From Synechococcus sp. RS9909 (lineage in GTDB: Bacteria > Cyanobacteriota > Cyanobacteriia > PCC-6307 > Cyanobiaceae): 64,000 bases of DNA. Under the pieces are notes generated by a model, which had not been told where the DNA came from, did no database searches, and worked only from the letters and a program-made list of their open reading frames with translations. The stretch covers positions 1,858,422 to 1,922,421 of the forward strand of contig NZ_CP047943.1 of assembly GCF_014279595.1 (NCBI RefSeq), read 5' to 3'. The translations under genes and the position numbers were made by a program. Positions 1 through 64,000 of the stretch are shown piece after piece. Every line of letters starts with the position of its first letter. Positions within the stretch are counted from its first letter, which is position 1.

Positions 1-276
1 CTCATCGAGCGCCACCAAACGGCCGGAGCGATCGACGATCGGTCGACGCGTCCCCAGGGGGTCGGTCGTCTGGGTCTGGAGGGAACGGGCCCGGGCCTCC
101 AGGGCATCACTCTGCACCACCTGGAGCCAGGCCATCCTGCCGATCAGGCCCACCAGCCCCACGCAGAGGAGGGCGTACACCAGGCGCATCCGGCCAGCGG
201 GAACGGGCTCGAGGCGCACGACCCGCTGACGGGGCCGCTGCTGAGGACGGGCCCGGCGCTCCGTCGAAACAGGCAT
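1..276 (-). CDS. ftsI: Penicillin-binding protein 2 / FtsI-type transpeptidase, N-terminal part (runs off window)
   Basis: Class B penicillin-binding proteins crosslink septal peptidoglycan in the periplasm. Reading leftward from the ATG at 276 gives a basic cytoplasmic tail rich in Arg and Gln, one membrane segment (about residues 33-52, LVYALLCVGLVGLIGRMAW), then a periplasmic stretch ending in DRSGRLVALDE, the usual entry into the PBP dimerisation domain. The rest lies beyond position 1, so catalytic motifs cannot be checked. The gene follows an FtsL-like gene by 4 bp, which supports a division role. PBP2 of the elongasome is the alternative. Confidence 0.75.
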   Translation of the reverse strand, partial: MPVSTERRARPQQRPRQRVVRLEPVPAGRMRLVYALLCVGLVGLIGRMAWLQVVQSDALEARARSLQTQTTDPLGTRRPIVDRSGRLVALDE

Positions 277-280
277 CAGC

Positions 281-784
281 TCAATACCCCTGATGGATGG
301 GTTCCTCCATCCAGGCGCCAATCATGGCCAGATGATCGACCTGGGGCTTCGAGGCGGGCTTCGGGCGTTCGAGATACACGAGATTCGACACCTTGGTGGG
401 CACCAGGGTCTTGGGAAGACGCCCCTTTTCAAGCAGATGGCGCTCCAGCATGGCCGTGGATTCGGTCAGGCGGTGGGACAGGGAACGGGTGTCGTCCAGC
501 TGTTGAAACGCCAGGGTCCAGCGGTGCTGCCAATGCAGCGTCAACCCGGTGAGCACCAGCACAGCCACAAACACCCCCACCAGGCTGCCGTCAGCAGCAC
601 GGTGCAGCCCTGCCAGCAGGGGAGATCGCCGGGCCACTTTCTGGGCCGACAGCGACCCCTGAATCAACTCCAGGGCACCGTTGCTGCTGCTCCGCGCAGC
701 AGGCGCAGATCGTGGCTGGGGAACGGCAGTCACGGCACAGACCGACCAATGGACCAGTGAACCATTGCCAACGCGCTGTCGCAA
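281..784 (-). CDS. Small single-pass membrane protein, FtsL-like by position and topology
   Basis: A 167-residue protein with a long N-terminal region, one membrane segment (about residues 66-84, GSLVGVFVAVLVLTGLTLHW) and a helical C-terminal part with a leucine pattern (QQLDDTRSLSHRLTESTAMLERHL), followed by a Pro/Lys tail. This layout and its place directly upstream of the ftsI-like gene resemble FtsL-type division proteins. Sequence identity to FtsL is not visible by eye, so the link is inference from context. The N-terminal 60 residues look low in conservation; an internal start is possible. Confidence 0.6.
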   Translation of the reverse strand: MRQRVGNGSLVHWSVCAVTAVPQPRSAPAARSSSNGALELIQGSLSAQKVARRSPLLAGLHRAADGSLVGVFVAVLVLTGLTLHWQHRWTLAFQQLDDTRSLSHRLTESTAMLERHLLEKGRLPKTLVPTKVSNLVYLERPKPASKPQVDHLAMIGAWMEEPIHQGY

Positions 785-821
785 GCCCGAAACATCAGGT
801 GCTCACAGGCCCGGTCACCGC

Positions 822-2246
822 TCAGGCCAGGAGAATCAGATTGAGGAAGGTGGCGCCGTTCCAGAAGGCATGCATCACCACGCAGGGGAAGAGTCGACCG
901 CTGCTCAGCCTGAGAAGCCCAAGCCCTAACCCGAGCACGAGCAGCGGCGGCAACTCACCGATGCTGAGATGGGCCACAGCAAAGATGAGCGCACTCAGAA
1001 ACACGCTCCAACTACGACCGATGCTGCGCCCCAGCACCGGGAGCAGCACGCCGCGGAACACCATTTCCTCAAACAGGGGAGCCAGCAGCACCGCGGTGGT
1101 GGCCAGGAGGGCCAGGGCCCAGCCATCCCGACTACGCAACACCAGCTCCAGCAGAGGGTTGCTCCCCCCCTGATCACCGAGCAGGCGCCCCATCAACCAA
1201 CCGGTGAAGGCCACCGGAGGCATCACCATCAACCAGGCCCTTCCTCCCTGCAACAGGCCCTGGCCCACCGGCCGGAGCCGCCACTGCAGCCAGCCTCCCT
1301 CCGGCGCTTCGCGGCGATCGAGACCGCCGAGCTGCTGCTTGATGATCAGCAGGGGCGGCAAGGCCAGTGCGGAGTAGCCCACGAGAACGGCGGCAGCCTG
1401 GCTGAGGGGGCCGCGGAGATCGCGCGTGATCCAGCTTGTGAGCGGACTGACCACAAGAGGCAGCAGCACTTCACCAAGCACCACGAAGCCCCCGGCCACC
1501 AGCAGCACCATGTCGATGAGACTGAGGGGCAGCACCTGAAGCCGGGGCCAGCGCGGTAGGTCACCACGCCACAGCAACCAGAGATGGCGCAGGAGCAGAC
1601 CGACACCCAACAGCAGCGCGAGCAGGGGAAGAAGCTCCGCCAACACCAGACGCCGGGCGGTGGAGCGGGCGACTGCGGGCTGCTGACACTCCTGTGCCGT
1701 ACCGCCCAAGGCCAGACAGCTCACCTGCCGGAGCAGCGGGTCCGCCGGAGCCATCTCCAGGAGCCGCCGTTCCGCCGCCGAGAGACTGGTCCGGTCTGAA
1801 TCCTCCGCCAGGGCCCGCTGAAGCGGATTCCATGCAGCACCGCCCAGGGGAGCTGTCAACAGCCGACGTTGCTGCTCCGCATCGGTCTCGAGGGCGGCCA
1901 GCAGCAGACGCTGACGATCATCGAGGCGATCCAGCGGAATCTCCTGCAGAGACTCCAGGAGGACCTGGGCAGGATCAGCCCCCACCAGAAGAGGCCGGAC
2001 CGGTTCCGGCAGGGCTGGCCCCGCCAGGAGGGCCATCTCCTGCTGCTGCAGCGACAGAGCCGGGGCCACCGAGGGTCGACGGAGGCTGTCCATCAACCCC
2101 ACAATCCAGACGGTCACCGCCAGCAGCAGGGACAGAACGGCCAGGAAACCTTTGAAGGAAGCGATGCGTCCGATCGGAGGGGAGGTCAACGGACCGGCGG
2201 CAACTGGGCTCGATTCTCCCCGGCGACCGGGACATGTGGGTGACAC
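822..2246 (-). CDS. CPBP family intramembrane glutamic endopeptidase
   Basis: Integral membrane protein of 474 residues with an N-terminal anchor (about 30-50), a soluble region (about 55-200) and a cluster of hydrophobic segments in the second half. The CPBP (Abi) signature is complete: EEMVFRG at about 393-399, FAVAH with His at about 426, and HAFWN with His at about 459 and Asn at about 463. These residues form the active site of the Rce1-like family. In cyanobacteria the substrates of most members are unknown. Transcribed toward the ftsL/ftsI pair. Confidence 0.9.
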   Translation of the reverse strand: MSPTCPGRRGESSPVAAGPLTSPPIGRIASFKGFLAVLSLLLAVTVWIVGLMDSLRRPSVAPALSLQQQEMALLAGPALPEPVRPLLVGADPAQVLLESLQEIPLDRLDDRQRLLLAALETDAEQQRRLLTAPLGGAAWNPLQRALAEDSDRTSLSAAERRLLEMAPADPLLRQVSCLALGGTAQECQQPAVARSTARRLVLAELLPLLALLLGVGLLLRHLWLLWRGDLPRWPRLQVLPLSLIDMVLLVAGGFVVLGEVLLPLVVSPLTSWITRDLRGPLSQAAAVLVGYSALALPPLLIIKQQLGGLDRREAPEGGWLQWRLRPVGQGLLQGGRAWLMVMPPVAFTGWLMGRLLGDQGGSNPLLELVLRSRDGWALALLATTAVLLAPLFEEMVFRGVLLPVLGRSIGRSWSVFLSALIFAVAHLSIGELPPLLVLGLGLGLLRLSSGRLFPCVVMHAFWNGATFLNLILLA

Positions 2247-2296
2247 CGTGGCGGCAGAACGGGCCCATACGATGGCCGCGCCTACGCCTTGATGCG

Positions 2297-3625
2297 GTGA
2301 CCTTGCGTCTTCTCCTGGTTCGCCATGGCCTGAGCAGTTTCAATGTCGAGCGGCGCATTCAGGGCCGCAACGACCTCTCGGTGCTGACGAGCGAAGGGGA
2401 GGAGCAGGCCCGTCGCACCGGCCAGGCCCTGATCGATCTCCGCCTCGACGCTGTCTACAGCTCGCCGCTTCAACGGGCCGCAGCCACCACCGCCGCGATC
2501 CTGGGCGTGCGCAGCGACCACCTGCAACCGGTGCTGGATGAGGGACTGCTGGAAGTCGATCTGGAACCCTGGAGCGGACTGAGCGCCGATGAGCGCGCCC
2601 AACGCGATCCGGAGTCTTACCAGGCCTGGAGGCTCCGGCCGGAAGAGCTGGAGCTCACCCGGGCGGATGGCAGCCGCTATCGCCCGATCCCCGACCTGAT
2701 GGAGCAGGCGCGCCGCTTCCTTCAGACCCTGCTGCAACGCCATCCAGTGGATGGCGACAGCACTGTTCTGGTGGTGGGACACAACGCGATCCTGCGCTGC
2801 CTGATCCTGGTGCTGCTGGGAGAACCGGAGCGTGGCTTCCGACGCCTGCAACTCGACAATGCCTCCCTGTCGGTCTTCAACCTCCAGCCGAGCGGCGAGG
2901 GGCACAGCGTTCAGATCGAGTGCCTCAACAACAGCAGCCATCTCGGTCAGCCCTTGCCGGCCAAGGGCAAGGGCGCCCGTCTTGTGCTCGTCCGCCACGG
3001 TGAAACGAACTGGAACCGGGATGGCCGCTTCCAGGGACAGATCGACATCCCCCTCAACGCCAACGGCCACGCCCAGGCGGAAGCGGCCCGCGCCTTCCTC
3101 GCACCCGTGCCGCTGCAACGGGCCTACAGCAGCTCCATGTCACGTCCCCGTCAGACGGCGGAGGGCATTCTTCGTTCCCACCCCGGGGTGCCCCTCACCG
3201 TGACCGGGGGGTTGGTGGAGATCGGCCACGGACTCTGGGAAGGCAAGTTGGAAGCGGAGATTCAGGCCCAGTGGGGCGACCTGCTGGCGGAATGGAAACG
3301 CTCGCCGCACACAGTGCAGATGCCGGAGGGGGAAACCATCCAACAGGTGTGGGAACGGTCGGTGCACACCTGGACCACGATCGCCGCGAGCCTGGATCCA
3401 GAAGAAACGGCCCTGGTGGTGGCCCACGACGCCGTGAACAAAACGATCCTCTGCCACCTGCTCGGCCTGTCCCCCGCCGACATCTGGGCGGTGAAACAGG
3501 GGAACGGCGGCGTCACCGTGATCGACATGCCCGTCGACCCTGGCCAGCCTGCGGTGGTGACCTGTCTGAATCTCACCTCCCACCTGGGAGGCGTACTCGA
3601 CCGCACGGCCGCAGGAGCCCTCTGA
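2297..3625 (+). CDS. Tandem histidine phosphatase (phosphoglycerate mutase-like)
   Basis: Two histidine-phosphatase domains lie in tandem. The first begins LLLVRHGLSSFN at the N-terminus, the second LVLVRHGETNWN at about residue 230; each has its partner His later (VVGHNAI in the first, VVAHDAV in the second). Both therefore keep the catalytic RHG and the second His. I prefer the GTG at 2297 because the longer ATG reading at 2234 adds a non-conserved arginine-rich leader overlapping the divergent CPBP gene. Often annotated as phosphoglycerate mutase in cyanobacteria, but a phosphatase acting on another phosphomonoester is equally possible. Confidence 0.85.
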   Translation: MTLRLLLVRHGLSSFNVERRIQGRNDLSVLTSEGEEQARRTGQALIDLRLDAVYSSPLQRAAATTAAILGVRSDHLQPVLDEGLLEVDLEPWSGLSADERAQRDPESYQAWRLRPEELELTRADGSRYRPIPDLMEQARRFLQTLLQRHPVDGDSTVLVVGHNAILRCLILVLLGEPERGFRRLQLDNASLSVFNLQPSGEGHSVQIECLNNSSHLGQPLPAKGKGARLVLVRHGETNWNRDGRFQGQIDIPLNANGHAQAEAARAFLAPVPLQRAYSSSMSRPRQTAEGILRSHPGVPLTVTGGLVEIGHGLWEGKLEAEIQAQWGDLLAEWKRSPHTVQMPEGETIQQVWERSVHTWTTIAASLDPEETALVVAHDAVNKTILCHLLGLSPADIWAVKQGNGGVTVIDMPVDPGQPAVVTCLNLTSHLGGVLDRTAAGAL

Positions 3626-3629
3626 GCCC

Positions 3630-4907
3630 ATGCCGCACTCCATGCTGCTGGATCCGGTCCGGATCCTGATCGGCAGCGACCAGGATCCGATTGAACAGGG
3701 CGCCGCCCTGATCCGCGACGGTGCGCTGGTGGGCTTCGGTGACGACGCCAGACACTGGGCCCAGCGGGACGGCCTCGAAGCCCAGGCCAGGCCCAAGGCG
3801 CTCCTGGCACCTTTGCTGGTCGATCCCCACTCCGTTCTTGAGCAGCCCCTCAACGGCCAAGCGGAAACGCTGGAGAGCCTGTGCCGTGCCGCCGCTCGGG
3901 CGGGCTACGGCCAGGTGGCCCTGCTGCCGCGGGCCGAATCCTGGCGCGACAGGGTCGAGCGGCTCCAGGGAGTCCAACGCCCTGAGCTGGGGGTGCGGCT
4001 GCATCTCTGGGGCGGATTCAGTTGGGGCGGACGCGGTGAGCAGTTCTCCGCCCATGGTGACCTGCTGGAGCATGGCGCCATCGGCCTCGCCGACGATGAC
4101 CACTGCCCGCCGATTCCCCTGCTGCAGCGGGCCCTGGTGCTGGGAGAGATGGGCACGGCCCCGCTGCTGCTGGCGCCACGCGACCCCCAGATCCAAGTGG
4201 ACGGCATGGTGCGCGAAGGCGTGGAGACCCTGCGGGCCGGCTGGCCCCCGGATCCGGTCGCCAGTGAAACCCTGCCCCTGGGCCAGCTGCTCGAACTGCA
4301 GCGCCAGCATCCGGAGCGCCGTCTCTGCCTGATGAACCTGTCCACGGCCGCCGGTGTCAACCAGCTGGGGGCGGCGGCCGTGCAACCGCAAGCCAGCGTC
4401 TGCTGGTGGCACCTCGTGGCCGACAACGGCAGCCTCCAGCCCACGGAGACCGGCTGGTGCATCACCCCCTCGCTGGGGGGCCCGGAAGACCGGCAGGCCC
4501 TGATCGACGCGTTGGAGCGGGGCACCCTGGCTGCCGTGGCGGTGCACGCGGTGCCGCTCGACGAGGAAGACTGCCTGCTGCCGCCCGGAGAACGCCGCCC
4601 AGGCCTGGCGGGACACCAACTGGTGCTGCCGGCCCTGTGGCAGGAGCTGGTCAACGTCCGTGGCTGGTCGGTGCGTCAACTCTGGAACGCACTCAGTTTC
4701 GGCCCCTCCCGCCTGCTCGGGCAGGCGGAGGAGCGACTGGAGATCGGCAGCAACCGCTGGCTGCTGTTCGACCCCCAGCAGCGCTGGCGCCAGTCGCGTC
4801 GGTCAACCGATTCACCCCTGGCGGCCAATCAACCGTGGGAAGGGCGGGAGTTGGTGGGCCAGGTGACGGCCTGCGGTCTTACGACCCCAGAGACCCACTG
4901 CGATTGA
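3630..4907 (+). CDS. Dihydroorotase-like protein, probably without the normal metal site
   Basis: An amidohydrolase-fold protein of 425 residues resembling class I dihydroorotase (pyrimidine synthesis). Visible family features are LLAPLLVDPHSVLEQP near residue 52, HLWGGFSWGG, LMNLSTAAGVNQL and a C-terminal LWNALSFGPSRLLG like the usual end of DHOase. The metal-binding HxH of active enzymes is reduced here to DPHSV (second His replaced by Val), so activity is doubtful and a structural or PyrX-like role is possible. It starts 4 bp after the histidine phosphatase, suggesting co-transcription; ATG at 3642 is an alternative start. Confidence 0.7.
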   Translation: MPHSMLLDPVRILIGSDQDPIEQGAALIRDGALVGFGDDARHWAQRDGLEAQARPKALLAPLLVDPHSVLEQPLNGQAETLESLCRAAARAGYGQVALLPRAESWRDRVERLQGVQRPELGVRLHLWGGFSWGGRGEQFSAHGDLLEHGAIGLADDDHCPPIPLLQRALVLGEMGTAPLLLAPRDPQIQVDGMVREGVETLRAGWPPDPVASETLPLGQLLELQRQHPERRLCLMNLSTAAGVNQLGAAAVQPQASVCWWHLVADNGSLQPTETGWCITPSLGGPEDRQALIDALERGTLAAVAVHAVPLDEEDCLLPPGERRPGLAGHQLVLPALWQELVNVRGWSVRQLWNALSFGPSRLLGQAEERLEIGSNRWLLFDPQQRWRQSRRSTDSPLAANQPWEGRELVGQVTACGLTTPETHCD

Positions 4908-5583
4908 GGGGCCAGAAACGCCAGACAGCGCGGCCGAGGATCTCTTTTTCAGGCAGAAAGGGGCCGCCGGGCCAGTACCGGCCATCCCAGCTGTTGCTCC
5001 GGTTATCGCCGAGCGCCAGCACATGCCCCTTGGGCACAGTGACGTTGAGCGTGCGGCAACGGCTCATCCCCTGCGCATCCAGTGGGCAGTAGTTGCTCAC
5101 ATAGGGCTCGGGCACGGCCTTGCCGTTCACACTCACCTCACCCCGAGGATTCACCACCACCTGATCGCCGGCCACCGCCACCACACGCTTGATGTAGGCG
5201 TCACAGGCCGGATCACCGAGACCGGGGATCAGACCCAGCAGGGGAAAGTTGGCCAGGGCGCATTGCAACGGCGAAGGTGACGTGGTGGATTTCAGTGCTG
5301 GATCGAAGGAATAAGGAGAATTGAATACAACGATTTCACCGCGGCGGGGGGAACGCTGCCGGTAGGTGAGCTTCTCCACCAGCAGGCGATCCTGAATCTG
5401 CAGACCCGGCAGCATGGAACCGGACGGAATGAAACGGGCTTCAGCGATCCAGTGCCTGATGCCCAGGTAGAGGGCGAGGGTGAACAGCACCGGCCCCCAG
5501 AAATCCCAGAACGGGTGGGAGCGCCGCGGGCTCGAATCACGGGTCTGGCCCTCCGGGCTCGGATCCCTCTGCGCGTCGGACAA
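4879..5583 (-). CDS. lepB: Signal peptidase I
   Basis: Membrane-bound serine protease that removes signal peptides from exported proteins. The membrane anchor (FWGPVLFTLALYLGIRHW) precedes the catalytic Ser in FIPSGSM, and the general-base Lys is in YIKRVVAVAGD; the C-terminal box GDNRSNSWDGRYWG-type sequence is present as GDNRSNSWDGRYW. The open frame extends to 5703, but that would overlap the divergent gene starting at 5664. I chose the TTG at 5583, leaving about 80 bp between them; the start is uncertain. Its 3' end overlaps the convergent dihydroorotase-like gene by 29 bp. Confidence 0.88.
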   Translation of the reverse strand: MSDAQRDPSPEGQTRDSSPRRSHPFWDFWGPVLFTLALYLGIRHWIAEARFIPSGSMLPGLQIQDRLLVEKLTYRQRSPRRGEIVVFNSPYSFDPALKSTTSPSPLQCALANFPLLGLIPGLGDPACDAYIKRVVAVAGDQVVVNPRGEVSVNGKAVPEPYVSNYCPLDAQGMSRCRTLNVTVPKGHVLALGDNRSNSWDGRYWPGGPFLPEKEILGRAVWRFWPLNRSGSLGS

Positions 5584-5663
5584 CTCGCTACAACACGGAT
5601 TGGAAACGGCACGATAGGCGCGACTGGTGTCGGCTCCTAGGCTGCCCTTCGCCAGGAGCGCCC

Positions 5664-7169
5664 ATGGTTCGACCCCGCTGGCAAGCGTTGAAACCCTCCT
5701 CAAGCGGACGCTTTTGGCTGCGCTGGGATCGACTGCTGGCGTTAATCGCCAGCGCGAACCTGGCCTGGGTCGTGTTCGATGTGACCTATGTGCCCCTGCG
5801 CACCTTCTGGCTGCAGCGCAACCTCTACCCGCTGCCGTCGGTGCCGCTGGCCGTGCCGCTGCCCTGGATCCCCGACATCACCCCGGCCTATGACCGGGTC
5901 AAGGGCATCGAACCTCATCGCGACACCGCTGCCTACATCGCCCACTTCCGCCAACTCGAGCAGGTGGCCGACAGCCAGGGCATCAACAGCCCCGCCGCGC
6001 GGCAGCTGCGCCTGGAAATGGTGGTGCGCAACAGCCAGCTCATCGACGAGAACCCCTTCATCGGCTCTGGCCAGGCCGGCACTCTCGAAAAACTGAAGAA
6101 TCGTCTGCGCGCCCGCGCCGGCCTTGATTCGGCCAAACAAGCGGCCGCCCGTCTCCTGAGTGACGACCAACTCGCTCAGGGCGGCTGGGACGAGGAGCGT
6201 GAATTCTGGAACCGCCAGATCCTGCCGCTGGCCGCCACCAATTACTGGCGTGGCATCGATGAAAACGGGCAGCCGATCGACCACGCCTGGCGCATCGACA
6301 CCCCGTTTCAGGTGCTGTTCCTCCTCGACATCCTGATTCGAGCGATCCGACTCAAACGTCGCTTCCCGGCGATCGCCTGGCGGGATGCCCTGTTGCGGCG
6401 ATGGATCGACCTGCCGCTGCTGTTGCCGTTCTGGCGCCTGCTGCGGATCATCCCGGTCACCGAAAGGCTGTCCAGCAGCCGTCTGATTCAGCTGGAACCG
6501 CTGCGAACGGTGGTAAGTCGCGGCGTGGTCGCCCTGCTGGCCCTGGAGCTGTTCGAAGTGCTCACCCTGCGGATCCTCGATGCGGTGCAAGGAGTGATCC
6601 GCTCGCCGCTGCTGCCCCAGAGAATCCGCGGATTGTGCAGTCACCAGTCGGTGGATGACAACGGCGAACGGGAGCTTGCCGAACTGATCAGGCTGTGGAT
6701 TCCCCTGTTGCTCACCCAGGTTGGACCGGGTATGCGTCCCCAACTGGTAGCTCTGTTCAGCCACGCGCTGCAGCGCAGCATGAGCGATGCCATGGTGCCG
6801 GGTCCGTTGCGTGAACTGGCGGCGGTGCAACGGGCGGAAAACGGCATCAGTCGCCAGCTGGCAACCGGCATGGTTGACGCCTTTCTCGATCTGTCACGAC
6901 AGACCGGTCAACGCCTGGGACGATGGGACGCCCAGATGGAGGATCTGGCCCTGGAGGCGTTCGACCGTTTCTGGGAGGAGTTGGCGCGCACCTTGGAGCA
7001 GGGTCCCGTGCTGGAGAGGAGCCAGGAACTGGTGGCAGCCTTTCTCGAGGAACTCAAACGCAACAGCGTGCAACAGCTGCGCGATCAGGGAGGCGTGGAT
7101 CAGCTGATCACAGAACTCGATGGCCTCAGCTTCACTGAGGAATCGCCTCGCTCCACACCTCGGCGTTGA
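5664..7169 (+). CDS. Conserved membrane protein with a voltage-sensor-like segment, unknown function
   Basis: A 501-residue protein of no family I can name. After an N-terminal membrane segment (about 20-40) comes a soluble region, then two or three hydrophobic segments at about 210-310. One stretch reads LFLLDILIRAIRLKRR followed by LLLPFWRLLRIIPV, with evenly spaced Arg residues as in the S3-S4 part of ion channels. The C-terminal 180 residues are helical and soluble. It may be a cyanobacteria-specific channel-like protein; the voltage-sensor likeness is only a pattern seen by eye. Confidence 0.75.
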   Translation: MVRPRWQALKPSSSGRFWLRWDRLLALIASANLAWVVFDVTYVPLRTFWLQRNLYPLPSVPLAVPLPWIPDITPAYDRVKGIEPHRDTAAYIAHFRQLEQVADSQGINSPAARQLRLEMVVRNSQLIDENPFIGSGQAGTLEKLKNRLRARAGLDSAKQAAARLLSDDQLAQGGWDEEREFWNRQILPLAATNYWRGIDENGQPIDHAWRIDTPFQVLFLLDILIRAIRLKRRFPAIAWRDALLRRWIDLPLLLPFWRLLRIIPVTERLSSSRLIQLEPLRTVVSRGVVALLALELFEVLTLRILDAVQGVIRSPLLPQRIRGLCSHQSVDDNGERELAELIRLWIPLLLTQVGPGMRPQLVALFSHALQRSMSDAMVPGPLRELAAVQRAENGISRQLATGMVDAFLDLSRQTGQRLGRWDAQMEDLALEAFDRFWEELARTLEQGPVLERSQELVAAFLEELKRNSVQQLRDQGGVDQLITELDGLSFTEESPRSTPRR

Positions 7170-7491
7170 AGCCAACGAGACAACGGCCGTCCGGGAGTTC
7201 AACAAACGGCCGTTTGATCAACTTGCCGTCGGCGGCAAGGGCGTCGAGGACCTGGCTATCCGTCATCGCCTTGACGCTGGCCGCACCCAGAGCGCGATAA
7301 CTCTGACCACTGGTGTTGAGGAGCGGTTGGCGCCGGCCAAACTGGGCCAGAGCACGGGCCAGCAGGTCCCGATCGGGCGGGCTCACGGTGATGTCATGGG
7401 GGGTCAGCTCAATCCCCCTGTCCTGAAGCCAGGCCAAAGCCTTGCGACAGGTGGAACAGCGGGAGTAACTCCAGATCGTGAGGCCGGTCAC
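7132..7491 (-). CDS. ArsC/Spx family thioredoxin-fold protein
   Basis: A 119-residue protein with the ArsC/Spx N-terminus IWSYSRCSTCRKALAWL (CxxC at about residues 12-15), GIELTPHDI, and the family's LIKRPFVELPDGRCLVGF near the C-terminus. In arsenate reductase the first Cys and three Arg act on arsenate; in Spx the CxxC is a redox switch for RNA polymerase binding. The CxxC favours the Spx/MgsR-like branch, but the biological role is open. Its last 38 bp overlap the 3' end of the convergent membrane protein gene. Confidence 0.85.
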   Translation of the reverse strand: MTGLTIWSYSRCSTCRKALAWLQDRGIELTPHDITVSPPDRDLLARALAQFGRRQPLLNTSGQSYRALGAASVKAMTDSQVLDALAADGKLIKRPFVELPDGRCLVGFNAEVWSEAIPQ

Positions 7492-7497
7492 CGGCGA

Positions 7498-7857
7498 TCA
7501 GCGGCCGATCAGGGCTTTGAGAGCGCCCAGAAGGGAATTCGAACCCTTGCCGACACCGTCATCGGGACGGGTCCGAACAGTGACATCACCATTGACGCTG
7601 GTGCGGCAGCTGAGGCGGTAGTTGGCAGGGCGATCCGCCAGGTACACCTCCTCAACATCGCTGCGCGGGGAAAGATTCTGAGCACCCTCCAGCACCTCCA
7701 CCACGCAGGTGCCGCACTGACCGACGCCGCCACAGTTGTTGAGGTTGTTGAGCCCCTTGTAGGGATTGATGCCGGCATCCAGCGCCGCTTTGCGGAGATT
7801 GGCACCTTCAATGCAACCGACCTGCTGGCCTTCCTGCTCGAAACGGATGGTGGGCAC
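7498..7857 (-). CDS. 2Fe-2S plant-type ferredoxin
   Basis: Soluble one-electron carrier of 119 residues. Cluster ligands are seen as NNCGGVGQCGTCVVEV (three Cys, with spacing CxxxxxCxxC) and a fourth Cys in YRLSCRTSV. The spacing differs from PetF (CxxxxCxxC), so this is the alternative ferredoxin type found in cyanobacteria rather than the main photosynthetic one. GTG at 7857 is chosen because conserved MPTIRFEQEG starts there. It lies 6 bp upstream of the ArsC/Spx-like gene in the same direction, so a redox pair is plausible. Confidence 0.88.
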   Translation of the reverse strand: MPTIRFEQEGQQVGCIEGANLRKAALDAGINPYKGLNNLNNCGGVGQCGTCVVEVLEGAQNLSPRSDVEEVYLADRPANYRLSCRTSVNGDVTVRTRPDDGVGKGSNSLLGALKALIGR

Positions 7858-7937
7858 GGGTCGTTCACATGCTGGGCGCGCACCAACTTACAAGCTTCCA
7901 GGCCCATCCCCGCGGGTCTGCAACGGAACTTGGCTCT

Positions 7938-8450
7938 TCACGCCTGAGCCGCCCGGATGCAGGACTCCAGCAGGGGCGCCACCGCATCGGCGTCTCGCCA
8001 GCCACCGATCACCGTCACCCGGCCCTCGAAGTTCTTGTAGACGCGAAAAAACTCCGCCACATCCTCGAGCTGGTTCGGTGCGATCTGGCGGATGCTGGTG
8101 ATGCCCCGCTGGCGGGGGTCCGCCACGGGCACGCAGAGAATCTTGCCGTCGTAGTGGCCGGTGTCATGCATATCGAGAACACCGATCGGCCTGGCGCAGA
8201 TCAGGCAGCCCGCAAAGGTGGGTTCCTCCATGATCACCATTGCGTCGAGGGGAGACCCGTCTTCGGCAAGGGTGTTGGGAATGAAGCCGTAATCAAAGGG
8301 ATATTTCACCGACGAGTGCAAGACCCGATCCAGGGCCATCACACCGGCATCAGCGAAATACTCGTATTTATTCCGGCTGCCCGCCGGGATTTCCACCAGC
8401 AGGTTCACCAAGCCGGGTGATGGCGAAGGGGGAAGGGAGCGCAGATCCAT
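7938..8450 (-). CDS. ppa: Inorganic pyrophosphatase, family I (copy 1)
   Basis: Hydrolyses pyrophosphate to drive biosynthesis. The family I active site is complete: [42 protein letters not shown], an Asp-x4-Asp-x-Lys set (DTGHYDGK) and the YK pair in [12 protein letters not shown] at 8450 ([10 protein letters not shown]) matches the usual N-terminus. A second, differently derived family I pyrophosphatase is encoded at 25518-26105; this copy is the type widespread in bacteria and freshwater cyanobacteria. Confidence 0.93.
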
Positions 8451-8637
8451 CGCGTTCCTGAACCATGGTGGAGTGGACACCTCGGGCTGGCCGGTCGCTC
8501 AACACGGCCAACGTCGGAACGCCGATCGTGGCAACCGCAATGGCGAATCCGGTAAGAATGAGTGCCGGGCCTGCGAGATCGAGGCTGTCTTGGGCCGAGA
8601 GGTCGGGTTGGGAACCGTGAGGAGGTTCGGGGTCCAT
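8368..8637 (-). CDS. Possible small single-pass membrane protein overlapping ppa
   Basis: ATG at 8637 opens an 89-residue frame with an acidic, Pro-rich N-terminus, one membrane segment ([20 protein letters not shown]) and a polar C-terminus. The protein-like first half and clear membrane span argue that it is real. Its 3' part overlaps the start of the pyrophosphatase gene by about 80 bp on the same strand in another frame, which is unusual and lowers confidence. Function unknown. Confidence 0.4.
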
Positions 8638-8790
8638 GCAGGTGGAAAAGGGGACATCCCGAGCGCTTCGAACCCCTAAAAAGGGATTCGTATTGAGAGC
8701 GTCGAGAACCGCAACTCCCGCTCTGGAGCAGAAGGGGGTGTCTTCACTATGGCACCTCTTTCGTGGAGATGTCGGCCGCAACAGCCAGGG

Positions 8791-9255
8791 TCAGGCAGCG
8801 GCGCGGTCCTGACGCTCGCGCCGGGAGGCAAGGTCGGAAGGGGGCTCCTGCAGACCCTCCAGATGGGAGCGGATCATCCGCAGCTCTTCGAGAATCGCCC
8901 CGAGGCATTGCTGCGTGGCGGTCGAGGGTGAGTTCAATACCTCAACGGTGACTTCCTTGATCCGCAGCACATCTTTGGCAAATCGAGCCACCTCGTTGGG
9001 GTGAAACAGAAGCGGATCTTTCTGATCGCTTCGGTATTCGGGATTGAGCTTGCGGGGATTGAAAGGAGGATTGAGGTTTCTCGGATCGGTATTGGTGTAG
9101 CGATACACCGAGGCACGGGACCGATTCAGTGACTTTTGAACGTCTTCGATACCGACAAGGGCATCGGAGCGCGACATCACCGCATCCACATCAACGGAGG
9201 GGTCAACCGTGCCAGCGGTGGCGGAAAGACTGGGGTCGACCGGCCGTGAAAACAT
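8791..9255 (-). CDS. Conserved hypothetical protein with a possible helix-turn-helix
   Basis: A 154-residue soluble protein. The middle (residues about 32-55) reads LVGIEDVQKSLNRSRASVYR, like a helix-turn-helix of the MerR/AlpA kind, followed by TNTDPRNLNPPFNPRKLNPE, LLFHPNEVARFAKDVL and a C-terminal helix. The pattern 'HTH, then a short list of position-defining residues' suggests DNA binding, but I do not recognise the family. It is divergent from proS, with about 145 bp between, so it could act on that shared region. Confidence 0.65.
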   Translation of the reverse strand: MFSRPVDPSLSATAGTVDPSVDVDAVMSRSDALVGIEDVQKSLNRSRASVYRYTNTDPRNLNPPFNPRKLNPEYRSDQKDPLLFHPNEVARFAKDVLRIKEVTVEVLNSPSTATQQCLGAILEELRMIRSHLEGLQEPPSDLASRRERQDRAAA

Positions 9256-9401
9256 GGAGCAAGCCTTATGGCGACTGAAGTCTCACGGACGTTAGCAGTT
9301 GAGACTCAGTCGTCACTCCCTCTCTCCCGGATCGGGTCCACTTCGCAGATCGACCCTCTCTGGGGCGGTGGTAATTTCCCGCTTCTTGCTGAATCACGAT
9401 C

Positions 9402-11186
9402 ATGCGCGTCTCCCGCCTGATGCTGGTGACGTTGCGGGATGTTCCCGCAGACGCGGAGATCGCTTCCCATCAGCTGCTGCTTCGAGGTGGATTCATCCGA
9501 CGGGTGGGATCTGGGATCTATGCCTACTTACCGCTGATGTGGCGCGTGCTTCAGCGAATCAATGCGATCGTGCGCGAGGAAATGAACGCGTTAGGGGCCC
9601 TCGAGACCCTGCTGCCCCAGCTCCAACCGGCTGAACTCTGGGAACGCAGCGGTCGCTGGCAGGGCTACACCGCCGGGGAAGGGATCATGTTTCATCTCGA
9701 TGACCGGCAAGGACGTCAGCTCGGCCTGGGGCCGACCCATGAAGAAGTGATCACGTCGTTAGCGGGTGAACTGCTGCGGTCCTACCGGCAACTCCCTGTC
9801 ACGCTCTATCAGATCCAGAGCAAGTTTCGCGATGAGATCCGCCCCAGGTTCGGGTTGATGCGCGGTCGTGAATTCATCATGAAGGATGCGTATTCCTTCC
9901 ACGCCGACGCATCGGATCTGCAGGCCTGTTATGGGGCCATGGATGGGGCTTATCGCCGGATTTTCGACCGTTGCGGCCTCCAGACCGTGGCGGTGGAGGC
10001 TGATAGCGGCGCCATCGGTGGCGCCGCCTCCCAGGAGTTCATGGTCACGGCCGAAGCCGGTGAAGACCTGATCCTGATGAGTGAATCCGGCAGCTACGCC
10101 GCCAACCTCGAGAAGGCCGTCTCGATCGCGCCTGACGCCATTCCACTCCCCGAGGGCGACAGCCGGTCGATCGACACGCCCGGACAGCACACGATTGAGG
10201 CTCTCTGCCGTGCACAGCAACTCGACCCCTCCCAGGTCGTGAAGGTTCTCGCGCTGATTGCCCGCATGGCCTCCGGCAGCGAGCGCCCCGTTCTGGCCTG
10301 CCTTCGGGGCGACCAGGAGCTGAACGAGGTGAAGCTGATCAACGCCCTCACCGCTGCGCTCGGTGAGGGGGTGCTGGATCTGGCCGCCGTGACTGCCGAA
10401 GAGCTGGAACGGCAAGGACTCAATCCATGGCCCTTCGGAGCCCTCGGCCCCGACCTGGAGGACAGCCGACTCGCGGGCGCGCGCACCTGGGTCCCCACGT
10501 TTCTGCGCTTCGCCGACCCCACCGCTCTGGCGCTCGAGCGATTCGTGTGCGGCGCGAACAGCCCCGACCAGCACCGTTGGGGGTGGCGTTGGCCTGACTG
10601 CCAGGTCTTGCCTCAGGCGGTAGATCTACGCAATGCCCAGGCCGGCGACCGCTGCCAGAGCGATCCGGAGCAGACCCTGATGGCACGGCGCGGCATCGAG
10701 GTGGGCCACATTTTTCAGTTGGGCCGGAAATATTCGCAAGCGATGGACGCCAGCTTCACCAACGCCGATGGGGGGCAGGAAGCGCTCTGGATGGGCTGCT
10801 ACGGCATCGGTGTGTCCCGCCTGGCGCAGGCGGCGGTGGAACAACATCACGACGACGCCGGCATCTGCTGGCCGCTGGCGATCGCTCCCTTCCAGGTGAT
10901 TGTGGTGGTGGCCAACCTGCAGGAGGCAACACAACGCAGCCTCGGCGAAGATCTCTACGCCAGGTTGATGGCCCAAGGCGTGGATGCCCTGCTCGATGAC
11001 CGTCAGGAGCGGGCTGGGGTGAAATTCAAGGATGCGGATCTGATCGGCATTCCCTGGCGGATCGTGGTCGGCCGCGCCGCCGCTGACGGACAGGTGGAAC
11101 TGGTGGAACGGGCGACTCGCCAGGCCGACGTGCTGACGGTTGACGCCGCACTGGAGCGGGTGCTCGCTGCGGTTGCCGCCACCTGA
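9402..11186 (+). CDS. proS: Proline--tRNA ligase
   Basis: Charges tRNA-Pro with proline. Class II synthetase of 594 residues, bacterial type: motif 1 region RRVGSGIYAYLPLMWRVLQ, motif 2 SKFRDEIRPRFGLMRGREFIMKDAYSF, an inserted editing domain (about 225-400), motif 3 near GCYGIGVSRLAQAAVEQ, and a C-terminal anticodon-binding domain. Length and domain order match the family. It starts the proS - psb27 - purA group transcribed rightward. Confidence 0.97.
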   Translation: MRVSRLMLVTLRDVPADAEIASHQLLLRGGFIRRVGSGIYAYLPLMWRVLQRINAIVREEMNALGALETLLPQLQPAELWERSGRWQGYTAGEGIMFHLDDRQGRQLGLGPTHEEVITSLAGELLRSYRQLPVTLYQIQSKFRDEIRPRFGLMRGREFIMKDAYSFHADASDLQACYGAMDGAYRRIFDRCGLQTVAVEADSGAIGGAASQEFMVTAEAGEDLILMSESGSYAANLEKAVSIAPDAIPLPEGDSRSIDTPGQHTIEALCRAQQLDPSQVVKVLALIARMASGSERPVLACLRGDQELNEVKLINALTAALGEGVLDLAAVTAEELERQGLNPWPFGALGPDLEDSRLAGARTWVPTFLRFADPTALALERFVCGANSPDQHRWGWRWPDCQVLPQAVDLRNAQAGDRCQSDPEQTLMARRGIEVGHIFQLGRKYSQAMDASFTNADGGQEALWMGCYGIGVSRLAQAAVEQHHDDAGICWPLAIAPFQVIVVVANLQEATQRSLGEDLYARLMAQGVDALLDDRQERAGVKFKDADLIGIPWRIVVGRAAADGQVELVERATRQADVLTVDAALERVLAAVAAT

Positions 11187-11246
11187 ACCGACCCATCCAG
11201 GTCGCTTCGCCGACACCTTTACAGTCCTGAGAGCTGATCCGTCGCC

Positions 11247-11684
11247 ATGCTCACCGCCCTGCTTCGCCTGACGAACACGTTGCTCAGGGCGGCCGCGACG
11301 GCAGCACTGGCCGCCACCCTCTGCGTCGCCCTCCTGCTCACGGCCTGTTCAGGGGCCTCCGCCTCCGGCCTGAGCGGTGATTACGTCGAAGACACCGTGG
11401 CGGTGGCCCACAGACTGCAGGCCACCATCGCCCTTCCGCAGGATGATGCCGATCGGCCGGAAGCGGAGGCGGAAGCCCGCACGCTGATCAACGACTACAT
11501 GTCGCGCTACCGGCCGCGGCCCCAGGTGAACGGACTCGCATCCTTCACCACCATGCAGACGGCCCTGAACTCCCTCGCCGGCCACTACAACACCTACGCC
11601 AATCGCCCCCTGCCTGAGGGCCTCAAAGAGCGGGTCGACAAAGAGCTCACCAAGGCGGAGCGGGCGGCCGTGCGCGGCAGCTGA
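11247..11684 (+). CDS. psb27: Photosystem II assembly lipoprotein Psb27
   Basis: Lumenal factor that binds CP43 during photosystem II assembly and repair. The signal peptide runs to a lipobox LLTAC (lipidated Cys near residue 34). The mature part has the Psb27 four-helix pattern: GDYVEDTVAVAHRLQATI, EARTLINDYMSRYRPRPQV, FTTMQTALNSLAGHY and RVDKELTKAERA. A length of 145 residues is normal. It lies 60 bp after proS. Confidence 0.96.
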   Translation: MLTALLRLTNTLLRAAATAALAATLCVALLLTACSGASASGLSGDYVEDTVAVAHRLQATIALPQDDADRPEAEAEARTLINDYMSRYRPRPQVNGLASFTTMQTALNSLAGHYNTYANRPLPEGLKERVDKELTKAERAAVRGS

Positions 11685-11708
11685 GCGCTGCGAACCACTG
11701 CTTTTCTT

Positions 11709-11737
11709 TTGACCGAAGGGTGGTGGATCTGTAAAGC
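11709..11737 (+). promoter_or_regulatory. Candidate sigma-70-type promoter of purA
   Basis: TTGACC at 11709-11714 and TAAAGC at 11732-11737 are 17 bp apart, close to consensus, and lie 36-64 bp upstream of the purA GTG. A start of transcription near 11744 would fit. Read from the sequence only. Confidence 0.45.
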
Positions 11738-11772
11738 TGTCGGATTGTGCAGATTGGCGGCTTCGGGCCGCA

Positions 11773-13092
11773 GTGTCTTTGGCCAACGTTGTCGTCATCG
11801 GTGCGCAGTGGGGTGACGAAGGGAAAGGGAAGATCACCGACCTTCTGAGTCGTTCCGCCGATGTGGTCGTCCGCTATCAGGGGGGCGTCAACGCTGGCCA
11901 CACCATCGTGGTGGACGGACAGGTGCTCAAACTGCACCTCATTCCTTCCGGCATTCTTTATCCCGACACCATCTGTCTGATCGGTTCAGGAACGGTGGTG
12001 GATCCCAAGGTGATGCTTGGGGAACTCGACATGCTGATCGAGAATGGCATCGACATCTCCGGCCTGCAGCTGGCGTCGACGGCCCACGTGACCATGCCGT
12101 ATCACCGCCTGCTGGATCAGGCGATGGAGATGCAGCGCGGTGATCGACGGATTGGCACGACCGGTCGAGGGATTGGCCCCACCTACGCCGACAAGTCCCA
12201 GCGCAGTGGCATTCGCGTGATTGACCTGCTGGATGAACAGCGGCTGCGGGATCGCCTCGAAGGCCCCCTCAAGGAGAAGAACCAGCTCCTGGAAACCATC
12301 TACGGCATGGAGCCCGTCGATGGGGAAGCGGTGATCGAGGAATATCTCGGCTACGGACGTCGCCTCGCTCCTCATGTGGTTGATTGCACCCGGGCGATTC
12401 ACACGGCGGCACGGAATCGCAAGAACATCCTCTTCGAAGGAGCGCAGGGAACCCTGCTCGACCTCGACCATGGCACCTATCCCTACGTCACCTCCTCCAA
12501 CCCGGTGTCGGGAGGTGCCTGCATCGGCGCCGGCGTCGGTCCGACCCTGATCGACCGGGTGATCGGTGTCGCCAAGGCCTACACAACCCGCGTTGGCGAA
12601 GGGCCTTTCCCCACTGAACTGAGCGGCAGTCTCAACGATCAGCTCACCGAACGCGGCGGTGAATTCGGCACCACCACCGGCCGCCGCCGTCGCTGTGGCT
12701 GGTTTGACGGGGTGATCGGTCGGTATGCGGTTGAGGTCAATGGGCTCGATTGTCTGGCGGTGACCAAGCTGGACGTGCTCGACGAGCTGGATGCCATCCA
12801 GGTGTGTGTGGCTTATGAGCTCGACGGGCAGACGATCGAATATTTCCCCAGCTGCGCCGAGGAATTTTCCCGTTGCAAGCCGATCTTCAAAACCCTGCCG
12901 GGCTGGCAGTGCTCCACCGCCGATTGCCGCCGACTGGAGGATCTGCCGGAACAAGCGATGGCCTACCTGCGTTTCCTCGCCGATCTGATGGAAGTGCCCA
13001 TCGCCATCGTCTCGCTGGGCGCCAGCCGGGATCAGACGATCGTGGTGGAAGATCCGATTCACGGACCGAAACGGGCCCTGCTAAGCGCCTGA
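11773..13092 (+). CDS. purA: Adenylosuccinate synthetase
   Basis: First step from IMP to AMP: IMP + Asp + GTP to adenylosuccinate. 439 residues from a GTG start; N-terminal [15 protein letters not shown] is the GTP-binding glycine loop, followed by [66 protein letters not shown] and the C-terminal [14 protein letters not shown]-binding segment. Complete and of normal length. A PfkB kinase of the adenosine kinase type follows 58 bp downstream, so purine conversion genes cluster here. Confidence 0.97.
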
Positions 13093-13150
13093 CCAACAGC
13101 CGCAGCGCTCGAAGGGCGATACTGCCGCTGTTCTGCGCCTTGATGGCCCC

Positions 13151-14167
13151 ATGACGACACCCCGATTCAGCAACCACGACTGCTCCCTGGATGTGGTGGG
13201 AATCGGTAACGCGATCGTGGACGTGCTCGTGCAGACCGATGACAGCTTTCTCGAGACGCACGGTCTGAACAAGGGCGCCATGGCTCTGGTGGATGAGAAC
13301 CAGGCCCACGCGCTCTATGAAGCCAGCGGCAGCGGTCTGGAGACATCGGGTGGCTCGGCGGCCAATACCCTCGCGGGTCTGGCGCAGCTGGGCAGTCGCG
13401 CCGGCTTCATTGGCAGGGTCCGCAACGACCAGCTGGGCGAGATCTTCAGCCACGACATCCGCGCCGTCGGCACACGCTTTGACACCCCTGCAGCGATCGA
13501 TGGCCCCAGCACGGCCCGCTGCCTGATCCTGGTCACCCCCGATGCCCAGCGCACGATGTGCACCTACCTCGGAGCCTCGGTGCAGCTCGAACCGGAAGAC
13601 CTGGACCTTTCGATGGTGCGAGACACCAAGGTGCTCTATCTGGAGGGCTATCTCTGGGACAGCCCCGCCGCCAAACGGGCCTTCATCTCCGCTGCGGAAA
13701 CCTGCCGGCAGAGTGGTGGCCAGGTGGCCCTGTCACTCTCCGATGGCTTCTGCGTGGACCGGCACCGCGACAGCTTCCTGGAGCTGGTGAACGGTCATGT
13801 GGATGTGTTGTTCGCCAACGAGAGTGAGATCACGTCGCTGTACGGCACGGACGATTTCGATCACGCCATCGCCCAGGTGAAGGGCTGTTGCCACGTGGCG
13901 GCCCTCACCCGCAGCGAAAAAGGTTCGGTGGTGCTCAGCGGCGATCAACGCTGGGACGTTCCCGCCTACAAGCTGGGGGATCTGATCGACACCACCGGCG
14001 CCGGCGACCTCTATGCCGGCGGCTTCCTGCATGGCTACACCCAGGGGCTCGATCTGGAGACCTGCGGCCGGATCGGCTCCCTCTGTGCCGGGCAGGTGGT
14101 CACCCAGCTCGGCCCCCGCTCCCAGGTGTCACTCCAGACGTTGGTGCGGGAGCACCTGGGGAGCTAA
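13151..14167 (+). CDS. PfkB family carbohydrate kinase, adenosine-kinase-like
   Basis: Ribokinase-family enzyme of 338 residues. Two PfkB signatures are visible: SGGSAANTLAGLAQLGSRAGFIG (about 75-97) and DTTGAGDLYAGGFLHG near 278, with the catalytic Asp in GAGD. N-terminal DVVGIGNAIVDVLV and the acceptor site resemble adenosine kinases. Adenosine salvage to AMP fits its position after purA, but ribose or fructose as substrate cannot be excluded. The 3' end overlaps the convergent cutA by 39 bp. Confidence 0.88.
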   Translation: MTTPRFSNHDCSLDVVGIGNAIVDVLVQTDDSFLETHGLNKGAMALVDENQAHALYEASGSGLETSGGSAANTLAGLAQLGSRAGFIGRVRNDQLGEIFSHDIRAVGTRFDTPAAIDGPSTARCLILVTPDAQRTMCTYLGASVQLEPEDLDLSMVRDTKVLYLEGYLWDSPAAKRAFISAAETCRQSGGQVALSLSDGFCVDRHRDSFLELVNGHVDVLFANESEITSLYGTDDFDHAIAQVKGCCHVAALTRSEKGSVVLSGDQRWDVPAYKLGDLIDTTGAGDLYAGGFLHGYTQGLDLETCGRIGSLCAGQVVTQLGPRSQVSLQTLVREHLGS

Positions 14168-14497
14168 CGCCTCCCGCAGCCAGCCGCCATAGGCGGCTGA
14201 TGCTGATGCAGTCCAGTGCAGGCACTCGGGTGTGTCGTAACTGTGCAGTGTGTCGAGGGCCTGCCTGAGCGGGACCAGGCCCTCAGGTGAGGTCTTGATC
14301 AGGAGCTGCACCTCCTCAGCCCGTTCAACTTCACCGTTCCAGCGGTAGCAGGAGCGGATCGGCATCAGGCTCACGCAGGCGGCCAGGCGGCGCTCCACCA
14401 GGGCTGAGGCCAGGGCTTCCGCCCGCTCACGATCGGCTTCGGTGGTGAGCACCAGCGTGATCGGTGCGGCCTCGGATCGGGAGTCCATCAGCAGCAA
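14129..14497 (-). CDS. cutA: Divalent-cation tolerance protein CutA
   Basis: Small trimeric CutA1-family protein, 122 residues. Family marks: ITLVLTTEADRERAEALASALVERRLAACVSLMPIRSCYRWNGEVERAEEVQLLIKT-type sequence, of which LAACVS, YRWNGEVE and LLIKTS are the diagnostic parts, and YDTPECLHW at the end. It has been linked to metal tolerance, but its molecular job in cyanobacteria is not settled. 6 bp downstream of cobK in the same direction. Confidence 0.92.
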   Translation of the reverse strand: MLLMDSRSEAAPITLVLTTEADRERAEALASALVERRLAACVSLMPIRSCYRWNGEVERAEEVQLLIKTSPEGLVPLRQALDTLHSYDTPECLHWTASASAAYGGWLREALAPQVLPHQRLE

Positions 14498-14503
14498 GGA
14501 GGG

Positions 14504-15298
14504 TCAGGCCAGAGCAGCCAGAAGCGCCTCCACGCTATGCACAACCGACACTCCGGCGGGTGGCGCCGGCCGCCGCAGCAACCAGAGCCGCAGGCCCAGC
14601 GCCTCCGCAACCCGATGCCAGCAGCGTTCGCTCGCCCCACCAGACTGGCGGCAGAGCACATCCGTGATCTGCCAGCGGCGACAGAGAGCCAGCTCCAGAG
14701 CCCCGCTTGACCCCGCCGGCGCGAGCGACTGAAGAGGCCGGAGCAGGGCGAGCTGCTCGGGCGGAATCCCCGCCGCCCGGGCTTGACGCAGACCAGCGGG
14801 GGTGGGCAGCACGCGGGCGAACAGCTGGGGTGGCGGTGGCGGCAAGGCCGCCACGACAGCCGAGAGATGGCGCGCCCCCAGGGCCAGCAGCAAGCGCTCC
14901 GCACGCAGAAACCGAACGTTGTCGATCAAGTGCAGCGCCGCGGCCGCTGCTGGGGCGATCGGTTCCAGCCTCCGCTCGAAACGCACCAGACACCCTGAGG
15001 AGGCGCCGCAGGCCTCCACTAACTGGCGGCTGATCACCGTGGCGAAGGGATGGGTGGCATCCACCACCCGATCGATCCTCTGGGTCGCCAGCCGGTGCCG
15101 TATCGCCGCCACATCAGCCAGCGGACCCACCCAGACATGGCTGAGTGGCAGCTGGCGGTAGGCCGCTGCGGCGCCAGGCGTCACAACGCTGACGCTGACC
15201 CGCCAGCCCTGCCGGAGCATGGCGTGAGCCAGGCCTGGCCCCTCACCGGTGCCGGCGAGAAGCCACAGATGCCCCTGGCGATTGTGCGGGTCGTGCAT
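14504..15298 (-). CDS. cobK: Precorrin-6A/cobalt-precorrin-6A reductase
   Basis: NAD(P)H-dependent reductase of the cobalamin pathway, cytoplasmic. N-terminal LWLLAGTGEGPGLAHAML is the nucleotide-binding start typical of CobK/CbiJ; RIDRVVDATHPFA with DATHP is diagnostic. Residue count (264) is typical. It shares a 34-bp divergent gap with ssb and is followed by cutA. The cobalt-dependent (CbiJ) form is expected in cyanobacteria because they make B12-type corrinoids anaerobically, but sequence alone does not decide. Confidence 0.9.
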   Translation of the reverse strand: MHDPHNRQGHLWLLAGTGEGPGLAHAMLRQGWRVSVSVVTPGAAAAYRQLPLSHVWVGPLADVAAIRHRLATQRIDRVVDATHPFATVISRQLVEACGASSGCLVRFERRLEPIAPAAAAALHLIDNVRFLRAERLLLALGARHLSAVVAALPPPPPQLFARVLPTPAGLRQARAAGIPPEQLALLRPLQSLAPAGSSGALELALCRRWQITDVLCRQSGGASERCWHRVAEALGLRLWLLRRPAPPAGVSVVHSVEALLAALA

Positions 15299-15332
15299 CA
15301 GGATGGCGGCTCCATCAAGGCGTCAGACGGCG

Positions 15333-15800
15333 ATGAACCACTGCGTGCTCGAAGTGGAGGTGCTGGAGGCCCCCACCCTTCGCTACACCCAGGACAACCA
15401 GACGCCGATTGCGGAGATGGAGGTGCGCTTCGACGCCCTGCGCGCCGACGATCCCGCCGGTCAGATCAAAGTGGTGGGCTGGGGAAATCTGGCCCAGGAT
15501 CTGCAGAACCGGGTTCAGCCGGGGCAGCGCCTTGTGATCGAGGGACGCCTGCGCATGAGCACCGTGCCGCGGCCGGACGGCATGAAAGAGAAACGTGCCG
15601 AATTCACGCTCTCCCGCCTGCATCCGGTGGGAACCGCAGCCGCCGGCGCTCCGTCCGCCAGCCCTTCCGCAACGGGCGGCAGGACAGCCCAGCCCAGCCG
15701 TCAGGCCTCCGCCAACCGCCCGCCTGCGCCTGCCCAGGACGACGCCGCCACCTGGAACAGCGCACCGCTGGTGCCCGACACCGACGACATCCCCTTCTGA
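15333..15800 (+). CDS. ssb: Single-stranded DNA-binding protein
   Basis: OB-fold protein that coats single-stranded DNA. ATG at 15333 (MNHCVLEVEVLEAPTLRY) starts the OB fold: QTPIAEMEVRFDA, IKVVGWGNLAQDLQNRVQPGQRLVIEGRL, RAEFTLSRLHPVG. The tail (about 105-155) is Pro/Ala/Ser-rich and ends DTDDIPF, the acidic tip that docks partner proteins such as PriA, which is encoded nearby. Longer frame starts at 15249 overlap cobK and are rejected. Confidence 0.93.
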   Translation: MNHCVLEVEVLEAPTLRYTQDNQTPIAEMEVRFDALRADDPAGQIKVVGWGNLAQDLQNRVQPGQRLVIEGRLRMSTVPRPDGMKEKRAEFTLSRLHPVGTAAAGAPSASPSATGGRTAQPSRQASANRPPAPAQDDAATWNSAPLVPDTDDIPF

Positions 15801-15835
15801 AGAACGATCCACTCGCAACTTGACCACCCGATCGA

Positions 15836-16084
15836 TCAGGTGGTCGGGTCGAGTCGCTCCGCGGCCTTGGCGAGCAACTGACCCAGTTCCCGCTCCAGGG
15901 CCGCCAGATCGAGACGCAGATCCGACCAGCGACCGCGATCGATCTGTTCGAGCAGCCAGGCCCGGTCTTGATCGAGCTGGGCGATCAGCTCGACCAGCTC
16001 CGGGGTCCCCGCTGCGGCCGTGCCGGGCATGTCTGACGCAGGACGGTCCATGGGCGGAGGCATCGTGATCCCCATTCTCCCCAT
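15836..16084 (-). CDS. Small hypothetical protein
   Basis: 82 residues; a Met/Pro-rich start followed by an amphipathic helical region (ELVELIAQLDQDRAWLLEQID, then DLAALERELGQLLAKAAERL) likely to form a coiled coil. Convergent to ssb with 35 bp between. I do not recognise a function. Confidence 0.6.
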   Translation of the reverse strand: MGRMGITMPPPMDRPASDMPGTAAAGTPELVELIAQLDQDRAWLLEQIDRGRWSDLRLDLAALERELGQLLAKAAERLDPTT

Positions 16085-16147
16085 GGCGCCACGCCATCGC
16101 GATCGATTCCATCACCAGGCACCAGGGGCATGCAGCAGAGTGCAGCC

Positions 16148-16702
16148 ATGAACAACCTGCTTTCCCCAGGCAATCTGATCACCGTGGCCGGTGGCGTGCT
16201 CACCGTGGTGGGCGCCGTCGCCTACGGCAGCGGCAATGCCAACCTCAGTTTGCCAACGATCTTCTACGGGATCCCGATCCTGCTGGGTGGCCTGGCCTTG
16301 AAATCCTCGGAGCTGCCTCCTGCGAAGCGGGTGACGCCGGCCGGTCAGCTCAAGAACGAACGGGCCGATGCTGCCCCGGAACTGGCCAAGCTGCTCAGCG
16401 ATGTGACCCGCTGGCGCTACGGCCAGAAAGCCCATCTCGAATCATCCCTGGAAGCCCTGAAGCTCTGGGATGAAGACGAACCGCCCCAGCTGCTCGAGAT
16501 CGAAGAACTGCATGGCCCATCGGGATATGGGCTCAGGCTGCGCTTCAAGCGTGGCAAGGTTCCCCTGGAGCAGTGGCAGGAGAAGCAGGAACGGCTCGGT
16601 CGCTTCTTCGCCAAGGGGTTGCAGGCCCAGATCACAGCGTTGGGATCCGCTCGGCTGGACCTCACCCTGCTGCCCGCCGCAGGCGAGCATGGTCAGCAGT
16701 GA
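16148..16702 (+). CDS. DUF2854 domain membrane protein
   Basis: A 184-residue protein of the cyanobacterial/plastid DUF2854 family. Two membrane segments at the N-terminus (LITVAGGVLTVVGAVAYGSG and IFYGIPILLGGLALK) precede a soluble domain with DVTRWRYGQKAHLESSLEALKLWDEDEPPQLL. Function unknown. ATG at 16148 (MNNLLSPGNL) is preferred; the frame also allows 16130. Runs into argB with a 9-bp gap, so the two are probably co-transcribed. Confidence 0.82.
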   Translation: MNNLLSPGNLITVAGGVLTVVGAVAYGSGNANLSLPTIFYGIPILLGGLALKSSELPPAKRVTPAGQLKNERADAAPELAKLLSDVTRWRYGQKAHLESSLEALKLWDEDEPPQLLEIEELHGPSGYGLRLRFKRGKVPLEQWQEKQERLGRFFAKGLQAQITALGSARLDLTLLPAAGEHGQQ

Positions 16703-16711
16703 GCACGAGCG

Positions 16712-17575
16712 ATGGCCAGTGACGACGCCCTGAGGGTTTCGGTTCTCAGTGAAGCCCTTCCCTACATCCAGCGCTTCGCAGGGCGCCGGATCGTGGTCAA
16801 ATACGGCGGTGCCGCCATGGCCCATGCCTCGCTTCAGGAGGCCGTGTTCCGCGATCTGGCCCTGCTCACGAGCGTGGGGGTTCGCCCGGTCGTGGTACAC
16901 GGTGGTGGCCCGGAGATCAACCACTGGCTGAAAAAGCTGGAGATTCCCGCCGAATTCCGCGACGGGCTGCGAGTCACCGACCCTTCCACGATGGATGTGG
17001 TGGAAATGGTGCTGGTTGGACGGGTCAACAAGCAGATCGTGAATGGGCTCAATCGACTGGGTGCCCGTGCCGTGGGCCTCAGCGGCAGCGATGGGGGCCT
17101 GGTGCAGGCCCGCCCCTGGGGGGACGGCAGCCACGGACTGGTGGGGGATGTGGCCCGGGTGGACCCCGACGTGCTCGAACCTCTCCTGGAGAAGGGCTAT
17201 GTGCCGGTGATCTCCAGCGTGGCGGCCACCAGCGATGGCCGTGCGCACAACATCAACGCCGACACGGTGGCCGGCGAACTCGCCGCGGCCCTGGAAGCGG
17301 AAAAGCTGATCCTGCTCACCGACACCCCCGGCATCCTGCGGGATCGGCAGGATCCTGAGTCGCTGATCCGCCAACTGCGCCTGTCGGAGGCGCGGCAGCT
17401 GATCGCCGAAGGGGTGGTAGCCGGCGGCATGACCCCGAAAACCGAGTGCTGCATCCGCGCTCTGGCCCAGGGGGTGGCCGCGGCCCACATCATCGATGGC
17501 CGCGTCCCCCATGCCCTGTTGCTGGAGGTGTTCACCGATGCGGGAATCGGCACCATGGTGCTGGGTCGCGGTTGA
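16712..17575 (+). CDS. argB: Acetylglutamate kinase
   Basis: Second step of arginine synthesis: N-acetylglutamate + ATP. 287 residues; [10 protein letters not shown] (phosphate-binding Lys), [48 protein letters not shown] and [17 protein letters not shown] are all present. In cyanobacteria the enzyme is controlled by arginine and by PII; the N-terminal helix used for PII and arginine sensing is represented by [13 protein letters not shown]. Confidence 0.97.
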
Positions 17576-17578
17576 TCG

Positions 17579-18676
17579 ATGAGCACGCCCACGGCAGCGG
17601 CGGAGGCCGCCCTCGAACGGGGGGATTACGGCCAGTGCCTGCAGCTGTTGGAGCCGCTCGCCGCGGAGCACCCGATCACGGATCCCCTGGGCGCCCATCT
17701 GCGCATGCTGATGGTCACCGCCTGGATGGGCCAGGGCCAGGAGGAAAAAGCCCTGAGCACCTGCCGGCTGCTCACCCGCTGCAAAGACAGCGAGATGCGC
17801 AACCGCGCCCGCCAACTGCTCACGGTGCTGGAGGCGCCCAGCCTGCAGCGACCGGCCCGCTGGTCGATGCAACTGCCAACACTGGCGATCGATCCTCAGC
17901 TGGGGGCACCCCCTCAATCAGCACGGCGCCGACCTCGTCAGCTGCCGGCCGCTCCACCGCCGCCGCCCACAGGGCCAACCCAGGCAGCGGCTCCGGGTTT
18001 TGCTGTCGTGGTGCTGGCCGCGCTGCTGGGGCTCACCCTGCTGTTGGGGGGTTGTGGTCGCCTGACCGCAGACATTCACCTGCCCGGCCCCGACCGGATC
18101 CAACTGGGCTGGAGCACCGCCAGTGAGAACGACCAGCTGCTTCCCTGGCAGGGGCGGCTGGCGGCCAGTCTCGACGCCACAGGGGATGACTGGACGCTGC
18201 ACAGCAGCGACCACGGGCAGCAGGAGTTTGCAAGCGCCGTCCTGCGGAGTCAGGACGCTGAAGCGCTCTGGCAGCGCAGCGTGGCGGTCGCTGCCGCAGC
18301 GGCCGGACTGCACCTCCCTCCACCGCAGCTGAGCCTGCAGGAGCGCAACTGGTTCCTCGGAGTGCAACAGCGGCTGGAGCTCAGCCTTGATCTGAGCCCG
18401 CTGCAGGACTTGCCCCTGCCTGCCCTGGACGTGCGCATCCAACCGGCACCCTCACGCCGGGCCCAGCACGGTGCACCGAATCGAGCGGAGCGCCAGGGCA
18501 ACGCCCTGATCTGGTCCCTGGAGCCGGGCCGGGTCAACCAGCTGTCGATGCACTTCTGGCGCTGGAATCCGCTGGGCATCGGCAGTGTGGCCGTGGTGCT
18601 GCTGCTGGCGATCAGCCTGCTGTTGCAGCGGCTGAGACTGACCATGGGGTTCGGCTATCCAGAACTCCCCTCGTGA
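17579..18676 (+). CDS. DUF3153 protein with TPR-like N-terminus
   Basis: 365 residues. The first ~85 residues form TPR-like helices (ALERGDYGQCLQLLEPLAA, LRMLMVTAWMGQGQEEKAL), then a Pro-rich linker, a membrane segment ending in LLGGCG (about 140-160), an extracytoplasmic domain starting RLTADIHLPGPDRIQLGW and a C-terminal membrane anchor (VAVVLLLAISLLLQRL). The second half matches the cyanobacterial DUF3153 pattern. It follows argB by 3 bp. Function unknown; the fusion of TPR and DUF3153 is of note. Confidence 0.75.
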   Translation: MSTPTAAAEAALERGDYGQCLQLLEPLAAEHPITDPLGAHLRMLMVTAWMGQGQEEKALSTCRLLTRCKDSEMRNRARQLLTVLEAPSLQRPARWSMQLPTLAIDPQLGAPPQSARRRPRQLPAAPPPPPTGPTQAAAPGFAVVVLAALLGLTLLLGGCGRLTADIHLPGPDRIQLGWSTASENDQLLPWQGRLAASLDATGDDWTLHSSDHGQQEFASAVLRSQDAEALWQRSVAVAAAAAGLHLPPPQLSLQERNWFLGVQQRLELSLDLSPLQDLPLPALDVRIQPAPSRRAQHGAPNRAERQGNALIWSLEPGRVNQLSMHFWRWNPLGIGSVAVVLLLAISLLLQRLRLTMGFGYPELPS

Positions 18677-18677
18677 T

Positions 18678-20939
18678 TCAGAGGGCGAGCGGGTCAGGGT
18701 CGACCGCCAGGGCCACATCCGCGGGCAAGGCCTCCCAGAGAGCCGTTCCGGCTGGCAGGGGCAGGTCACTCCCCTGCGGACCGTGGAGCAGCAGCTGCCA
18801 GCGACTGCGCCCCGCCACGCGGGCCACCGGAGCCGGCGCAGGCCCGAGCAGCTGCCAATCGGCGGCGGCGCAGAGCGGGCGCAACCGTTCCGCCAGAACA
18901 CTGGCGGCGGTGGCGGTGCCTGAAGCCGAGGGCCCCGACAAGCGCAGCAGGCAGGCCCGACTGAAGGGCACCAGGCCCGCCTGCTGCCGCACGGTCCTCT
19001 CCGCTTCAAGAAAGCGCTCATAGCGTCCATCCACCAGATGGCGGATGACGGGATGGTCGGGGGAGTAGGTCTGCACCAGCACCTGACCGGGTTTTTCGCC
19101 GCGGCCGGCCCGGCCGGCCAGTTGCAGGAGCAACTGCAGGGCCTGCTCTCCGGCGCGCAGATCGGGGCGATGCAGCAACCCATCCGCAGCGAGCACCGCA
19201 GCGAGGGTGACGCGGGGCAGGTCCATCCCTTTCGCCAGCATCTGGGTTCCCACCAGCACATCCGCCTCCCCGGCAGCGAACTGCTCCAGCAGACGGCGAT
19301 GGCCGTCGCGCCCACCGGTGGTGTCGCGGTCGAAGCGCAGCAGACGCAGCCCCTCCAGTTCCTGGGCCAGCTGTTCCAGAACCCGCTGGGTGCCGGCACC
19401 GAAAGGCTTGAAGGCGAGGGAACCGCAATGGCGACAGGACGCCTCCACCTCGGCGCGATGATCACACCAGTGACAACGCAGCCACTGCCGCCCGGGCTGG
19501 CTGCCATGCACCGTGAGGGCCACATCGCAGTGCGGACACTGCACCACCTCACCACAGCTGCGACAACTGAGAAAGCTGCTGTAGCCGCGCCGCGGCACCA
19601 GCACCACGGCCTGCTCCCCCCGCTCCGGCAGCAGCGCCAGGCGATCCATCAGGGCACGACTGATCAAGCGTCGATGGCCATCCTGCAGTTCTGCGCGCAT
19701 GTCGATCACATGCACCGGAGGCAGGGGTTGGCTGGAGATGCGCCGGCTGAGGCGCGCCAGGGCCAGAGGACCGGCGGGCGACCGCTGCAGCCAGGTTTCC
19801 AGGGAGGGGGTGGCGCTGCCGAGCAGCAGCCGGCCGCCCAGATGTCGCACCCGTTCCAGGGCCATATCCCGCGCGTGGTAACAGGGCATGGGCGACTCCT
19901 GCTTGTAGGAACTGTCGTGCTCCTCATCCAGCACGATCAGCCCGAGCGGTTCCAAGGGAAGAAACACCGCAGAGCGGGTTCCCACCACCACAAGCGGCGT
20001 CTCCGCCTCGAGGCTGCGGCGCCAGGTGAGCACCCGCTCCCGCTCCCTGCAGCCGCTGTGATATTCGAGCACCTGGCTGCCGAAGCGGCGCCGACAACGA
20101 TCCACCAACTGGGGAATCAGGCCGATTTCTGGAGTGAGCAGGAGCACATGGCGGCCGGCGGCCAATTCACGGGCCGCCAGCTGCAGATACACCTCGGTCT
20201 TGCCGGAACCAGTCACCCCCCACAGCACCATCCCCCCGCCTGAGGGCTGCTGAGCAAAGGCTTCGAGAACCTGCTGCTGTTCGTCGGTGAGGGTGCGGCC
20301 GCCAGCATCCGACGCCACTGAGGTGATCGCAAGCGCTGGAGCCGGACGCCGCTCGCGCCGCGCCAGGCCCCGGCGCACCAGAGCCTGAATCAGATGGGGG
20401 CCGAATCCATCGGCCTGGAGCTGCCGCTGCCAGGTGCCACCGCACTGCATTAAGGCCGCATGCAGCGCCGCCTGACGTGGAGGCAACGCCGTCTCACCCT
20501 GAGCACGCGTGTCGGCATCGACGGGCTGAAGCACGGGCTCCACCCACCAGAGCTCAGGGGCGGCGCTGGGCCGCGCCACGCGCTGCCCAAGCCATCCAGG
20601 CGGCAGGGCCGCCTTGAGCATGCGAAACGAACTGGTATGACAGCGCACTGCCATGGCATCCAGCCATTGGCGCCAGCGGGGCTCCACAGCAGCGCGCTGC
20701 AGCAATGCCTCCACCGGTTGCAACGCCGAAGGCGGCGGATCCCCAGGCGAAAGCAGCGAGGAACCAGAGGGGCGGCAGGCGATCACCAGTCCCTGCAGGG
20801 GCCTACCACGCAGGGACACCCGCACGAGATCACCGAGACCCACACCCAGCCCCCTGGCGTCGCTGTAGGTGAAGCTGCGGCCGTCGCGTCCCGCTTCCAA
20901 CCAGACATCCACCTCAGTCATCGTCGGTGTCTGAAGCAC
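18678..20939 (-). CDS. priA: Replication restart helicase PriA
   Basis: Superfamily 2 DNA helicase that reloads the replisome at collapsed forks, 753 residues. Walker A LWGVTGSGKTEVYL, DEEH box LIVLDEEHDSSYKQ, GSATPSLE motif III, two zinc-binding groups (CRSCGEVVQCPHCDVAL and CHWCD ... CRHCG), and ADVLVGTQMLAKGMDLPRVTLAAVL for motif V. Start near the ATG at 20939, or 20921 (MTEVDVWLEAG). The stop codon is 1 bp from the convergent DUF3153 gene's stop. Confidence 0.96.
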   Translation of the reverse strand: MLQTPTMTEVDVWLEAGRDGRSFTYSDARGLGVGLGDLVRVSLRGRPLQGLVIACRPSGSSLLSPGDPPPSALQPVEALLQRAAVEPRWRQWLDAMAVRCHTSSFRMLKAALPPGWLGQRVARPSAAPELWWVEPVLQPVDADTRAQGETALPPRQAALHAALMQCGGTWQRQLQADGFGPHLIQALVRRGLARRERRPAPALAITSVASDAGGRTLTDEQQQVLEAFAQQPSGGGMVLWGVTGSGKTEVYLQLAARELAAGRHVLLLTPEIGLIPQLVDRCRRRFGSQVLEYHSGCRERERVLTWRRSLEAETPLVVVGTRSAVFLPLEPLGLIVLDEEHDSSYKQESPMPCYHARDMALERVRHLGGRLLLGSATPSLETWLQRSPAGPLALARLSRRISSQPLPPVHVIDMRAELQDGHRRLISRALMDRLALLPERGEQAVVLVPRRGYSSFLSCRSCGEVVQCPHCDVALTVHGSQPGRQWLRCHWCDHRAEVEASCRHCGSLAFKPFGAGTQRVLEQLAQELEGLRLLRFDRDTTGGRDGHRRLLEQFAAGEADVLVGTQMLAKGMDLPRVTLAAVLAADGLLHRPDLRAGEQALQLLLQLAGRAGRGEKPGQVLVQTYSPDHPVIRHLVDGRYERFLEAERTVRQQAGLVPFSRACLLRLSGPSASGTATAASVLAERLRPLCAAADWQLLGPAPAPVARVAGRSRWQLLLHGPQGSDLPLPAGTALWEALPADVALAVDPDPLAL

Positions 20940-20956
20940 TCACCGGCTGAATGGGG

Positions 20957-20985
20957 TTGCCGACGCTACAGGAATTTCTTAAGAT
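20957..20985 (+). promoter_or_regulatory. Candidate promoter of rpoD
   Basis: TTGCCG at 20957-20962 and TAAGAT at 20980-20985 are separated by exactly 17 bp, a good sigma-70 pattern; a second TAAGAT overlaps at 20985-20990. The stretch 20940-21275 has no gene I can support, so rpoD would have an untranslated leader of about 280 nt. No riboswitch or other structure was recognised in it. Confidence 0.55.
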
Positions 20986-21275
20986 AAGATCGTTGGACAG
21001 CCATGAGCTGTTGTCGGAACCGCGCAGAGTTCCGTCCAGAGGGAAGACACGAAGCTCGAGCCACAGGAGTTCACTCCAGCATGGCCGACCGGTCTGAGAA
21101 AGCCCCTGACAGCCCTGCACCGGTCCCCGGCCCACTTCCCCCTTGTTGATTCAGACACGTTTCGGCTGCCATCAGGTTCTGATGACGGCCTGATCGCTCT
21201 CCCGTCGATGGGTCATGCCCGCATGCCCGTTCGGCGATGTCTTGTCTTGATGCCCGCCCAACCCCTCCTTCTGCC

Positions 21276-22646
21276 ATGAGCCCTGCTGCGACGACATCCG
21301 CTGCGGCCAAACCCGCCATCGTGATGGTGGCCGATGCCAACGGACAGCCCAAAACGGTGAAGGCAGCGGAGAAAAAGCCCGCAGCGACGAAGGGGAAGGT
21401 GGCCGCTAAGTCGACGACCAAATCGAGCCGCAGCCGCTCGGCAGGTCTCAAGCCTGGCGAGACTCTCAATGCTGCCGCCGATGCCCTGCTCGCTGCGGCT
21501 GATCAGAAATCCGCCAGCAAGGCCACCGGCAAGACAGCGGCCGCCAAGACCGCCTCAACCAAAAAAGCCAGCACCAAAGACGCCGCCGCCAAAGACGCTG
21601 CAGCCAACGCAGCCACAGCCAAGCCTGAAACGACGGCAGCAGCCGAAAAGGATGCCAAAGCCAAAGCCTTGGCCAGCATCAAAGTCGGTCCGAAAGGGGT
21701 CTACACCGAAGATTCGATCCGGGTCTATCTCCAGGAGATCGGCCGCATCCGTCTGCTCCGTCCAGACGAAGAGATCGAACTGGCCCGCAAAATCGCCGAT
21801 CTGCTCCTCCTTGAAGAACTGGCCGCTCAGTTCGAGAGCGACAACGGCCGCGAACCCGACACCAAGGAATGGGCTGCCCTGGTGGAGATGCCGGTGATCA
21901 AGTTCCGCCGTCGTTTGATGCTCGGCCGACGGGCCAAGGAAAAAATGGTGCAGTCCAATCTGCGCCTGGTGGTGTCAATCGCCAAGAAATACATGAATCG
22001 GGGCCTGAGCTTCCAGGATCTGATCCAGGAAGGCAGCCTGGGCCTGATTCGCGCCGCCGAGAAGTTCGACCACGAAAAGGGCTACAAGTTCTCGACGTAC
22101 GCCACCTGGTGGATCCGTCAGGCGATCACCCGCGCCATCGCCGACCAGTCCCGCACCATCCGTCTGCCGGTGCACCTCTACGAGACCATCTCACGGATCA
22201 AGAAAACCACCAAGGTGCTCAGCCAGGAATTCGGTCGCAAACCCACCGAAGAGGAGATCGCCGAATCGATGGAGATGACCATCGAAAAGCTGCGCTTCAT
22301 CGCCAAGAGCGCCCAGCTGCCGATCTCCCTTGAAACGCCGATCGGCAAGGAAGAGGATTCCCGCCTGGGCGACTTCATCGAAGCCGACATCGAGAACCCC
22401 GAGCAGGATGTGGCCAAGAACCTCTTGCGTGAAGACCTCGAAGGTGTGCTGGCGACCCTGAGTCCACGCGAGCGCGATGTGCTGCGTCTTCGCTATGGCC
22501 TCGATGACGGCCGCATGAAAACCCTCGAGGAGATCGGCCAAATCTTCGATGTGACGCGAGAGCGCATCCGTCAGATCGAGGCGAAGGCGCTGCGCAAGCT
22601 GCGTCACCCCAACCGCAATGGCGTGCTCAAGGAATACATCAAGTGA
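21276..22646 (+). CDS. rpoD: RNA polymerase sigma factor RpoD (group 1 sigma-70 / SigA)
   Basis: Principal sigma factor directing promoter recognition. An Ala/Lys-rich N-terminal extension of about 130 residues, then region 1.2 ([16 protein letters not shown]), region 2 ([62 protein letters not shown]-type core, with [13 protein letters not shown]), region 3 ([14 protein letters not shown]) and region 4 ([20 protein letters not shown]). I prefer ATG at 21276 over 21237. The low-complexity N-terminus is common in cyanobacterial SigA but quite long here. Confidence 0.95.
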
Positions 22647-22670
22647 TCGCCGGCTGGTGATCGGCTCGGC

Positions 22671-22698
22671 CTGGAGGGAGGGATCAGCCCCCCTCCAG
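22671..22698. terminator. Hairpin between rpoD and the convergent hypothetical gene
   Basis: CTGGAGGG at 22671-22678 pairs with CCCTCCAG at 22691-22698 around a 12-nt loop, 25 bp after the rpoD stop. There is no long T tract, so it may be a weak or factor-aided terminator; it also covers the stop of the gene at 22684. Confidence 0.4.
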
Positions 22699-23172
22699 AC
22701 TTTCGGTAAATTCCTCAAAAGCCCGCTTCAGGCGTTCCACGGGGGTCTCCTCCGGCGGGCATTCCTGATTGGTCCGGATCGTGTAGGCATGCAGAAGCCT
22801 GGGCTCCGGATTGAGCACAGACGCCACTGCGGCTTTAAAAAGCACCAGATTCTCCTGCGTGGAGAGTCCGGCCAGAAAGGGCGACAGGATCCAACCGCTT
22901 CCGGGCTGGGCCGACTCGGAAGGATGTTTTTCCTTCACCAGCAGAGGGCGCAGGAGCTGGTAAGCGCGTTCACCGTCGCGATCACTGGTCTGCCGCAGAC
23001 GGGCGATCAACAGCTGACCGCTCGTGAGCAGCACCAGCCGAATCGTGCCTTCCGCCAATAAAGGAAGAAAGGGCTTCTCGGCATGGGCCGGAACTCCGCT
23101 AGCAGCGTTCGCTGGCACGCCTCCACCGGAATTGGCGTCATGGCGCACGCCATTGACCACAGGTCCGGGCAT
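22684..23172 (-). CDS. Conserved hypothetical protein
   Basis: 162 residues. After a Gly/Ala-rich start comes FLPLLAEGTIRLVLLTSGQLLIARLRQ, RAYQLLRPLLV, WILSPFLAGLSTQENLVLFKAAVASVLNP and RLKRAFEEFTESLEGG. The compact, hydrophobic-patterned middle looks conserved in cyanobacteria, but I do not recognise the family or assign a role. Convergent with rpoD and divergent from hemC. Confidence 0.7.
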   Translation of the reverse strand: MPGPVVNGVRHDANSGGGVPANAASGVPAHAEKPFLPLLAEGTIRLVLLTSGQLLIARLRQTSDRDGERAYQLLRPLLVKEKHPSESAQPGSGWILSPFLAGLSTQENLVLFKAAVASVLNPEPRLLHAYTIRTNQECPPEETPVERLKRAFEEFTESLEGG

Positions 23173-23268
23173 GACGGGCTCTCAACTGTCTCGAATCGTA
23201 AAGCGGGCCGCCGCTCCGAGGTGATGGTCATTCGACTGCGTAGTCTGAGCGGCTGCAATTCCTAGGCC

Positions 23269-24222
23269 ATGGCCCTCGAGCATCTGCGCATCGCCTCCCG
23301 CCGCAGCCAGCTGGCCATGGTGCAGACCAACTGGGTGAAGGCTGAACTGGAACAGGCCCATCCGGGCCTGCCCATTTCGGTGGAAGCGATGGCCACCCAG
23401 GGCGACAAGATTCTGGATGTGGCCCTGGCCAAAATCGGCGACAAGGGCCTGTTCACCAAGGAACTCGAGGCCCAGATGCTGGTGGGGCGGGCCGAGATCG
23501 CCGTTCACTCCCTCAAGGATCTGCCCACCAACCTTCCCGAAGGCCTGATGCTGGGTTGCATCACCGAACGGGAAGATCCGGCGGACGCCCTCGTGGTGAA
23601 TGCCAAGAATGCCGACCACAAGTTGGAGACCCTGCCGGAAGGCGCCGTGGTGGGCACCAGCTCCCTGCGCCGGCTGGCCCAGCTGCGCCACCACTACCCG
23701 CACCTTGAGTTCAAGGATGTGCGTGGCAACGTGATCACGCGCCTGGAAAAACTTGATGCCGGCGACTACGACTGCCTGATCCTGGCTGCAGCCGGACTCA
23801 CCCGTCTGGGATTCGCCGATCGGATTCATCAGATCATCCCCAGCCACATTTCCCTGCATGCCGTCGGTCAGGGCGCCCTCGGAATTGAGTGCGTGGAAGG
23901 GCAACCCGACGTGCTGGAGTTGATCAAGGTGCTCGAGCACAGTCCCACCGCCAGCCGCTGCCTCGCCGAGCGGGCGTTTCTCCGGGAGCTGGAGGGTGGC
24001 TGCCAGGTGCCGATCGGCGTGAACACTCGCATCGAAGCCAACGAGCTGGTGCTCACCGGCATGGTGGCCAGCCTCGATGGCAAGCGCCTGATCCGGGATG
24101 AACGTCGCGGCACAGTCGACAAAGCCGAGGCAATCGGACAACTGTTAGCCGCTGACTTGAAAAGTCAGGGGGCAGGCGACATTCTCCAGGAGATTTTTGC
24201 CGCGGTACGTCCCGAGGCCTGA
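23269..24222 (+). CDS. hemC: Hydroxymethylbilane synthase (porphobilinogen deaminase)
   Basis: Joins four porphobilinogens in heme and chlorophyll synthesis. 317 residues; [65 protein letters not shown] and the cofactor-attachment Cys in [11 protein letters not shown] are present. Complete and typical in length. MarC-family gene follows 3 bp after the stop. Confidence 0.97.
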
Positions 24223-24225
24223 ACC

Positions 24226-24858
24226 ATGTCTCTGCTTCACACCGCCGTCGGCATCTTCACCATCTCCAACCCGATCGGCAACCTGCCGATCTATCTCTCG
24301 TTCACCGACGGGAACAAGCGAAAGGATCGGGCGATTGCCCGTAGCAGCGCCTTCACGTTTTTGATTGCCTTGTTGCTGGCCACCTGGCTGGGCGACGCCC
24401 TGCTTGGTTTCTTCGGCATCGGTCGACCGGCCTTCCAGGTGGCCGGTGGCCTGATCGTGGTGCTGATCGGCCTGTCGATGCTGCGGTCCGAACCCTCCAA
24501 GGTGCATCACGACCCCGACTCGGTGGATCGGGATCAGGATTCCGCCGTCAAAGGCATTGTTCCCCTCGGCATCCCGCTGCTGGCTGGCCCTGGCACCCTC
24601 ACGGTGGTGATCGCCGATCCCGCCGCCGCCAGCATGGGCGGAAAGTTCGGCCTCAGCCTGGTGGTGCTTCTTCTCACCGTGGTGGTGTATGTGATCTTCG
24701 ATGCCGGTGAGATGCTGTCGTCAAAGATCAGCACCTCGGCGTTGCAGGTGCTCACCAAGATCATGGGCCTGCTGCTCACGGCCATCGCCGTGCAGATGCT
24801 CTTCAGTGGACTGAGCGCCGGTTTCCCTGTGCTGATGCAGCACGCTCTCAGCGGGTGA
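24226..24858 (+). CDS. MarC family integral membrane protein
   Basis: 210 residues with about six membrane segments. Family marks include FTISNPIGNLPIYLSFT at the N-terminus, FLIALLLATWLGDALLGFFGIG, FQVAGGLIVVLIGLSML, VPLGIPLLAGPGTLTVVI and KIMGLLLTAIAVQMLFSGL. MarC proteins are conserved transporter-like proteins without an agreed substrate. 11-bp overlap with the convergent L,D-transpeptidase gene. Confidence 0.9.
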   Translation: MSLLHTAVGIFTISNPIGNLPIYLSFTDGNKRKDRAIARSSAFTFLIALLLATWLGDALLGFFGIGRPAFQVAGGLIVVLIGLSMLRSEPSKVHHDPDSVDRDQDSAVKGIVPLGIPLLAGPGTLTVVIADPAAASMGGKFGLSLVVLLLTVVVYVIFDAGEMLSSKISTSALQVLTKIMGLLLTAIAVQMLFSGLSAGFPVLMQHALSG

Positions 24859-25387
24859 TCACCACCGGTGTGCCCACGTCCACCAGCTCAAAAAGCTGCT
24901 GAACATGGGCATTGAGCATGCGCACACAGCCATTGGAGACGGCAGCACGGATCTTCACCCAATGGGGCCAGGGAGTGCCATGGATCCCGAACTGGTTGGG
25001 TCCCTGTTGCAGGAAACCGATCCAGCGATGACCCAGGGGCGCCTTGGGTCCGGTGACCGGGTGCACCTTGCCTGACTTCGTGCTCTGGTATTGCGGGTTC
25101 TTCCGCATGTTCTCCACCTGAAAGACTCCGGCGGGAGTCGGTGTTTTTGGATCGCCGATCGCCACCGGCCAGGGCCCGAAGCGCTGACCATCGCGCAGCA
25201 CACTGATGCGACGCTGGCGCAGATCGAGATGAATCTGCGTGGAGGGAGCAGCGGGGAGAACCGCAAGCTGATCGGGCACAGAAGCGGGGCGAGCCCGTCC
25301 TTGCACCGGCATGACCAACGGCATGGCCAGGGCCATCGAAAGGCCAGCAAGGGTCGACCAGGAAAGAGGCACAGAGCGAGTGGACAT
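24848..25387 (-). CDS. L,D-transpeptidase (YkuD) domain protein, exported
   Basis: ATG at 25387 gives a 179-residue protein with an N-terminal signal or anchor (TLAGLSMALAMPLVMPV), then the YkuD domain: IHLDLRQRRISVLRDGQRFG, GDPKTPTPAGVFQV and the catalytic HGTPWP ... VSNGCVRM (His and Cys present). Such enzymes make 3-3 crosslinks or attach proteins to peptidoglycan. The frame reads further upstream, but the added part is low in similarity and lies in the terminator of the neighbouring ppa, so it is rejected. Confidence 0.88.
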   Translation of the reverse strand: MSTRSVPLSWSTLAGLSMALAMPLVMPVQGRARPASVPDQLAVLPAAPSTQIHLDLRQRRISVLRDGQRFGPWPVAIGDPKTPTPAGVFQVENMRKNPQYQSTKSGKVHPVTGPKAPLGHRWIGFLQQGPNQFGIHGTPWPHWVKIRAAVSNGCVRMLNAHVQQLFELVDVGTPVVITR

Positions 25388-25460
25388 GAATCTGTCAAGA
25401 CTCCTTGGTCTCAACCTAAACATCGCTCGCAAAAAAAGCAGCCCTGCCGCAACCGGCCAT

Positions 25461-25485
25461 AAAAAAGGCGGGGTGACCCCCGCCC
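25461..25485 (-). terminator. Rho-independent terminator of ppa copy 2
   Basis: On the minus strand GGCGGGGG-TCA-CCCCGCC is a tight GC stem followed by six T; it lies about 35 bp after the pyrophosphatase stop. A convincing terminator. Confidence 0.8.
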
Positions 25486-25517
25486 GCCAACGCTGCAACC
25501 CAAGGCTGAAAGCCTGT

Positions 25518-26105
25518 TCAGTCGACCAGCTTGGGATCAATCTCCGCCATGTAGCGCGCTTCGCAGCTCTTGATGATCTCCACAGCCTTCTCGGTGCCGA
25601 AGAAGCCGTTGACACTGCAGGTGCCGGGCTTCTTGAGGTCCTTGTAGTGCTCCCAGTAGTAGGTGGTTTCCTTCTTCCAGTGCTCACCGAGATCTTCAAC
25701 ACTCCTGATGTGATCCATGCGCTTGTCGTCAGCCAACACGGCGATCACCTTGTCGTCCACCTCGCCGCCGTCATCGAAGGTCATGATGCCGATGATGCGA
25801 GCTTCCACCACGGATCCAGGGATCAGAGGCTCGGTCACGTTGACGATCTCGATGTCGAGCGGATCGCCGTCCTCATCCCAGGTGCGAGGAATGCAGCCGT
25901 AGGCGAATGGGTAAGCCAGAGAGGAGTAGCCGACACGGTCCAGCTTCAGGTGACCGGTCTCAGTGATCAGCTCATATTTGTTGACCGTGTTGGAGTTGAG
26001 CTCCACGATCGTGTTCAGCCGCAGCTCCGCCTCATCAGCGAAGGCCGGCAGAACATGCAGCAGGTTGGGCATGCTGCGGCTCGGGGCCTGGTCAAGGTTG
26101 GCCAT
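25518..26105 (-). CDS. ppa: Inorganic pyrophosphatase, family I (copy 2, picocyanobacterial type)
   Basis: 195 residues. RLNTIVELNSNTVNKYEL, LDRVGYSSLAYPFAYGCIPRT, DEDGDPLDIEIV, the Asp-x4-Asp-Asp-Lys set (DGGEVDDK) and YWEHYKDLKKPGT cover the active site. It is clearly different from copy 1 (7938-8450) in N-terminus and loop lengths. This is the form I associate with marine Synechococcus and Prochlorococcus. Both copies keep their catalytic residues. Confidence 0.93.
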   Translation of the reverse strand: MANLDQAPSRSMPNLLHVLPAFADEAELRLNTIVELNSNTVNKYELITETGHLKLDRVGYSSLAYPFAYGCIPRTWDEDGDPLDIEIVNVTEPLIPGSVVEARIIGIMTFDDGGEVDDKVIAVLADDKRMDHIRSVEDLGEHWKKETTYYWEHYKDLKKPGTCSVNGFFGTEKAVEIIKSCEARYMAEIDPKLVD

Positions 26106-26163
26106 GGACAGGGTGGATCGGCGCGGCGCATCCTAGGAGCCGTGGCGCGCCTGGACTCCGGCC

Positions 26164-26628
26164 TCAGTTCACCACCCGCAACTGACGAATGTCTGCTTTG
26201 CGGATCCAGGCGACCACGGCATCGGTGTCGGCCTTGCTGGGCAGACAGATGCAACCACTCCCCGGCAGGCAGGTGTGAATGCCGAGAGCCGAGCGGGTGG
26301 TGGAGAAGCGAGGGCTGAGATCCACCCACCAGGAACCATCCCAGCGCTCTGGCCATCCCACGCTGTAACGCCCCACGGGAAGGGGTGCCCCGTTACCGGG
26401 AGACCAGCGACGATCAGCCGCCTGCGCCTTCGGGGTGCCGCTGACCGCCGGCCAGCTGGCAACGGCTTGTCCACCTCGCTGCAGTGTCAGGTTCCAACGG
26501 CGATGCCCGGAGGGCAGCAGCCCCCTGGTGCGTTGGAAGACCAATTCATAGGAGCTGGCAGCCACCGGCCCTGCTGAACTGACCAGCAGCAGCGCAACCA
26601 GGAGCAGGAAGGAGCGAACACGCATCAT
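26164..26628 (-). CDS. Secreted YkuD-like (L,D-transpeptidase-like) small protein
   Basis: 154 residues with a signal peptide (MMRVRSFLLLVALLLVSSAG, cleavage near AAS). The C-terminal half holds ALGIHTCLPGSGCICLPS, which resembles the His ... Ser/Gly-x-Cys active-site strand of YkuD domains; the spacing is shorter than usual. I infer a minimal or altered L,D-transpeptidase-like fold. Overlaps the next upstream gene by 4 bp (ATGA), so the two are translated together. Confidence 0.6.
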   Translation of the reverse strand: MMRVRSFLLLVALLLVSSAGPVAASSYELVFQRTRGLLPSGHRRWNLTLQRGGQAVASWPAVSGTPKAQAADRRWSPGNGAPLPVGRYSVGWPERWDGSWWVDLSPRFSTTRSALGIHTCLPGSGCICLPSKADTDAVVAWIRKADIRQLRVVN

Positions 26629-26810
26629 CGGCGCACTTCACGGATGACCGCGTCAATGCAGTTCGGACGATTACGGATGTAGGCGTTGAATTCGATCGCC
26701 ATCAGACGGGCCTCATAGGCATCGCTGGCATAAAAACAGGACTCAAGTTTCTGCCCGTCAAAATGTTTGTAGCGAACAGTGTAAGGATCGAGTGTTTCGA
26801 GCGACTGCAT
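26625..26810 (-). CDS. Small conserved hypothetical protein
   Basis: 61 residues, MQSLETLDPYTVRYKHFDGQ ... ending RPNCIDAVIREVRR; soluble with mixed alpha/beta pattern. Starts a two-gene unit with the YkuD-like gene (4-bp overlap). Function unknown. The 190 bp upstream (26811-27002) hold no gene I can support. Confidence 0.65.
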   Translation of the reverse strand: MQSLETLDPYTVRYKHFDGQKLESCFYASDAYEARLMAIEFNAYIRNRPNCIDAVIREVRR

Positions 26811-27002
26811 GAGTGGAGCTTTGGTGCCCCTTTATGATCGCTCAATATCAACATCATCGGCCAACATCCGGCCTTGACGTGCTGCTAACCCAATCTTAGG
26901 GAACAAGCCTGGCCTACTGGTTCGCCATGCCGCAGCCCTCATCATTGCCAAGGCCTCGCCGTCCAAGGCTGAACGTGGAAAGGCCGATCCCTCGCGGGCT
27001 GA

Positions 27003-27260
27003 TCAACGCTGCGCCGCCTGCGCCTGGATGGCGTCCACCGTGTGGTTGAGCTGGGCGATGTCATGCAGCCCATTCACATCGAACCAGGGTGCGGTGGCCC
27101 AGTCAAAGCCGGTGCCGAAGGTGTTGTCGGGCGCCACCACATACCAATGGCAATCAGCATCGGGCACATCCACAGCGCAATGCGACCAGTCGTTGCTCCA
27201 CTGGGGCACTTGCACCCAGAGCACCGCGGCCAGCACAACGGCGAAAAGGCTGCGGAGCAT
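27003..27260 (-). CDS. Small exported hypothetical protein
   Basis: 85 residues from ATG at 27260: N-terminal signal or anchor (MLRSLFAVVLAAVLWVQV), then a Trp-rich mature part with two Cys (SHCAVDVPDADCHWYVV) that could form a disulfide. Function unknown. The longer frame to 27434 adds non-conserved sequence and is rejected. Confidence 0.6.
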   Translation of the reverse strand: MLRSLFAVVLAAVLWVQVPQWSNDWSHCAVDVPDADCHWYVVAPDNTFGTGFDWATAPWFDVNGLHDIAQLNHTVDAIQAQAAQR

Positions 27261-27318
27261 GGATCTAAGACTGAGACAGTGCAGTCTAACCGCTTCTGAG
27301 CTGATGTAGGCCAGGAGA

Positions 27319-27705
27319 TCAGGCCAGCGGTTCACAGCGATAGGTCTCGACCGCACCACGCCGCTGGCGGAATTCGGGATGGTCGGGGTCCTCGGCCCTC
27401 CACCACCAGCGACCGTCGGTGTAGCTAGGGGCACCAGTGTTGTTGGTACGCGGCAACTGCAGGGTGACGCCCCGCCAATGAATCAAGATCCCATCCCCAG
27501 GCACCGTGCCCGCAGCCGTGTTGGGGATCGAGTCGGCCAGAGCCCCCATCGCCTCCCGGCCCAGATCAATCGTTTCCACACTGAGCCGATCTCCCTCGCA
27601 GATCCAGTCGGCCGACACCGGGCTCGGAATCGCCAGCATCAGCTGCAGAGTGAGCGCAAGCGTCACAACGGCACAACAACAGCGATTCAGCAGGGAGGAA
27701 TCCAC
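27319..27705 (-). CDS. Exported hypothetical protein
   Basis: GTG at 27705 gives 128 residues: signal peptide (LNRCCCAVVTLALTLQLMLA, cleavage near VSA), then ADWICEGDRLSVETI ... RWWWRAEDPDHPEF and a final Cys in YRCEPLA. Two mature Cys suggest a periplasmic or lumenal disulfide. The longer frame would cross the divergent gene at 27752. Not recognised. Confidence 0.6.
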   Translation of the reverse strand: MDSSLLNRCCCAVVTLALTLQLMLAIPSPVSADWICEGDRLSVETIDLGREAMGALADSIPNTAAGTVPGDGILIHWRGVTLQLPRTNNTGAPSYTDGRWWWRAEDPDHPEFRQRRGAVETYRCEPLA

Positions 27706-27751
27706 AGCGAGCTCCTGGGCGCGACAGAGTGACAGTGTGGCGTTTCCAGCA

Positions 27752-27985
27752 ATGCTCCCCTTCAGCCCGCTCTGCCCGATCAGTGCAGCGAAGATCGCCG
27801 GCCTGAAGGCCACGGTGATGCTGCTGCTCGTGCTTCTGATCAAGTCGAAACTGCTGCGAGTGAAGATGTCACTGCTCGGCTCCCTGCTTGGCCTGTTCAT
27901 GCTCACCGGATTTCTGCTGAGCACGGGGCTCCTCACCCTGATCACCGGTGGCGCCGTGGCCTATGCCGCAACACGCAGCAAGTGA
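27752..27985 (+). CDS. Small membrane protein
   Basis: 77 residues with two hydrophobic segments (GLKATVMLLLVLLI and SLLGSLLGLFMLTGFLLSTG). Stop overlaps the next start (ATGA at 27982), indicating co-translation with the following membrane protein. Function unknown. Confidence 0.6.
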   Translation: MLPFSPLCPISAAKIAGLKATVMLLLVLLIKSKLLRVKMSLLGSLLGLFMLTGFLLSTGLLTLITGGAVAYAATRSK

Positions 27986-28299
27986 TGGACGACTCCTCCA
28001 ACCAGGCAACAGCCTCTCCCAGCCGCGACCAGATCCTGGCTGGCTCGGCAGGCTGGGTGGCCGTTTTGCTCAATGTGATTCCCGGCCTTGGCGCCGGCTA
28101 CCTGTATCAGCGCCGCTGGAAGGCGTATTGGATCACGACGGTGCTGGCCACAGCCTGGTTTGCGGCAGGTGCAGCCCTGGGCCAGAACGCTGACCCAGCC
28201 GCTGAAGTTCAGAACCAGCTGGTAGGACTGATCGGCCTGGTGCTGCTGGCAGCGATCACGGCTGCAGAAGCGGGGCTGGCCGTGAAGCGGGTGCGCTGA
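27982..28299 (+). CDS. Small membrane protein
   Basis: 105 residues: polar N-terminus, a Gly-rich segment (VAVLLNVIPGLGAGYLYQRR) like the start of TM2/DUF-type small membrane proteins, then two more spans (ITTVLATAWFAAGAALG, LVGLIGLVLLAAITAAEAGL). Translationally coupled to the gene before it. Function unknown. Confidence 0.65.
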   Translation: MMDDSSNQATASPSRDQILAGSAGWVAVLLNVIPGLGAGYLYQRRWKAYWITTVLATAWFAAGAALGQNADPAAEVQNQLVGLIGLVLLAAITAAEAGLAVKRVR

Positions 28300-28320
28300 A
28301 CCTCTGAGCCATCAAGCGTC

Positions 28321-28659
28321 TCAACCGAAGGTTGAACCGTTCCAGCCCCAGCAGCTGGCCTGCACATCCTCAAAGCCGACATAAATGCGATTGGCGGGAA
28401 TACCTGTGCGGGCCTCGATGAGCTCACAAAACGCGGCGGTCATCGCCGGCGGCCGCAGGGCCCCGATTGACTTGACCTCCACGTAGGCACAGGGCTCAGC
28501 GCTACCGGCGAAGGTCATGGGCACGCCGGTCTCCAGCAGGGTCATCACATAGGCCTCCGGCTTGCCGGTCTGCTCGGCCAGCGCCGAAGACAACTCCTGC
28601 AGCAGCCCCGAGCCATCCTGGACGGCAGGCAACGAGGTGCGCACGTTGATCAGGGGCAC
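28321..28659 (-). CDS. MIF-family tautomerase
   Basis: 112 residues from GTG at 28659, so that Pro is residue 2, as needed for the catalytic N-terminal proline of the MIF/tautomerase superfamily. PLINVRTSLPAVQDGSGLLQ, YVMTLLETGVPMTFAGS, CAYVEVKSIGAL and IPANRIYVGFEDV agree with MIF proteins. Likely phenylpyruvate-type tautomerase; cellular role unknown. The longer ATG reading at 28698 would bury the proline and is rejected. Confidence 0.85.
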   Translation of the reverse strand: MPLINVRTSLPAVQDGSGLLQELSSALAEQTGKPEAYVMTLLETGVPMTFAGSAEPCAYVEVKSIGALRPPAMTAAFCELIEARTGIPANRIYVGFEDVQASCWGWNGSTFG

Positions 28660-28719
28660 AGCGGGCGGAGCAACGACGCTGAAATGCTGCCACGTCAAGG
28701 CATGACTGTCTTGAACCGG

Positions 28720-28902
28720 CTAGTCCTCCCGCCGAAAGATGCGCTCCAGCTCAGCGCGGAACTCCCGATTGCTCAACGGCTCCCCCGCACGGCGACGGCG
28801 GTTGCGCTGCAACAAGGAGGCGATCCACCACACCTGCAAGGCTGCGAAACAAACACCGAACACCACCAGACTGATGGTGGGCGTATCGAGAGCGGTAAGC
28901 AT
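28720..28902 (-). CDS. Small single-pass membrane protein
   Basis: 60 residues: one membrane segment (TISLVVFGVCFAALQVWWIA) then a strongly basic, charged helix (RNRRRRAGEPLSNREFRAEL). N-out/C-in topology likely. Divergent from the gene at 28947. Not recognised. Confidence 0.6.
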   Translation of the reverse strand: MLTALDTPTISLVVFGVCFAALQVWWIASLLQRNRRRRAGEPLSNREFRAELERIFRRED

Positions 28903-28946
28903 CGGTGCGTTGTCTCTAGGGTGCGCAGAAGGCCTGAATCATCGCG

Positions 28947-29198
28947 ATGAACGCTCCATCAGTGCGTCAGCAGGACAAGGACGAATGGCGTGATTTCATC
29001 CTGCGCGAATTGGTGAGCTTTCTCTCAGCGCGCAAGGAGGAGATCTACAGCAACTATGCCCAGCGCAGCCAGGGCCAATTACCCCTGGAGACGATCGAAG
29101 CCGCCGGGCTGATGGATTTCGAACTGGCGGTCACCTTCCTGCAGGACAAACGCTCCGGACTGGGCCGTGGTTTCCTGGGAATGAACCTGATCCCCTGA
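28947..29198 (+). CDS. Small conserved hypothetical protein
   Basis: 83 residues, soluble, helical: WRDFILRELVSFLSARKEEIYSNYAQRS, then LPLETIEAAGLMDFELAVTFL. Looks like a real, compact domain; no function recognised. Confidence 0.6.
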   Translation: MNAPSVRQQDKDEWRDFILRELVSFLSARKEEIYSNYAQRSQGQLPLETIEAAGLMDFELAVTFLQDKRSGLGRGFLGMNLIP

Positions 29199-29283
29199 TC
29201 ACCGCGTGTGGTCATGCGGGAACGCTGAAAAACGGTCTGCACTGTCGCCATGGCGACGACCGAACTGGTTCACAGGGCCAAGC

Positions 29284-29496
29284 ATGGATAGCAAACGCCC
29301 CATCCCCATGACCACCGAACAGGCGATCGAACTGATCGAAGGTGCGTTGGATTACAGCCGTCAACGCACCAAGTTGCTGGGTGGCTGGGAACGACTAGGC
29401 GATGCTGAGGCGATCCACCAGGAGTTCGACGAATGGCTGAATCCCCGCGGCGATGCCCTGCCCTTGATGCCCTGCCCCCTGCCTGAGGGGAAGTGA
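29284..29496 (+). CDS. Small conserved hypothetical protein
   Basis: 70 residues from ATG at 29284, with MTTEQAIELIEGALDYSRQR and EAIHQEFDEWLNP, a short helical pair. Function unknown. Confidence 0.5.
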   Translation: MDSKRPIPMTTEQAIELIEGALDYSRQRTKLLGGWERLGDAEAIHQEFDEWLNPRGDALPLMPCPLPEGK

Positions 29497-29633
29497 TCGG
29501 TTGAGGGCAGGGAGGGTTCAGCTGATCTCCCCCCACCACATCCCAGTAGCGGGCCGCTCCTTTCCAGCCGCAGACGGTGGTGTGAGTCGACTCGCGAAAT
29601 CAACGGCAACGTAAGAGGAAGCGGCCCCATGCC

Positions 29634-30119
29634 ATGAGCATTCGCACCCTTCATCTGGCGGCGTTTTCCGCCGAACCGCTCTACGGCCCCGAGGAAGCAG
29701 GCACGATCGCCGACCTGGCCGAAACGTTGATCGCCGAAGGGCAGGCCAGTTTCACGTTGCAACGGGAGGGAACCGTGGTGGCCCATGCCTGCTACACACC
29801 GCTCAGGCTGGTTGAAGCGCCGCAGCTCAAGGCCTACGTGATGGCGCCACTAGCCGTGCTGCCCGCCTGGCAACGGCAGGGTCTGGCCACTGAGTTGATG
29901 CAGAAAGCGGAAGAGGCACTGGATGCGGATGCGATCTTCGTGCTGGGCAATCCCCTGCACTACGCCCGCCGCTTCTCCTCCCCGCATCAGGTGTCGCCTC
30001 CCCAACCCACCGACCACGCGGACTGCTGGTTCGCCCGGGCGCTAAAGCCAGGGGTTCTCGATGACCTGAAGAGCGCATCTCAGATCGAGGGCGCTCTCAA
30101 CAATCCGGAGTTGTGGTGA
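29634..30119 (+). CDS. GNAT family N-acetyltransferase
   Basis: 161 residues. The acetyl-CoA-binding part is visible as [28 protein letters not shown], with the Q-x-x-G-x-A loop, preceded by the strand YTPLRL and followed by [18 protein letters not shown]. Resembles the YhbS-like predicted acetyltransferases. Substrate unknown. Confidence 0.85.
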
Positions 30120-30251
30120 TTCCGATTGCTTCGGATCTGTGTCATGGTGGTGAAGTGAAGCGGGTGTTCCCAAGACGGGGTCCCGCCAGCCAAGCGAGCC
30201 TGAATATCCACTCCATTCAGCGCGATCCGAATACACCGACCAAACAACACC

Positions 30252-30407
30252 ATGAAGAAACACTCCGCGCCCAAGCGCGATCGGCCCAGCGCGACTGAGC
30301 GGCAGAGGCCCCTCAGCAGCATGATGCCGTCCCGGAGCAAGGGCAAGACCACACATGCCACAACACCCCAGTGGATCAGCTGGGAGGATCTGCTCGGCCA
30401 TCGCTGA
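30252..30407 (+). CDS. Possible small basic protein
   Basis: ATG at 30252 opens 51 codons: Lys/Arg-rich N-terminus (MKKHSAPKRDRPSATERQRP) and ending WISWEDLLGHR. The C-terminal Trp/Asp pattern suggests a real peptide, but length and composition leave doubt. Its end overlaps the convergent alpha/beta hydrolase gene by 32 bp. Confidence 0.35.
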   Translation: MKKHSAPKRDRPSATERQRPLSSMMPSRSKGKTTHATTPQWISWEDLLGHR

Positions 30408-31326
30408 GATCTGCGCAAGGCCCAGCCGCCTTTTGCAGAACGGCGACAGCATGGGCCTGGGCCTCCTCCGCATCGGGTGCAATCCAGAACGCCAGGTGGG
30501 AGCCCGCCGCGATCCAGTGCAGCTCGGCCCCTTCGATCTGGCCATGGGCCCACCGGGCATCCTCAGGAAGCACATCCCGATCGGCTTCACCATGCAGGAT
30601 CAGGGTGGGGCAGCGGATGGCGGTGAGATCGAGTTGGCTGATCGCCGCCAGCTGCTTCAGATCATTGCGGACGCCCTCATGGCGTTGCTGAAACCGCTCC
30701 GACATCGTGCGCATCATCGCCTGCACGAAGGCCAGCTTGTCTGGCGAGTTCAACACCTCGCTGACCCGCTCCTGCAGGATTTCCGGATTGAGGCTGCTTT
30801 CCGTCTTCAACAGGTTGCTCACCACGGTGCCGGGGAAGTGACGCCCCAGCCAGTCCATCAAACCAATGCCCGGTCGGCTGAGAAAGATCGCTTCTTCCCA
30901 GGCACTCAGCTGCTCACCCTTGTGATACGACTGGGTCACCCCATCGATCACCACGAGGGATTGCACCCGATCGGGGTGTCGACTGGCGAGCAGATAGGCC
31001 GGCGGGCCTCCAGCAGACGCTCCCACCACGCCCACGGAAGGCAGCTCCAGCGCGTCGAGCAGCGCCGCGAGCAGATCCGCCTGTTCCTCCAGGTGGACGC
31101 CGCTGCTGAGGGGAGTGCCCAGATACCCCGGGCGCGACGGCGCAATCACACGAAACCCTTCCTGCAGCAAGGGGAGTGCCATCAATAGCCCCTGGTCGCA
31201 ACCGCCGGGCCCACCATGCACCGACAGCACGGTGGGCCCCGCACCGAGACAGGCGATCTCCACCGCACCCTTGGCGGTTTGAATCAACCGGGAGGGCTGG
31301 GACAGACAGACCTCAATGCTGAACAC
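30376..31326 (-). CDS. Alpha/beta hydrolase
   Basis: 316 residues. Catalytic triad visible: nucleophile Ser in VGASAGGPPAYLLA, Asp in HGEADRDV and His in AAGSHLAFW; oxyanion motif VHGGPGGCDQG follows the N-terminal strand. The HGGPG form is common in proline iminopeptidase- and haloperoxidase-like members. No signal peptide, so cytoplasmic. Substrate unknown. Confidence 0.88.
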   Translation of the reverse strand: MFSIEVCLSQPSRLIQTAKGAVEIACLGAGPTVLSVHGGPGGCDQGLLMALPLLQEGFRVIAPSRPGYLGTPLSSGVHLEEQADLLAALLDALELPSVGVVGASAGGPPAYLLASRHPDRVQSLVVIDGVTQSYHKGEQLSAWEEAIFLSRPGIGLMDWLGRHFPGTVVSNLLKTESSLNPEILQERVSEVLNSPDKLAFVQAMMRTMSERFQQRHEGVRNDLKQLAAISQLDLTAIRCPTLILHGEADRDVLPEDARWAHGQIEGAELHWIAAGSHLAFWIAPDAEEAQAHAVAVLQKAAGPCADLSDGRADPPS

Positions 31327-31338
31327 GGTGCAGACGAG

Positions 31339-31367
31339 TAATTATCACAACACTAGTGCAATATCAA
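31339..31367 (-). promoter_or_regulatory. Candidate promoter of the alpha/beta hydrolase
   Basis: On the minus strand TTGATA (31362-31367) and TAATTA (31339-31344) stand 17 bp apart in an AT-rich patch. The predicted transcription start lies only a few bases before the ATG at 31326, so either the leader is nearly absent or the true start codon is downstream. Confidence 0.4.
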
Positions 31368-31467
31368 CATGGAGAACAGGGCTGCATGAGTGTGAGTCGC
31401 GCGAAGACGTGCAACCACGGGGCGAGCATGGAAACCGTTAATATTTCTTCATACGAAAGATGGAATC

Positions 31468-31704
31468 ATGTTGACCAGTCTCTTTCCCCTGCTGTACATA
31501 GGAGCCTTTCTTTTCCTGCTTGTGCAGGGATTTCAGATGATGCGGCTGGGACGCTCCGCCAACACGGCCAACAACCGTTGCAAGGATCGCACCGGCCTGC
31601 GCACCACCCACCCGGAGCTGCTGAATGCCGACGGCGAACTCACCAACGAAGACCTGTTGGTGGTGCACTTCCCCGACCTCGATCAAGCCGAACCCAGCCG
31701 ATAG
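31468..31704 (+). CDS. DUF2973 domain membrane protein
   Basis: 78 residues: membrane segment (LFPLLYIGAFLFLLVQGFQM) and a soluble tail (RCKDRTGLRTTHPELL, LLVVHFPDLD) that match the short cyanobacterial DUF2973 family. Role unknown. Confidence 0.8.
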   Translation: MLTSLFPLLYIGAFLFLLVQGFQMMRLGRSANTANNRCKDRTGLRTTHPELLNADGELTNEDLLVVHFPDLDQAEPSR

Positions 31705-31797
31705 TGCCAGCTCCACCGACAAGGTGGAACGCTGCGGAACCGTCGCAATGCAAGCTCAGGGCTGCGCTCCGCCCCAATTGCCACTAGACATCAGCAG

Positions 31798-32466
31798 TTG
31801 CGAAGCGTCTCGTCCGTGTCGTCAAGACAGTCCTTCAGAGCTGAGGAATGGGCCGATGCAACGCTGGCCTGTGGCTCTGTAGCCCTCTTTGCGCTGATAG
31901 CTGCTGCTGCCATCAAGCTTCACGAGATGGGCTTCACGCGGATCTATGGGAATCCGAATCTGCACGGTTGGTGGTATTTGCCGATCAGCTACCTGATCGT
32001 GCTGGGCCTGCAAGACACCTGTTTCTATTTCTGCCACCGCTGCTTTCATCATCCACGGATCTATCGCTGGACCCATCGAGGTCACCATCGATCCCGCCAT
32101 CCGTCGCCGCTCACATCGTTTGCCCTTGATCCGATCGAAACGCTGCAGCATGGTCTCGTTTTGCTCGGCATCATCCTCGTTCTGCCCCTGCACCCCGCCA
32201 CCCTGCTGGCGGTACTCACAACGATGACGGCCTGGACGGTGATGAACCACCTCAGCCCTGAACAGCTACCGGCACGCTTTCCCCACCACTGGCTGGGTCG
32301 CTGGATCATCGGCCCCGCCCATCATTCAATTCACCACAGGAAACAGACCGTGCATTTCGGCCTCTACTTCACGTGGTGGGACAAGGTGCTGAACACGCAA
32401 GACAACAGCTACCCGGCGCTGCTTAGGCCACTGCCGTTGCCCACCAGAAGCTGGCCGACAGGATGA
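31798..32466 (+). CDS. Sterol desaturase / fatty acid hydroxylase superfamily protein
   Basis: 222 residues, TTG start, three to four membrane segments. Di-iron histidine boxes are clear: HRCFHH, HRGHHRSRH and HHSIHHRKQ with an intermediate HLSPE segment, which together fit the eight-His diiron site of FA-hydroxylase family enzymes. Oxidises or desaturates a lipid substrate that cannot be named from sequence. The N-terminus is short, so upstream truncation is possible. Confidence 0.85.
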   Translation: MRSVSSVSSRQSFRAEEWADATLACGSVALFALIAAAAIKLHEMGFTRIYGNPNLHGWWYLPISYLIVLGLQDTCFYFCHRCFHHPRIYRWTHRGHHRSRHPSPLTSFALDPIETLQHGLVLLGIILVLPLHPATLLAVLTTMTAWTVMNHLSPEQLPARFPHHWLGRWIIGPAHHSIHHRKQTVHFGLYFTWWDKVLNTQDNSYPALLRPLPLPTRSWPTG

Positions 32467-32518
32467 CCGACACACCGAACACGATCAAGGCGATGTCGAT
32501 GGCCTGAGCGAGCGTCCG

Positions 32519-32728
32519 CTAGCGAACCACCCCGAAGGCGGCAATCTCCGCTGGCGATGGATCCATTCCCAACGCCAGCTGCAGCAAGCGTGCAGCGAGC
32601 AGCTCATCCCCCTCCTCCAGAAGCAGGCGATGCAGATGCAGCACCTCGCCGTAATCCGCCGCGGCGGAACCGTTCAGCAGTCCACGGGCTGTGCCGCGTG
32701 CCACCACAAGCTGTAATGACATGCTCAT
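32519..32728 (-). CDS. Possible small hypothetical protein
   Basis: ATG at 32728 gives 69 residues: LQLVVARGTARGLLNGS, GEVLHLHRLLLEEGDELLAARLLQLAL, soluble and helical. The long frame that continues to 33370 on this strand crosses the YccF gene and is a shadow there; only this 3' part looks protein-like. Confidence 0.45.
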   Translation of the reverse strand: MSMSLQLVVARGTARGLLNGSAAADYGEVLHLHRLLLEEGDELLAARLLQLALGMDPSPAEIAAFGVVR

Positions 32729-32915
32729 GCTCACAACCTGGCAGCGGCGCCGAGCCAAGGCGAGAGACAGCAGATTTCCATCGCATTTGCCGCCCAGAGA
32801 CATCTGGGCTGAACGCTCACTGCCGATCAGTCGGCGCTGAGTCTGAAGAGAGCAACTTCGGCGCACAGGCCACAACAGCCAGTCGCTTCGCAACGAACGG
32901 GGTGATGATGCAGCC

Positions 32916-33326
32916 ATGATCAGTTCTCTGCTCAACATTCTCTGGGTCGTGCTCGGAGGGTTTGTGATGGCCCTGGGCTGGTGGCTGGCAGGCCTGATCT
33001 GCGCGATCACGATCATCGGTCTGCCCTGGGCGCGCTCCTGCTTTGTGATCGGCAGGTTCTCGTTCTGGCCGTTCGGGCAGGAAGCCGTGAACCGCAGAGA
33101 TCTAAGCGGCCGAGGCGATCTGGGCACCGGGCCGCTGGGGCTGCTCGGCAACGTGCTCTGGTTTGTGGTGGCGGGTTGGTGGCTGGCGATCGGCCATCTC
33201 ACCTCGGCGCTGGCCTGCTTCGTGACGATCATCGGCATTCCCTTCGGGATCCAGCACATCAAGCTGGCGCTGATCGCTCTGGCACCGGTGGGCATGACCG
33301 TGGTACCGGTGCGCTCGACTGATTGA
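32916..33326 (+). CDS. YccF domain inner membrane protein
   Basis: 136 residues made of two similar halves, each a membrane hairpin: ILWVVLGGFVMALGWWLAGLI ... ITIIGLPWARSCF and LGNVLWFVVAGWWLAIGHL ... VTIIGIPFGIQHIKLA. The repeated NxLWxxxxG and TIIGIPxG are the YccF signature. Function unknown. Confidence 0.9.
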   Translation: MISSLLNILWVVLGGFVMALGWWLAGLICAITIIGLPWARSCFVIGRFSFWPFGQEAVNRRDLSGRGDLGTGPLGLLGNVLWFVVAGWWLAIGHLTSALACFVTIIGIPFGIQHIKLALIALAPVGMTVVPVRSTD

Positions 33327-33350
33327 GATCCACCGGCACAGCACCAGTCC

Positions 33351-33614
33351 ATGCAACGCGACATCCCCAATCAGGAGACCACGCAGAAATGGTTCCGCAG
33401 CCACCTGCTCAACCGCGAGGTGGAACTGCAGGAGCTCTATGAGCTGCAGCTGTGGGAGCTGGATCTGTTGATGGCCGAAACCGCGGAGATCCGCTCCGAT
33501 CCGGAAAACCGGGCCCGCAACCATGGCCGCTGGTGCACAGCGGGCTACATGCTCGAGCTGGCGCGGATCATTGATGCAAGGCGCCTCAGCGGGGCACCCA
33601 CCATCACGGGCTGA
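33351..33614 (+). CDS. Small conserved hypothetical protein
   Basis: 87 residues, helical and acidic (HLLNREVELQELYELQLWEL, then RWCTAGYMLELARIID). 24 bp after the YccF gene, same strand. Function unknown. Confidence 0.6.
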   Translation: MQRDIPNQETTQKWFRSHLLNREVELQELYELQLWELDLLMAETAEIRSDPENRARNHGRWCTAGYMLELARIIDARRLSGAPTITG

Positions 33615-33645
33615 TGCTCAGCACAGCATGGGCCGAGACGCAAGA

Positions 33646-33771
33646 TCAACGACGGCTCAGCCGGCTCCACACAAACCACACGATCACAGCCAGAAGCACC
33701 CAGGGCAGCAGGCCTGGCACAACCCAGACTCCAGCTGCAGCGGCGGTGATCAGGGTCACCAGCGCTGGCAC
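33646..33771 (-). CDS. Possible 41-residue membrane protein
   Basis: GTG at 33771 opens PALVTLITAAAAGVWVVPG, then LLPWVLLAVIVWFVWSRL and a basic end RR: two hydrophobic stretches with a Pro-Gly turn. Typical of small membrane proteins; no ribosome-binding site seen. Lies between convergent and divergent genes without overlap on this strand. Confidence 0.35.
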   Translation of the reverse strand: MPALVTLITAAAAGVWVVPGLLPWVLLAVIVWFVWSRLSRR

Positions 33772-33808
33772 GTGATCTGGCTACGACGAGGGTCCGGCCT
33801 GCTTCGCC

Positions 33809-35668
33809 ATGCAACCCATGGAAACCCGCCTTGATCTCGACGCGATCCGCCACTCCAACGCAGGCTTTCTGATCACCCCTGAGATGGAGTTCCGCAAGGA
33901 AACCATCTACTTCATCGTCATCGACCGCTTCCACAACAGCTGCGCCGGCAACGACGCGGTGGGACGGCAGGGCCTGTTCGACCCCAGCCACAGCAGTTGG
34001 GGTCACTACTGGGGTGGCGATCTGCAAGGGGTGATCGACAAGGCCGATTACCTGCAGGCTCTGGGTGTCACCGCGATCTGGCTCTCGCCGCTGTTTGAGC
34101 AGGTGGATGACCTCCAGGCAGACAGTGCCCCCATGCATGGCTACTGGACTCGAGACTTCAAACGCATCAATCCCCACTTCATCGCTTCGAACGATTCAAC
34201 ATCGCTGGATCACTCCCGAACCTTGCGAAAACTGGTGGAGGTTTTTCACGCCAGGGGGATCAAGCTCATCCTCGACATCGTCTGCAACCACAGCTCCCCA
34301 GACATCAATGGCAGCAAAGGCGTGGTGTATGACGATGGCGTGCTGATTGCTGACTTCAACAACGACACGAACAACTTCTACTACCACTTCCCAACGATCA
34401 CCGACTGGAACGACGAATTCCAGCTTCTCCATTACGAGATGCTGGGGCTGGCCACATTCAACGACAAGAATATTGCCTATCGCAATTACATCAAATCAGC
34501 GATCACGGCCTGGCTCGATGCAGGATTCGACGCCCTGCGTGTGGACACAGTGAAACACATGCCGATCTGGTTCTGGCAGGAATTTGTCACAGACATCCGG
34601 CGCCAACACCCCGAAACGTTCATCTTCGGAGAGTACGGCTTTGGCAGTCCCCATGACAGTCGCACCCTGACTTATGCCAACAGCTCAGGGATGTCAATCC
34701 TTGACTTCGGGCTTGCTTACGGGATTCGCGATGCTTTCTCCGGCATGAAGCCAGGAGGGTTCCGGCATGTGCAGTCGGTGCTGGACATGGACCATGTCTA
34801 TAAACGCTCCACGGAACTAGTGAAGTTTATCGATAATCACGACATGCCGCGATTTCTGTCTGTGACAGATTCCCACGCGAATCTGGAACTGGCCATGATT
34901 CTGCTGCTCACCCTACGGGGAATTCCGGCGATTTTCTATGGAACCGAACAATACCTTGTGAACAACACCCATGGAGGGCAGGATCCCTATAACCGCCCGA
35001 TGATGGAGCAGTGGGATGAAAGCAGCCGACTGTTCCATTGCATTCGTCAGCTGGCCGATCTGCGGCGCACCAATCGCGCCCTGGCCTACGGCTCCCATCA
35101 ACAGAAGTACCTCAGCGACGCGACCTATGCCTTCACACGCTGCTATCGAAACTCCAGGGTCTTCACCCTGTTGAATCAGGGGGATGCCACCACGATCACG
35201 GTGACCAACGTTGATCTTCCCGATGGAGTGCATCGCTGTGTTCTCAGTGGCACCGATGTGAGGGTGGAGAACGGCACGATCCGAAATCTGCAGTTGGCCG
35301 CCAAGGACGCGGTCGTGCTGAGCGTGATCGGCCCTCCGGTGGAGGGCACCACGATCGTGAAATTCCAGATCAACAACTTTTTCACACGACCTGGCGAGCG
35401 AATCGCCGTGACGGGAGATGTGCCTGAGCTGGGCTGCTGGGATCTACACAAGAGTGCCGCACTGGAATACATCAACGGGGACACCTGGTTCAACGAGATC
35501 CCGTTTGATGAGTCGGTGGGTCAACCAATCTGCTTCAAGTTCGTGGTGCTGAAGGAGGGAGCTGAAGACCCCGCCTGGGAGGCCCGTTACGAGAACGTGC
35601 TGCACCGCCGCTTCCTCTTGCCGGCCTCCGGGCGGGTGAAACTGGAGTTTGATTGGGAAGCGTTCTGA
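33809..35668 (+). CDS. GH13 alpha-amylase / CGTase-like enzyme with C-terminal CBM20, no signal peptide
   Basis: 619 residues. The (beta/alpha)8 motifs are intact: DIVCNH, GFDALRVDTVKH (nucleophile Asp at about 246), FGEYGFGSP (acid/base Glu at about 275) and FIDNHDMPRF (stabilising Asp at about 345). The N-terminal YFIVIDRFHN and YWGGDLQGVIDKADYL recall CGTase-like GH13 enzymes. From about 516 on, VKFQINNFFTRPGERIAVTG ... GCWDLHKSAAL is a CBM20 starch-binding module. No export signal is visible, so the enzyme should act on internal alpha-glucan. Base use is slightly more AT-rich than nearby genes (inference of transfer). Confidence 0.88.
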   Translation: MQPMETRLDLDAIRHSNAGFLITPEMEFRKETIYFIVIDRFHNSCAGNDAVGRQGLFDPSHSSWGHYWGGDLQGVIDKADYLQALGVTAIWLSPLFEQVDDLQADSAPMHGYWTRDFKRINPHFIASNDSTSLDHSRTLRKLVEVFHARGIKLILDIVCNHSSPDINGSKGVVYDDGVLIADFNNDTNNFYYHFPTITDWNDEFQLLHYEMLGLATFNDKNIAYRNYIKSAITAWLDAGFDALRVDTVKHMPIWFWQEFVTDIRRQHPETFIFGEYGFGSPHDSRTLTYANSSGMSILDFGLAYGIRDAFSGMKPGGFRHVQSVLDMDHVYKRSTELVKFIDNHDMPRFLSVTDSHANLELAMILLLTLRGIPAIFYGTEQYLVNNTHGGQDPYNRPMMEQWDESSRLFHCIRQLADLRRTNRALAYGSHQQKYLSDATYAFTRCYRNSRVFTLLNQGDATTITVTNVDLPDGVHRCVLSGTDVRVENGTIRNLQLAAKDAVVLSVIGPPVEGTTIVKFQINNFFTRPGERIAVTGDVPELGCWDLHKSAALEYINGDTWFNEIPFDESVGQPICFKFVVLKEGAEDPAWEARYENVLHRRFLLPASGRVKLEFDWEAF

Positions 35669-35682
35669 AAGCGACAAGCTCC

Positions 35683-35829
35683 CTAACCCACCAGGGCCAG
35701 CCAGGCGCCAGCGGCAGCGGCAAGCAAGCCACAGATCAGTGCCTGCAGCACGGTGGCGGTGGGATCAGGCTTCTCCCAGCGATCGATCGTGCGGCAGGCG
35801 ATCGCGTAACACTCGCCATTGCGATCCGG
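35683..35829 (-). pseudogene. 3' part of an 80-residue membrane protein gene split by IS-A
   Basis: 49 codons reading PDRNGECYAIACRTIDRWEK ... with one membrane segment (LQALICGLLAAAAGAWLALV) and a TAG stop at 35683-35685. The 5' part lies beyond the IS at 37516-37615. Removing the IS and one CCGG copy joins both parts in frame. This piece alone has lost its start. Confidence 0.8.
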
Positions 35830-35865
35830 TGACTTTCAGGAAAGGTGTCACTCCTGGGCTGCCTT

Positions 35866-36987
35866 TCAGGCCGCCTGCATCAACGGTAGCTGCCCTGGTT
35901 CATTGAGTTCATCTGGCGGCTGATTGATCCAGACCACCTCCGGTTGACGCCAACACCTGGTTGATCGTGACCAACGCCTTGGATTGAGCTGTCGGGCTCG
36001 CTCGTAGACGACAGCGCGATGGCGGCTGATCTCCACAGCCCGGCCATTGTGACGTTGCTGGGGCGTCACGAATTTGATCCCGCTGTGGCGGTGTTGGTGG
36101 TTGTACCAATCGACGAACGCGGCCACCCACTGACAAGCCTGCTCTTTGGAGGCAAATGGCTTGCGGGGGTAATCAGGCCGGTACTTCACTGTCCTGAACA
36201 GGGATTCTGAGTACGGGTTGTCGTTGGACACCCGTGGCCGTGAGAACGACCTGAGTACGCCCAGTTCCTCCAACCGGCTTTCCAGCGTGGCTGCACGCAT
36301 GGCGTTGCCGTTGTCGGCATGGAGAACCAGAGGTTGTTTCCTGCCTTTGCTGATCCGTTCTCTCAGGCAAGCCCTACTCACCAGATCCGCTGCAATCGCT
36401 GGATCTTCCCGTTCGGCGACATCCCAGGCCACAACCTTGCGGCTCCAGACGTCGATTACCAGGTAGAGGTAAAGCCAGATCCCGCGCACGGTGGTGGGCA
36501 GGTAGGTGATGTCCCAACTCCACACCTGGTTTGCGCCTGAGGCCCTGAGCCGTGGAATGGGGCGCGGTTCCTGTGGTGGCCGTGCACGACCGCGCCTGTG
36601 CACCTGTCCGTGGGCGTGGAGCACCCGGTAAAAGCTGCTCTCCGAGCCGATGTACAGCCCCTGATCTGCCAGTGCTGGCACGATCTGACCTGGTGGCAAT
36701 GCGGCGTACTGGGGCTGGTTGCAGGTGAGCAGGATGCGCTGGCGCTCCTCTTCACTCAGTCTGTGGGAGACCAGGCGTGGGCTGCCTTTACGACGATCGT
36801 GACCACCGTCATCACCCGTCAAGGCCTTGCGCCAACGCTTGAGGGTGCGCAGAGAGATCCCGATCTCGCTGCAGGCACGCACCAAACCCGCGCCAGCGGC
36901 ATGTGCCTCGCTGATCAGCTCGATGGCCTTCTTCCTGTGAGCGGCGCTGGTCAGCCTTCCGCGTCCTCCGAACAGAAGGCTTCCCAC
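35866..36987 (-). CDS. IS-A transposase OrfB (IS3 family, DDE)
   Basis: 373 residues. A helix-turn-helix (AAGAGLVRACSEIGISLRTL) precedes an rve integrase-type core with the triad: Asp in WSWDITYLP, Asp in LHADNGNAM, Glu in NPYSESLFRTVKYRP about 35 residues later. The ATG at 36987 lies 37 bp inside orfA; the position matching the IS-B OrfB start is a CTG over the orfA stop, so the natural start is unclear. Confidence 0.9.
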   Translation of the reverse strand: MGSLLFGGRGRLTSAAHRKKAIELISEAHAAGAGLVRACSEIGISLRTLKRWRKALTGDDGGHDRRKGSPRLVSHRLSEEERQRILLTCNQPQYAALPPGQIVPALADQGLYIGSESSFYRVLHAHGQVHRRGRARPPQEPRPIPRLRASGANQVWSWDITYLPTTVRGIWLYLYLVIDVWSRKVVAWDVAEREDPAIAADLVSRACLRERISKGRKQPLVLHADNGNAMRAATLESRLEELGVLRSFSRPRVSNDNPYSESLFRTVKYRPDYPRKPFASKEQACQWVAAFVDWYNHQHRHSGIKFVTPQQRHNGRAVEISRHRAVVYERARQLNPRRWSRSTRCWRQPEVVWINQPPDELNEPGQLPLMQAA

Positions 36988-37457
36988 TTTTTTCGCAGCA
37001 CCAGCAGGGCCGCCATCTCCGCCATGGCCTTCTCTTTGCGCTGCAGCTCCTTCTTGAGGGCTTTGATCTCCCGTTGGTCCTGGGCGCGGAGCTTTTCCAG
37101 CTCCTTCTGCTCTTTCAAGGTCAGCACTGGCTTTTCATTGGCATCCTGGGCCGCCTGCCGCCAACGCTCCACCTGCTCAGGAAACAGGCCTCGCTCTCGG
37201 CAGTAGGCACTGAGTTCGGTGGCGTTCAAGCCAGCCGTCTCCATCACCACCGTGAACTTATCGGCAGCGCTCCAGCCCTCTGGTTCCTTCTCGGATGCCG
37301 GCACCACCTCTCCCTGCAACCGCCATGCCTTCCTCCAGTTGTAAAGGGTCACCACGTGAATGCCCAGCTCCTCGGAGATCTGGGCCACGCTTTGCCGCTG
37401 CGGTGGGCTCATTCGCCTCCTCACGTCAGCCTTTACAGCCTCGCTGTAACGACGCAT
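36951..37457 (-). CDS. IS-A OrfA
   Basis: 168 residues: MRRYSEAVKADVRRRM, HTH with QSVAQISEELGIHVVTLYNWRKAW, a middle part with ELSAYCRERGLFPEQVERWR (second HTH-like helix pair) and a Lys/Glu-rich coiled coil (LKEQKELEKLRAQDQREIKA). OrfA of IS3 elements binds the inverted ends; this one is longer than the usual ~100 residues. Confidence 0.88.
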   Translation of the reverse strand: MRRYSEAVKADVRRRMSPPQRQSVAQISEELGIHVVTLYNWRKAWRLQGEVVPASEKEPEGWSAADKFTVVMETAGLNATELSAYCRERGLFPEQVERWRQAAQDANEKPVLTLKEQKELEKLRAQDQREIKALKKELQRKEKAMAEMAALLVLRKKWEAFCSEDAEG

Positions 37458-37519
37458 TGGTCATGTCCTCAAGCCCCCGGGTGTACTGATCACAGGGGTG
37501 ACAACTTTCCTGAAACCGG

Positions 37520-37615
37520 GGGATCGAGTTTGGCGAGGTAACGCTCAATGAAGCGCTCGTCCAGCTCCAGACGGTGAAGCTTGGCACGGATCTGATTGCG
37601 CTCAAACTGGGTCAT
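37520..37615 (-). pseudogene. 5' part of the gene split by IS-A
   Basis: ATG at 37615 starts MTQFERNQIRAKLHRLELDE, then RFIERYLAKLDP, and runs into the IS at 37515 (CCGG duplication 37516-37519). With the 3' part at 35683-35829 it makes one 80-residue protein: charged helical N-terminus, then a single C-terminal membrane segment. Function unknown. As it stands, translation continues into the IS end and stops after ten further codons. Confidence 0.8.
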
Positions 37616-37742
37616 GGGTGCTCTTCTAGCCAACGGCCGCAACGGGTCGTGGGGGACATCCCCGATTCGGGGGATGGGGAAGACCGAGGATGCGGTGGCT
37701 TCAACGATGATGCCGGCAGAAACCCACGGCCTCACGCACAAC

Positions 37743-38153
37743 ATGATCCGCATTGCACTGGTGATGGGTTCGGCACTCCTCGTCGGCGGCGTCAACGCCA
37801 TCACGGCGAGCAGTGCCGTGATGGCCATGACCGCCGAGCCCTGGGTGAACTGCCTTTACAACAACAAAAGCATCGCCTGCCGGCGCACCTTTCTCTGCAC
37901 CAATGCCCCCTGCAACCGTTTCAAGCTGGAGTGGAAAGACGGCATCCACGACACGTACACACGAGTGAGGGACGGTGATGCACGCAATGTGGGCTTCTAC
38001 AAAGACCAACGGGGAGGGGAATGGATGCTTCGGGGATATGCCGACAGCTTCGGACTTGTCAATCAAGCCAACGGGAACACCATGATCTTCGGCATGACGC
38101 TGGCGGAATGCCGCAACAGTTCTGGCCTGAGCGATCTCTGCGGACTGAAATAG
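37743..38153 (+). CDS. Exported Cys-rich hypothetical protein
   Basis: 136 residues from ATG at 37743 with a signal peptide (IRIALVMGSALLVGGVNAIT) and about six Cys in the mature part (NCLYNNKSIACRRTFLCTNAPC, AECRNSSGLSDLC). Also contains GEWMLRGYADSFGLVNQANG, reminiscent of small secreted enzyme-inhibitor or lipocalin-like folds, but no family is recognised. Lies between the two IS elements. Start chosen to include the signal peptide and exclude the longer low-similarity frame from 37596. Confidence 0.6.
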   Translation: MIRIALVMGSALLVGGVNAITASSAVMAMTAEPWVNCLYNNKSIACRRTFLCTNAPCNRFKLEWKDGIHDTYTRVRDGDARNVGFYKDQRGGEWMLRGYADSFGLVNQANGNTMIFGMTLAECRNSSGLSDLCGLK

Positions 38154-38293
38154 AATCAGGCCAGGGACCGAAGCGCGCAGCTCACCAGGGCAGCGGCCCG
38201 CGACCTGCCGCAGTGTTGCAACCCACCTCGGAACCGAGCAGTGCCCCGAGAGGAATCGCCCAGGAGCGGCCGTGACGTTAAGCGAATTCCTCG

Positions 38294-38458
38294 ATGCCCA
38301 CTCGCCTGATCACCACTAGCCAACTGTCGCTGTTTTCGATCAGTCCGGTGATCGGAGCCTGGCGGCAAGAGCTTGATCATGAAGGGCGACTGAAGTCCAG
38401 CCCAGCGACTTGCAGAAATCGTGGCGGAAGAATTGTTTGTGGAGGTGCCTTGAAACTG
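38294..38458 (+). pseudogene. Frameshifted gene remnant
   Basis: ATG at 38294 gives a good protein-like start, TRLITTSQLSLFSISPVIGA then WRQELDHEGRLKS, after which the frame turns into random sequence. One base over, SPAQRLAEIVAEELFVEVP continues to a TGA at about 38458. The two parts look like one gene broken by a frameshift. The N-terminus reminds me of a cyanobacterial nuclease-like family, but I am not sure of it. Confidence 0.4.
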
Positions 38459-38471
38459 CTCAGTCAAATTT

Positions 38472-39614
38472 CTATTCCGCCGACGTCGTTGAAACCGGGC
38501 ACAATGCTGAGGTCTGCGTCGGGGGCGATCGTGAGGGTCCGCTCTCATGGATGAAACGACGACTCACGAATGGTGAGGTCATCGCTCGCAACAAGGTGCT
38601 GTAGCTGATCCGGAAGCGTTGCTCGTCGCCCACGGCCAGGTTCTTGGTAGCCCCACTCACCACCAGATGGTCACTGGAGGCCCCCTCGATGATCAGCCCG
38701 GGGGCACTGAGACCATCCGGATCGGCATCCTGCTCGCCGAGAGCCAGGATGACACGCTCGCCAAGCGCCTCAGCGGAATCAGTGCTGGCCACTCGCGGAG
38801 TGGTGGCAAAACTGGAGTGATGACGCGACCCCCACGGGCGGGTGGGCTTGACCTTTGCCTCGATCACTTCTGCCACCAGTGTGATGGCATCGGTGAAAAG
38901 GCCTGGGATGGCCTTTCGGGTCAGAGGCTCTCGACCCAGCAACAGCGCCTCTCCGAGGCGAAGGTGATTGATGCGTCCAAGGCCCACGCCGCCATTCAGC
39001 CAGTTCAAATTGGAGGAATTGCCACCGGAACACCACTGCAACCGGATGCAGAAGCGTGCTTCCAGAGCGCTGATCAGACGGGACAGTTCCCCCATATTGG
39101 CTGCATCCGGTGCCACGCCGTTCTGACAACCGAGATTGGTGCCGATCCCCACTAAATCAAGGCCCGGCAAGGCCAGTGTGAGCGCCACCATCGCTTCCAT
39201 GTCCGCCGGAAGAATGCCCTCGCGCAAGTCTCCCAGCTCCACCATCAACAGTACGCCATGGGACATGCCCTGACGCATGGCAGCGCCTGCTAGTGCCTTG
39301 ATCACAACAGGTTCGCTATTGCAGCTCATCGCGGCATGGGCCACCACACGATCCACCTGGCTCAGCATTGGCGAACGAATCAGCAGTCGTGGCACGCCCA
39401 AGTCGCAGCGGCTGAGTGATTCGATCGATTCAATCCTCGATTCACCGATGGAATGCACTCCTGCATCAATCCAGATCCGAACGATTTCCGGCATCCCAAG
39501 GGTGGCCTTGCTCACGCCGGTCACCTTGATGCCTTGCAGCGCCAGTCGCTCCACCATCGTGCGGGCGTTGTGACGTAATTGATCGAGCCGAATCTCCAGT
39601 CTTGGCGCTGTCAA
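38472..39614 (-). CDS. Alanine/ornithine racemase-type PLP enzyme (fold type III)
   Basis: 380 residues. TIM-barrel start LEIRLDQLRHNARTMVERLA with the PLP Lys in KVTGVSKATLG (residue 36), then GVHSIGESRIESIESL, LLMVELGDLREGI, GIGTNLGCQNGVAPDAANM, WCSGGNSSNLNWL, and INHLRLGEALLLGREPL. Resembles the ornithine/alanine racemase-like branch rather than canonical Alr. Starts with TTG overlapping the TGA of the upstream DUF1611 gene. The last ~25 residues after MTSPFVSRRFI look unrelated, as if the original stop was lost. Confidence 0.82.
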   Translation of the reverse strand: MTAPRLEIRLDQLRHNARTMVERLALQGIKVTGVSKATLGMPEIVRIWIDAGVHSIGESRIESIESLSRCDLGVPRLLIRSPMLSQVDRVVAHAAMSCNSEPVVIKALAGAAMRQGMSHGVLLMVELGDLREGILPADMEAMVALTLALPGLDLVGIGTNLGCQNGVAPDAANMGELSRLISALEARFCIRLQWCSGGNSSNLNWLNGGVGLGRINHLRLGEALLLGREPLTRKAIPGLFTDAITLVAEVIEAKVKPTRPWGSRHHSSFATTPRVASTDSAEALGERVILALGEQDADPDGLSAPGLIIEGASSDHLVVSGATKNLAVGDEQRFRISYSTLLRAMTSPFVSRRFIHESGPSRSPPTQTSALCPVSTTSAE

Positions 39615-40801
39615 AGAACCTGGCGCACAGCAGGGCCTAACGCAGGGAATGCCTGCACGACCATGTCCACCAAGGCTTGCGAAGGGCCACTCACTGCATC
39701 GGTCACAGGAATGGCTAATTCGCTTTGATGCAGCGCGATTGACGCTCTCAACTCGCGGGCATCCATTCCCTCGTGGTTGATGGTTAAACCGATCACGCGA
39801 GTTGGAGAAAACGCTTCGATCAGGCCAATTTCACTGGCAGGGGTAGGCATGGCCATGAAAGGGAAGTCACTCAGATGTCGGCGCGCTGGAGCATGCTGAA
39901 GAATCACACCCTGGGGTTGGCTTCCACGCAGAATGAAGCTGGAGGAGAGATAGGCAGGATGGCTCAAGGCACCTTGACCTTCAATCACAATGACCTTAGG
40001 CCGTTCGGCTTCGTAGGCCTCCACCACGGCAGCTTCGACTTCGCCAGAACAGAATTGAGATGGAATGGCATCAAGGGGCATGCCATAACGCCCTCCCTGG
40101 ATCAGACCTGTCTGGCCTGTGCACACCAGTGCAGCGTGGATACCGCTGCTCTTCAGGGCCTGGACAAGCAGGGTGGCTGTGGTGCGTTTGCCGATCGCCC
40201 CATCCGTTCCCAGCACGGCAATGCGTAGGCATGGAACGTTGAAGATGTTGCCACTGAATAAACGCAGATCCTTCAATGCGGGCGGACGCCGCACATCGCG
40301 GATGTGTACCTGGTGTTGTCTGGCTACTGCAGCGAACTGGTGATCATCACTGAGAAACTCACGCATCCCGCTGACCAGATTCAGGCCCGCTGCCATGGCT
40401 GACAGCAGAGCGGCACGATCGTTGCTGGAGAACAGACCATCCGCTGGTGCCATGCCATAGATCATCGTGCTGACACGTGGCCCTGGCAGAGCGAGGGCCT
40501 CCTGTAGATCAGCCACGATGGGGATCCCACTGTTGAGTCCATCCAGCAACAATCCGGCGTCTACACCGGATGATTCTCGATCAATAACGGCACGAATCTT
40601 AAATGCTTCGCAGAAGCGCACCAGGCCATGAGCTGTTTTACCATCGAGGCCAGCGAAGTGGCCTTCGCAGTAAATGACAGCTCCTGGAAGACAATCCCTT
40701 TTCGGAGGAATCGTCAGGACTTCAGGGGCCTTGTCGTGAATGAAATTGATGAAAGGTTTCAAAAAAGCCAGGCCCAACCCAATGCCTCTGACTTCAAGCA
40801 A
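39611..40801 (-). CDS. DUF1611 (DgcN-type) P-loop protein
   Basis: 396 residues, TTG start. The DUF1611 N-domain is seen in AVIYCEGHFAGLDGKTAHGL, followed by VIDRESSGVDAG, IYGMAPADGLFS, and a P-loop at about 197-206 (VLGTDGAIGKRTTATLLVQAL). The C-domain has SGEVEAAVVEAYEAERPKVIVIEGQGALSHPAY and ITINHEGM-type sequence (LTINHEGMDA). Members have been described as DgcN, an N-acyltransferase-like step in D-glutamate catabolism. Here it is coupled by a 4-bp overlap to a PLP racemase, suggesting a D-amino-acid module. Confidence 0.8.
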   Translation of the reverse strand: MLEVRGIGLGLAFLKPFINFIHDKAPEVLTIPPKRDCLPGAVIYCEGHFAGLDGKTAHGLVRFCEAFKIRAVIDRESSGVDAGLLLDGLNSGIPIVADLQEALALPGPRVSTMIYGMAPADGLFSSNDRAALLSAMAAGLNLVSGMREFLSDDHQFAAVARQHQVHIRDVRRPPALKDLRLFSGNIFNVPCLRIAVLGTDGAIGKRTTATLLVQALKSSGIHAALVCTGQTGLIQGGRYGMPLDAIPSQFCSGEVEAAVVEAYEAERPKVIVIEGQGALSHPAYLSSSFILRGSQPQGVILQHAPARRHLSDFPFMAMPTPASEIGLIEAFSPTRVIGLTINHEGMDARELRASIALHQSELAIPVTDAVSGPSQALVDMVVQAFPALGPAVRQVL

Positions 40802-41294
40802 ATCAGTCAGACCCAGGACGTTCAGGGCGCAGGAGTGGCCACTGAAGGGAGTGGTGTAACAACCCTAGCCCAGTTTCATGGCATTGGTGGCCAACCTCAC
40901 CCTCCAAACGACTTTCGGTCATCCCACTTCAGATCATGGATTCCACATCGGTGATTTGGGCCTCCGTTTTGCCCACATCGTGCAGGAGTGAACAGCAGCT
41001 TGAGACGCCGTCATGGGCTGATGCCACATCCTGCAAATGCCTTGGGGACCAACCGGCGGAACAAAATGCTGGCAACTCTCACAAGTGGTCAACGTGCAAC
41101 GGCCAGGCTGATGTCTTGAGGTCTAACTGATTTCCGGCGTTGGGAGGGCCAGCCTCAAGCCTGACCTGGCTTGCTTTGTTGCGAACTGTTGCGACCTGAT
41201 CGCAGCGCCGTTTTGCTTGAAACACTTTGCTTGTCAGAGACATTGACCAGGTGCGGGCCAGGGACGATCGGTTCCCTCTCGCCATTTCCCCACT
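40802..41294. other. Gene-free stretch between the dgcN-like gene and the DUF202 gene
   Basis: 493 bp in which I find no convincing gene, RNA or repeat. It must hold the promoter of the leftward DUF1611-racemase pair and of the DUF202 gene, but no consensus pair stands out. Possibly decayed sequence, as expected between two IS elements. Confidence 0.5.
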
Positions 41295-41666
41295 GTGAAT
41301 CTCACCAACGAACTGGCCCGCCAGCGCAACCGCGATGCCGCGGAGCGCACCCTGATGGCCTGGATCCGCACCTGTCTGTCCTTGATCAGCTTTGGATTCG
41401 GTCTCGACAAGATCGTGGCTGCCATTGACCGGGCCACGGGTGATCCAGGGCCCAGGCCCGGGGTGATCGCAGTAGCACTCTCCTTTGTGTTCACCGGCAT
41501 CCTGGCGATGTCCGCCGCCATCGTTCAGCACAACCGCGAGCTCAGGCGCCTCAGCAGGGAGAACTACGCGTATGTGGAAACACCGCGAATCGCTGCGGCC
41601 ACAGCAACCATGATCACCCTGATCGGTCTGCTGGCCATGGCGATTCTGCTCTCGAACTGGCTGTGA
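41295..41666 (+). CDS. DUF202 family membrane protein
   Basis: 123 residues from GTG at 41295. DUF202 (YidH) signature RDAAERTLMAWIRTCLSLISFGFGLDK, then membrane spans PGVIAVALSFVFTGILAMSAA and AATATMITLIGLLAMAILL. Function unknown; some members have been linked to phosphate or osmotic stress. Confidence 0.88.
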   Translation: MNLTNELARQRNRDAAERTLMAWIRTCLSLISFGFGLDKIVAAIDRATGDPGPRPGVIAVALSFVFTGILAMSAAIVQHNRELRRLSRENYAYVETPRIAAATATMITLIGLLAMAILLSNWL

Positions 41667-41696
41667 CGACGACCCAACTTGATGGGTTGTGGTGCG

Positions 41697-41797
41697 TCAG
41701 AGCTGACGGCGGTCGAGGGCCTCGGCCAGGCGGGTGGCTGCCGAGGCGAGCTGGGCCTGGGGATCGGGAGGGGCGATGGCCTCTTCGCTGCCCCCTC
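41697..41797 (-). pseudogene. mscL: mscL 3' fragment cut off by IS-B
   Basis: On the minus strand, after the IS end, the frame reads GSEEAIAPPDPQAQLASAAT then RLAEALDRRQL and a TGA at 41697-41699. This is the C-terminal helix of MscL. Joining it to the main part at 43481-43770 with one copy of the 4-bp target gives an uninterrupted frame through RRSGGSEE. Confidence 0.8.
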
Positions 41798-41857
41798 TGC
41801 CAGGAAAGTTGACGCCTCTCCATTTCGATCACCAAGGGGGCTTGATGGAGCAGAGCA

Positions 41858-42364
41858 ATGCGTCGCTACAGCGAGGCCGTCAAGGCTGATGTGAGAAGGC
41901 GGATGAGTCCGCCGATGCGGCAGAGCGTGGCCCAGATCTCAGCAGAGCTGGGCATTCACGTGGTCACCCTCTACAACTGGAGGAAGGCCTGGCGGTTGCA
42001 GGGAGAGGTGGTGCCGGCATCCGAGAAGGATCCTGAGGGCTGGGGCGCCACCGATAAGTTCACGGTGGTGCTCGAGACCGCTGGGCTCAACGCCACCGAG
42101 CTCAGTGCCTACTGCCGCGAGCGGGGCTTGTTCCCGGAGCAGGTAGAGCGCTGGCGTCAGGCATCGCAGGATGCCAACGAAAAACCAGTGCTCACCTTGA
42201 AAGAGCAGAAGGAGCTTGAACGGCTCCGCGCCCAGGATCAAAAGGAAATCAAGCGGCTCAAGCAGGAGCTGCGCCGCAAGGAGAAAGCCCTGGCGGAGGC
42301 GGCTGCACTGCTGATCGCCTCAAAAAAGATTCAGGCCTTCTGGGGAGAGGACGGGGACGATTGA
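41858..42364 (+). CDS. IS-B OrfA
   Basis: 168 residues, closely similar to IS-A OrfA: MRRYSEAVKADVRRRM, HTH QSVAQISAELGIHVVTLYNW, ELSAYCRERGLFPEQVERW, and a charged coiled coil. Its TGA overlaps the TTG of orfB (TTGA), a layout that favours translational coupling. Confidence 0.88.
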   Translation: MRRYSEAVKADVRRRMSPPMRQSVAQISAELGIHVVTLYNWRKAWRLQGEVVPASEKDPEGWGATDKFTVVLETAGLNATELSAYCRERGLFPEQVERWRQASQDANEKPVLTLKEQKELERLRAQDQKEIKRLKQELRRKEKALAEAAALLIASKKIQAFWGEDGDD

Positions 42365-43446
42365 CGTCACCCGACGATCGCCGGAAGGCCCTGGATATTC
42401 TTGATGAGGGCATGGCCAATGGTGCCCGAGCCCGTGAGCTGGCCTTGCTGCTCGGCGTGGGGCTCACCACGCTGCAGCGCTGGCGCCGTCAGTTTGCTGG
42501 TGACGGTGATGGCGTCGACCGGCGCAAGGGGAGCCACCGCCACGTCGCTCACCGCCTCAGTGAGGAGGAACGCCAACGGATCCTGCTCACCTGCAACGAA
42601 CCTGAATTTGCAGCGCTGCCGCCAGGCCAGATCGTGCCGGTCCTGGCCGATCGCGGGCTTTATATCGGTTCGGAACGCAGCTTTTACCGGGTGCTGCACG
42701 CTCACGGTCAGGTTCACCGGCGGGGTCGTGCACGGCCACCACAAGAACCAAGACCCGTGCCACGGCTGAGGGCCGCTGGTCCAAATGAGGTTTGGAGCTG
42801 GGACATCACCTACCTGCCCACCACCGTGCGCGGGATCTGGCTGTACCTCTACCTGGTGATTGACGTCTGGAGCCGCAAGGTTGTGGCCTGGGATGTCGCC
42901 GAGCGCGAGGATCCAGCCATTGCAGCGGATCTGGTGAGCAGAGCCTGCTTGAGAGAGAAGATCAGCAAGAGGCGCCGCCAACCGCTGATCCTCCACGCTG
43001 ACAACGGCAATGCCATGCGTGCGTCGACGCTGGAAAGCCGGCTGGAAGAACTGGGTGTGCTCAGGTCGTTCTCACGGCCGCGCGTCAGCAATGACAACCC
43101 CTACTCCGAATCGCTGTTCCGCACAGCGAAGTACCGGCCTGATTACCCGAGACGGCCATTTGCCAGCAAGGACGAGGCCTGCCAGTGGGTCGCGTCGTTT
43201 GTCGACTGGTACAACCATCGGCACCGCCACAGCGGCATCAAGTTCGTGACGCCCCATCAACGCCATAGCGGTCAGGCCATCGAGATCTGTCGACATCGCG
43301 CTGTCGTGTACGAGCAAGCGCGCAAGCGACACCCACGCCGGTGGTCACGATCCACACGCTGCTGGCGTCAACCAGAGGTGGTCTGGATCAATCCACCACC
43401 AACAGAACTTGACCCCAGTCCAGCTACGTTGAGGATGGCTGCTTGA
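42361..43446 (+). CDS. IS-B transposase OrfB (IS3 family, DDE)
   Basis: 361 residues from TTG at 42361. HTH segment (ARELALLLGVGLTTLQRWRR), LSEEERQRILLTCN, then the DDE core: Asp in WSWDITYLPTTV, Asp in LHADNGNAM, Glu in YSESLFRTAKYRP. Compared with IS-A OrfB the core is nearly the same, while the first 50 and last 20 residues differ most. Confidence 0.9.
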   Translation: MTSPDDRRKALDILDEGMANGARARELALLLGVGLTTLQRWRRQFAGDGDGVDRRKGSHRHVAHRLSEEERQRILLTCNEPEFAALPPGQIVPVLADRGLYIGSERSFYRVLHAHGQVHRRGRARPPQEPRPVPRLRAAGPNEVWSWDITYLPTTVRGIWLYLYLVIDVWSRKVVAWDVAEREDPAIAADLVSRACLREKISKRRRQPLILHADNGNAMRASTLESRLEELGVLRSFSRPRVSNDNPYSESLFRTAKYRPDYPRRPFASKDEACQWVASFVDWYNHRHRHSGIKFVTPHQRHSGQAIEICRHRAVVYEQARKRHPRRWSRSTRCWRQPEVVWINPPPTELDPSPATLRMAA

Positions 43447-43461
43447 ACAGCAGCAGGGGCG

Positions 43462-43770
43462 TCATCTTTGCTGGCAGTCACCGCTGCGGCGCATCGCTTC
43501 GATCGCCCGCACGATCAGGAACACCACGAAGGCGATCACCAGGAAGTTGATCAAGGCCACGATCACGCTGCCGGCGGGCCAGGCGGCGATGGAGTCCACA
43601 TTCGCCGCCTTGAGGACGGGCTCCAGGATGTTGCCCATCACGAGACTCACCACGGCATCCACCACCTTGCCGAAGGCGCCACCGATCACCACCGCCACGG
43701 CGAGATCCACCACATTGCCTTTGTTGATGAAGTCCTTGAAATCAGCAAAGAATGTCCGAGTGCGGGCCAC
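43462..43770 (-). CDS. mscL: Large-conductance mechanosensitive channel MscL, C-terminally truncated by IS-B
   Basis: Pressure-release channel of the cytoplasmic membrane. Residues 1-97 are intact: FFADFKDFINKGNVVDLAVA (N-terminal helix and first TM), KVVDAVVSLVMGNILEPVL, and second TM VIVALINFLVIAFVVFLIVR. After AMRRSGD the frame enters the IS and ends with CQQR, giving 102 residues instead of about 130. The lost C-terminal helix remains at 41697-41797. In E. coli MscL this bundle can be removed without abolishing channel activity, so this copy may still work. Confidence 0.88.
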   Translation of the reverse strand: MARTRTFFADFKDFINKGNVVDLAVAVVIGGAFGKVVDAVVSLVMGNILEPVLKAANVDSIAAWPAGSVIVALINFLVIAFVVFLIVRAIEAMRRSGDCQQR

Positions 43771-43885
43771 AAAAACAGGAGAAAAGAATGGTCACTCAAG
43801 AGATTACCTGACTGATATTGCCATCACCAGCGGCTTGCCGACATGGTCGCGGATTCAAAAAAAGCTAAGCCGATGGCGCTGAGAC

Positions 43886-44713
43886 TCAACGCCGCCCATT
43901 CACGATCACCGACTGACCACCAGCCGCACCGGAACTGGGCAGCGCAGGCACAACGGAGGTTTGGCCATCCCACTTGTCGAGGAACAGCTTGTAGAGCACC
44001 TGATCATCGAGGCTGGAGTTCAGCGTTGCGTAACGCTTGGCCTCCTGCTCCGCAATCTTCACCTCGGTTTGAGCGCGAAGGAGCTGCTGCTCTGCGATCT
44101 GCTTCTGCTCAATGGCAGAGCGATACTCCTCGGCGATCTTCAGCCCGGTGAGGTCTAGGCCCTGCACCGTCACATAATCAAACTTGGCCAGCTCCTCTGT
44201 CACCTTGCTCTGCACAATCTCAGAGATCGTGTTCCATTCCGTGGCAATGGTGACCAGCTCATACTGGGAAAACACCGACTTCAGCGCTTTCAGCAGAGAC
44301 GGTTGAATCACCCGTGGATAGATCTGCTGGTTATCGGTGGCGATGGTTTGAAAAATGCGCCCTGCCTCGCCGGGCTTCATCGCATACTTCACCGTGGCCG
44401 TGGCCTCAATCACCTGCAGGTCTTTGGTGAGGGTGGAGAACTGCTCAGGTCGCACCTGGGTACGCACATCAAACAGCGAAACCGTCTGCACGAGCGGCGC
44501 CTTCAGATTCGGCCCCGGCGTCCTGGGGACGCCGGTCACCTTGCCGAGGGTGGTGACCACGGCCACATTGCCCGCCGGCACGATGAACACAGCCTGAGCG
44601 AGCAGGATCAGCAACCCCAACACCACAGCCACGATCAGGCCCAACCCTCCACCGGGTCCGCCGGAATTGATGGAGCGGAGCGGTGTCTGCATCAGGTTTT
44701 TGCCGTTAACCAA
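43886..44713 (-). CDS. Prohibitin-like SPFH/band 7 protein
   Basis: 275 residues: N-terminal membrane anchor (LGLIVAVVLGLLILLAQAVF), SPFH domain (VPAGNVAVVTTLGKV, PLVQTVSLFDVRTQV, ATVKYAMKPGEAGRI, SVFSQYELVTIATEWNTISE), then a coiled coil (AIEQKQIAEQQLLRAQTEVK) and a Gly/Val tail. Prohibitin-type proteins form ring assemblies on membranes and may guard membrane proteins. Similar proteins occur in Synechocystis (Slr1106 type). Confidence 0.9.
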   Translation of the reverse strand: MVNGKNLMQTPLRSINSGGPGGGLGLIVAVVLGLLILLAQAVFIVPAGNVAVVTTLGKVTGVPRTPGPNLKAPLVQTVSLFDVRTQVRPEQFSTLTKDLQVIEATATVKYAMKPGEAGRIFQTIATDNQQIYPRVIQPSLLKALKSVFSQYELVTIATEWNTISEIVQSKVTEELAKFDYVTVQGLDLTGLKIAEEYRSAIEQKQIAEQQLLRAQTEVKIAEQEAKRYATLNSSLDDQVLYKLFLDKWDGQTSVVPALPSSGAAGGQSVIVNGRR

Positions 44714-44812
44714 GGCTAGACAGGGCCGCAGGTTTCAGGGAAGCAGGATCTGGGTGAGCATTCCCTGCAGCACCCGTAGCAGACTCGACCGACCCACTAC
44801 CGCTGCGGCCTG

Positions 44813-44914
44813 ATGGACAAGCCTCAACAACCCTGGCGACTCTGGGCCTTGGTGATCGGGTTCAACGTGGTGGCGTTTCTCGGCTATGCCTGGGCCCGCT
44901 CCCATGGCCTGTGA
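44813..44914 (+). CDS. Small single-pass membrane protein (33 aa)
   Basis: ATG at 44813: MDKPQQPWRLWALVIGFNVV then AFLGYAWARSHGL and TGA. One membrane segment with a charged start, like other very small cyanobacterial membrane proteins. Overlaps the 3' end of the convergent SDR gene by 31 bp. Confidence 0.45.
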   Translation: MDKPQQPWRLWALVIGFNVVAFLGYAWARSHGL

Positions 44915-45864
44915 ATCAAAGCTTCGGACAGGCGCCATAACGCAGCCGCCAGCTCATGATCGGCACCTGCCGCACTCGTGGCCGTGGCCTCAAAGCGATG
45001 CAGGCCCGGGCGCACCAGTTGGTTGCTCCAGTAGCTGAAGCCAGGGCTCGAAAAGGCCGCATCGGTGACCAGATCAGCCAGCAACCGACCCGCCGTAGGC
45101 ACCGATTCGGTGAGACGCAGCAGATCCCGTGCCACCAACGCGAACAATGCCATCCCCAGAGGGTTGTTCTGGCGGTTGTGGCGGAAGAAGCCTGCGCTGC
45201 TGCGGGGAATCACCAACCCAGGGCTCCAGCTGATCACCGGCATGGAGCCCTCCAGTTGCCGATCGAGCTCGCGCCCCAGCAGCACATTGCAGAGCTTGCT
45301 GTCTTTGTAGGCCTTGTCGCCATCGAAGCGGTCACTGCCATCGAGCATCACGAAGCCCGCACCCGCCCGCAGCCCCGCCAGATCCCCCAGGTCAGCCGGT
45401 TGGCCCACACGCCCGCCGCCACTGGCGGGGTTGTGCACCTCCGAAGCGGTGATCACGATCCGAGGCTGCGGCCCCGCTTGCAGCAACGGCAGCAACCGGG
45501 TGGCGATCAACTGGTGGGCCAGCTGGTTCACAGCGAAGGTGATCTCAATCCCCTGGGGCGTGAACACGGGCGCCGCGGTGCCGGCACGCTGCTGGCCGGC
45601 ATTCAGCACCAGCCCATCCAGGGGTTGTCCCTGATCCAGCAGTTGTTGACAGGCCCTGTCCACACTGGCCAGATCCGCCAGATCCACGGCGATGCAGGCG
45701 AGCTGACTGGGCGCCGCTCCGGCCGCTCGCAGCTGCTGCTCCGTCTGCTCGGCACGCTCGGCCGTGCGACAGAACACCGTGAGCTGATGGCCACTGCGGG
45801 CGAGACGCCGAGCCGCTTCCAGGCCGATGCCCGAACTGCCGCCCGTGATCAGAAGTCGTTTCAT
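44884..45864 (-). CDS. Short-chain dehydrogenase/reductase, protochlorophyllide-reductase-like group
   Basis: 326 residues from ATG at 45864. Rossmann start LLITGGSSGIGLEAARRLA, DLADLASVDRACQQL, NAGQQR, Ser of ITASEVHNPA and the YxxxK of KAYKDSKLCNVLL. The Tyr-x-x-x-Lys with NVLL follows the LPOR/retinol-dehydrogenase-like style of SDRs. ATG overlaps the stop of the upstream FAD oxidoreductase (4 bp), so the two form an operon. Confidence 0.85.
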   Translation of the reverse strand: MKRLLITGGSSGIGLEAARRLARSGHQLTVFCRTAERAEQTEQQLRAAGAAPSQLACIAVDLADLASVDRACQQLLDQGQPLDGLVLNAGQQRAGTAAPVFTPQGIEITFAVNQLAHQLIATRLLPLLQAGPQPRIVITASEVHNPASGGGRVGQPADLGDLAGLRAGAGFVMLDGSDRFDGDKAYKDSKLCNVLLGRELDRQLEGSMPVISWSPGLVIPRSSAGFFRHNRQNNPLGMALFALVARDLLRLTESVPTAGRLLADLVTDAAFSSPGFSYWSNQLVRPGLHRFEATATSAAGADHELAAALWRLSEALIHRPWERAQA

Positions 45865-47480
45865 CGCAACCACGGCCAACGCAGCCCCAGAGCTTCCGCG
45901 GGGTTCATCACCAGAGCATTCAAGGCGCGAACGATCAGCACCTGCGGTTCATCAGCGCGGATCGGGATCACCCGGTGCTGATGCGTACCGGCAGAATACC
46001 TTCCCTTCACCACCCTGCGCCGGATCAGGGAATTGGCGGCCTCCAGGCCACACGCATAGGCCCGTTCCTGACACAACCCCTTGGCGCCTTGTTCGCGGCT
46101 GCCCATCCGCACCCAGTCGCCGGCACACACGATCGATGGCAGCGCCGTTTCCAGGGGCGGCCGCTGGTTGAAACTCCCCGGTGCAAACAGCGACACCGAC
46201 GCTGGATAGCGCCTCACCTCCGCCTCCAGCACGGTGGCGGTGTGAAAGGCGGGATTGGCCACCGGCAACAGCTCCCGCATCAACAAGGCCACAATCTCCT
46301 CATCGCTGAGGATTGCGATCGCTGAGGCGTTATAGAAATCGCTGGCGATCACCGATCCCCTGGGTTGTTCCCCGCCCCACAGAGCGGCTTCGTCCTGCTT
46401 CTGCAGCTGATCGAGCATGAAGAAGGTGCCACCGGCCCCCCGCAACGCCTCAAAACGGGAGAAGACATTGGCGGGATCAGCAACGTCCACATAGGCATCG
46501 AGCCACAGACGCACCGACACCACATCGATGGCACCGAGACTGCCGGCCTCCACCAGCTCGGGTACGGCAGCAGCACAGGCCGGCGACGCCGCCATCAGCG
46601 CTCCCATCCCCTTGGCGCCCACCGCAAGCACCACCGCATCCACCGGTTCAATCAGCCCCTCCTCACCCGTTCCAACGGCCCGGGTTGCCACCGAAGCAAC
46701 CGCCGAACCGTCGGGCGTGAGGTTCAACCGCGTGGCCAGCGTGCCCCCCAGCACCCGCAGGCCCTCGTGCTCGATGAGCCTTCGGGCCAGGGGTGCGATC
46801 AACTGTTCGGCAATGCTCTTGCTCCTGATCCAGCGCACATCGAAGGAATCCTGGTGCGCAAAGGAGTAGTAGTAAAGAAGCTCCATCGTCACCGCCGCCG
46901 AGAGCTCTTCGGGCGGCTTGAACAGTCCCACCAGCAGGGTGGGACGCAGGAAGTCGTTGATCATCCGCTCGCTGATTCCGACGCTCCGGAACAACGTCAG
47001 CGCATCGAGGTTGTCGTAACGCCGATACACCGCCTCACTGCGGTGTAGATCGAGCATCGCGTAGAGAAGCCCTGTGATGCTCAGCCGATCGGCGATCGGC
47101 AGGCGTTTGAAATTAGTGAGCGTTGCTGCCACCTGCCCCAAAGGACTCGGCCACTGGGGCGCATCCCCGAACACCGGCGCCGTGGCCTCCAGGCCATCGG
47201 GCGACCAGAAGGCACTGGTGGTGAAGTTCGTGAACACCGGGCCGAGATCGAGCTCAGCGGTAAGGGCATTGATGTTGGGGTAGTCCTTCCAGAAGCCGCG
47301 GGTGCCGGCTTCAAACGGCTTGCCGCTGGCGGTGGTGAGGGGCGTGCTGCCGGTGGGATCCGCCAGCCCATCCAGCAGGGTCACACGCACGCCGGCTTCG
47401 CCCAGGGCCTTGGCCGCACCCCAGCCAGCCCAGCCTGCTCCGATCACCACCGCGTGGGACGCACTGGATTGTTCTGTCAT
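45861..47480 (-). CDS. FAD-dependent oxidoreductase, phytoene-desaturase-like
   Basis: About 539 residues. FAD site VVIGAGWAGWGAAKALGEAG at the N-terminus, then GTRGFWKDYPNINALTAEL, LRPTLLVGLFKPPEELSAAV, VRWIRSKSIAEQLIAPL and C-terminal ALPSIVCAGDWVRMGSREQGAKG, the second FAD-contacting segment of amine-oxidase/desaturase-type flavoproteins. Substrate is not evident; carotenoid or related polyene desaturation is one possibility. ATG at 47480 (MTEQSSASH) or 47486. Confidence 0.82.
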   Translation of the reverse strand: MTEQSSASHAVVIGAGWAGWGAAKALGEAGVRVTLLDGLADPTGSTPLTTASGKPFEAGTRGFWKDYPNINALTAELDLGPVFTNFTTSAFWSPDGLEATAPVFGDAPQWPSPLGQVAATLTNFKRLPIADRLSITGLLYAMLDLHRSEAVYRRYDNLDALTLFRSVGISERMINDFLRPTLLVGLFKPPEELSAAVTMELLYYYSFAHQDSFDVRWIRSKSIAEQLIAPLARRLIEHEGLRVLGGTLATRLNLTPDGSAVASVATRAVGTGEEGLIEPVDAVVLAVGAKGMGALMAASPACAAAVPELVEAGSLGAIDVVSVRLWLDAYVDVADPANVFSRFEALRGAGGTFFMLDQLQKQDEAALWGGEQPRGSVIASDFYNASAIAILSDEEIVALLMRELLPVANPAFHTATVLEAEVRRYPASVSLFAPGSFNQRPPLETALPSIVCAGDWVRMGSREQGAKGLCQERAYACGLEAANSLIRRRVVKGRYSAGTHQHRVIPIRADEPQVLIVRALNALVMNPAEALGLRWPWLR

Positions 47481-47595
47481 CGCCATCACTCGAGCGAAAA
47501 CTCCCTGGGCAGGATCATCGGCGATCACAATCAATCCCTGCCTGCATTGGACTAAGGCGAGGACTAAGGTCAATGATTCATCCACTTCAAGGCCC

Positions 47596-47895
47596 GTGGA
47601 CGCCTCGCCAGCTGCTGCCCATGGAACGCCCCGCGTCGTCAACGTGCACCAGGCCAAGACGCACCTGTCGCGCCTGATCGACGACGCCCATGCCGGCGAA
47701 ACCATCCTGCTCGCCAAGGCTGGCAAACCCTGGGCGCGATTGATGCCCCTGGCACCACCTCCGCCCCAGCGCATTCCTGGCCGCCTGCGCACCCATGGGC
47801 CGCTGCGCGATCCCCACCTCCTCCTGGAGCCGATGGCGGCCGATCACCCTGGCCCACGGCCTGCGGGCGGGTGCTTACAGCCATCCGCACCGTGA
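47596..47895 (+). pseudogene. Phd/YefM-type antitoxin, fused to out-of-frame toxin remnant
   Basis: GTG start at 47596: VDASPAAAHGTPRVV then VNVHQAKTHLSRLIDDAHAG and ETILLAKAGKPWARLMPL, a Phd/VapB-family DNA-binding antitoxin start. After about residue 60 the sequence becomes Pro/Arg-rich and overlaps the toxin fragment in another frame, so the antitoxin tail that grips the toxin is gone. Confidence 0.65.
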
Positions 47896-47998
47896 TCCCT
47901 TTGACCGCATGCTGGCAGCCCAGGCCGAACTGGAGCGGCTTGTGCTGCTGAGCGCCGACCCCGAACTTACCACGTTCCCTTGTCAGACGCTCTGGTGA
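47795..47998 (+). pseudogene. VapC (PIN-domain) toxin, C-terminal remnant
   Basis: The last ~55 residues match the PIN end: ITLAHGLRAGAYSHPHRDPFDRMLAAQAELE, then LVLLSADPEL and a final W. The HRDPFDRML segment carries the PIN acidic residue. The first two thirds, with the other acidic active-site residues, are missing; the start belongs to antitoxin sequence read in another frame. A deletion joined antitoxin and toxin. Confidence 0.7.
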
Positions 47999-48012
47999 GC
48001 GGTTGGCACCAC

Positions 48013-48687
48013 TCAGGGCGTGCAGGGGCCATGGTCGGCCGTCACGATGACCTCATCGCCAAGCTTCACGGTCTTGAGCAGGGTCTTGAGGATCGGCTCC
48101 TTCACATTCAGGCAGCCACCGGTGACCTTCTCACCGATGCGGGCCTCGTTGTTGCTGCCGTGGATCGCGAAGCTGTACCAGCGGAATTTGCCGTCGTATG
48201 TGTTGAATCGGAACGGTTGCTTCACGCTGTCGACCGGCTCCAGGCTGATGTAGCCGATGCCGTATTCCCCCACCTCGCCGTCGCCACTGAAGTCGATCGC
48301 ATTCATGTTCTTGAACAGGATCGTCTTGAGCTCGGCTTCGCTCTTGCCGGATTGCTTGATCAGTTGCGGAGCCATCACGAACTGGTCCTCACTCAGAATC
48401 GCGTTCACCTTGAAGCGCCCCAGCGGTGTGTACCCCTCCTCAAAGCGGCTGCCGGCGCAGGTGACGCCGTAGCGGCCGTAGCCCACCTGAAAACTGGTGG
48501 GCTGCTTGCCTCGCACCAACGTGCCTTTGCTCTTGGCCGGATCGTTCAGATCAATCGCAATCCGGATCGGACCGTCCAGCGATTCAGTGCGGCCCGAGCC
48601 AGCGCCTGGCTTTGCACCATCCCGCCCGCCGCAGCCCCCCAACAGCAGAGCGAGACCAAACAGCGCAAAAGGAACACGGCGGCCCAT
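48013..48687 (-). CDS. YkuD-type lipoprotein (L,D-transpeptidase-like)
   Basis: 224 residues. Signal peptide with lipobox LLLGGC (lipidated Cys about residue 19). Domain sequence: IAIDLNDPAKSKGTLVRG, YTPLGRFKVNAIL, then FAIHGSNNEARIGEKVTGGCLNVKEP, where His and Cys match the YkuD catalytic pair (HG ... GGCLN). Likely periplasmic, membrane-anchored. Third YkuD-like protein in the window. Confidence 0.75.
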   Translation of the reverse strand: MGRRVPFALFGLALLLGGCGGRDGAKPGAGSGRTESLDGPIRIAIDLNDPAKSKGTLVRGKQPTSFQVGYGRYGVTCAGSRFEEGYTPLGRFKVNAILSEDQFVMAPQLIKQSGKSEAELKTILFKNMNAIDFSGDGEVGEYGIGYISLEPVDSVKQPFRFNTYDGKFRWYSFAIHGSNNEARIGEKVTGGCLNVKEPILKTLLKTVKLGDEVIVTADHGPCTP

Positions 48688-48767
48688 CCCGAAGCAACAA
48701 CCTGAGTGGACCCATGCTGGCCATGGCTCAGCGGGACCACCCCCTGTGGCAGCTGCTGTTCTGGACC

Positions 48768-48838
48768 AAAAAAAGAGGCCCCTTGCGGCAGCCTCTCGGA
48801 GGGTGTGAGGAGAAAAGCCCTGTGAGGAGCTTTCCTAT
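48768..48838 (-). ncRNA. yfr1: Yfr1-like small RNA
   Basis: About 71 nt on the minus strand. In order: a 5' hairpin GAAAGC/GCTTTTC, a single-stranded stretch CTCCTCACACC, then a GC-rich hairpin AGAGGC/GCCTCT followed by seven T (48768-48774). This is the layout of Yfr1, whose hallmark is an unpaired near-invariant CUCCUCACAC between two hairpins. A -10-like TATGAC lies at 48844-48849, 6-7 nt ahead of the assumed start. Yfr1 regulates porin mRNAs in Prochlorococcus. Confidence 0.8.
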
Positions 48839-48843
48839 CCACA

Positions 48844-48849
48844 GTCATA
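48844..48849 (-). promoter_or_regulatory. -10 element of the Yfr1-like RNA
   Basis: TATGAC on the minus strand, about 7 nt ahead of the first base of the hairpin RNA. No clear -35 element was found. Confidence 0.4.
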
Positions 48850-48931
48850 GATCCCCACGGCGCCTCTGGGGAAGCCCACAGGGCTGACTCAGCGCTCGCT
48901 CCATAGCATCGACCAAGACAGGAGCCGGGCC

Positions 48932-50632
48932 ATGCCAACGCCAGACGAGAGCAGCGCCGCGGTGATCAGCGACTTCAGCCAATTCGCCGAGCGGGTGGAT
49001 TACTCGCTGCTGGAGGCCCTGCGCCACGATCCCGAGGCCACCAACGACGGCAACGATCACCGGCCTCGCCAGGTGCGTTCAGGCCATTACGTGCCGGTCA
49101 CGCCCACCCCCCTGCCTGAGCCCGAGTATGTGGCCCACAGCCCAACGCTCTTCGCGGAGCTGGGGCTCAGCGACGCCCTGGCCCACGACGCTCGTTTCCG
49201 CCGACTGTTTTCCGGGGATGCCTCAGTGGCCACAGGACCGATGCGTCCCTGGGGTTGGGCGACGGGCTATGCCCTCTCGATCTACGGCACCGAATACATC
49301 CAGCAGTGTCCTTTCGGCACCGGCAACGGCTACGGCGATGGCAGGGCCCTGTCGATCGTGGAGGGCGTCTACGCAGGCCGGCGCTGGGAGATGCAGCTCA
49401 AGGGTGGCGGCCCCACCCCCTATTGCCGCGGTGCCGATGGCCGTGCGGTGCTGCGCTCCAGTGTGCGTGAGTTCCTGGCCCAGGAGTTCATGCACGCCCT
49501 CGGTGTGCCCAGCTCCCGCTCGCTCACTCTCTACATGTCGCGCGCCGAAACCGTGCGCCGGCCCTGGTACAGCCCCCAGTCACGCTCCTTCGAGCCGGAT
49601 GTGATGGTCGACAACCCCGCAGCGATCAGCACCCGGGTGGCACCGTCCTTCCTGCGCGTGGGGCAGCTCGAGCTGTTCGCTCGCCGCGCCCGCAGCCAGG
49701 CCCACCCCGAGGCCATGGCCGAGCTGCAATTGATTGTGGACCACCTGATCGAGCGCAACTACCGGCCTGAGATCGATCCAGCGCTGCCGTTCTCTGAGCA
49801 GCTCCTGGAGCTGGCCCGCCTCTTCCGCGCAAGGCTGACGCGCTTGGTCGCCGACTGGATGCGCGTCGGCTACTGCCAGGGGAACTTCAACAGCGACAAC
49901 TGCGCCGCCGGGGGCTACACCCTCGACTACGGCCCCTTCGGCTTCTGCGAACTGTTCGATCCGCGCTTCCAACCCTGGACCGGAGGGGGTGAGCACTTCT
50001 CCTTCTTCAACCAGCCTGCGGCGGCGGAAGTGAATTACGGGATGTTCTGGCGATCGCTGCGGCCGCTGCTCGAAGGCAATCGTGAAGCCCTGGCCCAACT
50101 GGATGCGATCCACGAAGGCTTCGCTGCCGTGATGCGGCAGGAACTCGAGGCGATGTGGGCCCGCAAGCTCGGTCTCAAGGCCTACGACGAAGAGCTGGTG
50201 ACCAAGCTGCTGCAGCTGCTGATGGCCTCCAGAGCTGACTACAGCCGCAGCTTCCGATTGCTGTCTGCCATCCCGGAGCAGGCCTCCGATCTGCACCCCG
50301 GCTTCTATGGGCCGAGCTCCAGCACACTCGATCAGCAGTGGGAGAGCTGGCTGCAGCAATGGCGCGCGCAACTCGCGGCCAACGGCACCCTGGAGGAGAC
50401 GTCGGCCGCGATGCGTCGCGTCAACCCCGCCATCACCTGGCGCGAGTGGCTGATCGCCCCCGCCTACCAGCACGCGGAACAGGGAGACCACAGCCTGATC
50501 CAGGAGCTGCAGGAGGTGTTCAGCGCCCCCTACGCCGATCTTTCCGAAGACCGTGCTGCCCGTTACGACCGCCTCAGGCCCCGCGACTTGTTCAATACCG
50601 GCGGCCTGTCCCACTACAGCTGCTCCTCTTGA
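48932..50632 (+). CDS. selO: Protein adenylyltransferase SelO (YdiU/UPF0061)
   Basis: 566 residues, pseudokinase-fold AMP transferase acting on protein hydroxyls. Family landmarks: [128 protein letters not shown] with the metal-binding Asn and Asp. Complete. Confidence 0.93.
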
Positions 50633-50662
50633 GCCCGTTGCCGGTCAAGAACCAAGCCACCC

Positions 50663-51457
50663 TCAGGCCACCAGGCGCTGATAGGCCTCTGTCACCCGCC
50701 GGAAAGCCTCGGCAGAGCCACCCATATCGGGATGGTGCTGTTTCACCAAGTGCCGAAACGCCAGCTTGATCGCCTCCTGAGATGCCCCGGCCTGCAGACC
50801 CAGCACTGCCAGGGCATCAGCGCGAGAGTTCGAGGCATGGTTGTTGGTCTGCCAGCGATCACTGCTGCGTTGATCCGTACTGCGTTGATCCGTGTGGGTG
50901 CGCCGGCTGCTATGCGGACGCAGCCGCTTGCGCAGCTCCGCCACCACCCGGGCCGGATCCTCATCCAGCCACTCACTGGCCCGCACGCCGTAAAGGGCAA
51001 AGGCCGCCAGAACGACAGCACGCTTCTTGGTCACCTTGATGCCCACCGCCTTTATCAGGTCGGTGCCCAACCCGCTCACCAGCCGGTCAAGACGCTGCTC
51101 AAGACTGAGTTGCGGATGAAAGCTGTTGCGGTTGAGTCGATCCACCAGAGCCTCCAGCCCGCTCTGCCGCAGGTCGGCCCAGCCGGCTTGCCGAGCCATT
51201 GCCTCGCCCCAGCGACGCACCTGCTCGGCACTCACCCGCGGCGCAGGGCTGGCGGAAGGTTCCTCCTGCCATTGCGGCGGCTGCACCCATTGCTGATGCC
51301 GCTGGTGGTACAGCTGCCGCTCGAGCTCCCGCTGCAAGCGCCGCACCTCCCGACGCAGGGCCTCATTCTCGGCCAGCAGCGCGTCCATATTGATGGTGAC
51401 CCGCTGGGCCGCACGGGCGCCAGAAGAGGGTCCCCACTGGCGTGGATCAAAGCCCAT
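50663..51457 (-). CDS. C-terminal J-domain protein
   Basis: 264 residues. N-terminal coiled coil (ALLAENEALRREVRRLQREL), a middle helical domain, then a Ser/Arg linker with two 15-bp direct repeats (STDQR), and at about 210-264 a J domain with HPD (LVKQHHPDMGG). A J domain at the C-terminus is a type III layout and suggests targeting of an Hsp70 (DnaK) partner to a specific client. The client is unknown. Confidence 0.82.
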   Translation of the reverse strand: MGFDPRQWGPSSGARAAQRVTINMDALLAENEALRREVRRLQRELERQLYHQRHQQWVQPPQWQEEPSASPAPRVSAEQVRRWGEAMARQAGWADLRQSGLEALVDRLNRNSFHPQLSLEQRLDRLVSGLGTDLIKAVGIKVTKKRAVVLAAFALYGVRASEWLDEDPARVVAELRKRLRPHSSRRTHTDQRSTDQRSSDRWQTNNHASNSRADALAVLGLQAGASQEAIKLAFRHLVKQHHPDMGGSAEAFRRVTEAYQRLVA

Positions 51458-51472
51458 GGCCTGTGCTCATCA

Positions 51473-52138
51473 TCACCAAGGCAGCAACTCGCCGTTGGCA
51501 TGCCAGAAGCTGCCGCTGGTCTCAAGAGTGAGGGCATCGATGCGAGCCAGCAGGCCACCCACCGCCTGCTCCGGAGCAATGCCATTGGGGTTGAAGTTGA
51601 TCATGCGGGTGCGCACGAGCCCCGGATGCAGAAGCGCGACCGCGATCCCCCGGGGTTGAAGGTCGATCGCCAGCGACTTGCCGGCCATGTTCAAGGCCAC
51701 CTTCGACATCCGATAGCCATAGGAGCCCCCGGAGCTGTTGTCGGCGATCGACCCCATGCGGCTGGTCATCAAGGCCAGCTTGGCCCCTCGCGGCATCTGA
51801 TCCAGCAACGCCCGCGCCAGCAGCAGCGGCGCCAAGGCATTCAGCTCGAACTGACGGCGGATGCCCTCGGCATCGAGATCCGCCAACCCCATCGACTGCA
51901 AGATGCCGGCGTTGAGGATCACCACATCGAGCGGCTGCCCCTGCAGGCGAGCCACCAACTCGGCGGGCGCCGACGCAGCAGCAAGATCCAGCCCCGCTTC
52001 AATCCGCACCCCCAGGGCCTCTAGCTCCGCCGATGCCTCGCGGCAGATCGCGATCACCTGGTCGCCCCGCGCCTGCAACTGCCGGCAATACTCCAGGCCA
52101 ATGCCCCGATTGGCGCCGGTGACCAGAACTGTTGCCAT
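51473..52138 (-). CDS. Short-chain dehydrogenase/reductase
   Basis: 221 residues. TVLVTGANRGIGLEYCRQL (cofactor loop), VVILNAGIL, a Ser in LMTSRMGSI and the YxxxK in GYRMSKVALNM. Resembles small C-factor-like SDRs. Substrate unknown. Confidence 0.88.
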   Translation of the reverse strand: MATVLVTGANRGIGLEYCRQLQARGDQVIAICREASAELEALGVRIEAGLDLAAASAPAELVARLQGQPLDVVILNAGILQSMGLADLDAEGIRRQFELNALAPLLLARALLDQMPRGAKLALMTSRMGSIADNSSGGSYGYRMSKVALNMAGKSLAIDLQPRGIAVALLHPGLVRTRMINFNPNGIAPEQAVGGLLARIDALTLETSGSFWHANGELLPW

Positions 52139-52184
52139 GACGCTCCCCAGCCGTTCCGTTCCATCCTGACGGCAGCGCAGCCCG

Positions 52185-52340
52185 TCAGCGCATCAAGGGC
52201 GTGCCCCAGCGGAGGCGAGTGGGCTCGACTGTCAGAACGTTCACCACAGCACGACCGGCCGTGCTGTTGGCCTTCCAACGGCCCGGATCCATGTTGTCAC
52301 CAGCCCATTCGTCGGGCGCAACGCGCGGCAGCGTCACCAC
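52185..52340 (-). CDS. Possible small hypothetical protein (51 aa)
   Basis: GTG at 52340 gives VTLPRVAPDEWAGDNMDPGR, then WKANSTAGRAVVNVLTVEPT and RLRWGTPLMR. It starts 5 bp after the zinc-ribbon gene's stop on the same strand, so co-transcription is likely. The Trp/Pro-rich, protein-like composition supports it; length leaves doubt. Confidence 0.4.
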   Translation of the reverse strand: MVTLPRVAPDEWAGDNMDPGRWKANSTAGRAVVNVLTVEPTRLRWGTPLMR

Positions 52341-52344
52341 GACG

Positions 52345-52914
52345 TCAGCGTTCCAGCGACTGCAGCAGCTTCTTCAGCTTGCCTGCATTGCGCTTCGAGA
52401 GACAGGAGATCGTGGCGGCCGTCTGCCCGCGGGTTTCGATCGCGATCGCATCCCAGAACAGGCCGGATCGATGCGAAAACCCGGCCACCTTCTCCCAGGG
52501 CAACTCCTCATGCCGGGCCGTGAGGCCAAACAGGCTGTACGAAGAGATGGTGAGTTTCTCCGGTTGCACCACCACCCGCTGCGGATTGAGGCTCAGCTCC
52601 AGCAGCAGCGTGGGCAGCAGCTCGGCTTCGATCACCATCGTGCGCAAACCGGCCAGAACATCGCTGCGATCGCCAGGCCTGCTGGAGCGCCCAAGGCTGT
52701 TGAAACGTTCAAGGCTGCTGCCGCAATACCGGCAGAGCGTGGCTCCATGGGGACAGAACGATCGACAGGCCTCGCACTGAATCCCTTCCAGTCGGGTGCC
52801 ACAGGCTCGGCAGACCTCAGCCTCCGAAGGAATCTCCGAGAGGCAGGAGCTGCAACGCTTGAACTCCGGCGCATCGCCTGGAGGGAAAGGCGGCTGCATC
52901 GGGGGCATCACCAT
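52345..52914 (-). CDS. Double zinc-ribbon protein with PH-like C-terminal domain
   Basis: 189 residues. Four CxxC pairs: CSSCLSE, VCRACGTR, QCEACRSFCP, LCRYCGSS, i.e. two zinc ribbons within the first ~65 residues. The rest (VVVQPEKLTISSYSLFGL, ELPWEKVAGFSH, AIAIETRGQTAATI) has a PH-like strand pattern. A broken paralog lies at 54858-55321. Function unknown. Confidence 0.8.
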   Translation of the reverse strand: MVMPPMQPPFPPGDAPEFKRCSSCLSEIPSEAEVCRACGTRLEGIQCEACRSFCPHGATLCRYCGSSLERFNSLGRSSRPGDRSDVLAGLRTMVIEAELLPTLLLELSLNPQRVVVQPEKLTISSYSLFGLTARHEELPWEKVAGFSHRSGLFWDAIAIETRGQTAATISCLSKRNAGKLKKLLQSLER

Positions 52915-53041
52915 CGGCGATCAGCGATCGTGTGGGTCGATCCTCCCATTTTCATTTCTTCGGGATGATGTCGAAATGAAATTGCTCTGAAAAAAGGGTC
53001 ACGGGCGGCCATAGGACAACAGCAGCACTGCGTTCCATCCC

Positions 53042-53209
53042 ATGGCTTTCGTCAGTCGCATCTGCGCGACCTCCCGTGGCTCCACGATTGATGCGGTCGG
53101 CGAAGGCCGCTACCGCGTCTGCGATCGGCAGGCGCACTGCGCCGAGGTGCAGGGTCTCTGGCAGGCCTACGAAACCCTGAGGCTTCAGGAGCAGCGCCCC
53201 ACGGCCTGA
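53042..53209 (+). CDS. Small hypothetical protein (55 aa)
   Basis: ATG at 53042: MAFVSRICATSRGSTIDAVG, then EGRYRVCDRQAHCAEVQGLW and QAYETLRLQEQRPTA. Well-balanced composition and three Cys; looks like a real small protein. Convergent with the dcd gene 11 bp away. No function assigned. Confidence 0.55.
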   Translation: MAFVSRICATSRGSTIDAVGEGRYRVCDRQAHCAEVQGLWQAYETLRLQEQRPTA

Positions 53210-53220
53210 ACCCACCTCCG

Positions 53221-53745
53221 TCAGAAACTGCTCTGGGTCTGACCGGCGAATCGGCCGGCGTAATGCTCATCGCCGTCCATCCGCTGGAAGATGAACTGGC
53301 AGATCGGTGTCTCGGGATACACCGCCAGCGGCGCCGGGCCGAAATTGCTCATCTCCAGCACCTGCTGGCTGTCGATCCCAGGCCCCATGAACGGTGCACT
53401 GATATGCACCATCAATCCCAGTCGGGCGAAGCGGCTGCGTCCCTCCAGCCAGCCGCAGAGTCCGGGGCCGAGCCGCAGACGTTCGCGTGTGATCCCGAGC
53501 ACGGTCTCGCCGGGCATGATCAGGATGTGTTGGCCGTCGGCAACCTCAACCCGGTCGGTGAGGGCGCGGTAATCGGTGTGCTCACGCACCTCGATCACTT
53601 CATGCACCTTGCGAAACACCCGGAAGGTGTTGGCCAGGGTCAGATCCACCGACGCAGGCCCCACCCGGTCAAGGCAGAAGGGGGTGATCGTGATCACCCC
53701 ATCCTCGATCGCCTGAAGAATGGCCTGGCGTCCAAGCACCACCAT
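53221..53745 (-). CDS. dcd: dCTP deaminase
   Basis: Makes dUTP from dCTP for thymidylate synthesis. 174 residues from ATG at 53745; SVDLTLANTFRVF, ILIMPGETVLGITRERL, CGWLEGRSRFARLGLMVHIS with the nucleotide site, GPGIDSQQVLEMSNFGPAPLAVYPETPICQFIF, and the C-terminal end YAGRFAGQTQSS. The longer frame to 53811 adds a His-rich extension that is not conserved. Confidence 0.93.
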   Translation of the reverse strand: MVVLGRQAILQAIEDGVITITPFCLDRVGPASVDLTLANTFRVFRKVHEVIEVREHTDYRALTDRVEVADGQHILIMPGETVLGITRERLRLGPGLCGWLEGRSRFARLGLMVHISAPFMGPGIDSQQVLEMSNFGPAPLAVYPETPICQFIFQRMDGDEHYAGRFAGQTQSSF

Positions 53746-53822
53746 GGCGAGATCCTGTGCGGGGCCATGAGTATGGGTGACAGCATCGGCATCATGACGA
53801 TGCCGCTTCAAGCACTGACCCC

Positions 53823-54155
53823 ATGCCCGCCTTCACCCTGCCCGGCACCTTGCTGGTTGGCCTGATCAGCCTGTCCGTCGTGCAGGGAGACACGATTCGC
53901 TACCGCTGCGGCGGTGGGCAGATCATCGAAGCGCAATACGGCTCCCTCAGCGATCAGTCGTTGTCGTTCGTGCGCCTGCGCCTGCCCGACGGGCGCCGCC
54001 TCACCCTGCCCCAGGTGGCCTCCGGCTCCGGTGCCCGCTACAGCGCCGACCGAGACGTCACCTGGTGGAGCAAAGGCAATGGCGGTTTTCTCCAAGAAAG
54101 GGGCGATGACGGGGAGTGGCGCATCACCCTGGATGCCTGTGATGCGCAGAACTGA
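53823..54155 (+). CDS. MliC-like C-type lysozyme inhibitor domain protein, exported
   Basis: 110 residues: signal peptide (PGTLLVGLISLSVV), then IRYRCGGGQIIEAQYG, RLPDGRRLTLPQVASGSGARYSADRDVTWWSKGNGGFLQ, and a final Cys. The YxC ... Q-x-x-S/A-x-x-G-x-RY...-W-x-KG pattern fits MliC, a periplasmic inhibitor of lysozyme-type enzymes. Confidence 0.82.
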   Translation: MPAFTLPGTLLVGLISLSVVQGDTIRYRCGGGQIIEAQYGSLSDQSLSFVRLRLPDGRRLTLPQVASGSGARYSADRDVTWWSKGNGGFLQERGDDGEWRITLDACDAQN

Positions 54156-54273
54156 CGCCGCCCCCTCGTGATTCCACCCCGGAAGAAGCGGTGTTCCAAC
54201 GGGCCTTGGCGTAGCCAGGCGACCATTTTGCGGTGACCATGGGACGCCCCCACCGGCCTCCAGCCGCAGGCCC

Positions 54274-54447
54274 ATGGTCTTCCCCGAACACGGCCTCATT
54301 GAGGAGATCCTGACGTCCTACGCCCGGCAAACCGGTGTGGAGGAGTCGGATGGGGAACTGCAGCGGCGCATCGAGGCGTTCCATGTTCAACTTCTCACCC
54401 TCACCCACCAGCAACTGGCCTGGGTGCATCAGGAATGGTGCGTCTGA
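54274..54447 (+). CDS. Small hypothetical protein (57 aa)
   Basis: ATG at 54274: MVFPEHGLIEEILTSYARQT, GVEESDGELQRRIEAFHVQL, ending QQLAWVHQEWCV. A helical, acidic protein; its composition looks genuine. No function recognised. Confidence 0.55.
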   Translation: MVFPEHGLIEEILTSYARQTGVEESDGELQRRIEAFHVQLLTLTHQQLAWVHQEWCV

Positions 54448-54474
54448 GGGCTTGCACGTCCGAAGCGTCGGGCC

Positions 54475-54759
54475 TCAGAAGCTGAGGCGGCAGCGGGCAG
54501 CATGCATCTGCAGCTCCCCCGAATAGGCACCCCCACCGGGCTGGTAGGCATAGGGGGCTCGGTTGCCAGCACCGAGTTCGGCGGCGCCGCAATCGAGCGG
54601 ACGTCCATCGATCTGCAGGGAAAACTCTTCGACGGTGAGCCCCGGTGCCTGACGACTCTCCTTTCGAATCTCCACCGGTGGCAACGGCGGAATCGGTGGT
54701 GGATCCATCGAACAATCAGCAACAAGCCACAAAAGACCGCAAAGCGGCCTAAGAAGCAA
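54475..54759 (-). CDS. Small lipoprotein-like hypothetical protein
   Basis: 94 residues: short signal peptide with lipobox-like LVADC (Cys about residue 16), a Pro-rich stretch (MDPPPIPPLPPVEI), then TVEEFSLQIDGRPLDCGAAE and a final RCRLSF. Likely periplasmic, with one possible disulfide. Not recognised. Confidence 0.5.
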   Translation of the reverse strand: MLLRPLCGLLWLVADCSMDPPPIPPLPPVEIRKESRQAPGLTVEEFSLQIDGRPLDCGAAELGAGNRAPYAYQPGGGAYSGELQMHAARCRLSF

Positions 54760-54857
54760 GATGCCATTGCTGTGATCTCAATCGGCGAAAGCCAATGCGT
54801 CTGCACCAAGCACGCATCTATTGCGACGCTATTTCGGTCAACAGCACCATGCTCGAA

Positions 54858-55321
54858 TCAACGAGGCAGAGCCTCCCATGCATTCGGTTGTCCTACTTGC
54901 GGAAGACAGCCGCAACCATGGCGCTTGGAGAGACAGGTCATGGTCGCCGCTATCTTTCCGCTCGTCTCAATCGTAATTGCATCCCAGACCACCCCGGCTC
55001 GGTGGGAACAGCCCGCCACCTTCTCCCAAGACAATTCCTCGTGCCGCGTAATCAATCCGAACAGGCTGTAAGTGGAGAGGGTGAGTTTGTCGGGCTCCAC
55101 CAACGCTCGCTGCGGGTTCAGGCTCAGTTCCAGCAGCAGGGTCGGCAGCCGGTCAGCTTCTATTCCTGCCCGCAACAGCGACTGATCCGCGCTCCCTCGG
55201 GGCAGAAACTGAAGCAGGTATCGCATTGAACCCCTTAGATCCGGGTGCCGCAGGCCCGGCACACTTCAGCGGTGAACGGGATCTCACTCAGACAGACGCT
55301 GCAGGCCTTGGTCTCTGGCAT
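54858..55321 (-). pseudogene. Decayed paralog of the zinc-ribbon protein
   Basis: From ATG at 55321: CSVCLSEIPFTAEVCRACGT then an in-frame TAA where the intact paralog has GTRLEGIQC, then GVQCDTCFSFCP, a TAG at the position of the second ribbon's end, and a shift into another frame with LPTLLLELSLNPQRALVEPD and YSLFGLITRHEELSWEKVAG. Each segment has a counterpart in the intact gene at 52345-52914. At least two stops and one frameshift. Confidence 0.75.
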
Positions 55322-55342
55322 CTCGCCCGGGGGGTCATCAAC

Positions 55343-55627
55343 ATGGCAAGAGGATACTACCAAACTACGATGGCTTTATGTCTAGCGGCGATGATGGCAA
55401 CGACGGCAAGCGACTCGGTGAATCCGATCAGCAACGCGGTCGACCAACTCGCCGCCAGCGTGTTTCCCCAGGCCTCGCTCTCTCAGCTGCTGCTCACCCT
55501 GTTGTTTTTTGGCCTGATCGCCCTGCTGGTCGGCGCGCCCGTCGCCCGGCGACGGCGTCACTTGCAGCAGTTTCAAAATCGGGTCAAAGAGCGGGAGGCT
55601 GCGGATCAGAACCCGGATGACCACTGA
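55343..55627 (+). CDS. Small membrane protein
   Basis: 94 residues from ATG at 55343 (55370 possible). N-terminal signal-like start (TMALCLAAMMATTASD), a second membrane segment (LSQLLLTLLFFGLIALLVGA) and a basic, charged tail (RRRRHLQQFQNRVKEREAAD). Function unknown. Confidence 0.6.
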   Translation: MARGYYQTTMALCLAAMMATTASDSVNPISNAVDQLAASVFPQASLSQLLLTLLFFGLIALLVGAPVARRRRHLQQFQNRVKEREAADQNPDDH

Positions 55628-55668
55628 TGATGCGAAGGATCGGTACAGCACCGAGAACCTTGGCAGCA

Positions 55669-55824
55669 CTAAAGCTCGAACATCGTGCCCAGCAGATTGG
55701 CAGGGTGTTCGGCACCGTCGGTGCGCAGCAACTCCAGCTGCAACAGCATCAGAACATGGGCTGAGAAACGAACCGCCGAGAGGATCGCCAGGCCAACACA
55801 GAGGGGGCAGTGCATCAATCCCAT
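55669..55824 (-). CDS. Small membrane protein (51 aa)
   Basis: ATG at 55824: MGLMHCPLCVGLAILSAVRF, then SAHVLMLLQLELLRTDGAEH and PANLLGTMFEL. One or two hydrophobic stretches with a CPLC pair. Composition supports a real gene; function unknown. Confidence 0.5.
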   Translation of the reverse strand: MGLMHCPLCVGLAILSAVRFSAHVLMLLQLELLRTDGAEHPANLLGTMFEL

Positions 55825-56607
55825 GGATGCCGTTTCGGAGGTGCATGCAGCCTCAAGCCGTTATCCCCCAGTGGGAAGGAAACGTGCGATTTCTTGACCT
55901 TGCCGGACAGGGCATGCCATCAGCCGTACTGGCGTACCGCGAAAACGGGTGATGGAGGGCTGGGGTTTCCTCGACGCTGGCGACCAGGCGCCCCAGCCAG
56001 CGCGGCTGATCTCGCCATCGGCCTGCACTCTGATGCGGGCACGTCATCTCCAATCTCGATTCGCTGAGCACTTCAGGCAATGGGCCTTTACACCGATTGC
56101 GCCTGTGTTCCAGACGACCAAGACTTGAAGCATCGAGATCGGAGGCACCGAATGATGGCCGACACTCCACCCGAGCAACTCAAAGAAGCAACCTGACCTT
56201 CTGGCCCCTGCTCCAACAGTTTCCACCCATCTGGGAGGGTCAGCCCTTCGATAGGCACTGATTCGGTTTCGCCACGTCGATCGGCGCTCCATCTGCACCG
56301 CAAGGCTGTTCCGCAGTCAGCTGTTCCGCAGTCAGCTGTTCCGCAGTCAGCTGTTCCGCAGCAACAGGTGCCCCAAGGAGTTCAACTTCCCTCCCCCTTT
56401 GGACCCCTGGCCCCAGGCGCCACCAGCCAGCTGCTTCGTCTTTCCTTTCGCTTCACTCACTGTCCTTCGCATTGGATTTTCTTTTCTGATTCGCGTTCAG
56501 TTGTCGACAGGAAACCGATGAATCAACGAGCGACTTAGGCCGTCTCTTCCATCCGGGAGGGGCGGCCTCCCTCTTGGCAAGGCCCCCTTCTTCGCGATCA
56601 CTGGAGC
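55825..56607. other. Decayed, repeat-containing gene-free stretch
   Basis: 783 bp without a supportable gene. On the minus strand fragments such as ETESVPIEGLTLPDGWKLLE and GWGAWSPASRKPQPSITRFR look protein-like but sit in different frames, suggesting decayed coding sequence. A 15-bp tandem repeat lies at 56305-56362. The last part should hold the promoter of the GH57 gene. Confidence 0.5.
56305..56362. repeat. 15-bp tandem repeat, almost four copies
   Basis: Unit GCTGTTCCGCAGTCA at 56305, 56320 and 56335, with a fourth copy from 56350 that diverges in its last bases. Perfect copies indicate recent slippage. Not in a gene. Confidence 0.85.
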
Positions 56608-58056
56608 ATGACGATCACCACCCCGCTTCTGCCGCCGATCTCCGGGCGGGAGATCGGGCTTCAGGCCCTGATGCAACGGCCCCCAGGGCCCCAGCCCTTC
56701 GGTGCAGGCCTGCAGCTGAACATGATCCGCTCCGCCTTTGCCTGTGCGCTGCACATGCATCAGCCCACGATCCCCGCCGGACCCGATGGAGCCCTGATCT
56801 CCCACCTGCAATACATGCTGGACCACCCCGGCGAGGGGGAGAACCACAACGCCGAGCCATTTGCCCACTGCTACCGGCGGATGGCCGAGCTGATTCCCGA
56901 GCTGATCAGTGAGGGCTGCGCACCGCGGATCATGCTCGATTACTCCGGCAACCTGCTCTGGGGTGTGACCCAGATGGGGCGTGACGACATCACCGGCGCA
57001 CTCCGCTTCCTGGCCTGCGACCCGGAGATGCAGGGCCATGTGGAGTTTCTCGGCAGCTTCTGGAGCCATGCCGTCGCCCCCTCCACACCGATCCCGGATC
57101 TGAAGCTGCAGATCAGTGCCTGGCAGCATCAGTTTGCGGCGATGTTCGGTGATGAAGCGCTTCTGAGGGTGCGCGGCTTTTCGCCACCGGAAATGCATCT
57201 GCCCAACCATCCCGACACCCTGTTCAGCTTCATCACCGCCCTACGGGAGAGCGGTTATCAGTGGCTGCTGGTGCAGGAGCACAGCGTGGAAAACCTGGAC
57301 GGTGCGCCGTTGAGCCGGGAGCAGTGCCTGGTGCCGAACCGACTGGTGGTCTGCAGTTCCAGCGGTGAGGAGATTGCGATCACAGCTCTGATCAAGACCC
57401 AGGGCTCCGACACCAAGCTCGTGGGGCAGATGCAACCCTGCGACGAAGCGCTCGGGCTGGATCGCCTCCCCCTGGGCACCACAACGATGCCCGCCCTGGT
57501 GACCCAGATCGCCGATGGTGAGAACGGGGGCGTGATGATGAACGAGTTTCCTGAAGCCTTCCGGCAGGCGAACCGGCGCATACGGGATAAGGGTGACGGC
57601 TGCGTGGCCATCAACGGCACGGAATACCTCGAGCTGCTGGCAGCCGCGGGGATCGATGCCGGTGCATTCCCAATCATTCAGGCCGTAGGCCAGAGCCGGC
57701 TCTGGGAGGCGGTGGGATCGACCCCGACGCCGGCAGCTCTGCAGGCTGCGATCGAGCGACTGCAGCAGGCCGATCCCTCCTTTGCCATGGAGGGATCCTC
57801 ATGGACCAACGATCTCAGCTGGGTGCAGGGATACGACAACGTGCTGGAGCCGATGCAGGAACTCAGCGCCAGATTCCATCACCATTTCGATGCAAGCGTC
57901 GCCAGCGACTCGGCGATCACCTCAACAGCCCACTATCAGGAAGCCCTCCTGCATCTGCTGCTGCTGGAGACCAGCTGCTTCCGTTACTGGGGGCAGGGCA
58001 CCTGGACCGACTACGCCCAAGCCATTCACCGGCGCGGCATGGCGCTGCTGGGCTGA
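56608..58056 (+). CDS. Glycoside hydrolase family 57 protein
   Basis: 482 residues, no signal peptide. The N-terminal part has CALHMHQPTIPAGPDGA with the HxHQP motif of GH57, CAPRIMLDYSGNLLWG, GHVEFLGSFWSHAVAPS, and FSPPEMHLPNHPDTL with the Glu expected as nucleophile. Family members act on alpha-1,4/1,6-glucans (amylase, amylopullulanase or branching activity). Together with the GH13-CBM20 enzyme it points to alpha-glucan handling in this strain. Confidence 0.8.
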   Translation: MTITTPLLPPISGREIGLQALMQRPPGPQPFGAGLQLNMIRSAFACALHMHQPTIPAGPDGALISHLQYMLDHPGEGENHNAEPFAHCYRRMAELIPELISEGCAPRIMLDYSGNLLWGVTQMGRDDITGALRFLACDPEMQGHVEFLGSFWSHAVAPSTPIPDLKLQISAWQHQFAAMFGDEALLRVRGFSPPEMHLPNHPDTLFSFITALRESGYQWLLVQEHSVENLDGAPLSREQCLVPNRLVVCSSSGEEIAITALIKTQGSDTKLVGQMQPCDEALGLDRLPLGTTTMPALVTQIADGENGGVMMNEFPEAFRQANRRIRDKGDGCVAINGTEYLELLAAAGIDAGAFPIIQAVGQSRLWEAVGSTPTPAALQAAIERLQQADPSFAMEGSSWTNDLSWVQGYDNVLEPMQELSARFHHHFDASVASDSAITSTAHYQEALLHLLLLETSCFRYWGQGTWTDYAQAIHRRGMALLG

Positions 58057-58109
58057 TGCCGGCGGTTCCAGCAGATCCAATCAAGATGGACGATGTGTGG
58101 GTCAACCCG

Positions 58110-58535
58110 ATGCTTCAGCGCACTTCGCTTGCGGCGGCCGCCCTTGGCCTCAGCCTGATTCCGCTCCAGGCCAGCGCCCAGGCCATCCAACGCAGCGGCC
58201 GGTTCCTGGCGGCGGAACACCCTGCCGCTGGGCAGGTGCACCTGGAACGGCGGAACGGCAACGCCACGCTGGTGTTCAGCCAAGACTTCCGAACGACTGA
58301 TCAGGCACCAGACCTGTTCGTGGTGGTGAGCCCCATGGCCATGCCGCTCGAGAACAGTCCAGCGCCGGCGTACCCGCTGACACCGGGAACGTTCCACGTC
58401 GTGGCGCCACTGAAGTCAACCAGAGGAAGCCAGCGTTACGGGCTGCCGGCTTATCTCAAAACCAGCGAACAACGGTCAGTGTTGATCTGGTGCCGCCAGT
58501 ACAACGCCACCATGAGCTGGGCTCAGCTGGAGTGA
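58110..58535 (+). CDS. Exported DM13-domain protein
   Basis: ATG at 58110 gives 141 residues with a signal peptide (LQRTSLAAAALGLSLIPLQA, cleavage near ASA). DM13 pattern: LERRNGNATLVFSQDFRTTD, PDLFVVVSP, LKSTRGSQRYGLPAYL and the end SVLIWCRQYNATMSWAQL with the conserved Cys. DM13 domains are proposed redox (electron-transfer) modules. The frame also offers starts at 58056 and 58086. Confidence 0.75.
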   Translation: MLQRTSLAAAALGLSLIPLQASAQAIQRSGRFLAAEHPAAGQVHLERRNGNATLVFSQDFRTTDQAPDLFVVVSPMAMPLENSPAPAYPLTPGTFHVVAPLKSTRGSQRYGLPAYLKTSEQRSVLIWCRQYNATMSWAQLE

Positions 58536-58540
58536 GGCTT

Positions 58541-58580
58541 GCCGCCGCTCCAGCTCAGCCGGCTGAGCTGGAGCGGCGGC
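58541..58580. repeat. Perfect 40-bp palindrome between convergent genes
   Basis: GCCGCCGCTCCAGCTCAGCC at 58541-58560 is followed by its exact reverse complement at 58561-58580. It lies 5 bp after the DM13 gene stop and contains the stop codon and last residues of the convergent gene. As RNA it would fold into a 20-bp hairpin on either strand; no T tract follows, so it may be a bidirectional terminator-like element or an mRNA end stabiliser. Confidence 0.9.
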
Positions 58581-58857
58581 GCACCACCCTGCGTCCGTCC
58601 GGGGTCTGCTCCACCGTCGGTTCGCTCCCTGGGGTCGTGGTGACGTCGTCCCCCTTCGGTTCGTCTTCGGGAGGTTCCATTTCAGCGACAAGGCCCACAA
58701 TCACCGCCGCCTGCACCTGATCGGCCAGATCACCGATCACCATCAGGGCTTTGAGCGTGAGCTCCAGGCGGGAATCGCGGGGGAGGCCCGGACGCAGCTT
58801 TTTCACGCTGGACCAGAGCTCCTGGGCCACCTCCTTCAACAGCGCCTTGTCGGACAT
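58555..58857 (-). CDS. TIGR03894-type conserved picocyanobacterial protein
   Basis: 100 residues: MSDKALLKEVAQELWSSVKK, LRPGLPRDSRLELTLKALMV, IGDLADQVQAAVIVGLVAEM, then a variable acidic tail ending RRRSSSAG inside the palindrome. The N-terminal 65 residues match a small family known from marine Synechococcus and Prochlorococcus. Function unknown. Confidence 0.8.
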   Translation of the reverse strand: MSDKALLKEVAQELWSSVKKLRPGLPRDSRLELTLKALMVIGDLADQVQAAVIVGLVAEMEPPEDEPKGDDVTTTPGSEPTVEQTPDGRRVVRRRSSSAG

Positions 58858-58926
58858 CCCGTGGTGTGATCAATTGCATCAACCTACCGCTCTGCGACTC
58901 CCTGCCTTTGCCGTCAGACTGGAGAG

Positions 58927-59304
58927 ATGTCCCTGACCCTCGTTTACGACGGCGGCTGCCCGTTCTGCCGCCATTTCGCCCTTCGCAGTGAACTCCTGGG
59001 GGGAATCCCCGACCTGCAGATCCGCGATGGTCGTGCCGACCACGGACTGCGCCGGGATCTGCGCCAACGCGGTTTCAACCTCAACAACGGGGCGGTTCTG
59101 CTCGACGGCGAGAGGGTGTGGCATGGCAGTGAAGCGATTGCCGTGCTCTGCCGCCAGCTGACGCCCACCGATCCGATGCTGCAACTCCTCCACGGCCTCT
59201 TCCGCAATCGAAGGCGCGCCAATCTCCTCTATCCAGGCCTTCTGGCCGCCCGCCAGCTGGCCCTCGGCCTGCGCGGTCTGCCCCTCGATCCGGATCGAAT
59301 CTGA
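58927..59304 (+). CDS. DUF393 (DCC) thiol-disulfide oxidoreductase-like protein
   Basis: 125 residues with the DCC-family start LVYDGGCPFCRHFALRSEL (CxxC), then IRDGRADHG, NNGAVLLDGERVWHGSEAI and the helical end LGLRGLPLDPDR. Thioredoxin-like fold expected; physiological partner unknown. Confidence 0.85.
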   Translation: MSLTLVYDGGCPFCRHFALRSELLGGIPDLQIRDGRADHGLRRDLRQRGFNLNNGAVLLDGERVWHGSEAIAVLCRQLTPTDPMLQLLHGLFRNRRRANLLYPGLLAARQLALGLRGLPLDPDRI

Positions 59305-59316
59305 AATCTCTGCAGA

Positions 59317-59814
59317 TCAGGCGGCGGTCCTTGGTGCCACTGGAGGGTCAGCTGACGGGGTTGGCCAGAGACTGAGTATCAGCAACACCAGAGCTGCGGC
59401 GGCCATGGGCAGATTGATCAATGCGCCTGGGGCCTCAGCCGTGGTCGGGATGGTCTTGAGGGCAGGGATGACCAAGCCGCGCATCAGGTATTCGAACACC
59501 GTGAGCAGGTAAAAAAGCGGTATCAGAGACCTGTAACGCACAAGCACCAACAGTTCCAGCAAAGCGAGGATCAGCTGGGAGAGTCCCCAGAGAGCGAAGA
59601 CGCCCACGATCGTTTGCTCTGCAGCGGGTGGATAGGCATCCAGGGGAATGTGAGCGATCGACTGGGCACCACCATCGGCCGCGAAGAGATGGTGTTGACT
59701 GCGCCACAACGTCACCACGGTGAGAGGAACAAACAGCCAGAGGGCGATGCGACGTCCTGAAAACTCTGAGGTGACGTTGGCTGGAAACAGGCGTTGAAAC
59801 CATCCAGTGGCCAT
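59317..59814 (-). CDS. Four-span membrane protein, unknown function
   Basis: 165 residues with hydrophobic segments near IALWLFVPLTVVTLW, VGVFALWGLSQLILALLELL, LIPLFYLLTVFEYLMRG and AAAALVLLILSLW. No family recognised. Convergent with the DUF393 gene. Confidence 0.65.
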   Translation of the reverse strand: MATGWFQRLFPANVTSEFSGRRIALWLFVPLTVVTLWRSQHHLFAADGGAQSIAHIPLDAYPPAAEQTIVGVFALWGLSQLILALLELLVLVRYRSLIPLFYLLTVFEYLMRGLVIPALKTIPTTAEAPGALINLPMAAAALVLLILSLWPTPSADPPVAPRTAA

Positions 59815-59874
59815 GACTGCAACTTGAGACGTTCCCGACCATCATCGGGATGGAACCCGACTGGCGCACCACCC

Positions 59875-59970
59875 ATGAATGGCAAATGGCTGGTCCTCAC
59901 CATCCTGCTGGCCCTGGCCGGCGTCGCCGCCTATGAATACGTCCTTCTGCAGGGGCTTGCACCCGCCTGA
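59875..59970 (+). CDS. Small membrane protein (31 aa)
   Basis: ATG at 59875: MNGKWLVLTILLALAGVAAY then EYVLLQGLAPA, TGA at 59968. One membrane segment. The next gene starts 2 bp after its stop, suggesting shared transcription. Confidence 0.45.
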   Translation: MNGKWLVLTILLALAGVAAYEYVLLQGLAPA

Positions 59971-59971
59971 G

Positions 59972-60454
59972 ATGGTTGTCGTGATCTCGCGTCTGATCCT
60001 GCCCCTCCTTCTGATAGCCACCGTGGTGCTGCGTCCACCGGCAGCCCTGGCGGCGGAATTGAAGCTCTCCGCCGTGGCGCTGGCCCCCTGCGCCGCCACC
60101 GATCCAGGCGCCCAGCCGGGGGCGAGCTGCTACGTGCTCACGGGCACCGTTGAGAACCCCGGCCGCCGTCCCGTGGTCGACACCGACGTCTATGCGCGCA
60201 TCCTCGATAGCAGCGGCGAACCGGTGCTGCAGAACCGCACCCGGGTGGGATCGATCGGCGATGTGGATCCGGGCTCCCAGCCCTTCGCCCTGCGTCTGGC
60301 CGTGCCCACCGGCACCCCAGGCCCCTTTGAAGTCAAGAGCGCCCGCGCCCGTGGCTTCAGTGCTCCGGTGCGCAGCCGCGCCGGCGACGACGAAGAGCTG
60401 CTGCCCCTGGAACAGGGCGTGATCAGCAGCCAACCCGACCCCGGCCCCCGCTGA
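59972..60454 (+). CDS. Exported protein with a FxLYD-like domain
   Basis: 160 residues from ATG at 59972. Signal peptide (SRLILPLLLIATVVLR, cleavage near ALA). The mature part has CYVLTGTVENPGRRPVVDTD and PFALRLAVPTG, the beta-strand pattern of FxLYD-type domains, and ends with polar sequence. Periplasmic or surface role unknown. Confidence 0.65.
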   Translation: MVVVISRLILPLLLIATVVLRPPAALAAELKLSAVALAPCAATDPGAQPGASCYVLTGTVENPGRRPVVDTDVYARILDSSGEPVLQNRTRVGSIGDVDPGSQPFALRLAVPTGTPGPFEVKSARARGFSAPVRSRAGDDEELLPLEQGVISSQPDPGPR

Positions 60455-60461
60455 TGCCTCC

Positions 60462-60941
60462 ATGGACCGCGTTCTGTTTCTCTGCACCGGCAACTACTTC
60501 CGCAGTCGCTTTGCTGAGCAGTGGTTCAACCACAGGGCCCATCAGCTCGGCCTTGAGGGGCAGGTGCGGGCCTGCTCAGCCGGTCTGGGGGTGAGGCCCG
60601 ACAGCGGCAACGTAGGTCCAATGGCCCAGGAGGCTCTGGCGGCCCTGCGGGAGCGAGGGGTGGAGCTGGATCCAGCGGAGCTGGCCCTGCCGCATCAGGT
60701 GAGCGGCCAGGAGCTCGAGCAGGCCACACTCGTGGTGGCGGTGGATGCCGAAGCCCATCGCCCCATGGTCCAGGCCCAGTGCCCTGACTGGGAGGACCAG
60801 ATCACCTTCTGGAGTGTGAAGGACCTGGGCGAGGGGGAGGCGGATGCCGACCCGATCGCCCAGCTGCAGGGTCGGGTGGAGCAGCTGCTGCAGCGCTGGC
60901 GGGATCTGTTCAACGGATGCAGCCCCGGCTCAGAACAGTGA
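60462..60941 (+). CDS. Low-molecular-weight protein-tyrosine-phosphatase-like protein
   Basis: 159 residues. LMW-PTP P-loop at the N-terminus: VLFLCTGNYFRSRFAEQ, Cys with Arg six residues later (CTGNYFR), as required, though the usual GNICRS is changed to GNYFRS. ATLVVAVDAEAHRPMV and FWSVKDLGEG cover the later part, where DP is replaced by KDL, so the general acid is uncertain. May be a phosphatase, an arsenate-reductase-type protein, or inactive. Confidence 0.75.
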   Translation: MDRVLFLCTGNYFRSRFAEQWFNHRAHQLGLEGQVRACSAGLGVRPDSGNVGPMAQEALAALRERGVELDPAELALPHQVSGQELEQATLVVAVDAEAHRPMVQAQCPDWEDQITFWSVKDLGEGEADADPIAQLQGRVEQLLQRWRDLFNGCSPGSEQ

Positions 60942-61577
60942 GCCCTGCACCGCCGCCTCCGCTGAAGCGCGCGACGGTGTCAGCGGCCGGGCCTGCCAGC
61001 CGTCCGGGGCCCAACCACTCAGCAAAGGCTCGAGAGCGCGCAACTCCGCACCGTCACTGGGCGCCATCCAGGCCTCCTCCAGGCCTGCGGGAATGAGCAC
61101 CGGCATCCGGTCGTGGAGGGGCCTGATCAGGGCATTGGCCTCGGTGGTGAGCACGGTGCAGGTGTCCACCTCACTGCCATCGGCCCCGAGCCAGCGCTCC
61201 CAGAGGCCGGCGATCCAGATGGGCTCACCATCGTCCCGGACAATCCGATGGCCCTTCTCGAAAAAGGAGGTGGCCGGAATCAGGCAGCGCCGGTGTCGCC
61301 AGGCGCCACTGAAACTGGCCTTCTCCGCCACGGTTTCCGCGCGGGCATTGAAGGGCCTGGGGCCGGTGGAGGGATCCTTGCTCCAGGAGGGAATCAGCCC
61401 CCAGAGCATGAGGGACGCCTCGGTGTGGCCCTCGTCGCGCCGCAGGGCCAGCAGCGGTTCACCGGGACGGATCAGATCCCTGGGGGCGTAATGACGCCGG
61501 TGCTCCCCATCCAACCGCTCCCGCAGCGGCGCCGGCAAACCGTTGACCTCGCTGCTCAAGGCAAAGCGACCGCACAT
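60930..61577 (-). CDS. SRAP family protein (YedK/HMCES type)
   Basis: 215 residues from ATG at 61577, placing Cys at residue 2, as required for covalent attachment to abasic sites in single-stranded DNA. MCGRFALS, LRRDEGHTEASLMLWGLIPSW, NARAETVAEKASF, RRCLIPATSFFEK (catalytic Glu region), GLWERW and TTEANALIRPLHDRMPVLIP are all present. Protects DNA at stalled forks. The ORF also reads from 61580, overlapping the GNAT gene stop. Confidence 0.9.
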   Translation of the reverse strand: MCGRFALSSEVNGLPAPLRERLDGEHRRHYAPRDLIRPGEPLLALRRDEGHTEASLMLWGLIPSWSKDPSTGPRPFNARAETVAEKASFSGAWRHRRCLIPATSFFEKGHRIVRDDGEPIWIAGLWERWLGADGSEVDTCTVLTTEANALIRPLHDRMPVLIPAGLEEAWMAPSDGAELRALEPLLSGWAPDGWQARPLTPSRASAEAAVQGSLF

Positions 61578-62479
61578 CAACCGAGCTCCAGGCAGGCCAG
61601 ACCAAACACGTCATCCAAGGAAACCGCAGGACAGGGGCCGCGATACATCCGCAGGGTTCCGCCCACCCGCTCAAAACCCAGATCAGCCAGCAGCGGCCCA
61701 GCGCCGGGGTTGGCTCCGGGCGAATCGATCAGCACCACCCCCGGATGCTGGCTCAGTAGCTCTTGGATCAGCAATGCCGCCAAGGCAGGCGTGTCAGCGA
61801 GGAGCGGCCCGATGCGCCACCCCTCCCCCCGCGGCAACAGGCAGGGGCGGATGCGGCCGAAGCCATGGCAGCGACCCTCGCCATCGATCAGGGCCTTGAC
61901 GGTGCCGGCGCGATGGGCGAGCCAATCAGCGAGAAAGTGAGGGCGCGGACTCGGTTCCCGTTGAGCGTCGTAGAGCTGCACTGCGGCCTGGGGAATCGCC
62001 CCTCCCTCCAGCAGGCGCATCCCTTCCGGCAGGGCAGGGCCCACAAGCGCAGCAGCCTCGCCACTGATCTGCTGACTCATCTGCTGACTGATCCGCTGCC
62101 AGCGACTGGTGGGTGAGGCCGAACGGAACCCCCAGCCGGCGTAATCCTCAATCCGGTTGATCGCGGCTTCCAGACCCACGCAGGGGAGATCGGCGAGATG
62201 GTCGAGGGCGTGCTGCCAGAGCTGTCGCCCATACCCCCGCCCCCGGTGCTCAGGCACCACGATGTACAACCCGATGAAGCCGTACGCGAGGTTGTACTTG
62301 ACGCCAGCGATGCAGCCAACCGGCTCGCTGCCCAGCCAACCGATCCAGAGCCCCTGACGGTCGGTATGGCGGTAGATCTCCACATCGCCCAGGCCTGGCG
62401 CGAAACCCTCACGCCGGGCCCAATCCGTGAGCCGATCCACCTGATTGGGCTGGAGGGGCCGGATCTGCAACGTTGACAT
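61577..62479 (-). CDS. GNAT N-acetyltransferase with second C-terminal domain
   Basis: 300 residues. First domain: GFIGLYIVVPEHRGRGYGRQLWQHAL with the R/Q-x-x-G-x-G/A acetyl-CoA loop, then GFRSASPTSRWQR. The second half (FLADWLAHRAGTVKALIDGE, RCHGFGRIRPCLLPRGEGWRIGPLLAD, GFERVGGTLRMYRGP) is the YitH/HolE4-type C-terminal domain often fused to GNAT. Substrate unknown. Translationally coupled (TGA/ATG overlap) to the SRAP gene. Confidence 0.88.
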   Translation of the reverse strand: MSTLQIRPLQPNQVDRLTDWARREGFAPGLGDVEIYRHTDRQGLWIGWLGSEPVGCIAGVKYNLAYGFIGLYIVVPEHRGRGYGRQLWQHALDHLADLPCVGLEAAINRIEDYAGWGFRSASPTSRWQRISQQMSQQISGEAAALVGPALPEGMRLLEGGAIPQAAVQLYDAQREPSPRPHFLADWLAHRAGTVKALIDGEGRCHGFGRIRPCLLPRGEGWRIGPLLADTPALAALLIQELLSQHPGVVLIDSPGANPGAGPLLADLGFERVGGTLRMYRGPCPAVSLDDVFGLACLELG

Positions 62480-62572
62480 CCAACGGCGCCCAAGCGATCA
62501 CCCATTCAGGCATGCGCGCACTCAAGCGCACGACCTGCCAGGATTGGTCAAGAAATACAACGCATCATTGAC

Positions 62573-62680
62573 ATGACCACGGAATCTCTTCTCACCCTCA
62601 TGCTCGGCTTCGGAGCTGCGGCCACCAGCCTTGCCTTCTGGAAGATCAGCCAGGCTGGATCGAGCTCCAGCGAAGGCTGA
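62573..62680 (+). CDS. Small single-pass membrane protein (35 aa)
   Basis: ATG at 62573: MTTESLLTLMLGFGAAATSL then AFWKISQAGSSSSEG and TGA. One membrane segment and a polar C-terminus. 29 bp ahead of the hli gene on the same strand. Confidence 0.5.
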   Translation: MTTESLLTLMLGFGAAATSLAFWKISQAGSSSSEG

Positions 62681-62709
62681 ATAAGCTCCCAGCATCCGAC
62701 CTCGCTCCG

Positions 62710-62931
62710 ATGCCTCCTGATCCTTACCTCTACGAGCCGCTGGAGAGCTTCGGGGAGAGCCTCAGCTCCCGGAAGCCATGGAACACCTCCGCCCTGATCG
62801 CAGTTGAGCGACTCAATGGACGTGTCGCCATGCTCGGCTTCGTCGCCGCCCTGATCGGTGAATGGATCAGCGGAGTGGGGCCGGCCGGTCAGGTGATGGC
62901 ACTGCTGCGCTGGTATCTCAGCCTCGGGTGA
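62710..62931 (+). CDS. hli: High-light-inducible protein (chlorophyll-binding helix)
   Basis: 73 residues with one membrane helix carrying the conserved ERLNGRVAMLGFVAALIGEW motif (Glu, Asn and Arg bind pigment). Protects photosystems under excess light in the thylakoid membrane. The next gene begins directly at its stop (62932). Confidence 0.93.
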   Translation: MPPDPYLYEPLESFGESLSSRKPWNTSALIAVERLNGRVAMLGFVAALIGEWISGVGPAGQVMALLRWYLSLG

Positions 62932-63411
62932 ATGATGCATCCACCCAGCAGCAGTGAGCTGCTCAAGCTTGAGCAACAAGTCCGCCGTGAGGGAACTGGC
63001 ATCAGAAGTTCCGACCTGCAGGGATCCTGGCGCCTACAGAGTGTCTGGTCTCGCAGCGGCACGGAAACCAGCGCTGTCACCAGCTGGATGCTGCGCCTTA
63101 TCAACGCCCGACTGGAACTGAGCGAGACGGGTGATGGATCGCTCTCCATCAGCAACGCGGTGAATCTGGGAGCTCTGGAGCTTCGTTTTCGAGGCATCGC
63201 TCAACTCCATGGCCAACGGCCCCTCTTGCGCTTTCAGTTCGACAACCTCTCCCTGAGCTTCAGCAATCAAACGCTGCTGCAGCGCCCACTCAACCCAACA
63301 ACAGAGCCACGTCGTCAACCCTTTTTTGCCCTGATCCGGCGTGATCCCTCCGGCTGGCTGGCCGCCCGCGGTCGGGGTGGTGGATTGGCGCTTTGGAGCC
63401 TCAAGGGTTGA
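62932..63411 (+). CDS. Hypothetical protein adjacent to hli
   Basis: 159 residues. SELLKLEQQVRREG, DLQGSWRLQSVWSRSG, LRLINARLELSETGDGSLSI, LELRFRGIAQLHGQRPLLRF, LIRRDPSGWLAARGRGG. The strand order recalls the PAP/fibrillin-type lipid-binding barrel, which is only an inference. Its start abuts the hli stop, so co-translation is expected. Tail overlaps the convergent flavoprotein gene by 11 bp. Confidence 0.65.
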   Translation: MMHPPSSSELLKLEQQVRREGTGIRSSDLQGSWRLQSVWSRSGTETSAVTSWMLRLINARLELSETGDGSLSISNAVNLGALELRFRGIAQLHGQRPLLRFQFDNLSLSFSNQTLLQRPLNPTTEPRRQPFFALIRRDPSGWLAARGRGGGLALWSLKG

Positions 63412-63994
63412 GGTGCTGTTCCGGCCAACCCTGATCCCGCAACCAGCAGCGACGGCGATGGGGGTGGGGTTTGAGATCGAGCTGCTCCACCCGCTCCAGT
63501 TGCACTCTGATCAAAGCAAACACGTCCGGCTGGGGGACACCATCAGGGATCTGCTCAGGCCAGGGGCCCTCCGTCTTGAAGGGGCCTCCTGGCTGGGGCC
63601 AGTCCCAGACTGCACGCCCCCGAGGCGTGAGCCGCTGCCAGTGATGCTCAAGGGCCTCGTGATCCTGCTCGCCATCGATGACCCGGGCGAGGCCGCGCAG
63701 ACGAAATTGCTCGCGGGTTTTGCGAAACAGCCAGCACAGTTCCACCCTGGGCTGATGCCGAAGGTCGTTGGGCTTCTCACTGCGCGTATCGGTGAGCAAC
63801 TCCAGCTCCCCTTGGGCACTCCAGCCGCGAAACACCAACGTCCTCACCCGAGGACAGCCCTCCGCGGACACCGTGGCCAGTTGCAGCCAACCAGCCCCAG
63901 GGGCGCGACCCTCCCGTTGCCGAGCGGCACGCAGGAGGGGGCGCCAGGGAGGTAATGCCCCAAGCGCCCCGTCGGCCATCTCAAGCTGCTGCAT
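63401..63994 (-). CDS. Pyridoxamine-5'-phosphate oxidase-like FMN-binding protein
   Basis: 197 residues. WLQLATVSAEGCPRVRTLVFRGW, LLTDTRSEKPNDLRHQPRVELCWLF (FMN and substrate side), REQFRLRGLARV, RGRAVWDWPQPGGPF and a C-terminal VQLERVEQLDLKPHPHRRR. These fit the Alr4036/PPOX-like split barrel, common in cyanobacteria. True PdxH activity is not certain. The start is 6 bp from the window edge. Confidence 0.85.
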   Translation of the reverse strand: MQQLEMADGALGALPPWRPLLRAARQREGRAPGAGWLQLATVSAEGCPRVRTLVFRGWSAQGELELLTDTRSEKPNDLRHQPRVELCWLFRKTREQFRLRGLARVIDGEQDHEALEHHWQRLTPRGRAVWDWPQPGGPFKTEGPWPEQIPDGVPQPDVFALIRVQLERVEQLDLKPHPHRRRCWLRDQGWPEQHLNP

Positions 63995-64000
63995 CAGCCT

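Follow-up and report, generated by a model that had tools for sequence, protein, structure and literature searches.

DUF1611 is listed in Pfam as a domain of unknown function, and the one branch of the family that we met with an assigned role is DgcN, whose partner DgcA is an enolase-family enzyme. In the DgcN-DgcA route, acylation reportedly comes first and racemisation second. Ornithine racemase, Orr, belongs to the oxidative ornithine pathway of Clostridia. DgcN is described as serving D-glutamate use (PMC10845958, PMC12363236) and the available part of the second source places it as key gene in an irreversible pathway that handles acidic D-amino acids and the corresponding amides (PMC12363236). 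In the accessible portions of PMC6695200 and PMC6143709, DUF1611 is mentioned solely as a table label for a gene. In titles and the opening lines of abstracts on DUF1611, DgcN/DgcA, D-glutamate N-acetyltransferase, ornithine racemase, N-acetyl-D-glutamate, cyanobacterial racemases and MlrC, mostly outside subscription journals, we found no account of a DUF1611 gene paired with a PLP racemase.

The window analysed here is a stretch of 64,000 nucleotides from Synechococcus sp. RS9909, whose genome is 2.6 Mb in a single contig. As a first-pass annotation had reported, it carries a DUF1611 gene and a racemase gene joined by a TTGA overlap on the minus strand, with the DUF1611 gene first:

40801..39611, minus strand: DUF1611 gene, 396 aa, with a DUF1611_N Rossmann-like domain and a DUF1611_C P-loop domain, of the racemase-linked subfamily
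39614..38472, minus strand: PLP-dependent fold-type III racemase gene, 380 aa, related to ornithine racemase Orr
39611-39614, minus strand: TTGA stop/start overlap that joins the DUF1611 gene to the racemase gene

The same annotation had both genes starting with TTG. For the racemase this start is well supported, because an NTGA overlap of stop and start was present in 90 of 104 distinct pairs (34 TTGA, 33 ATGA, 22 GTGA and 1 CTGA; the other 14 are without it). For DUF1611 the TTG start is uncertain, since matches to relatives begin only at residues 31-42, the structural model has a pLDDT below 50 across residues 1-34, and in-frame TTG codons occur at residues 1, 9 and 14. At the other end of the pair, the C-terminal ~20 residues of the racemase are absent from relatives and modelled with low confidence. 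Among named organisms, Cyanobium and Synechococcus carry the closest relatives of the pair.

To collect relatives of the racemase, we searched one genome per species using an alignment of eight racemases; this gave 521, of which the best 80 were kept. In 78 of these 80 loci a DUF1611 gene immediately precedes the racemase on the same strand, counting one that is partly masked (L047), one that is partial at a contig edge (L088) and one split over two frames (L091). In the two remaining loci (L045 and L082) the racemase itself sits at a contig edge. A neighbourhood survey of this kind had been suggested as a check on the association, and it indicates that the pairing is not accidental. Going by record titles, many of them those of metagenome bins, the paired loci belong to Cyanobacteria, Deltaproteobacteria, Acidobacteria, Planctomycetes, Verrucomicrobia families, Lentisphaeria, Actinomycetes, Acidimicrobiia, and Alpha- and Gammaproteobacteria. 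On plasmids, all seven racemase matches with at least 80% cover and at least 39% identity had DUF1611 upstream, compared with none of the seven examined (of 11) among the matches of long cover and at most 37% identity; the seven examined are those other than H10, H14, H15 and H18, and three partial matches at 43-50% identity (H19-H21) lie outside both sets. Carriage by phages was considered and rejected: thirteen pattern matches in viral contigs included no confirmed relative, and a Staphylococcus phage record gave one distant match at 28.9%.

Among 60 genomes comprising the window's own and its relatives, eight encode a full-length racemase of the linked kind, and in all eight the best DUF1611 match adjoins it. 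Within the genus of the window genome, 3 of 31 surveyed genomes carry the racemase, the window's own included, and in the class of a Roseibium genome a strong racemase match was found in 4 of 190 genomes, the genome on which the survey was centred being one of the four. The pair is rare but wide in distribution. No conserved third gene was found with it: beyond the pair and frames overlapping it, none of the 45 largest clusters of neighbouring ORFs holds more than 11 of the 80 loci. Collectively, these results describe a conserved two-gene module, old and tightly coupled, in several bacterial phyla.

The DUF1611 protein matched PF07755 (209 bits) and PF17396 (82 bits) above cut-off, and scored 148 bits against the NCBIfam DgcN family (NF041892), below the cut-off of 480. 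This cut-off is strict, and the window genome's own DgcA-linked DUF1611 also misses it at 216 bits. We sorted 142 full-length DUF1611 genes from four surveys by neighbouring gene; with a DgcA-type neighbour accepted at a gap of up to 1200 bases (up to 400 in another test), 102 had a DgcA-type enolase-family neighbour, 19 a PLP racemase, 18 neither, and 3 lay at contig edges. Three of the surveys supplied full-length matches only (51, 40 and 3, with 10, 17 and 35 weak matches dropped), and the surveyed genomes are assigned to class and phylum by the way in which the records of the centre loci are titled. The survey centres G062, G064 and G065 and the window genome were preselected as carriers of the pair; without these four genes the racemase-linked fraction is 15 of 138. 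The 21 genes of the 142 that were without an adjacent racemase (18 with none found, 3 at edges) suggest that a DUF1611 protein can work without such a neighbour, which counts against the reading that we prefer below. The window genome has a second DUF1611 gene, adjoining an enolase-family (DgcA-like) ORF, and all eight pair-bearing genomes of the 60 surveyed, this one included, carry a second copy, with a DgcA-type neighbour in six of the eight.

Trees were built with LG+G4 and a single, non-mixture model. In a DUF1611 tree of 99 rows, made without four filamentous-type cyanobacterial pairs, the 35 racemase-linked rows fell on one side of a branch with SH-aLRT 96. A tree with 41 racemase-linked rows, those four pairs among them, gave one clade but for L207, a DUF1611 gene with an adjacent M20 peptidase and no racemase that falls inside the branch of these four pairs. 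The Cyanobium-type pairs grouped apart from the four other cyanobacterial pairs in the trees of both partners, which points to a putative old transfer of the pair between phyla.

A comparison of 99 racemase-linked with 106 DgcA-linked DUF1611 sequences separated a conserved core from switched positions. Residues kept in the racemase-linked proteins are K55, D169, R171, G198, D200, G204-K205, TGQ at 228-230, D244, E256, EGQ at 274-276 and D368. At the switched positions the DgcA-linked state is Asp for Q249 (fraction 1.0), Ala for E254 (0.85), Met for R206 (0.84), Thr for H343 (0.83) and Ile for Q235 (0.80), among others. Two of the segments concerned are:

40178..40210, minus strand: P-loop GTDGAIGKRTT, DUF1611 residues 198-208, with R206 where DgcA-linked copies usually have Met
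40034..40057, minus strand: DUF1611 residues 249-256, with Q249 and E254 typical of racemase-linked proteins (Asp and mostly Ala in DgcA-linked ones) and E256 common to both

The combination of a conserved core with switched residues is suggestive of related chemistry on what may be a different substrate.

The AlphaFold model of the DUF1611 protein (pLDDT 82.7) matched 2obn (Z 40.0), 2g0t (Z 36.3) and DgcN itself, 7xrj (Z 31.9). Beyond its own family, many P-loop proteins matched at Z ~14, with dethiobiotin synthetase, CTP synthetase and cyclic 2,3-diphosphoglycerate synthetase among them. MinD and ParA-type ATPases matched at similar Z; we set these aside, together with a match to the nitrogenase iron protein, as reflecting the common P-loop fold. 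Foldseek gave a weak match to MurD (TM-score ~0.2). The P-loop likeness to dethiobiotin synthetase and other ATP-using enzymes would be compatible with an ATP-dependent reaction in place of acyl-CoA transfer, a point that counts against the acylation that we favour below.

The racemase matched PF01168, the alanine racemase N-terminal domain, at 80 bits. Its nearest named family is Orr (NF040742) at 295 bits, below the cut-off of 480, and it scored 19.4 bits against Alr (TIGR00492), where the cut-off is 168. The Orr cut-off is likewise strict, as an Acetoanaerobium copy (L109) also falls below it at 400 bits. In the racemase tree the 45 linked rows formed one clade against seven unlinked rows, Orr-type included, with support of 100/99; the unlinked set is these seven rows only, and its long branches were flagged. 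With its score below the strict cut-off and the linked racemases in a separate clade, we rejected membership of Orr itself. K36, R131, R219, S314-D315-H316 and Y338 are common to the linked racemases and all seven unlinked Orr-type relatives. E126 is fixed in 102 linked racemases and is Asp in the seven unlinked, while W205 and R214 of the linked proteins are replaced there by Leu and mostly Gly. W205 and R214 were considered as specificity residues and rejected; the model places R214 immediately ahead of a strand beginning at 217, and we assign it no role. The model (pLDDT 87.2) has alanine racemases as its nearest solved structures, and two of the conserved positions have candidate roles:

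39507..39509, minus strand: racemase Lys36, present in at least 98% of 102 linked rows and in all seven unlinked, expected to be the PLP-binding lysine by homology to Lys39 of alanine racemase
38601..38603, minus strand: racemase Tyr338, present in at least 98% of 102 linked rows and in all seven unlinked, a candidate second catalytic base

We compared the genes near racemase-linked and DgcA-linked DUF1611 loci. The 47 genes near 20 DgcA-linked control loci included nine class IV aminotransferases, six LysR regulators, a dicarboxylate symporter, a gamma-glutamyltranspeptidase and an M20 peptidase, and the 32 genes near 10 racemase-linked loci included four histidine kinases and one each of LysR, MscS channel, Cpn10 and N-formylglutamate amidohydrolase. 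No aminotransferase was among the 25 commonest of the 45 Pfam families at the 10 racemase-linked loci. The contrast is suggestive only, the two samples differing in taxa: the controls are nearly all of one phylum and their 47 genes are the nearest of 103 listed, chosen by hand, gene calls rest on a simple codon-usage score, and each Pfam tally is limited to its 25 most frequent families (out of 82, 45 and 65).

Hydrolase genes accompany the pair in some lineages. An M81 metallopeptidase gene was near the pair in 9 of 46 non-cyanobacterial loci, namely L061, where it lies directly downstream with the same 4-base overlap, and eight Deltaproteobacteria-type bins, where it is divergent. The M81 relative MlrC cleaves the Adda-Glu bond, according to the available text of PMC9506587. 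PepE was near the pair in 3 of the 46, directly upstream in L071 and divergent in L058 and L060, and SPFH genes occurred in 11 of 95 sources scanned. None of M81, PepE or SPFH was found at any of the 10 independently drawn racemase-linked loci or the 20 DgcA-linked controls, and we rejected all three as parts of the module, since they do not recur in independent loci and are lineage-specific at best. The M81 and PepE hydrolases would have fitted the route proposed below, and their count of 0 in 10 is an observation against it.

The reading that we prefer, at a probability of roughly 40%, is that the pair is a variant of the DgcN-DgcA theme in which a free amino acid is racemised from L to D and the D form is then N-acylated. 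The racemase would convert a free L-amino acid, whose free alpha-amino group it requires, and we infer that the DUF1611 protein would then act on the D-amino acid, with N-acylation, the reaction reported for DgcN, as the likeliest change. Acylation would trap the product and pull the otherwise reversible racemisation one way. In favour of this reading are the constant pairing and gene overlap, the separate clades of both partners, the presence of a second DUF1611, an Alr and a MurI in the same genome, and the switched residues around a shared core. This order would be the reverse of that in DgcN-DgcA, where the enolase-family enzyme is said to racemise the N-acyl compound after acylation. According to the available part of PMC8142540, the carbonyl of the amide is bound to a metal in N-acyl racemases of the enolase family, and alanine racemase holds the amine of its substrate in an external aldimine with PLP. 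Because a PLP racemase needs a free amine and a DgcA-type enzyme an acylated one, the order of steps should differ, and it has to if the alpha-amine is what DUF1611 modifies. Racemisation followed by acylation of the D form would be the simplest order. As a first guess, on weak grounds, the substrate may be an acidic amino acid or its amide, because DgcN acts on these and Glu/Asp peptidases or amidohydrolases lie nearby in some lineages; the closest named racemase, Orr, would point to ornithine instead. The first-pass annotation had proposed a different D-amino-acid route. With the conserved pairing and the different partner this is the natural reading, and the route is probably different from that of DgcN-DgcA.

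The purpose of such a route could be synthesis or salvage, and we regard each as unlikely. For synthesis, the pair would draw on the common L pool to make, not to salvage, an N-acyl-D-amino acid that may serve as a solute or as a stress store; if true, bacteria of several phyla would have a means of turning L-amino acids into D derivatives that are stable, of which the titles and abstract openings consulted gave no description. For salvage, which the first-pass annotation had suggested, the pair would take a D-amino acid of peptidoglycan or dissolved origin and convert it to the L form, with DUF1611 assisting through N-acylation and a separate deacylase to finish. The role of DgcN, the best known member of DUF1611, in D-glutamate use (PMC10845958, PMC12363236) is consistent with salvage, as are the M81, PepE and N-formylglutamate amidohydrolase genes near some pairs, which could supply or finish substrates, but these hydrolases are limited to a few lineages. 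A PLP racemase alone would also perform the conversion, which leaves DUF1611 without a clear role, and the window genome already has a DgcA-linked DUF1611. Salvage found no direct support in the neighbourhoods: the aminotransferases that are common at DgcA-linked loci are not among the families shown for the 10 racemase-linked ones, a difference that is itself only suggestive. The window genome encodes its own Alr and its own MurI, both above cut-off, which should make the pair dispensable for the D-alanine or D-glutamate of peptidoglycan.

We consider it comparably doubtful that DUF1611 is an ATP-dependent ligase, which would activate a carboxylate as an acyl phosphate and join it to the D-amino acid supplied by the racemase to give a D-amino-acid amide or a dipeptide. 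Conservation of the P-loop, D200, E274 and other core residues fits such chemistry, as do the model matches to dethiobiotin, CTP and cyclic 2,3-diphosphoglycerate synthetases at Z ~14 and the weak one to MurD. However, the P-loop fold alone does not prove ATP-dependent ligation, MinD and ParA-type ATPases being among the matches of similar Z, and 7xrj, the closest solved relative for which an activity is stated, has a title that names it an N-acetyltransferase.

Somewhat less probable again is an ornithine (or lysine) racemase whose D-ornithine product DUF1611 acylates, with the amine of the side chain as a possible site. In NCBIfam the best match is Orr, and K36, R131, R219, S314-D315-H316 and Y338 are common with all seven unlinked Orr-type relatives, but the score is well below the Orr cut-off (which the Acetoanaerobium copy misses too), and the linked racemases form a separate clade in which E126, W205 and R214 stand against Asp, Leu and mostly Gly. 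No ornithine gene family appeared among the 25 commonest families of the neighbour tallies.

The first-pass annotation also placed the pair between IS elements, and two such elements do flank it, with a prohibitin gene beyond the right-hand one:

35866..37457, minus strand: IS element with two transposase ORFs, HTH_Tnp_1 and rve domains
41858..43446, plus strand: IS element with two transposase ORFs in the opposite orientation
43886..44713, minus strand: prohibitin/SPFH gene, Band_7 104 bits, 84% identical to the L026 copy

Its further suggestion, that the pair was acquired by way of these elements, found no support. The two IS copies are inverted and 78.6% identical over 1701 aligned bases, and we rejected a composite transposon carrying the pair, which needs near-identical copies; the pair is also common to many Cyanobium and Synechococcus genomes. 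In 7 of 36 Cyanobium-type loci the pair has a prohibitin homologue next to it, downstream in six and upstream in one, but the window's copy sits beyond the right-hand IS, outside it relative to the pair. Given this position and their divergence, the IS copies look like later arrivals rather than carriers. The prohibitin gene is context for the pair, with a putative link that was noticed after the fact and is lineage-specific at best. That the two genes are chance neighbours, or were brought together by IS elements, is thus highly improbable: the flanking IS elements, the G+C of the pair (58.2% against 63.5% for the window) and its patchy occurrence (3 of 31 genomes of the genus) would fit, but the pairing is kept in 78 of the best 80 of 521 loci with differing surroundings, both partners form separate clades, and the IS copies are diverged.

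The racemase-linked DUF1611 branch raises a concrete biochemical question, namely which D-amino acid is used and to what it is acylated or ligated. An answer would extend D-amino-acid enzymology, and D-amino acids are of importance in the dissolved organic matter of sea and fresh water. It would also call for caution, in that the names DgcN and Orr should not be passed to proteins that may act otherwise.

Compared with described systems, the racemase is similar to Alr (TIGR00492) in being of fold-type III, with alanine racemases as its nearest solved structures, but it scores far below the Alr cut-off and the genome has a separate Alr above it. Similar to Orr (NF040742), it belongs to the same PLP racemase family with common motifs and a fold-type III barrel bearing the conserved lysine K36. 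Contrary to Orr, however, the linked racemases form a clade of their own with the E126/W205/R214 signature, and DUF1611 stands alongside the window-type racemase in 78 of 80 loci, compared with none at the Orr-type loci L109 and L154. The DUF1611_C domain shares its P-loop fold with the dethiobiotin synthetase BioD and related enzymes, to which DUF1611 adds an N-terminal Rossmann-like domain and conserved motifs of its own. The closest system is DgcN-DgcA (NF041892, PDB 7xrj), which likewise places a DUF1611 protein of the same two-domain fold and conserved core beside an amino-acid racemase. The pair differs from it in a DUF1611 protein below the DgcN cut-off (148 versus 480 bits), with its own conserved residues at 206, 235, 249, 254, 302, 324 and 343-344, in a PLP fold-type III racemase in place of the enolase-family enzyme, and, within the samples taken, in its near genes. 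The module is thus genuine and conserved, with kinship to DgcN, and it represents a second branch of DUF1611, with a racemase partner of an unrelated family, switched residues and, at the loci sampled, other surroundings.

SPFH-family genes, encoding prohibitin or HflK/HflC, lie near the racemase-DUF1611 pair in 11 of the 95 sources scanned, in arrangements that vary. This association is a post hoc observation, and no SPFH gene was present in any of the 10 racemase-linked loci that were drawn independently. In the window, two further genes are located in the interval that separates the prohibitin gene from the pair.

43886-44713, SPFH-family (prohibitin) gene
43462-43770, MscL channel gene, within this interval
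41295-41666, DUF202 membrane protein gene, within this interval

The other SPFH-family genes were found in loci from other genomes or plasmids (L026, L029, L032, L033, L036, L037 and L038; L085, L105 and L108). On Vibrio plasmids (L104, L105, L107 and L157), a gene for a GspS-beta-like lipoprotein immediately follows the racemase gene on its 3' side, and some of these plasmid loci also have chaperonin, Hsp20 or hflKC genes close by.

On the other side of the pair, several proteobacterial loci encode a small protein of ~117 residues upstream of DUF1611. Copies in this position were recorded at L106, L108, L112, L256, L260, L263, L078, L080 and L090, and the protein is also present in 3 of the 10 survey loci. 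A Pfam scan of four copies returned no family above the cut-off.

The surroundings of DUF1611 itself also vary. In a Rubritalea bin (L081), the racemase gene is flanked on both sides by DUF1611 copies (3773-4921 and 6140-7372). Two loci, L216 and L303, carry DUF1611 without a racemase, preceded by what looks like a threonine-synthase-type gene; Pfam identified the L216 neighbor as a PLP-dependent PALP enzyme. This gene type is possibly a third kind of DUF1611 partner. Finally, a D-Ala-D-Ala dipeptidase-like gene lies directly 3' of the DUF1611 gene in a genome from the Planctomycetota survey (L305, 2488-3099), a neighbor that provides another link between DUF1611 and D-amino acids.
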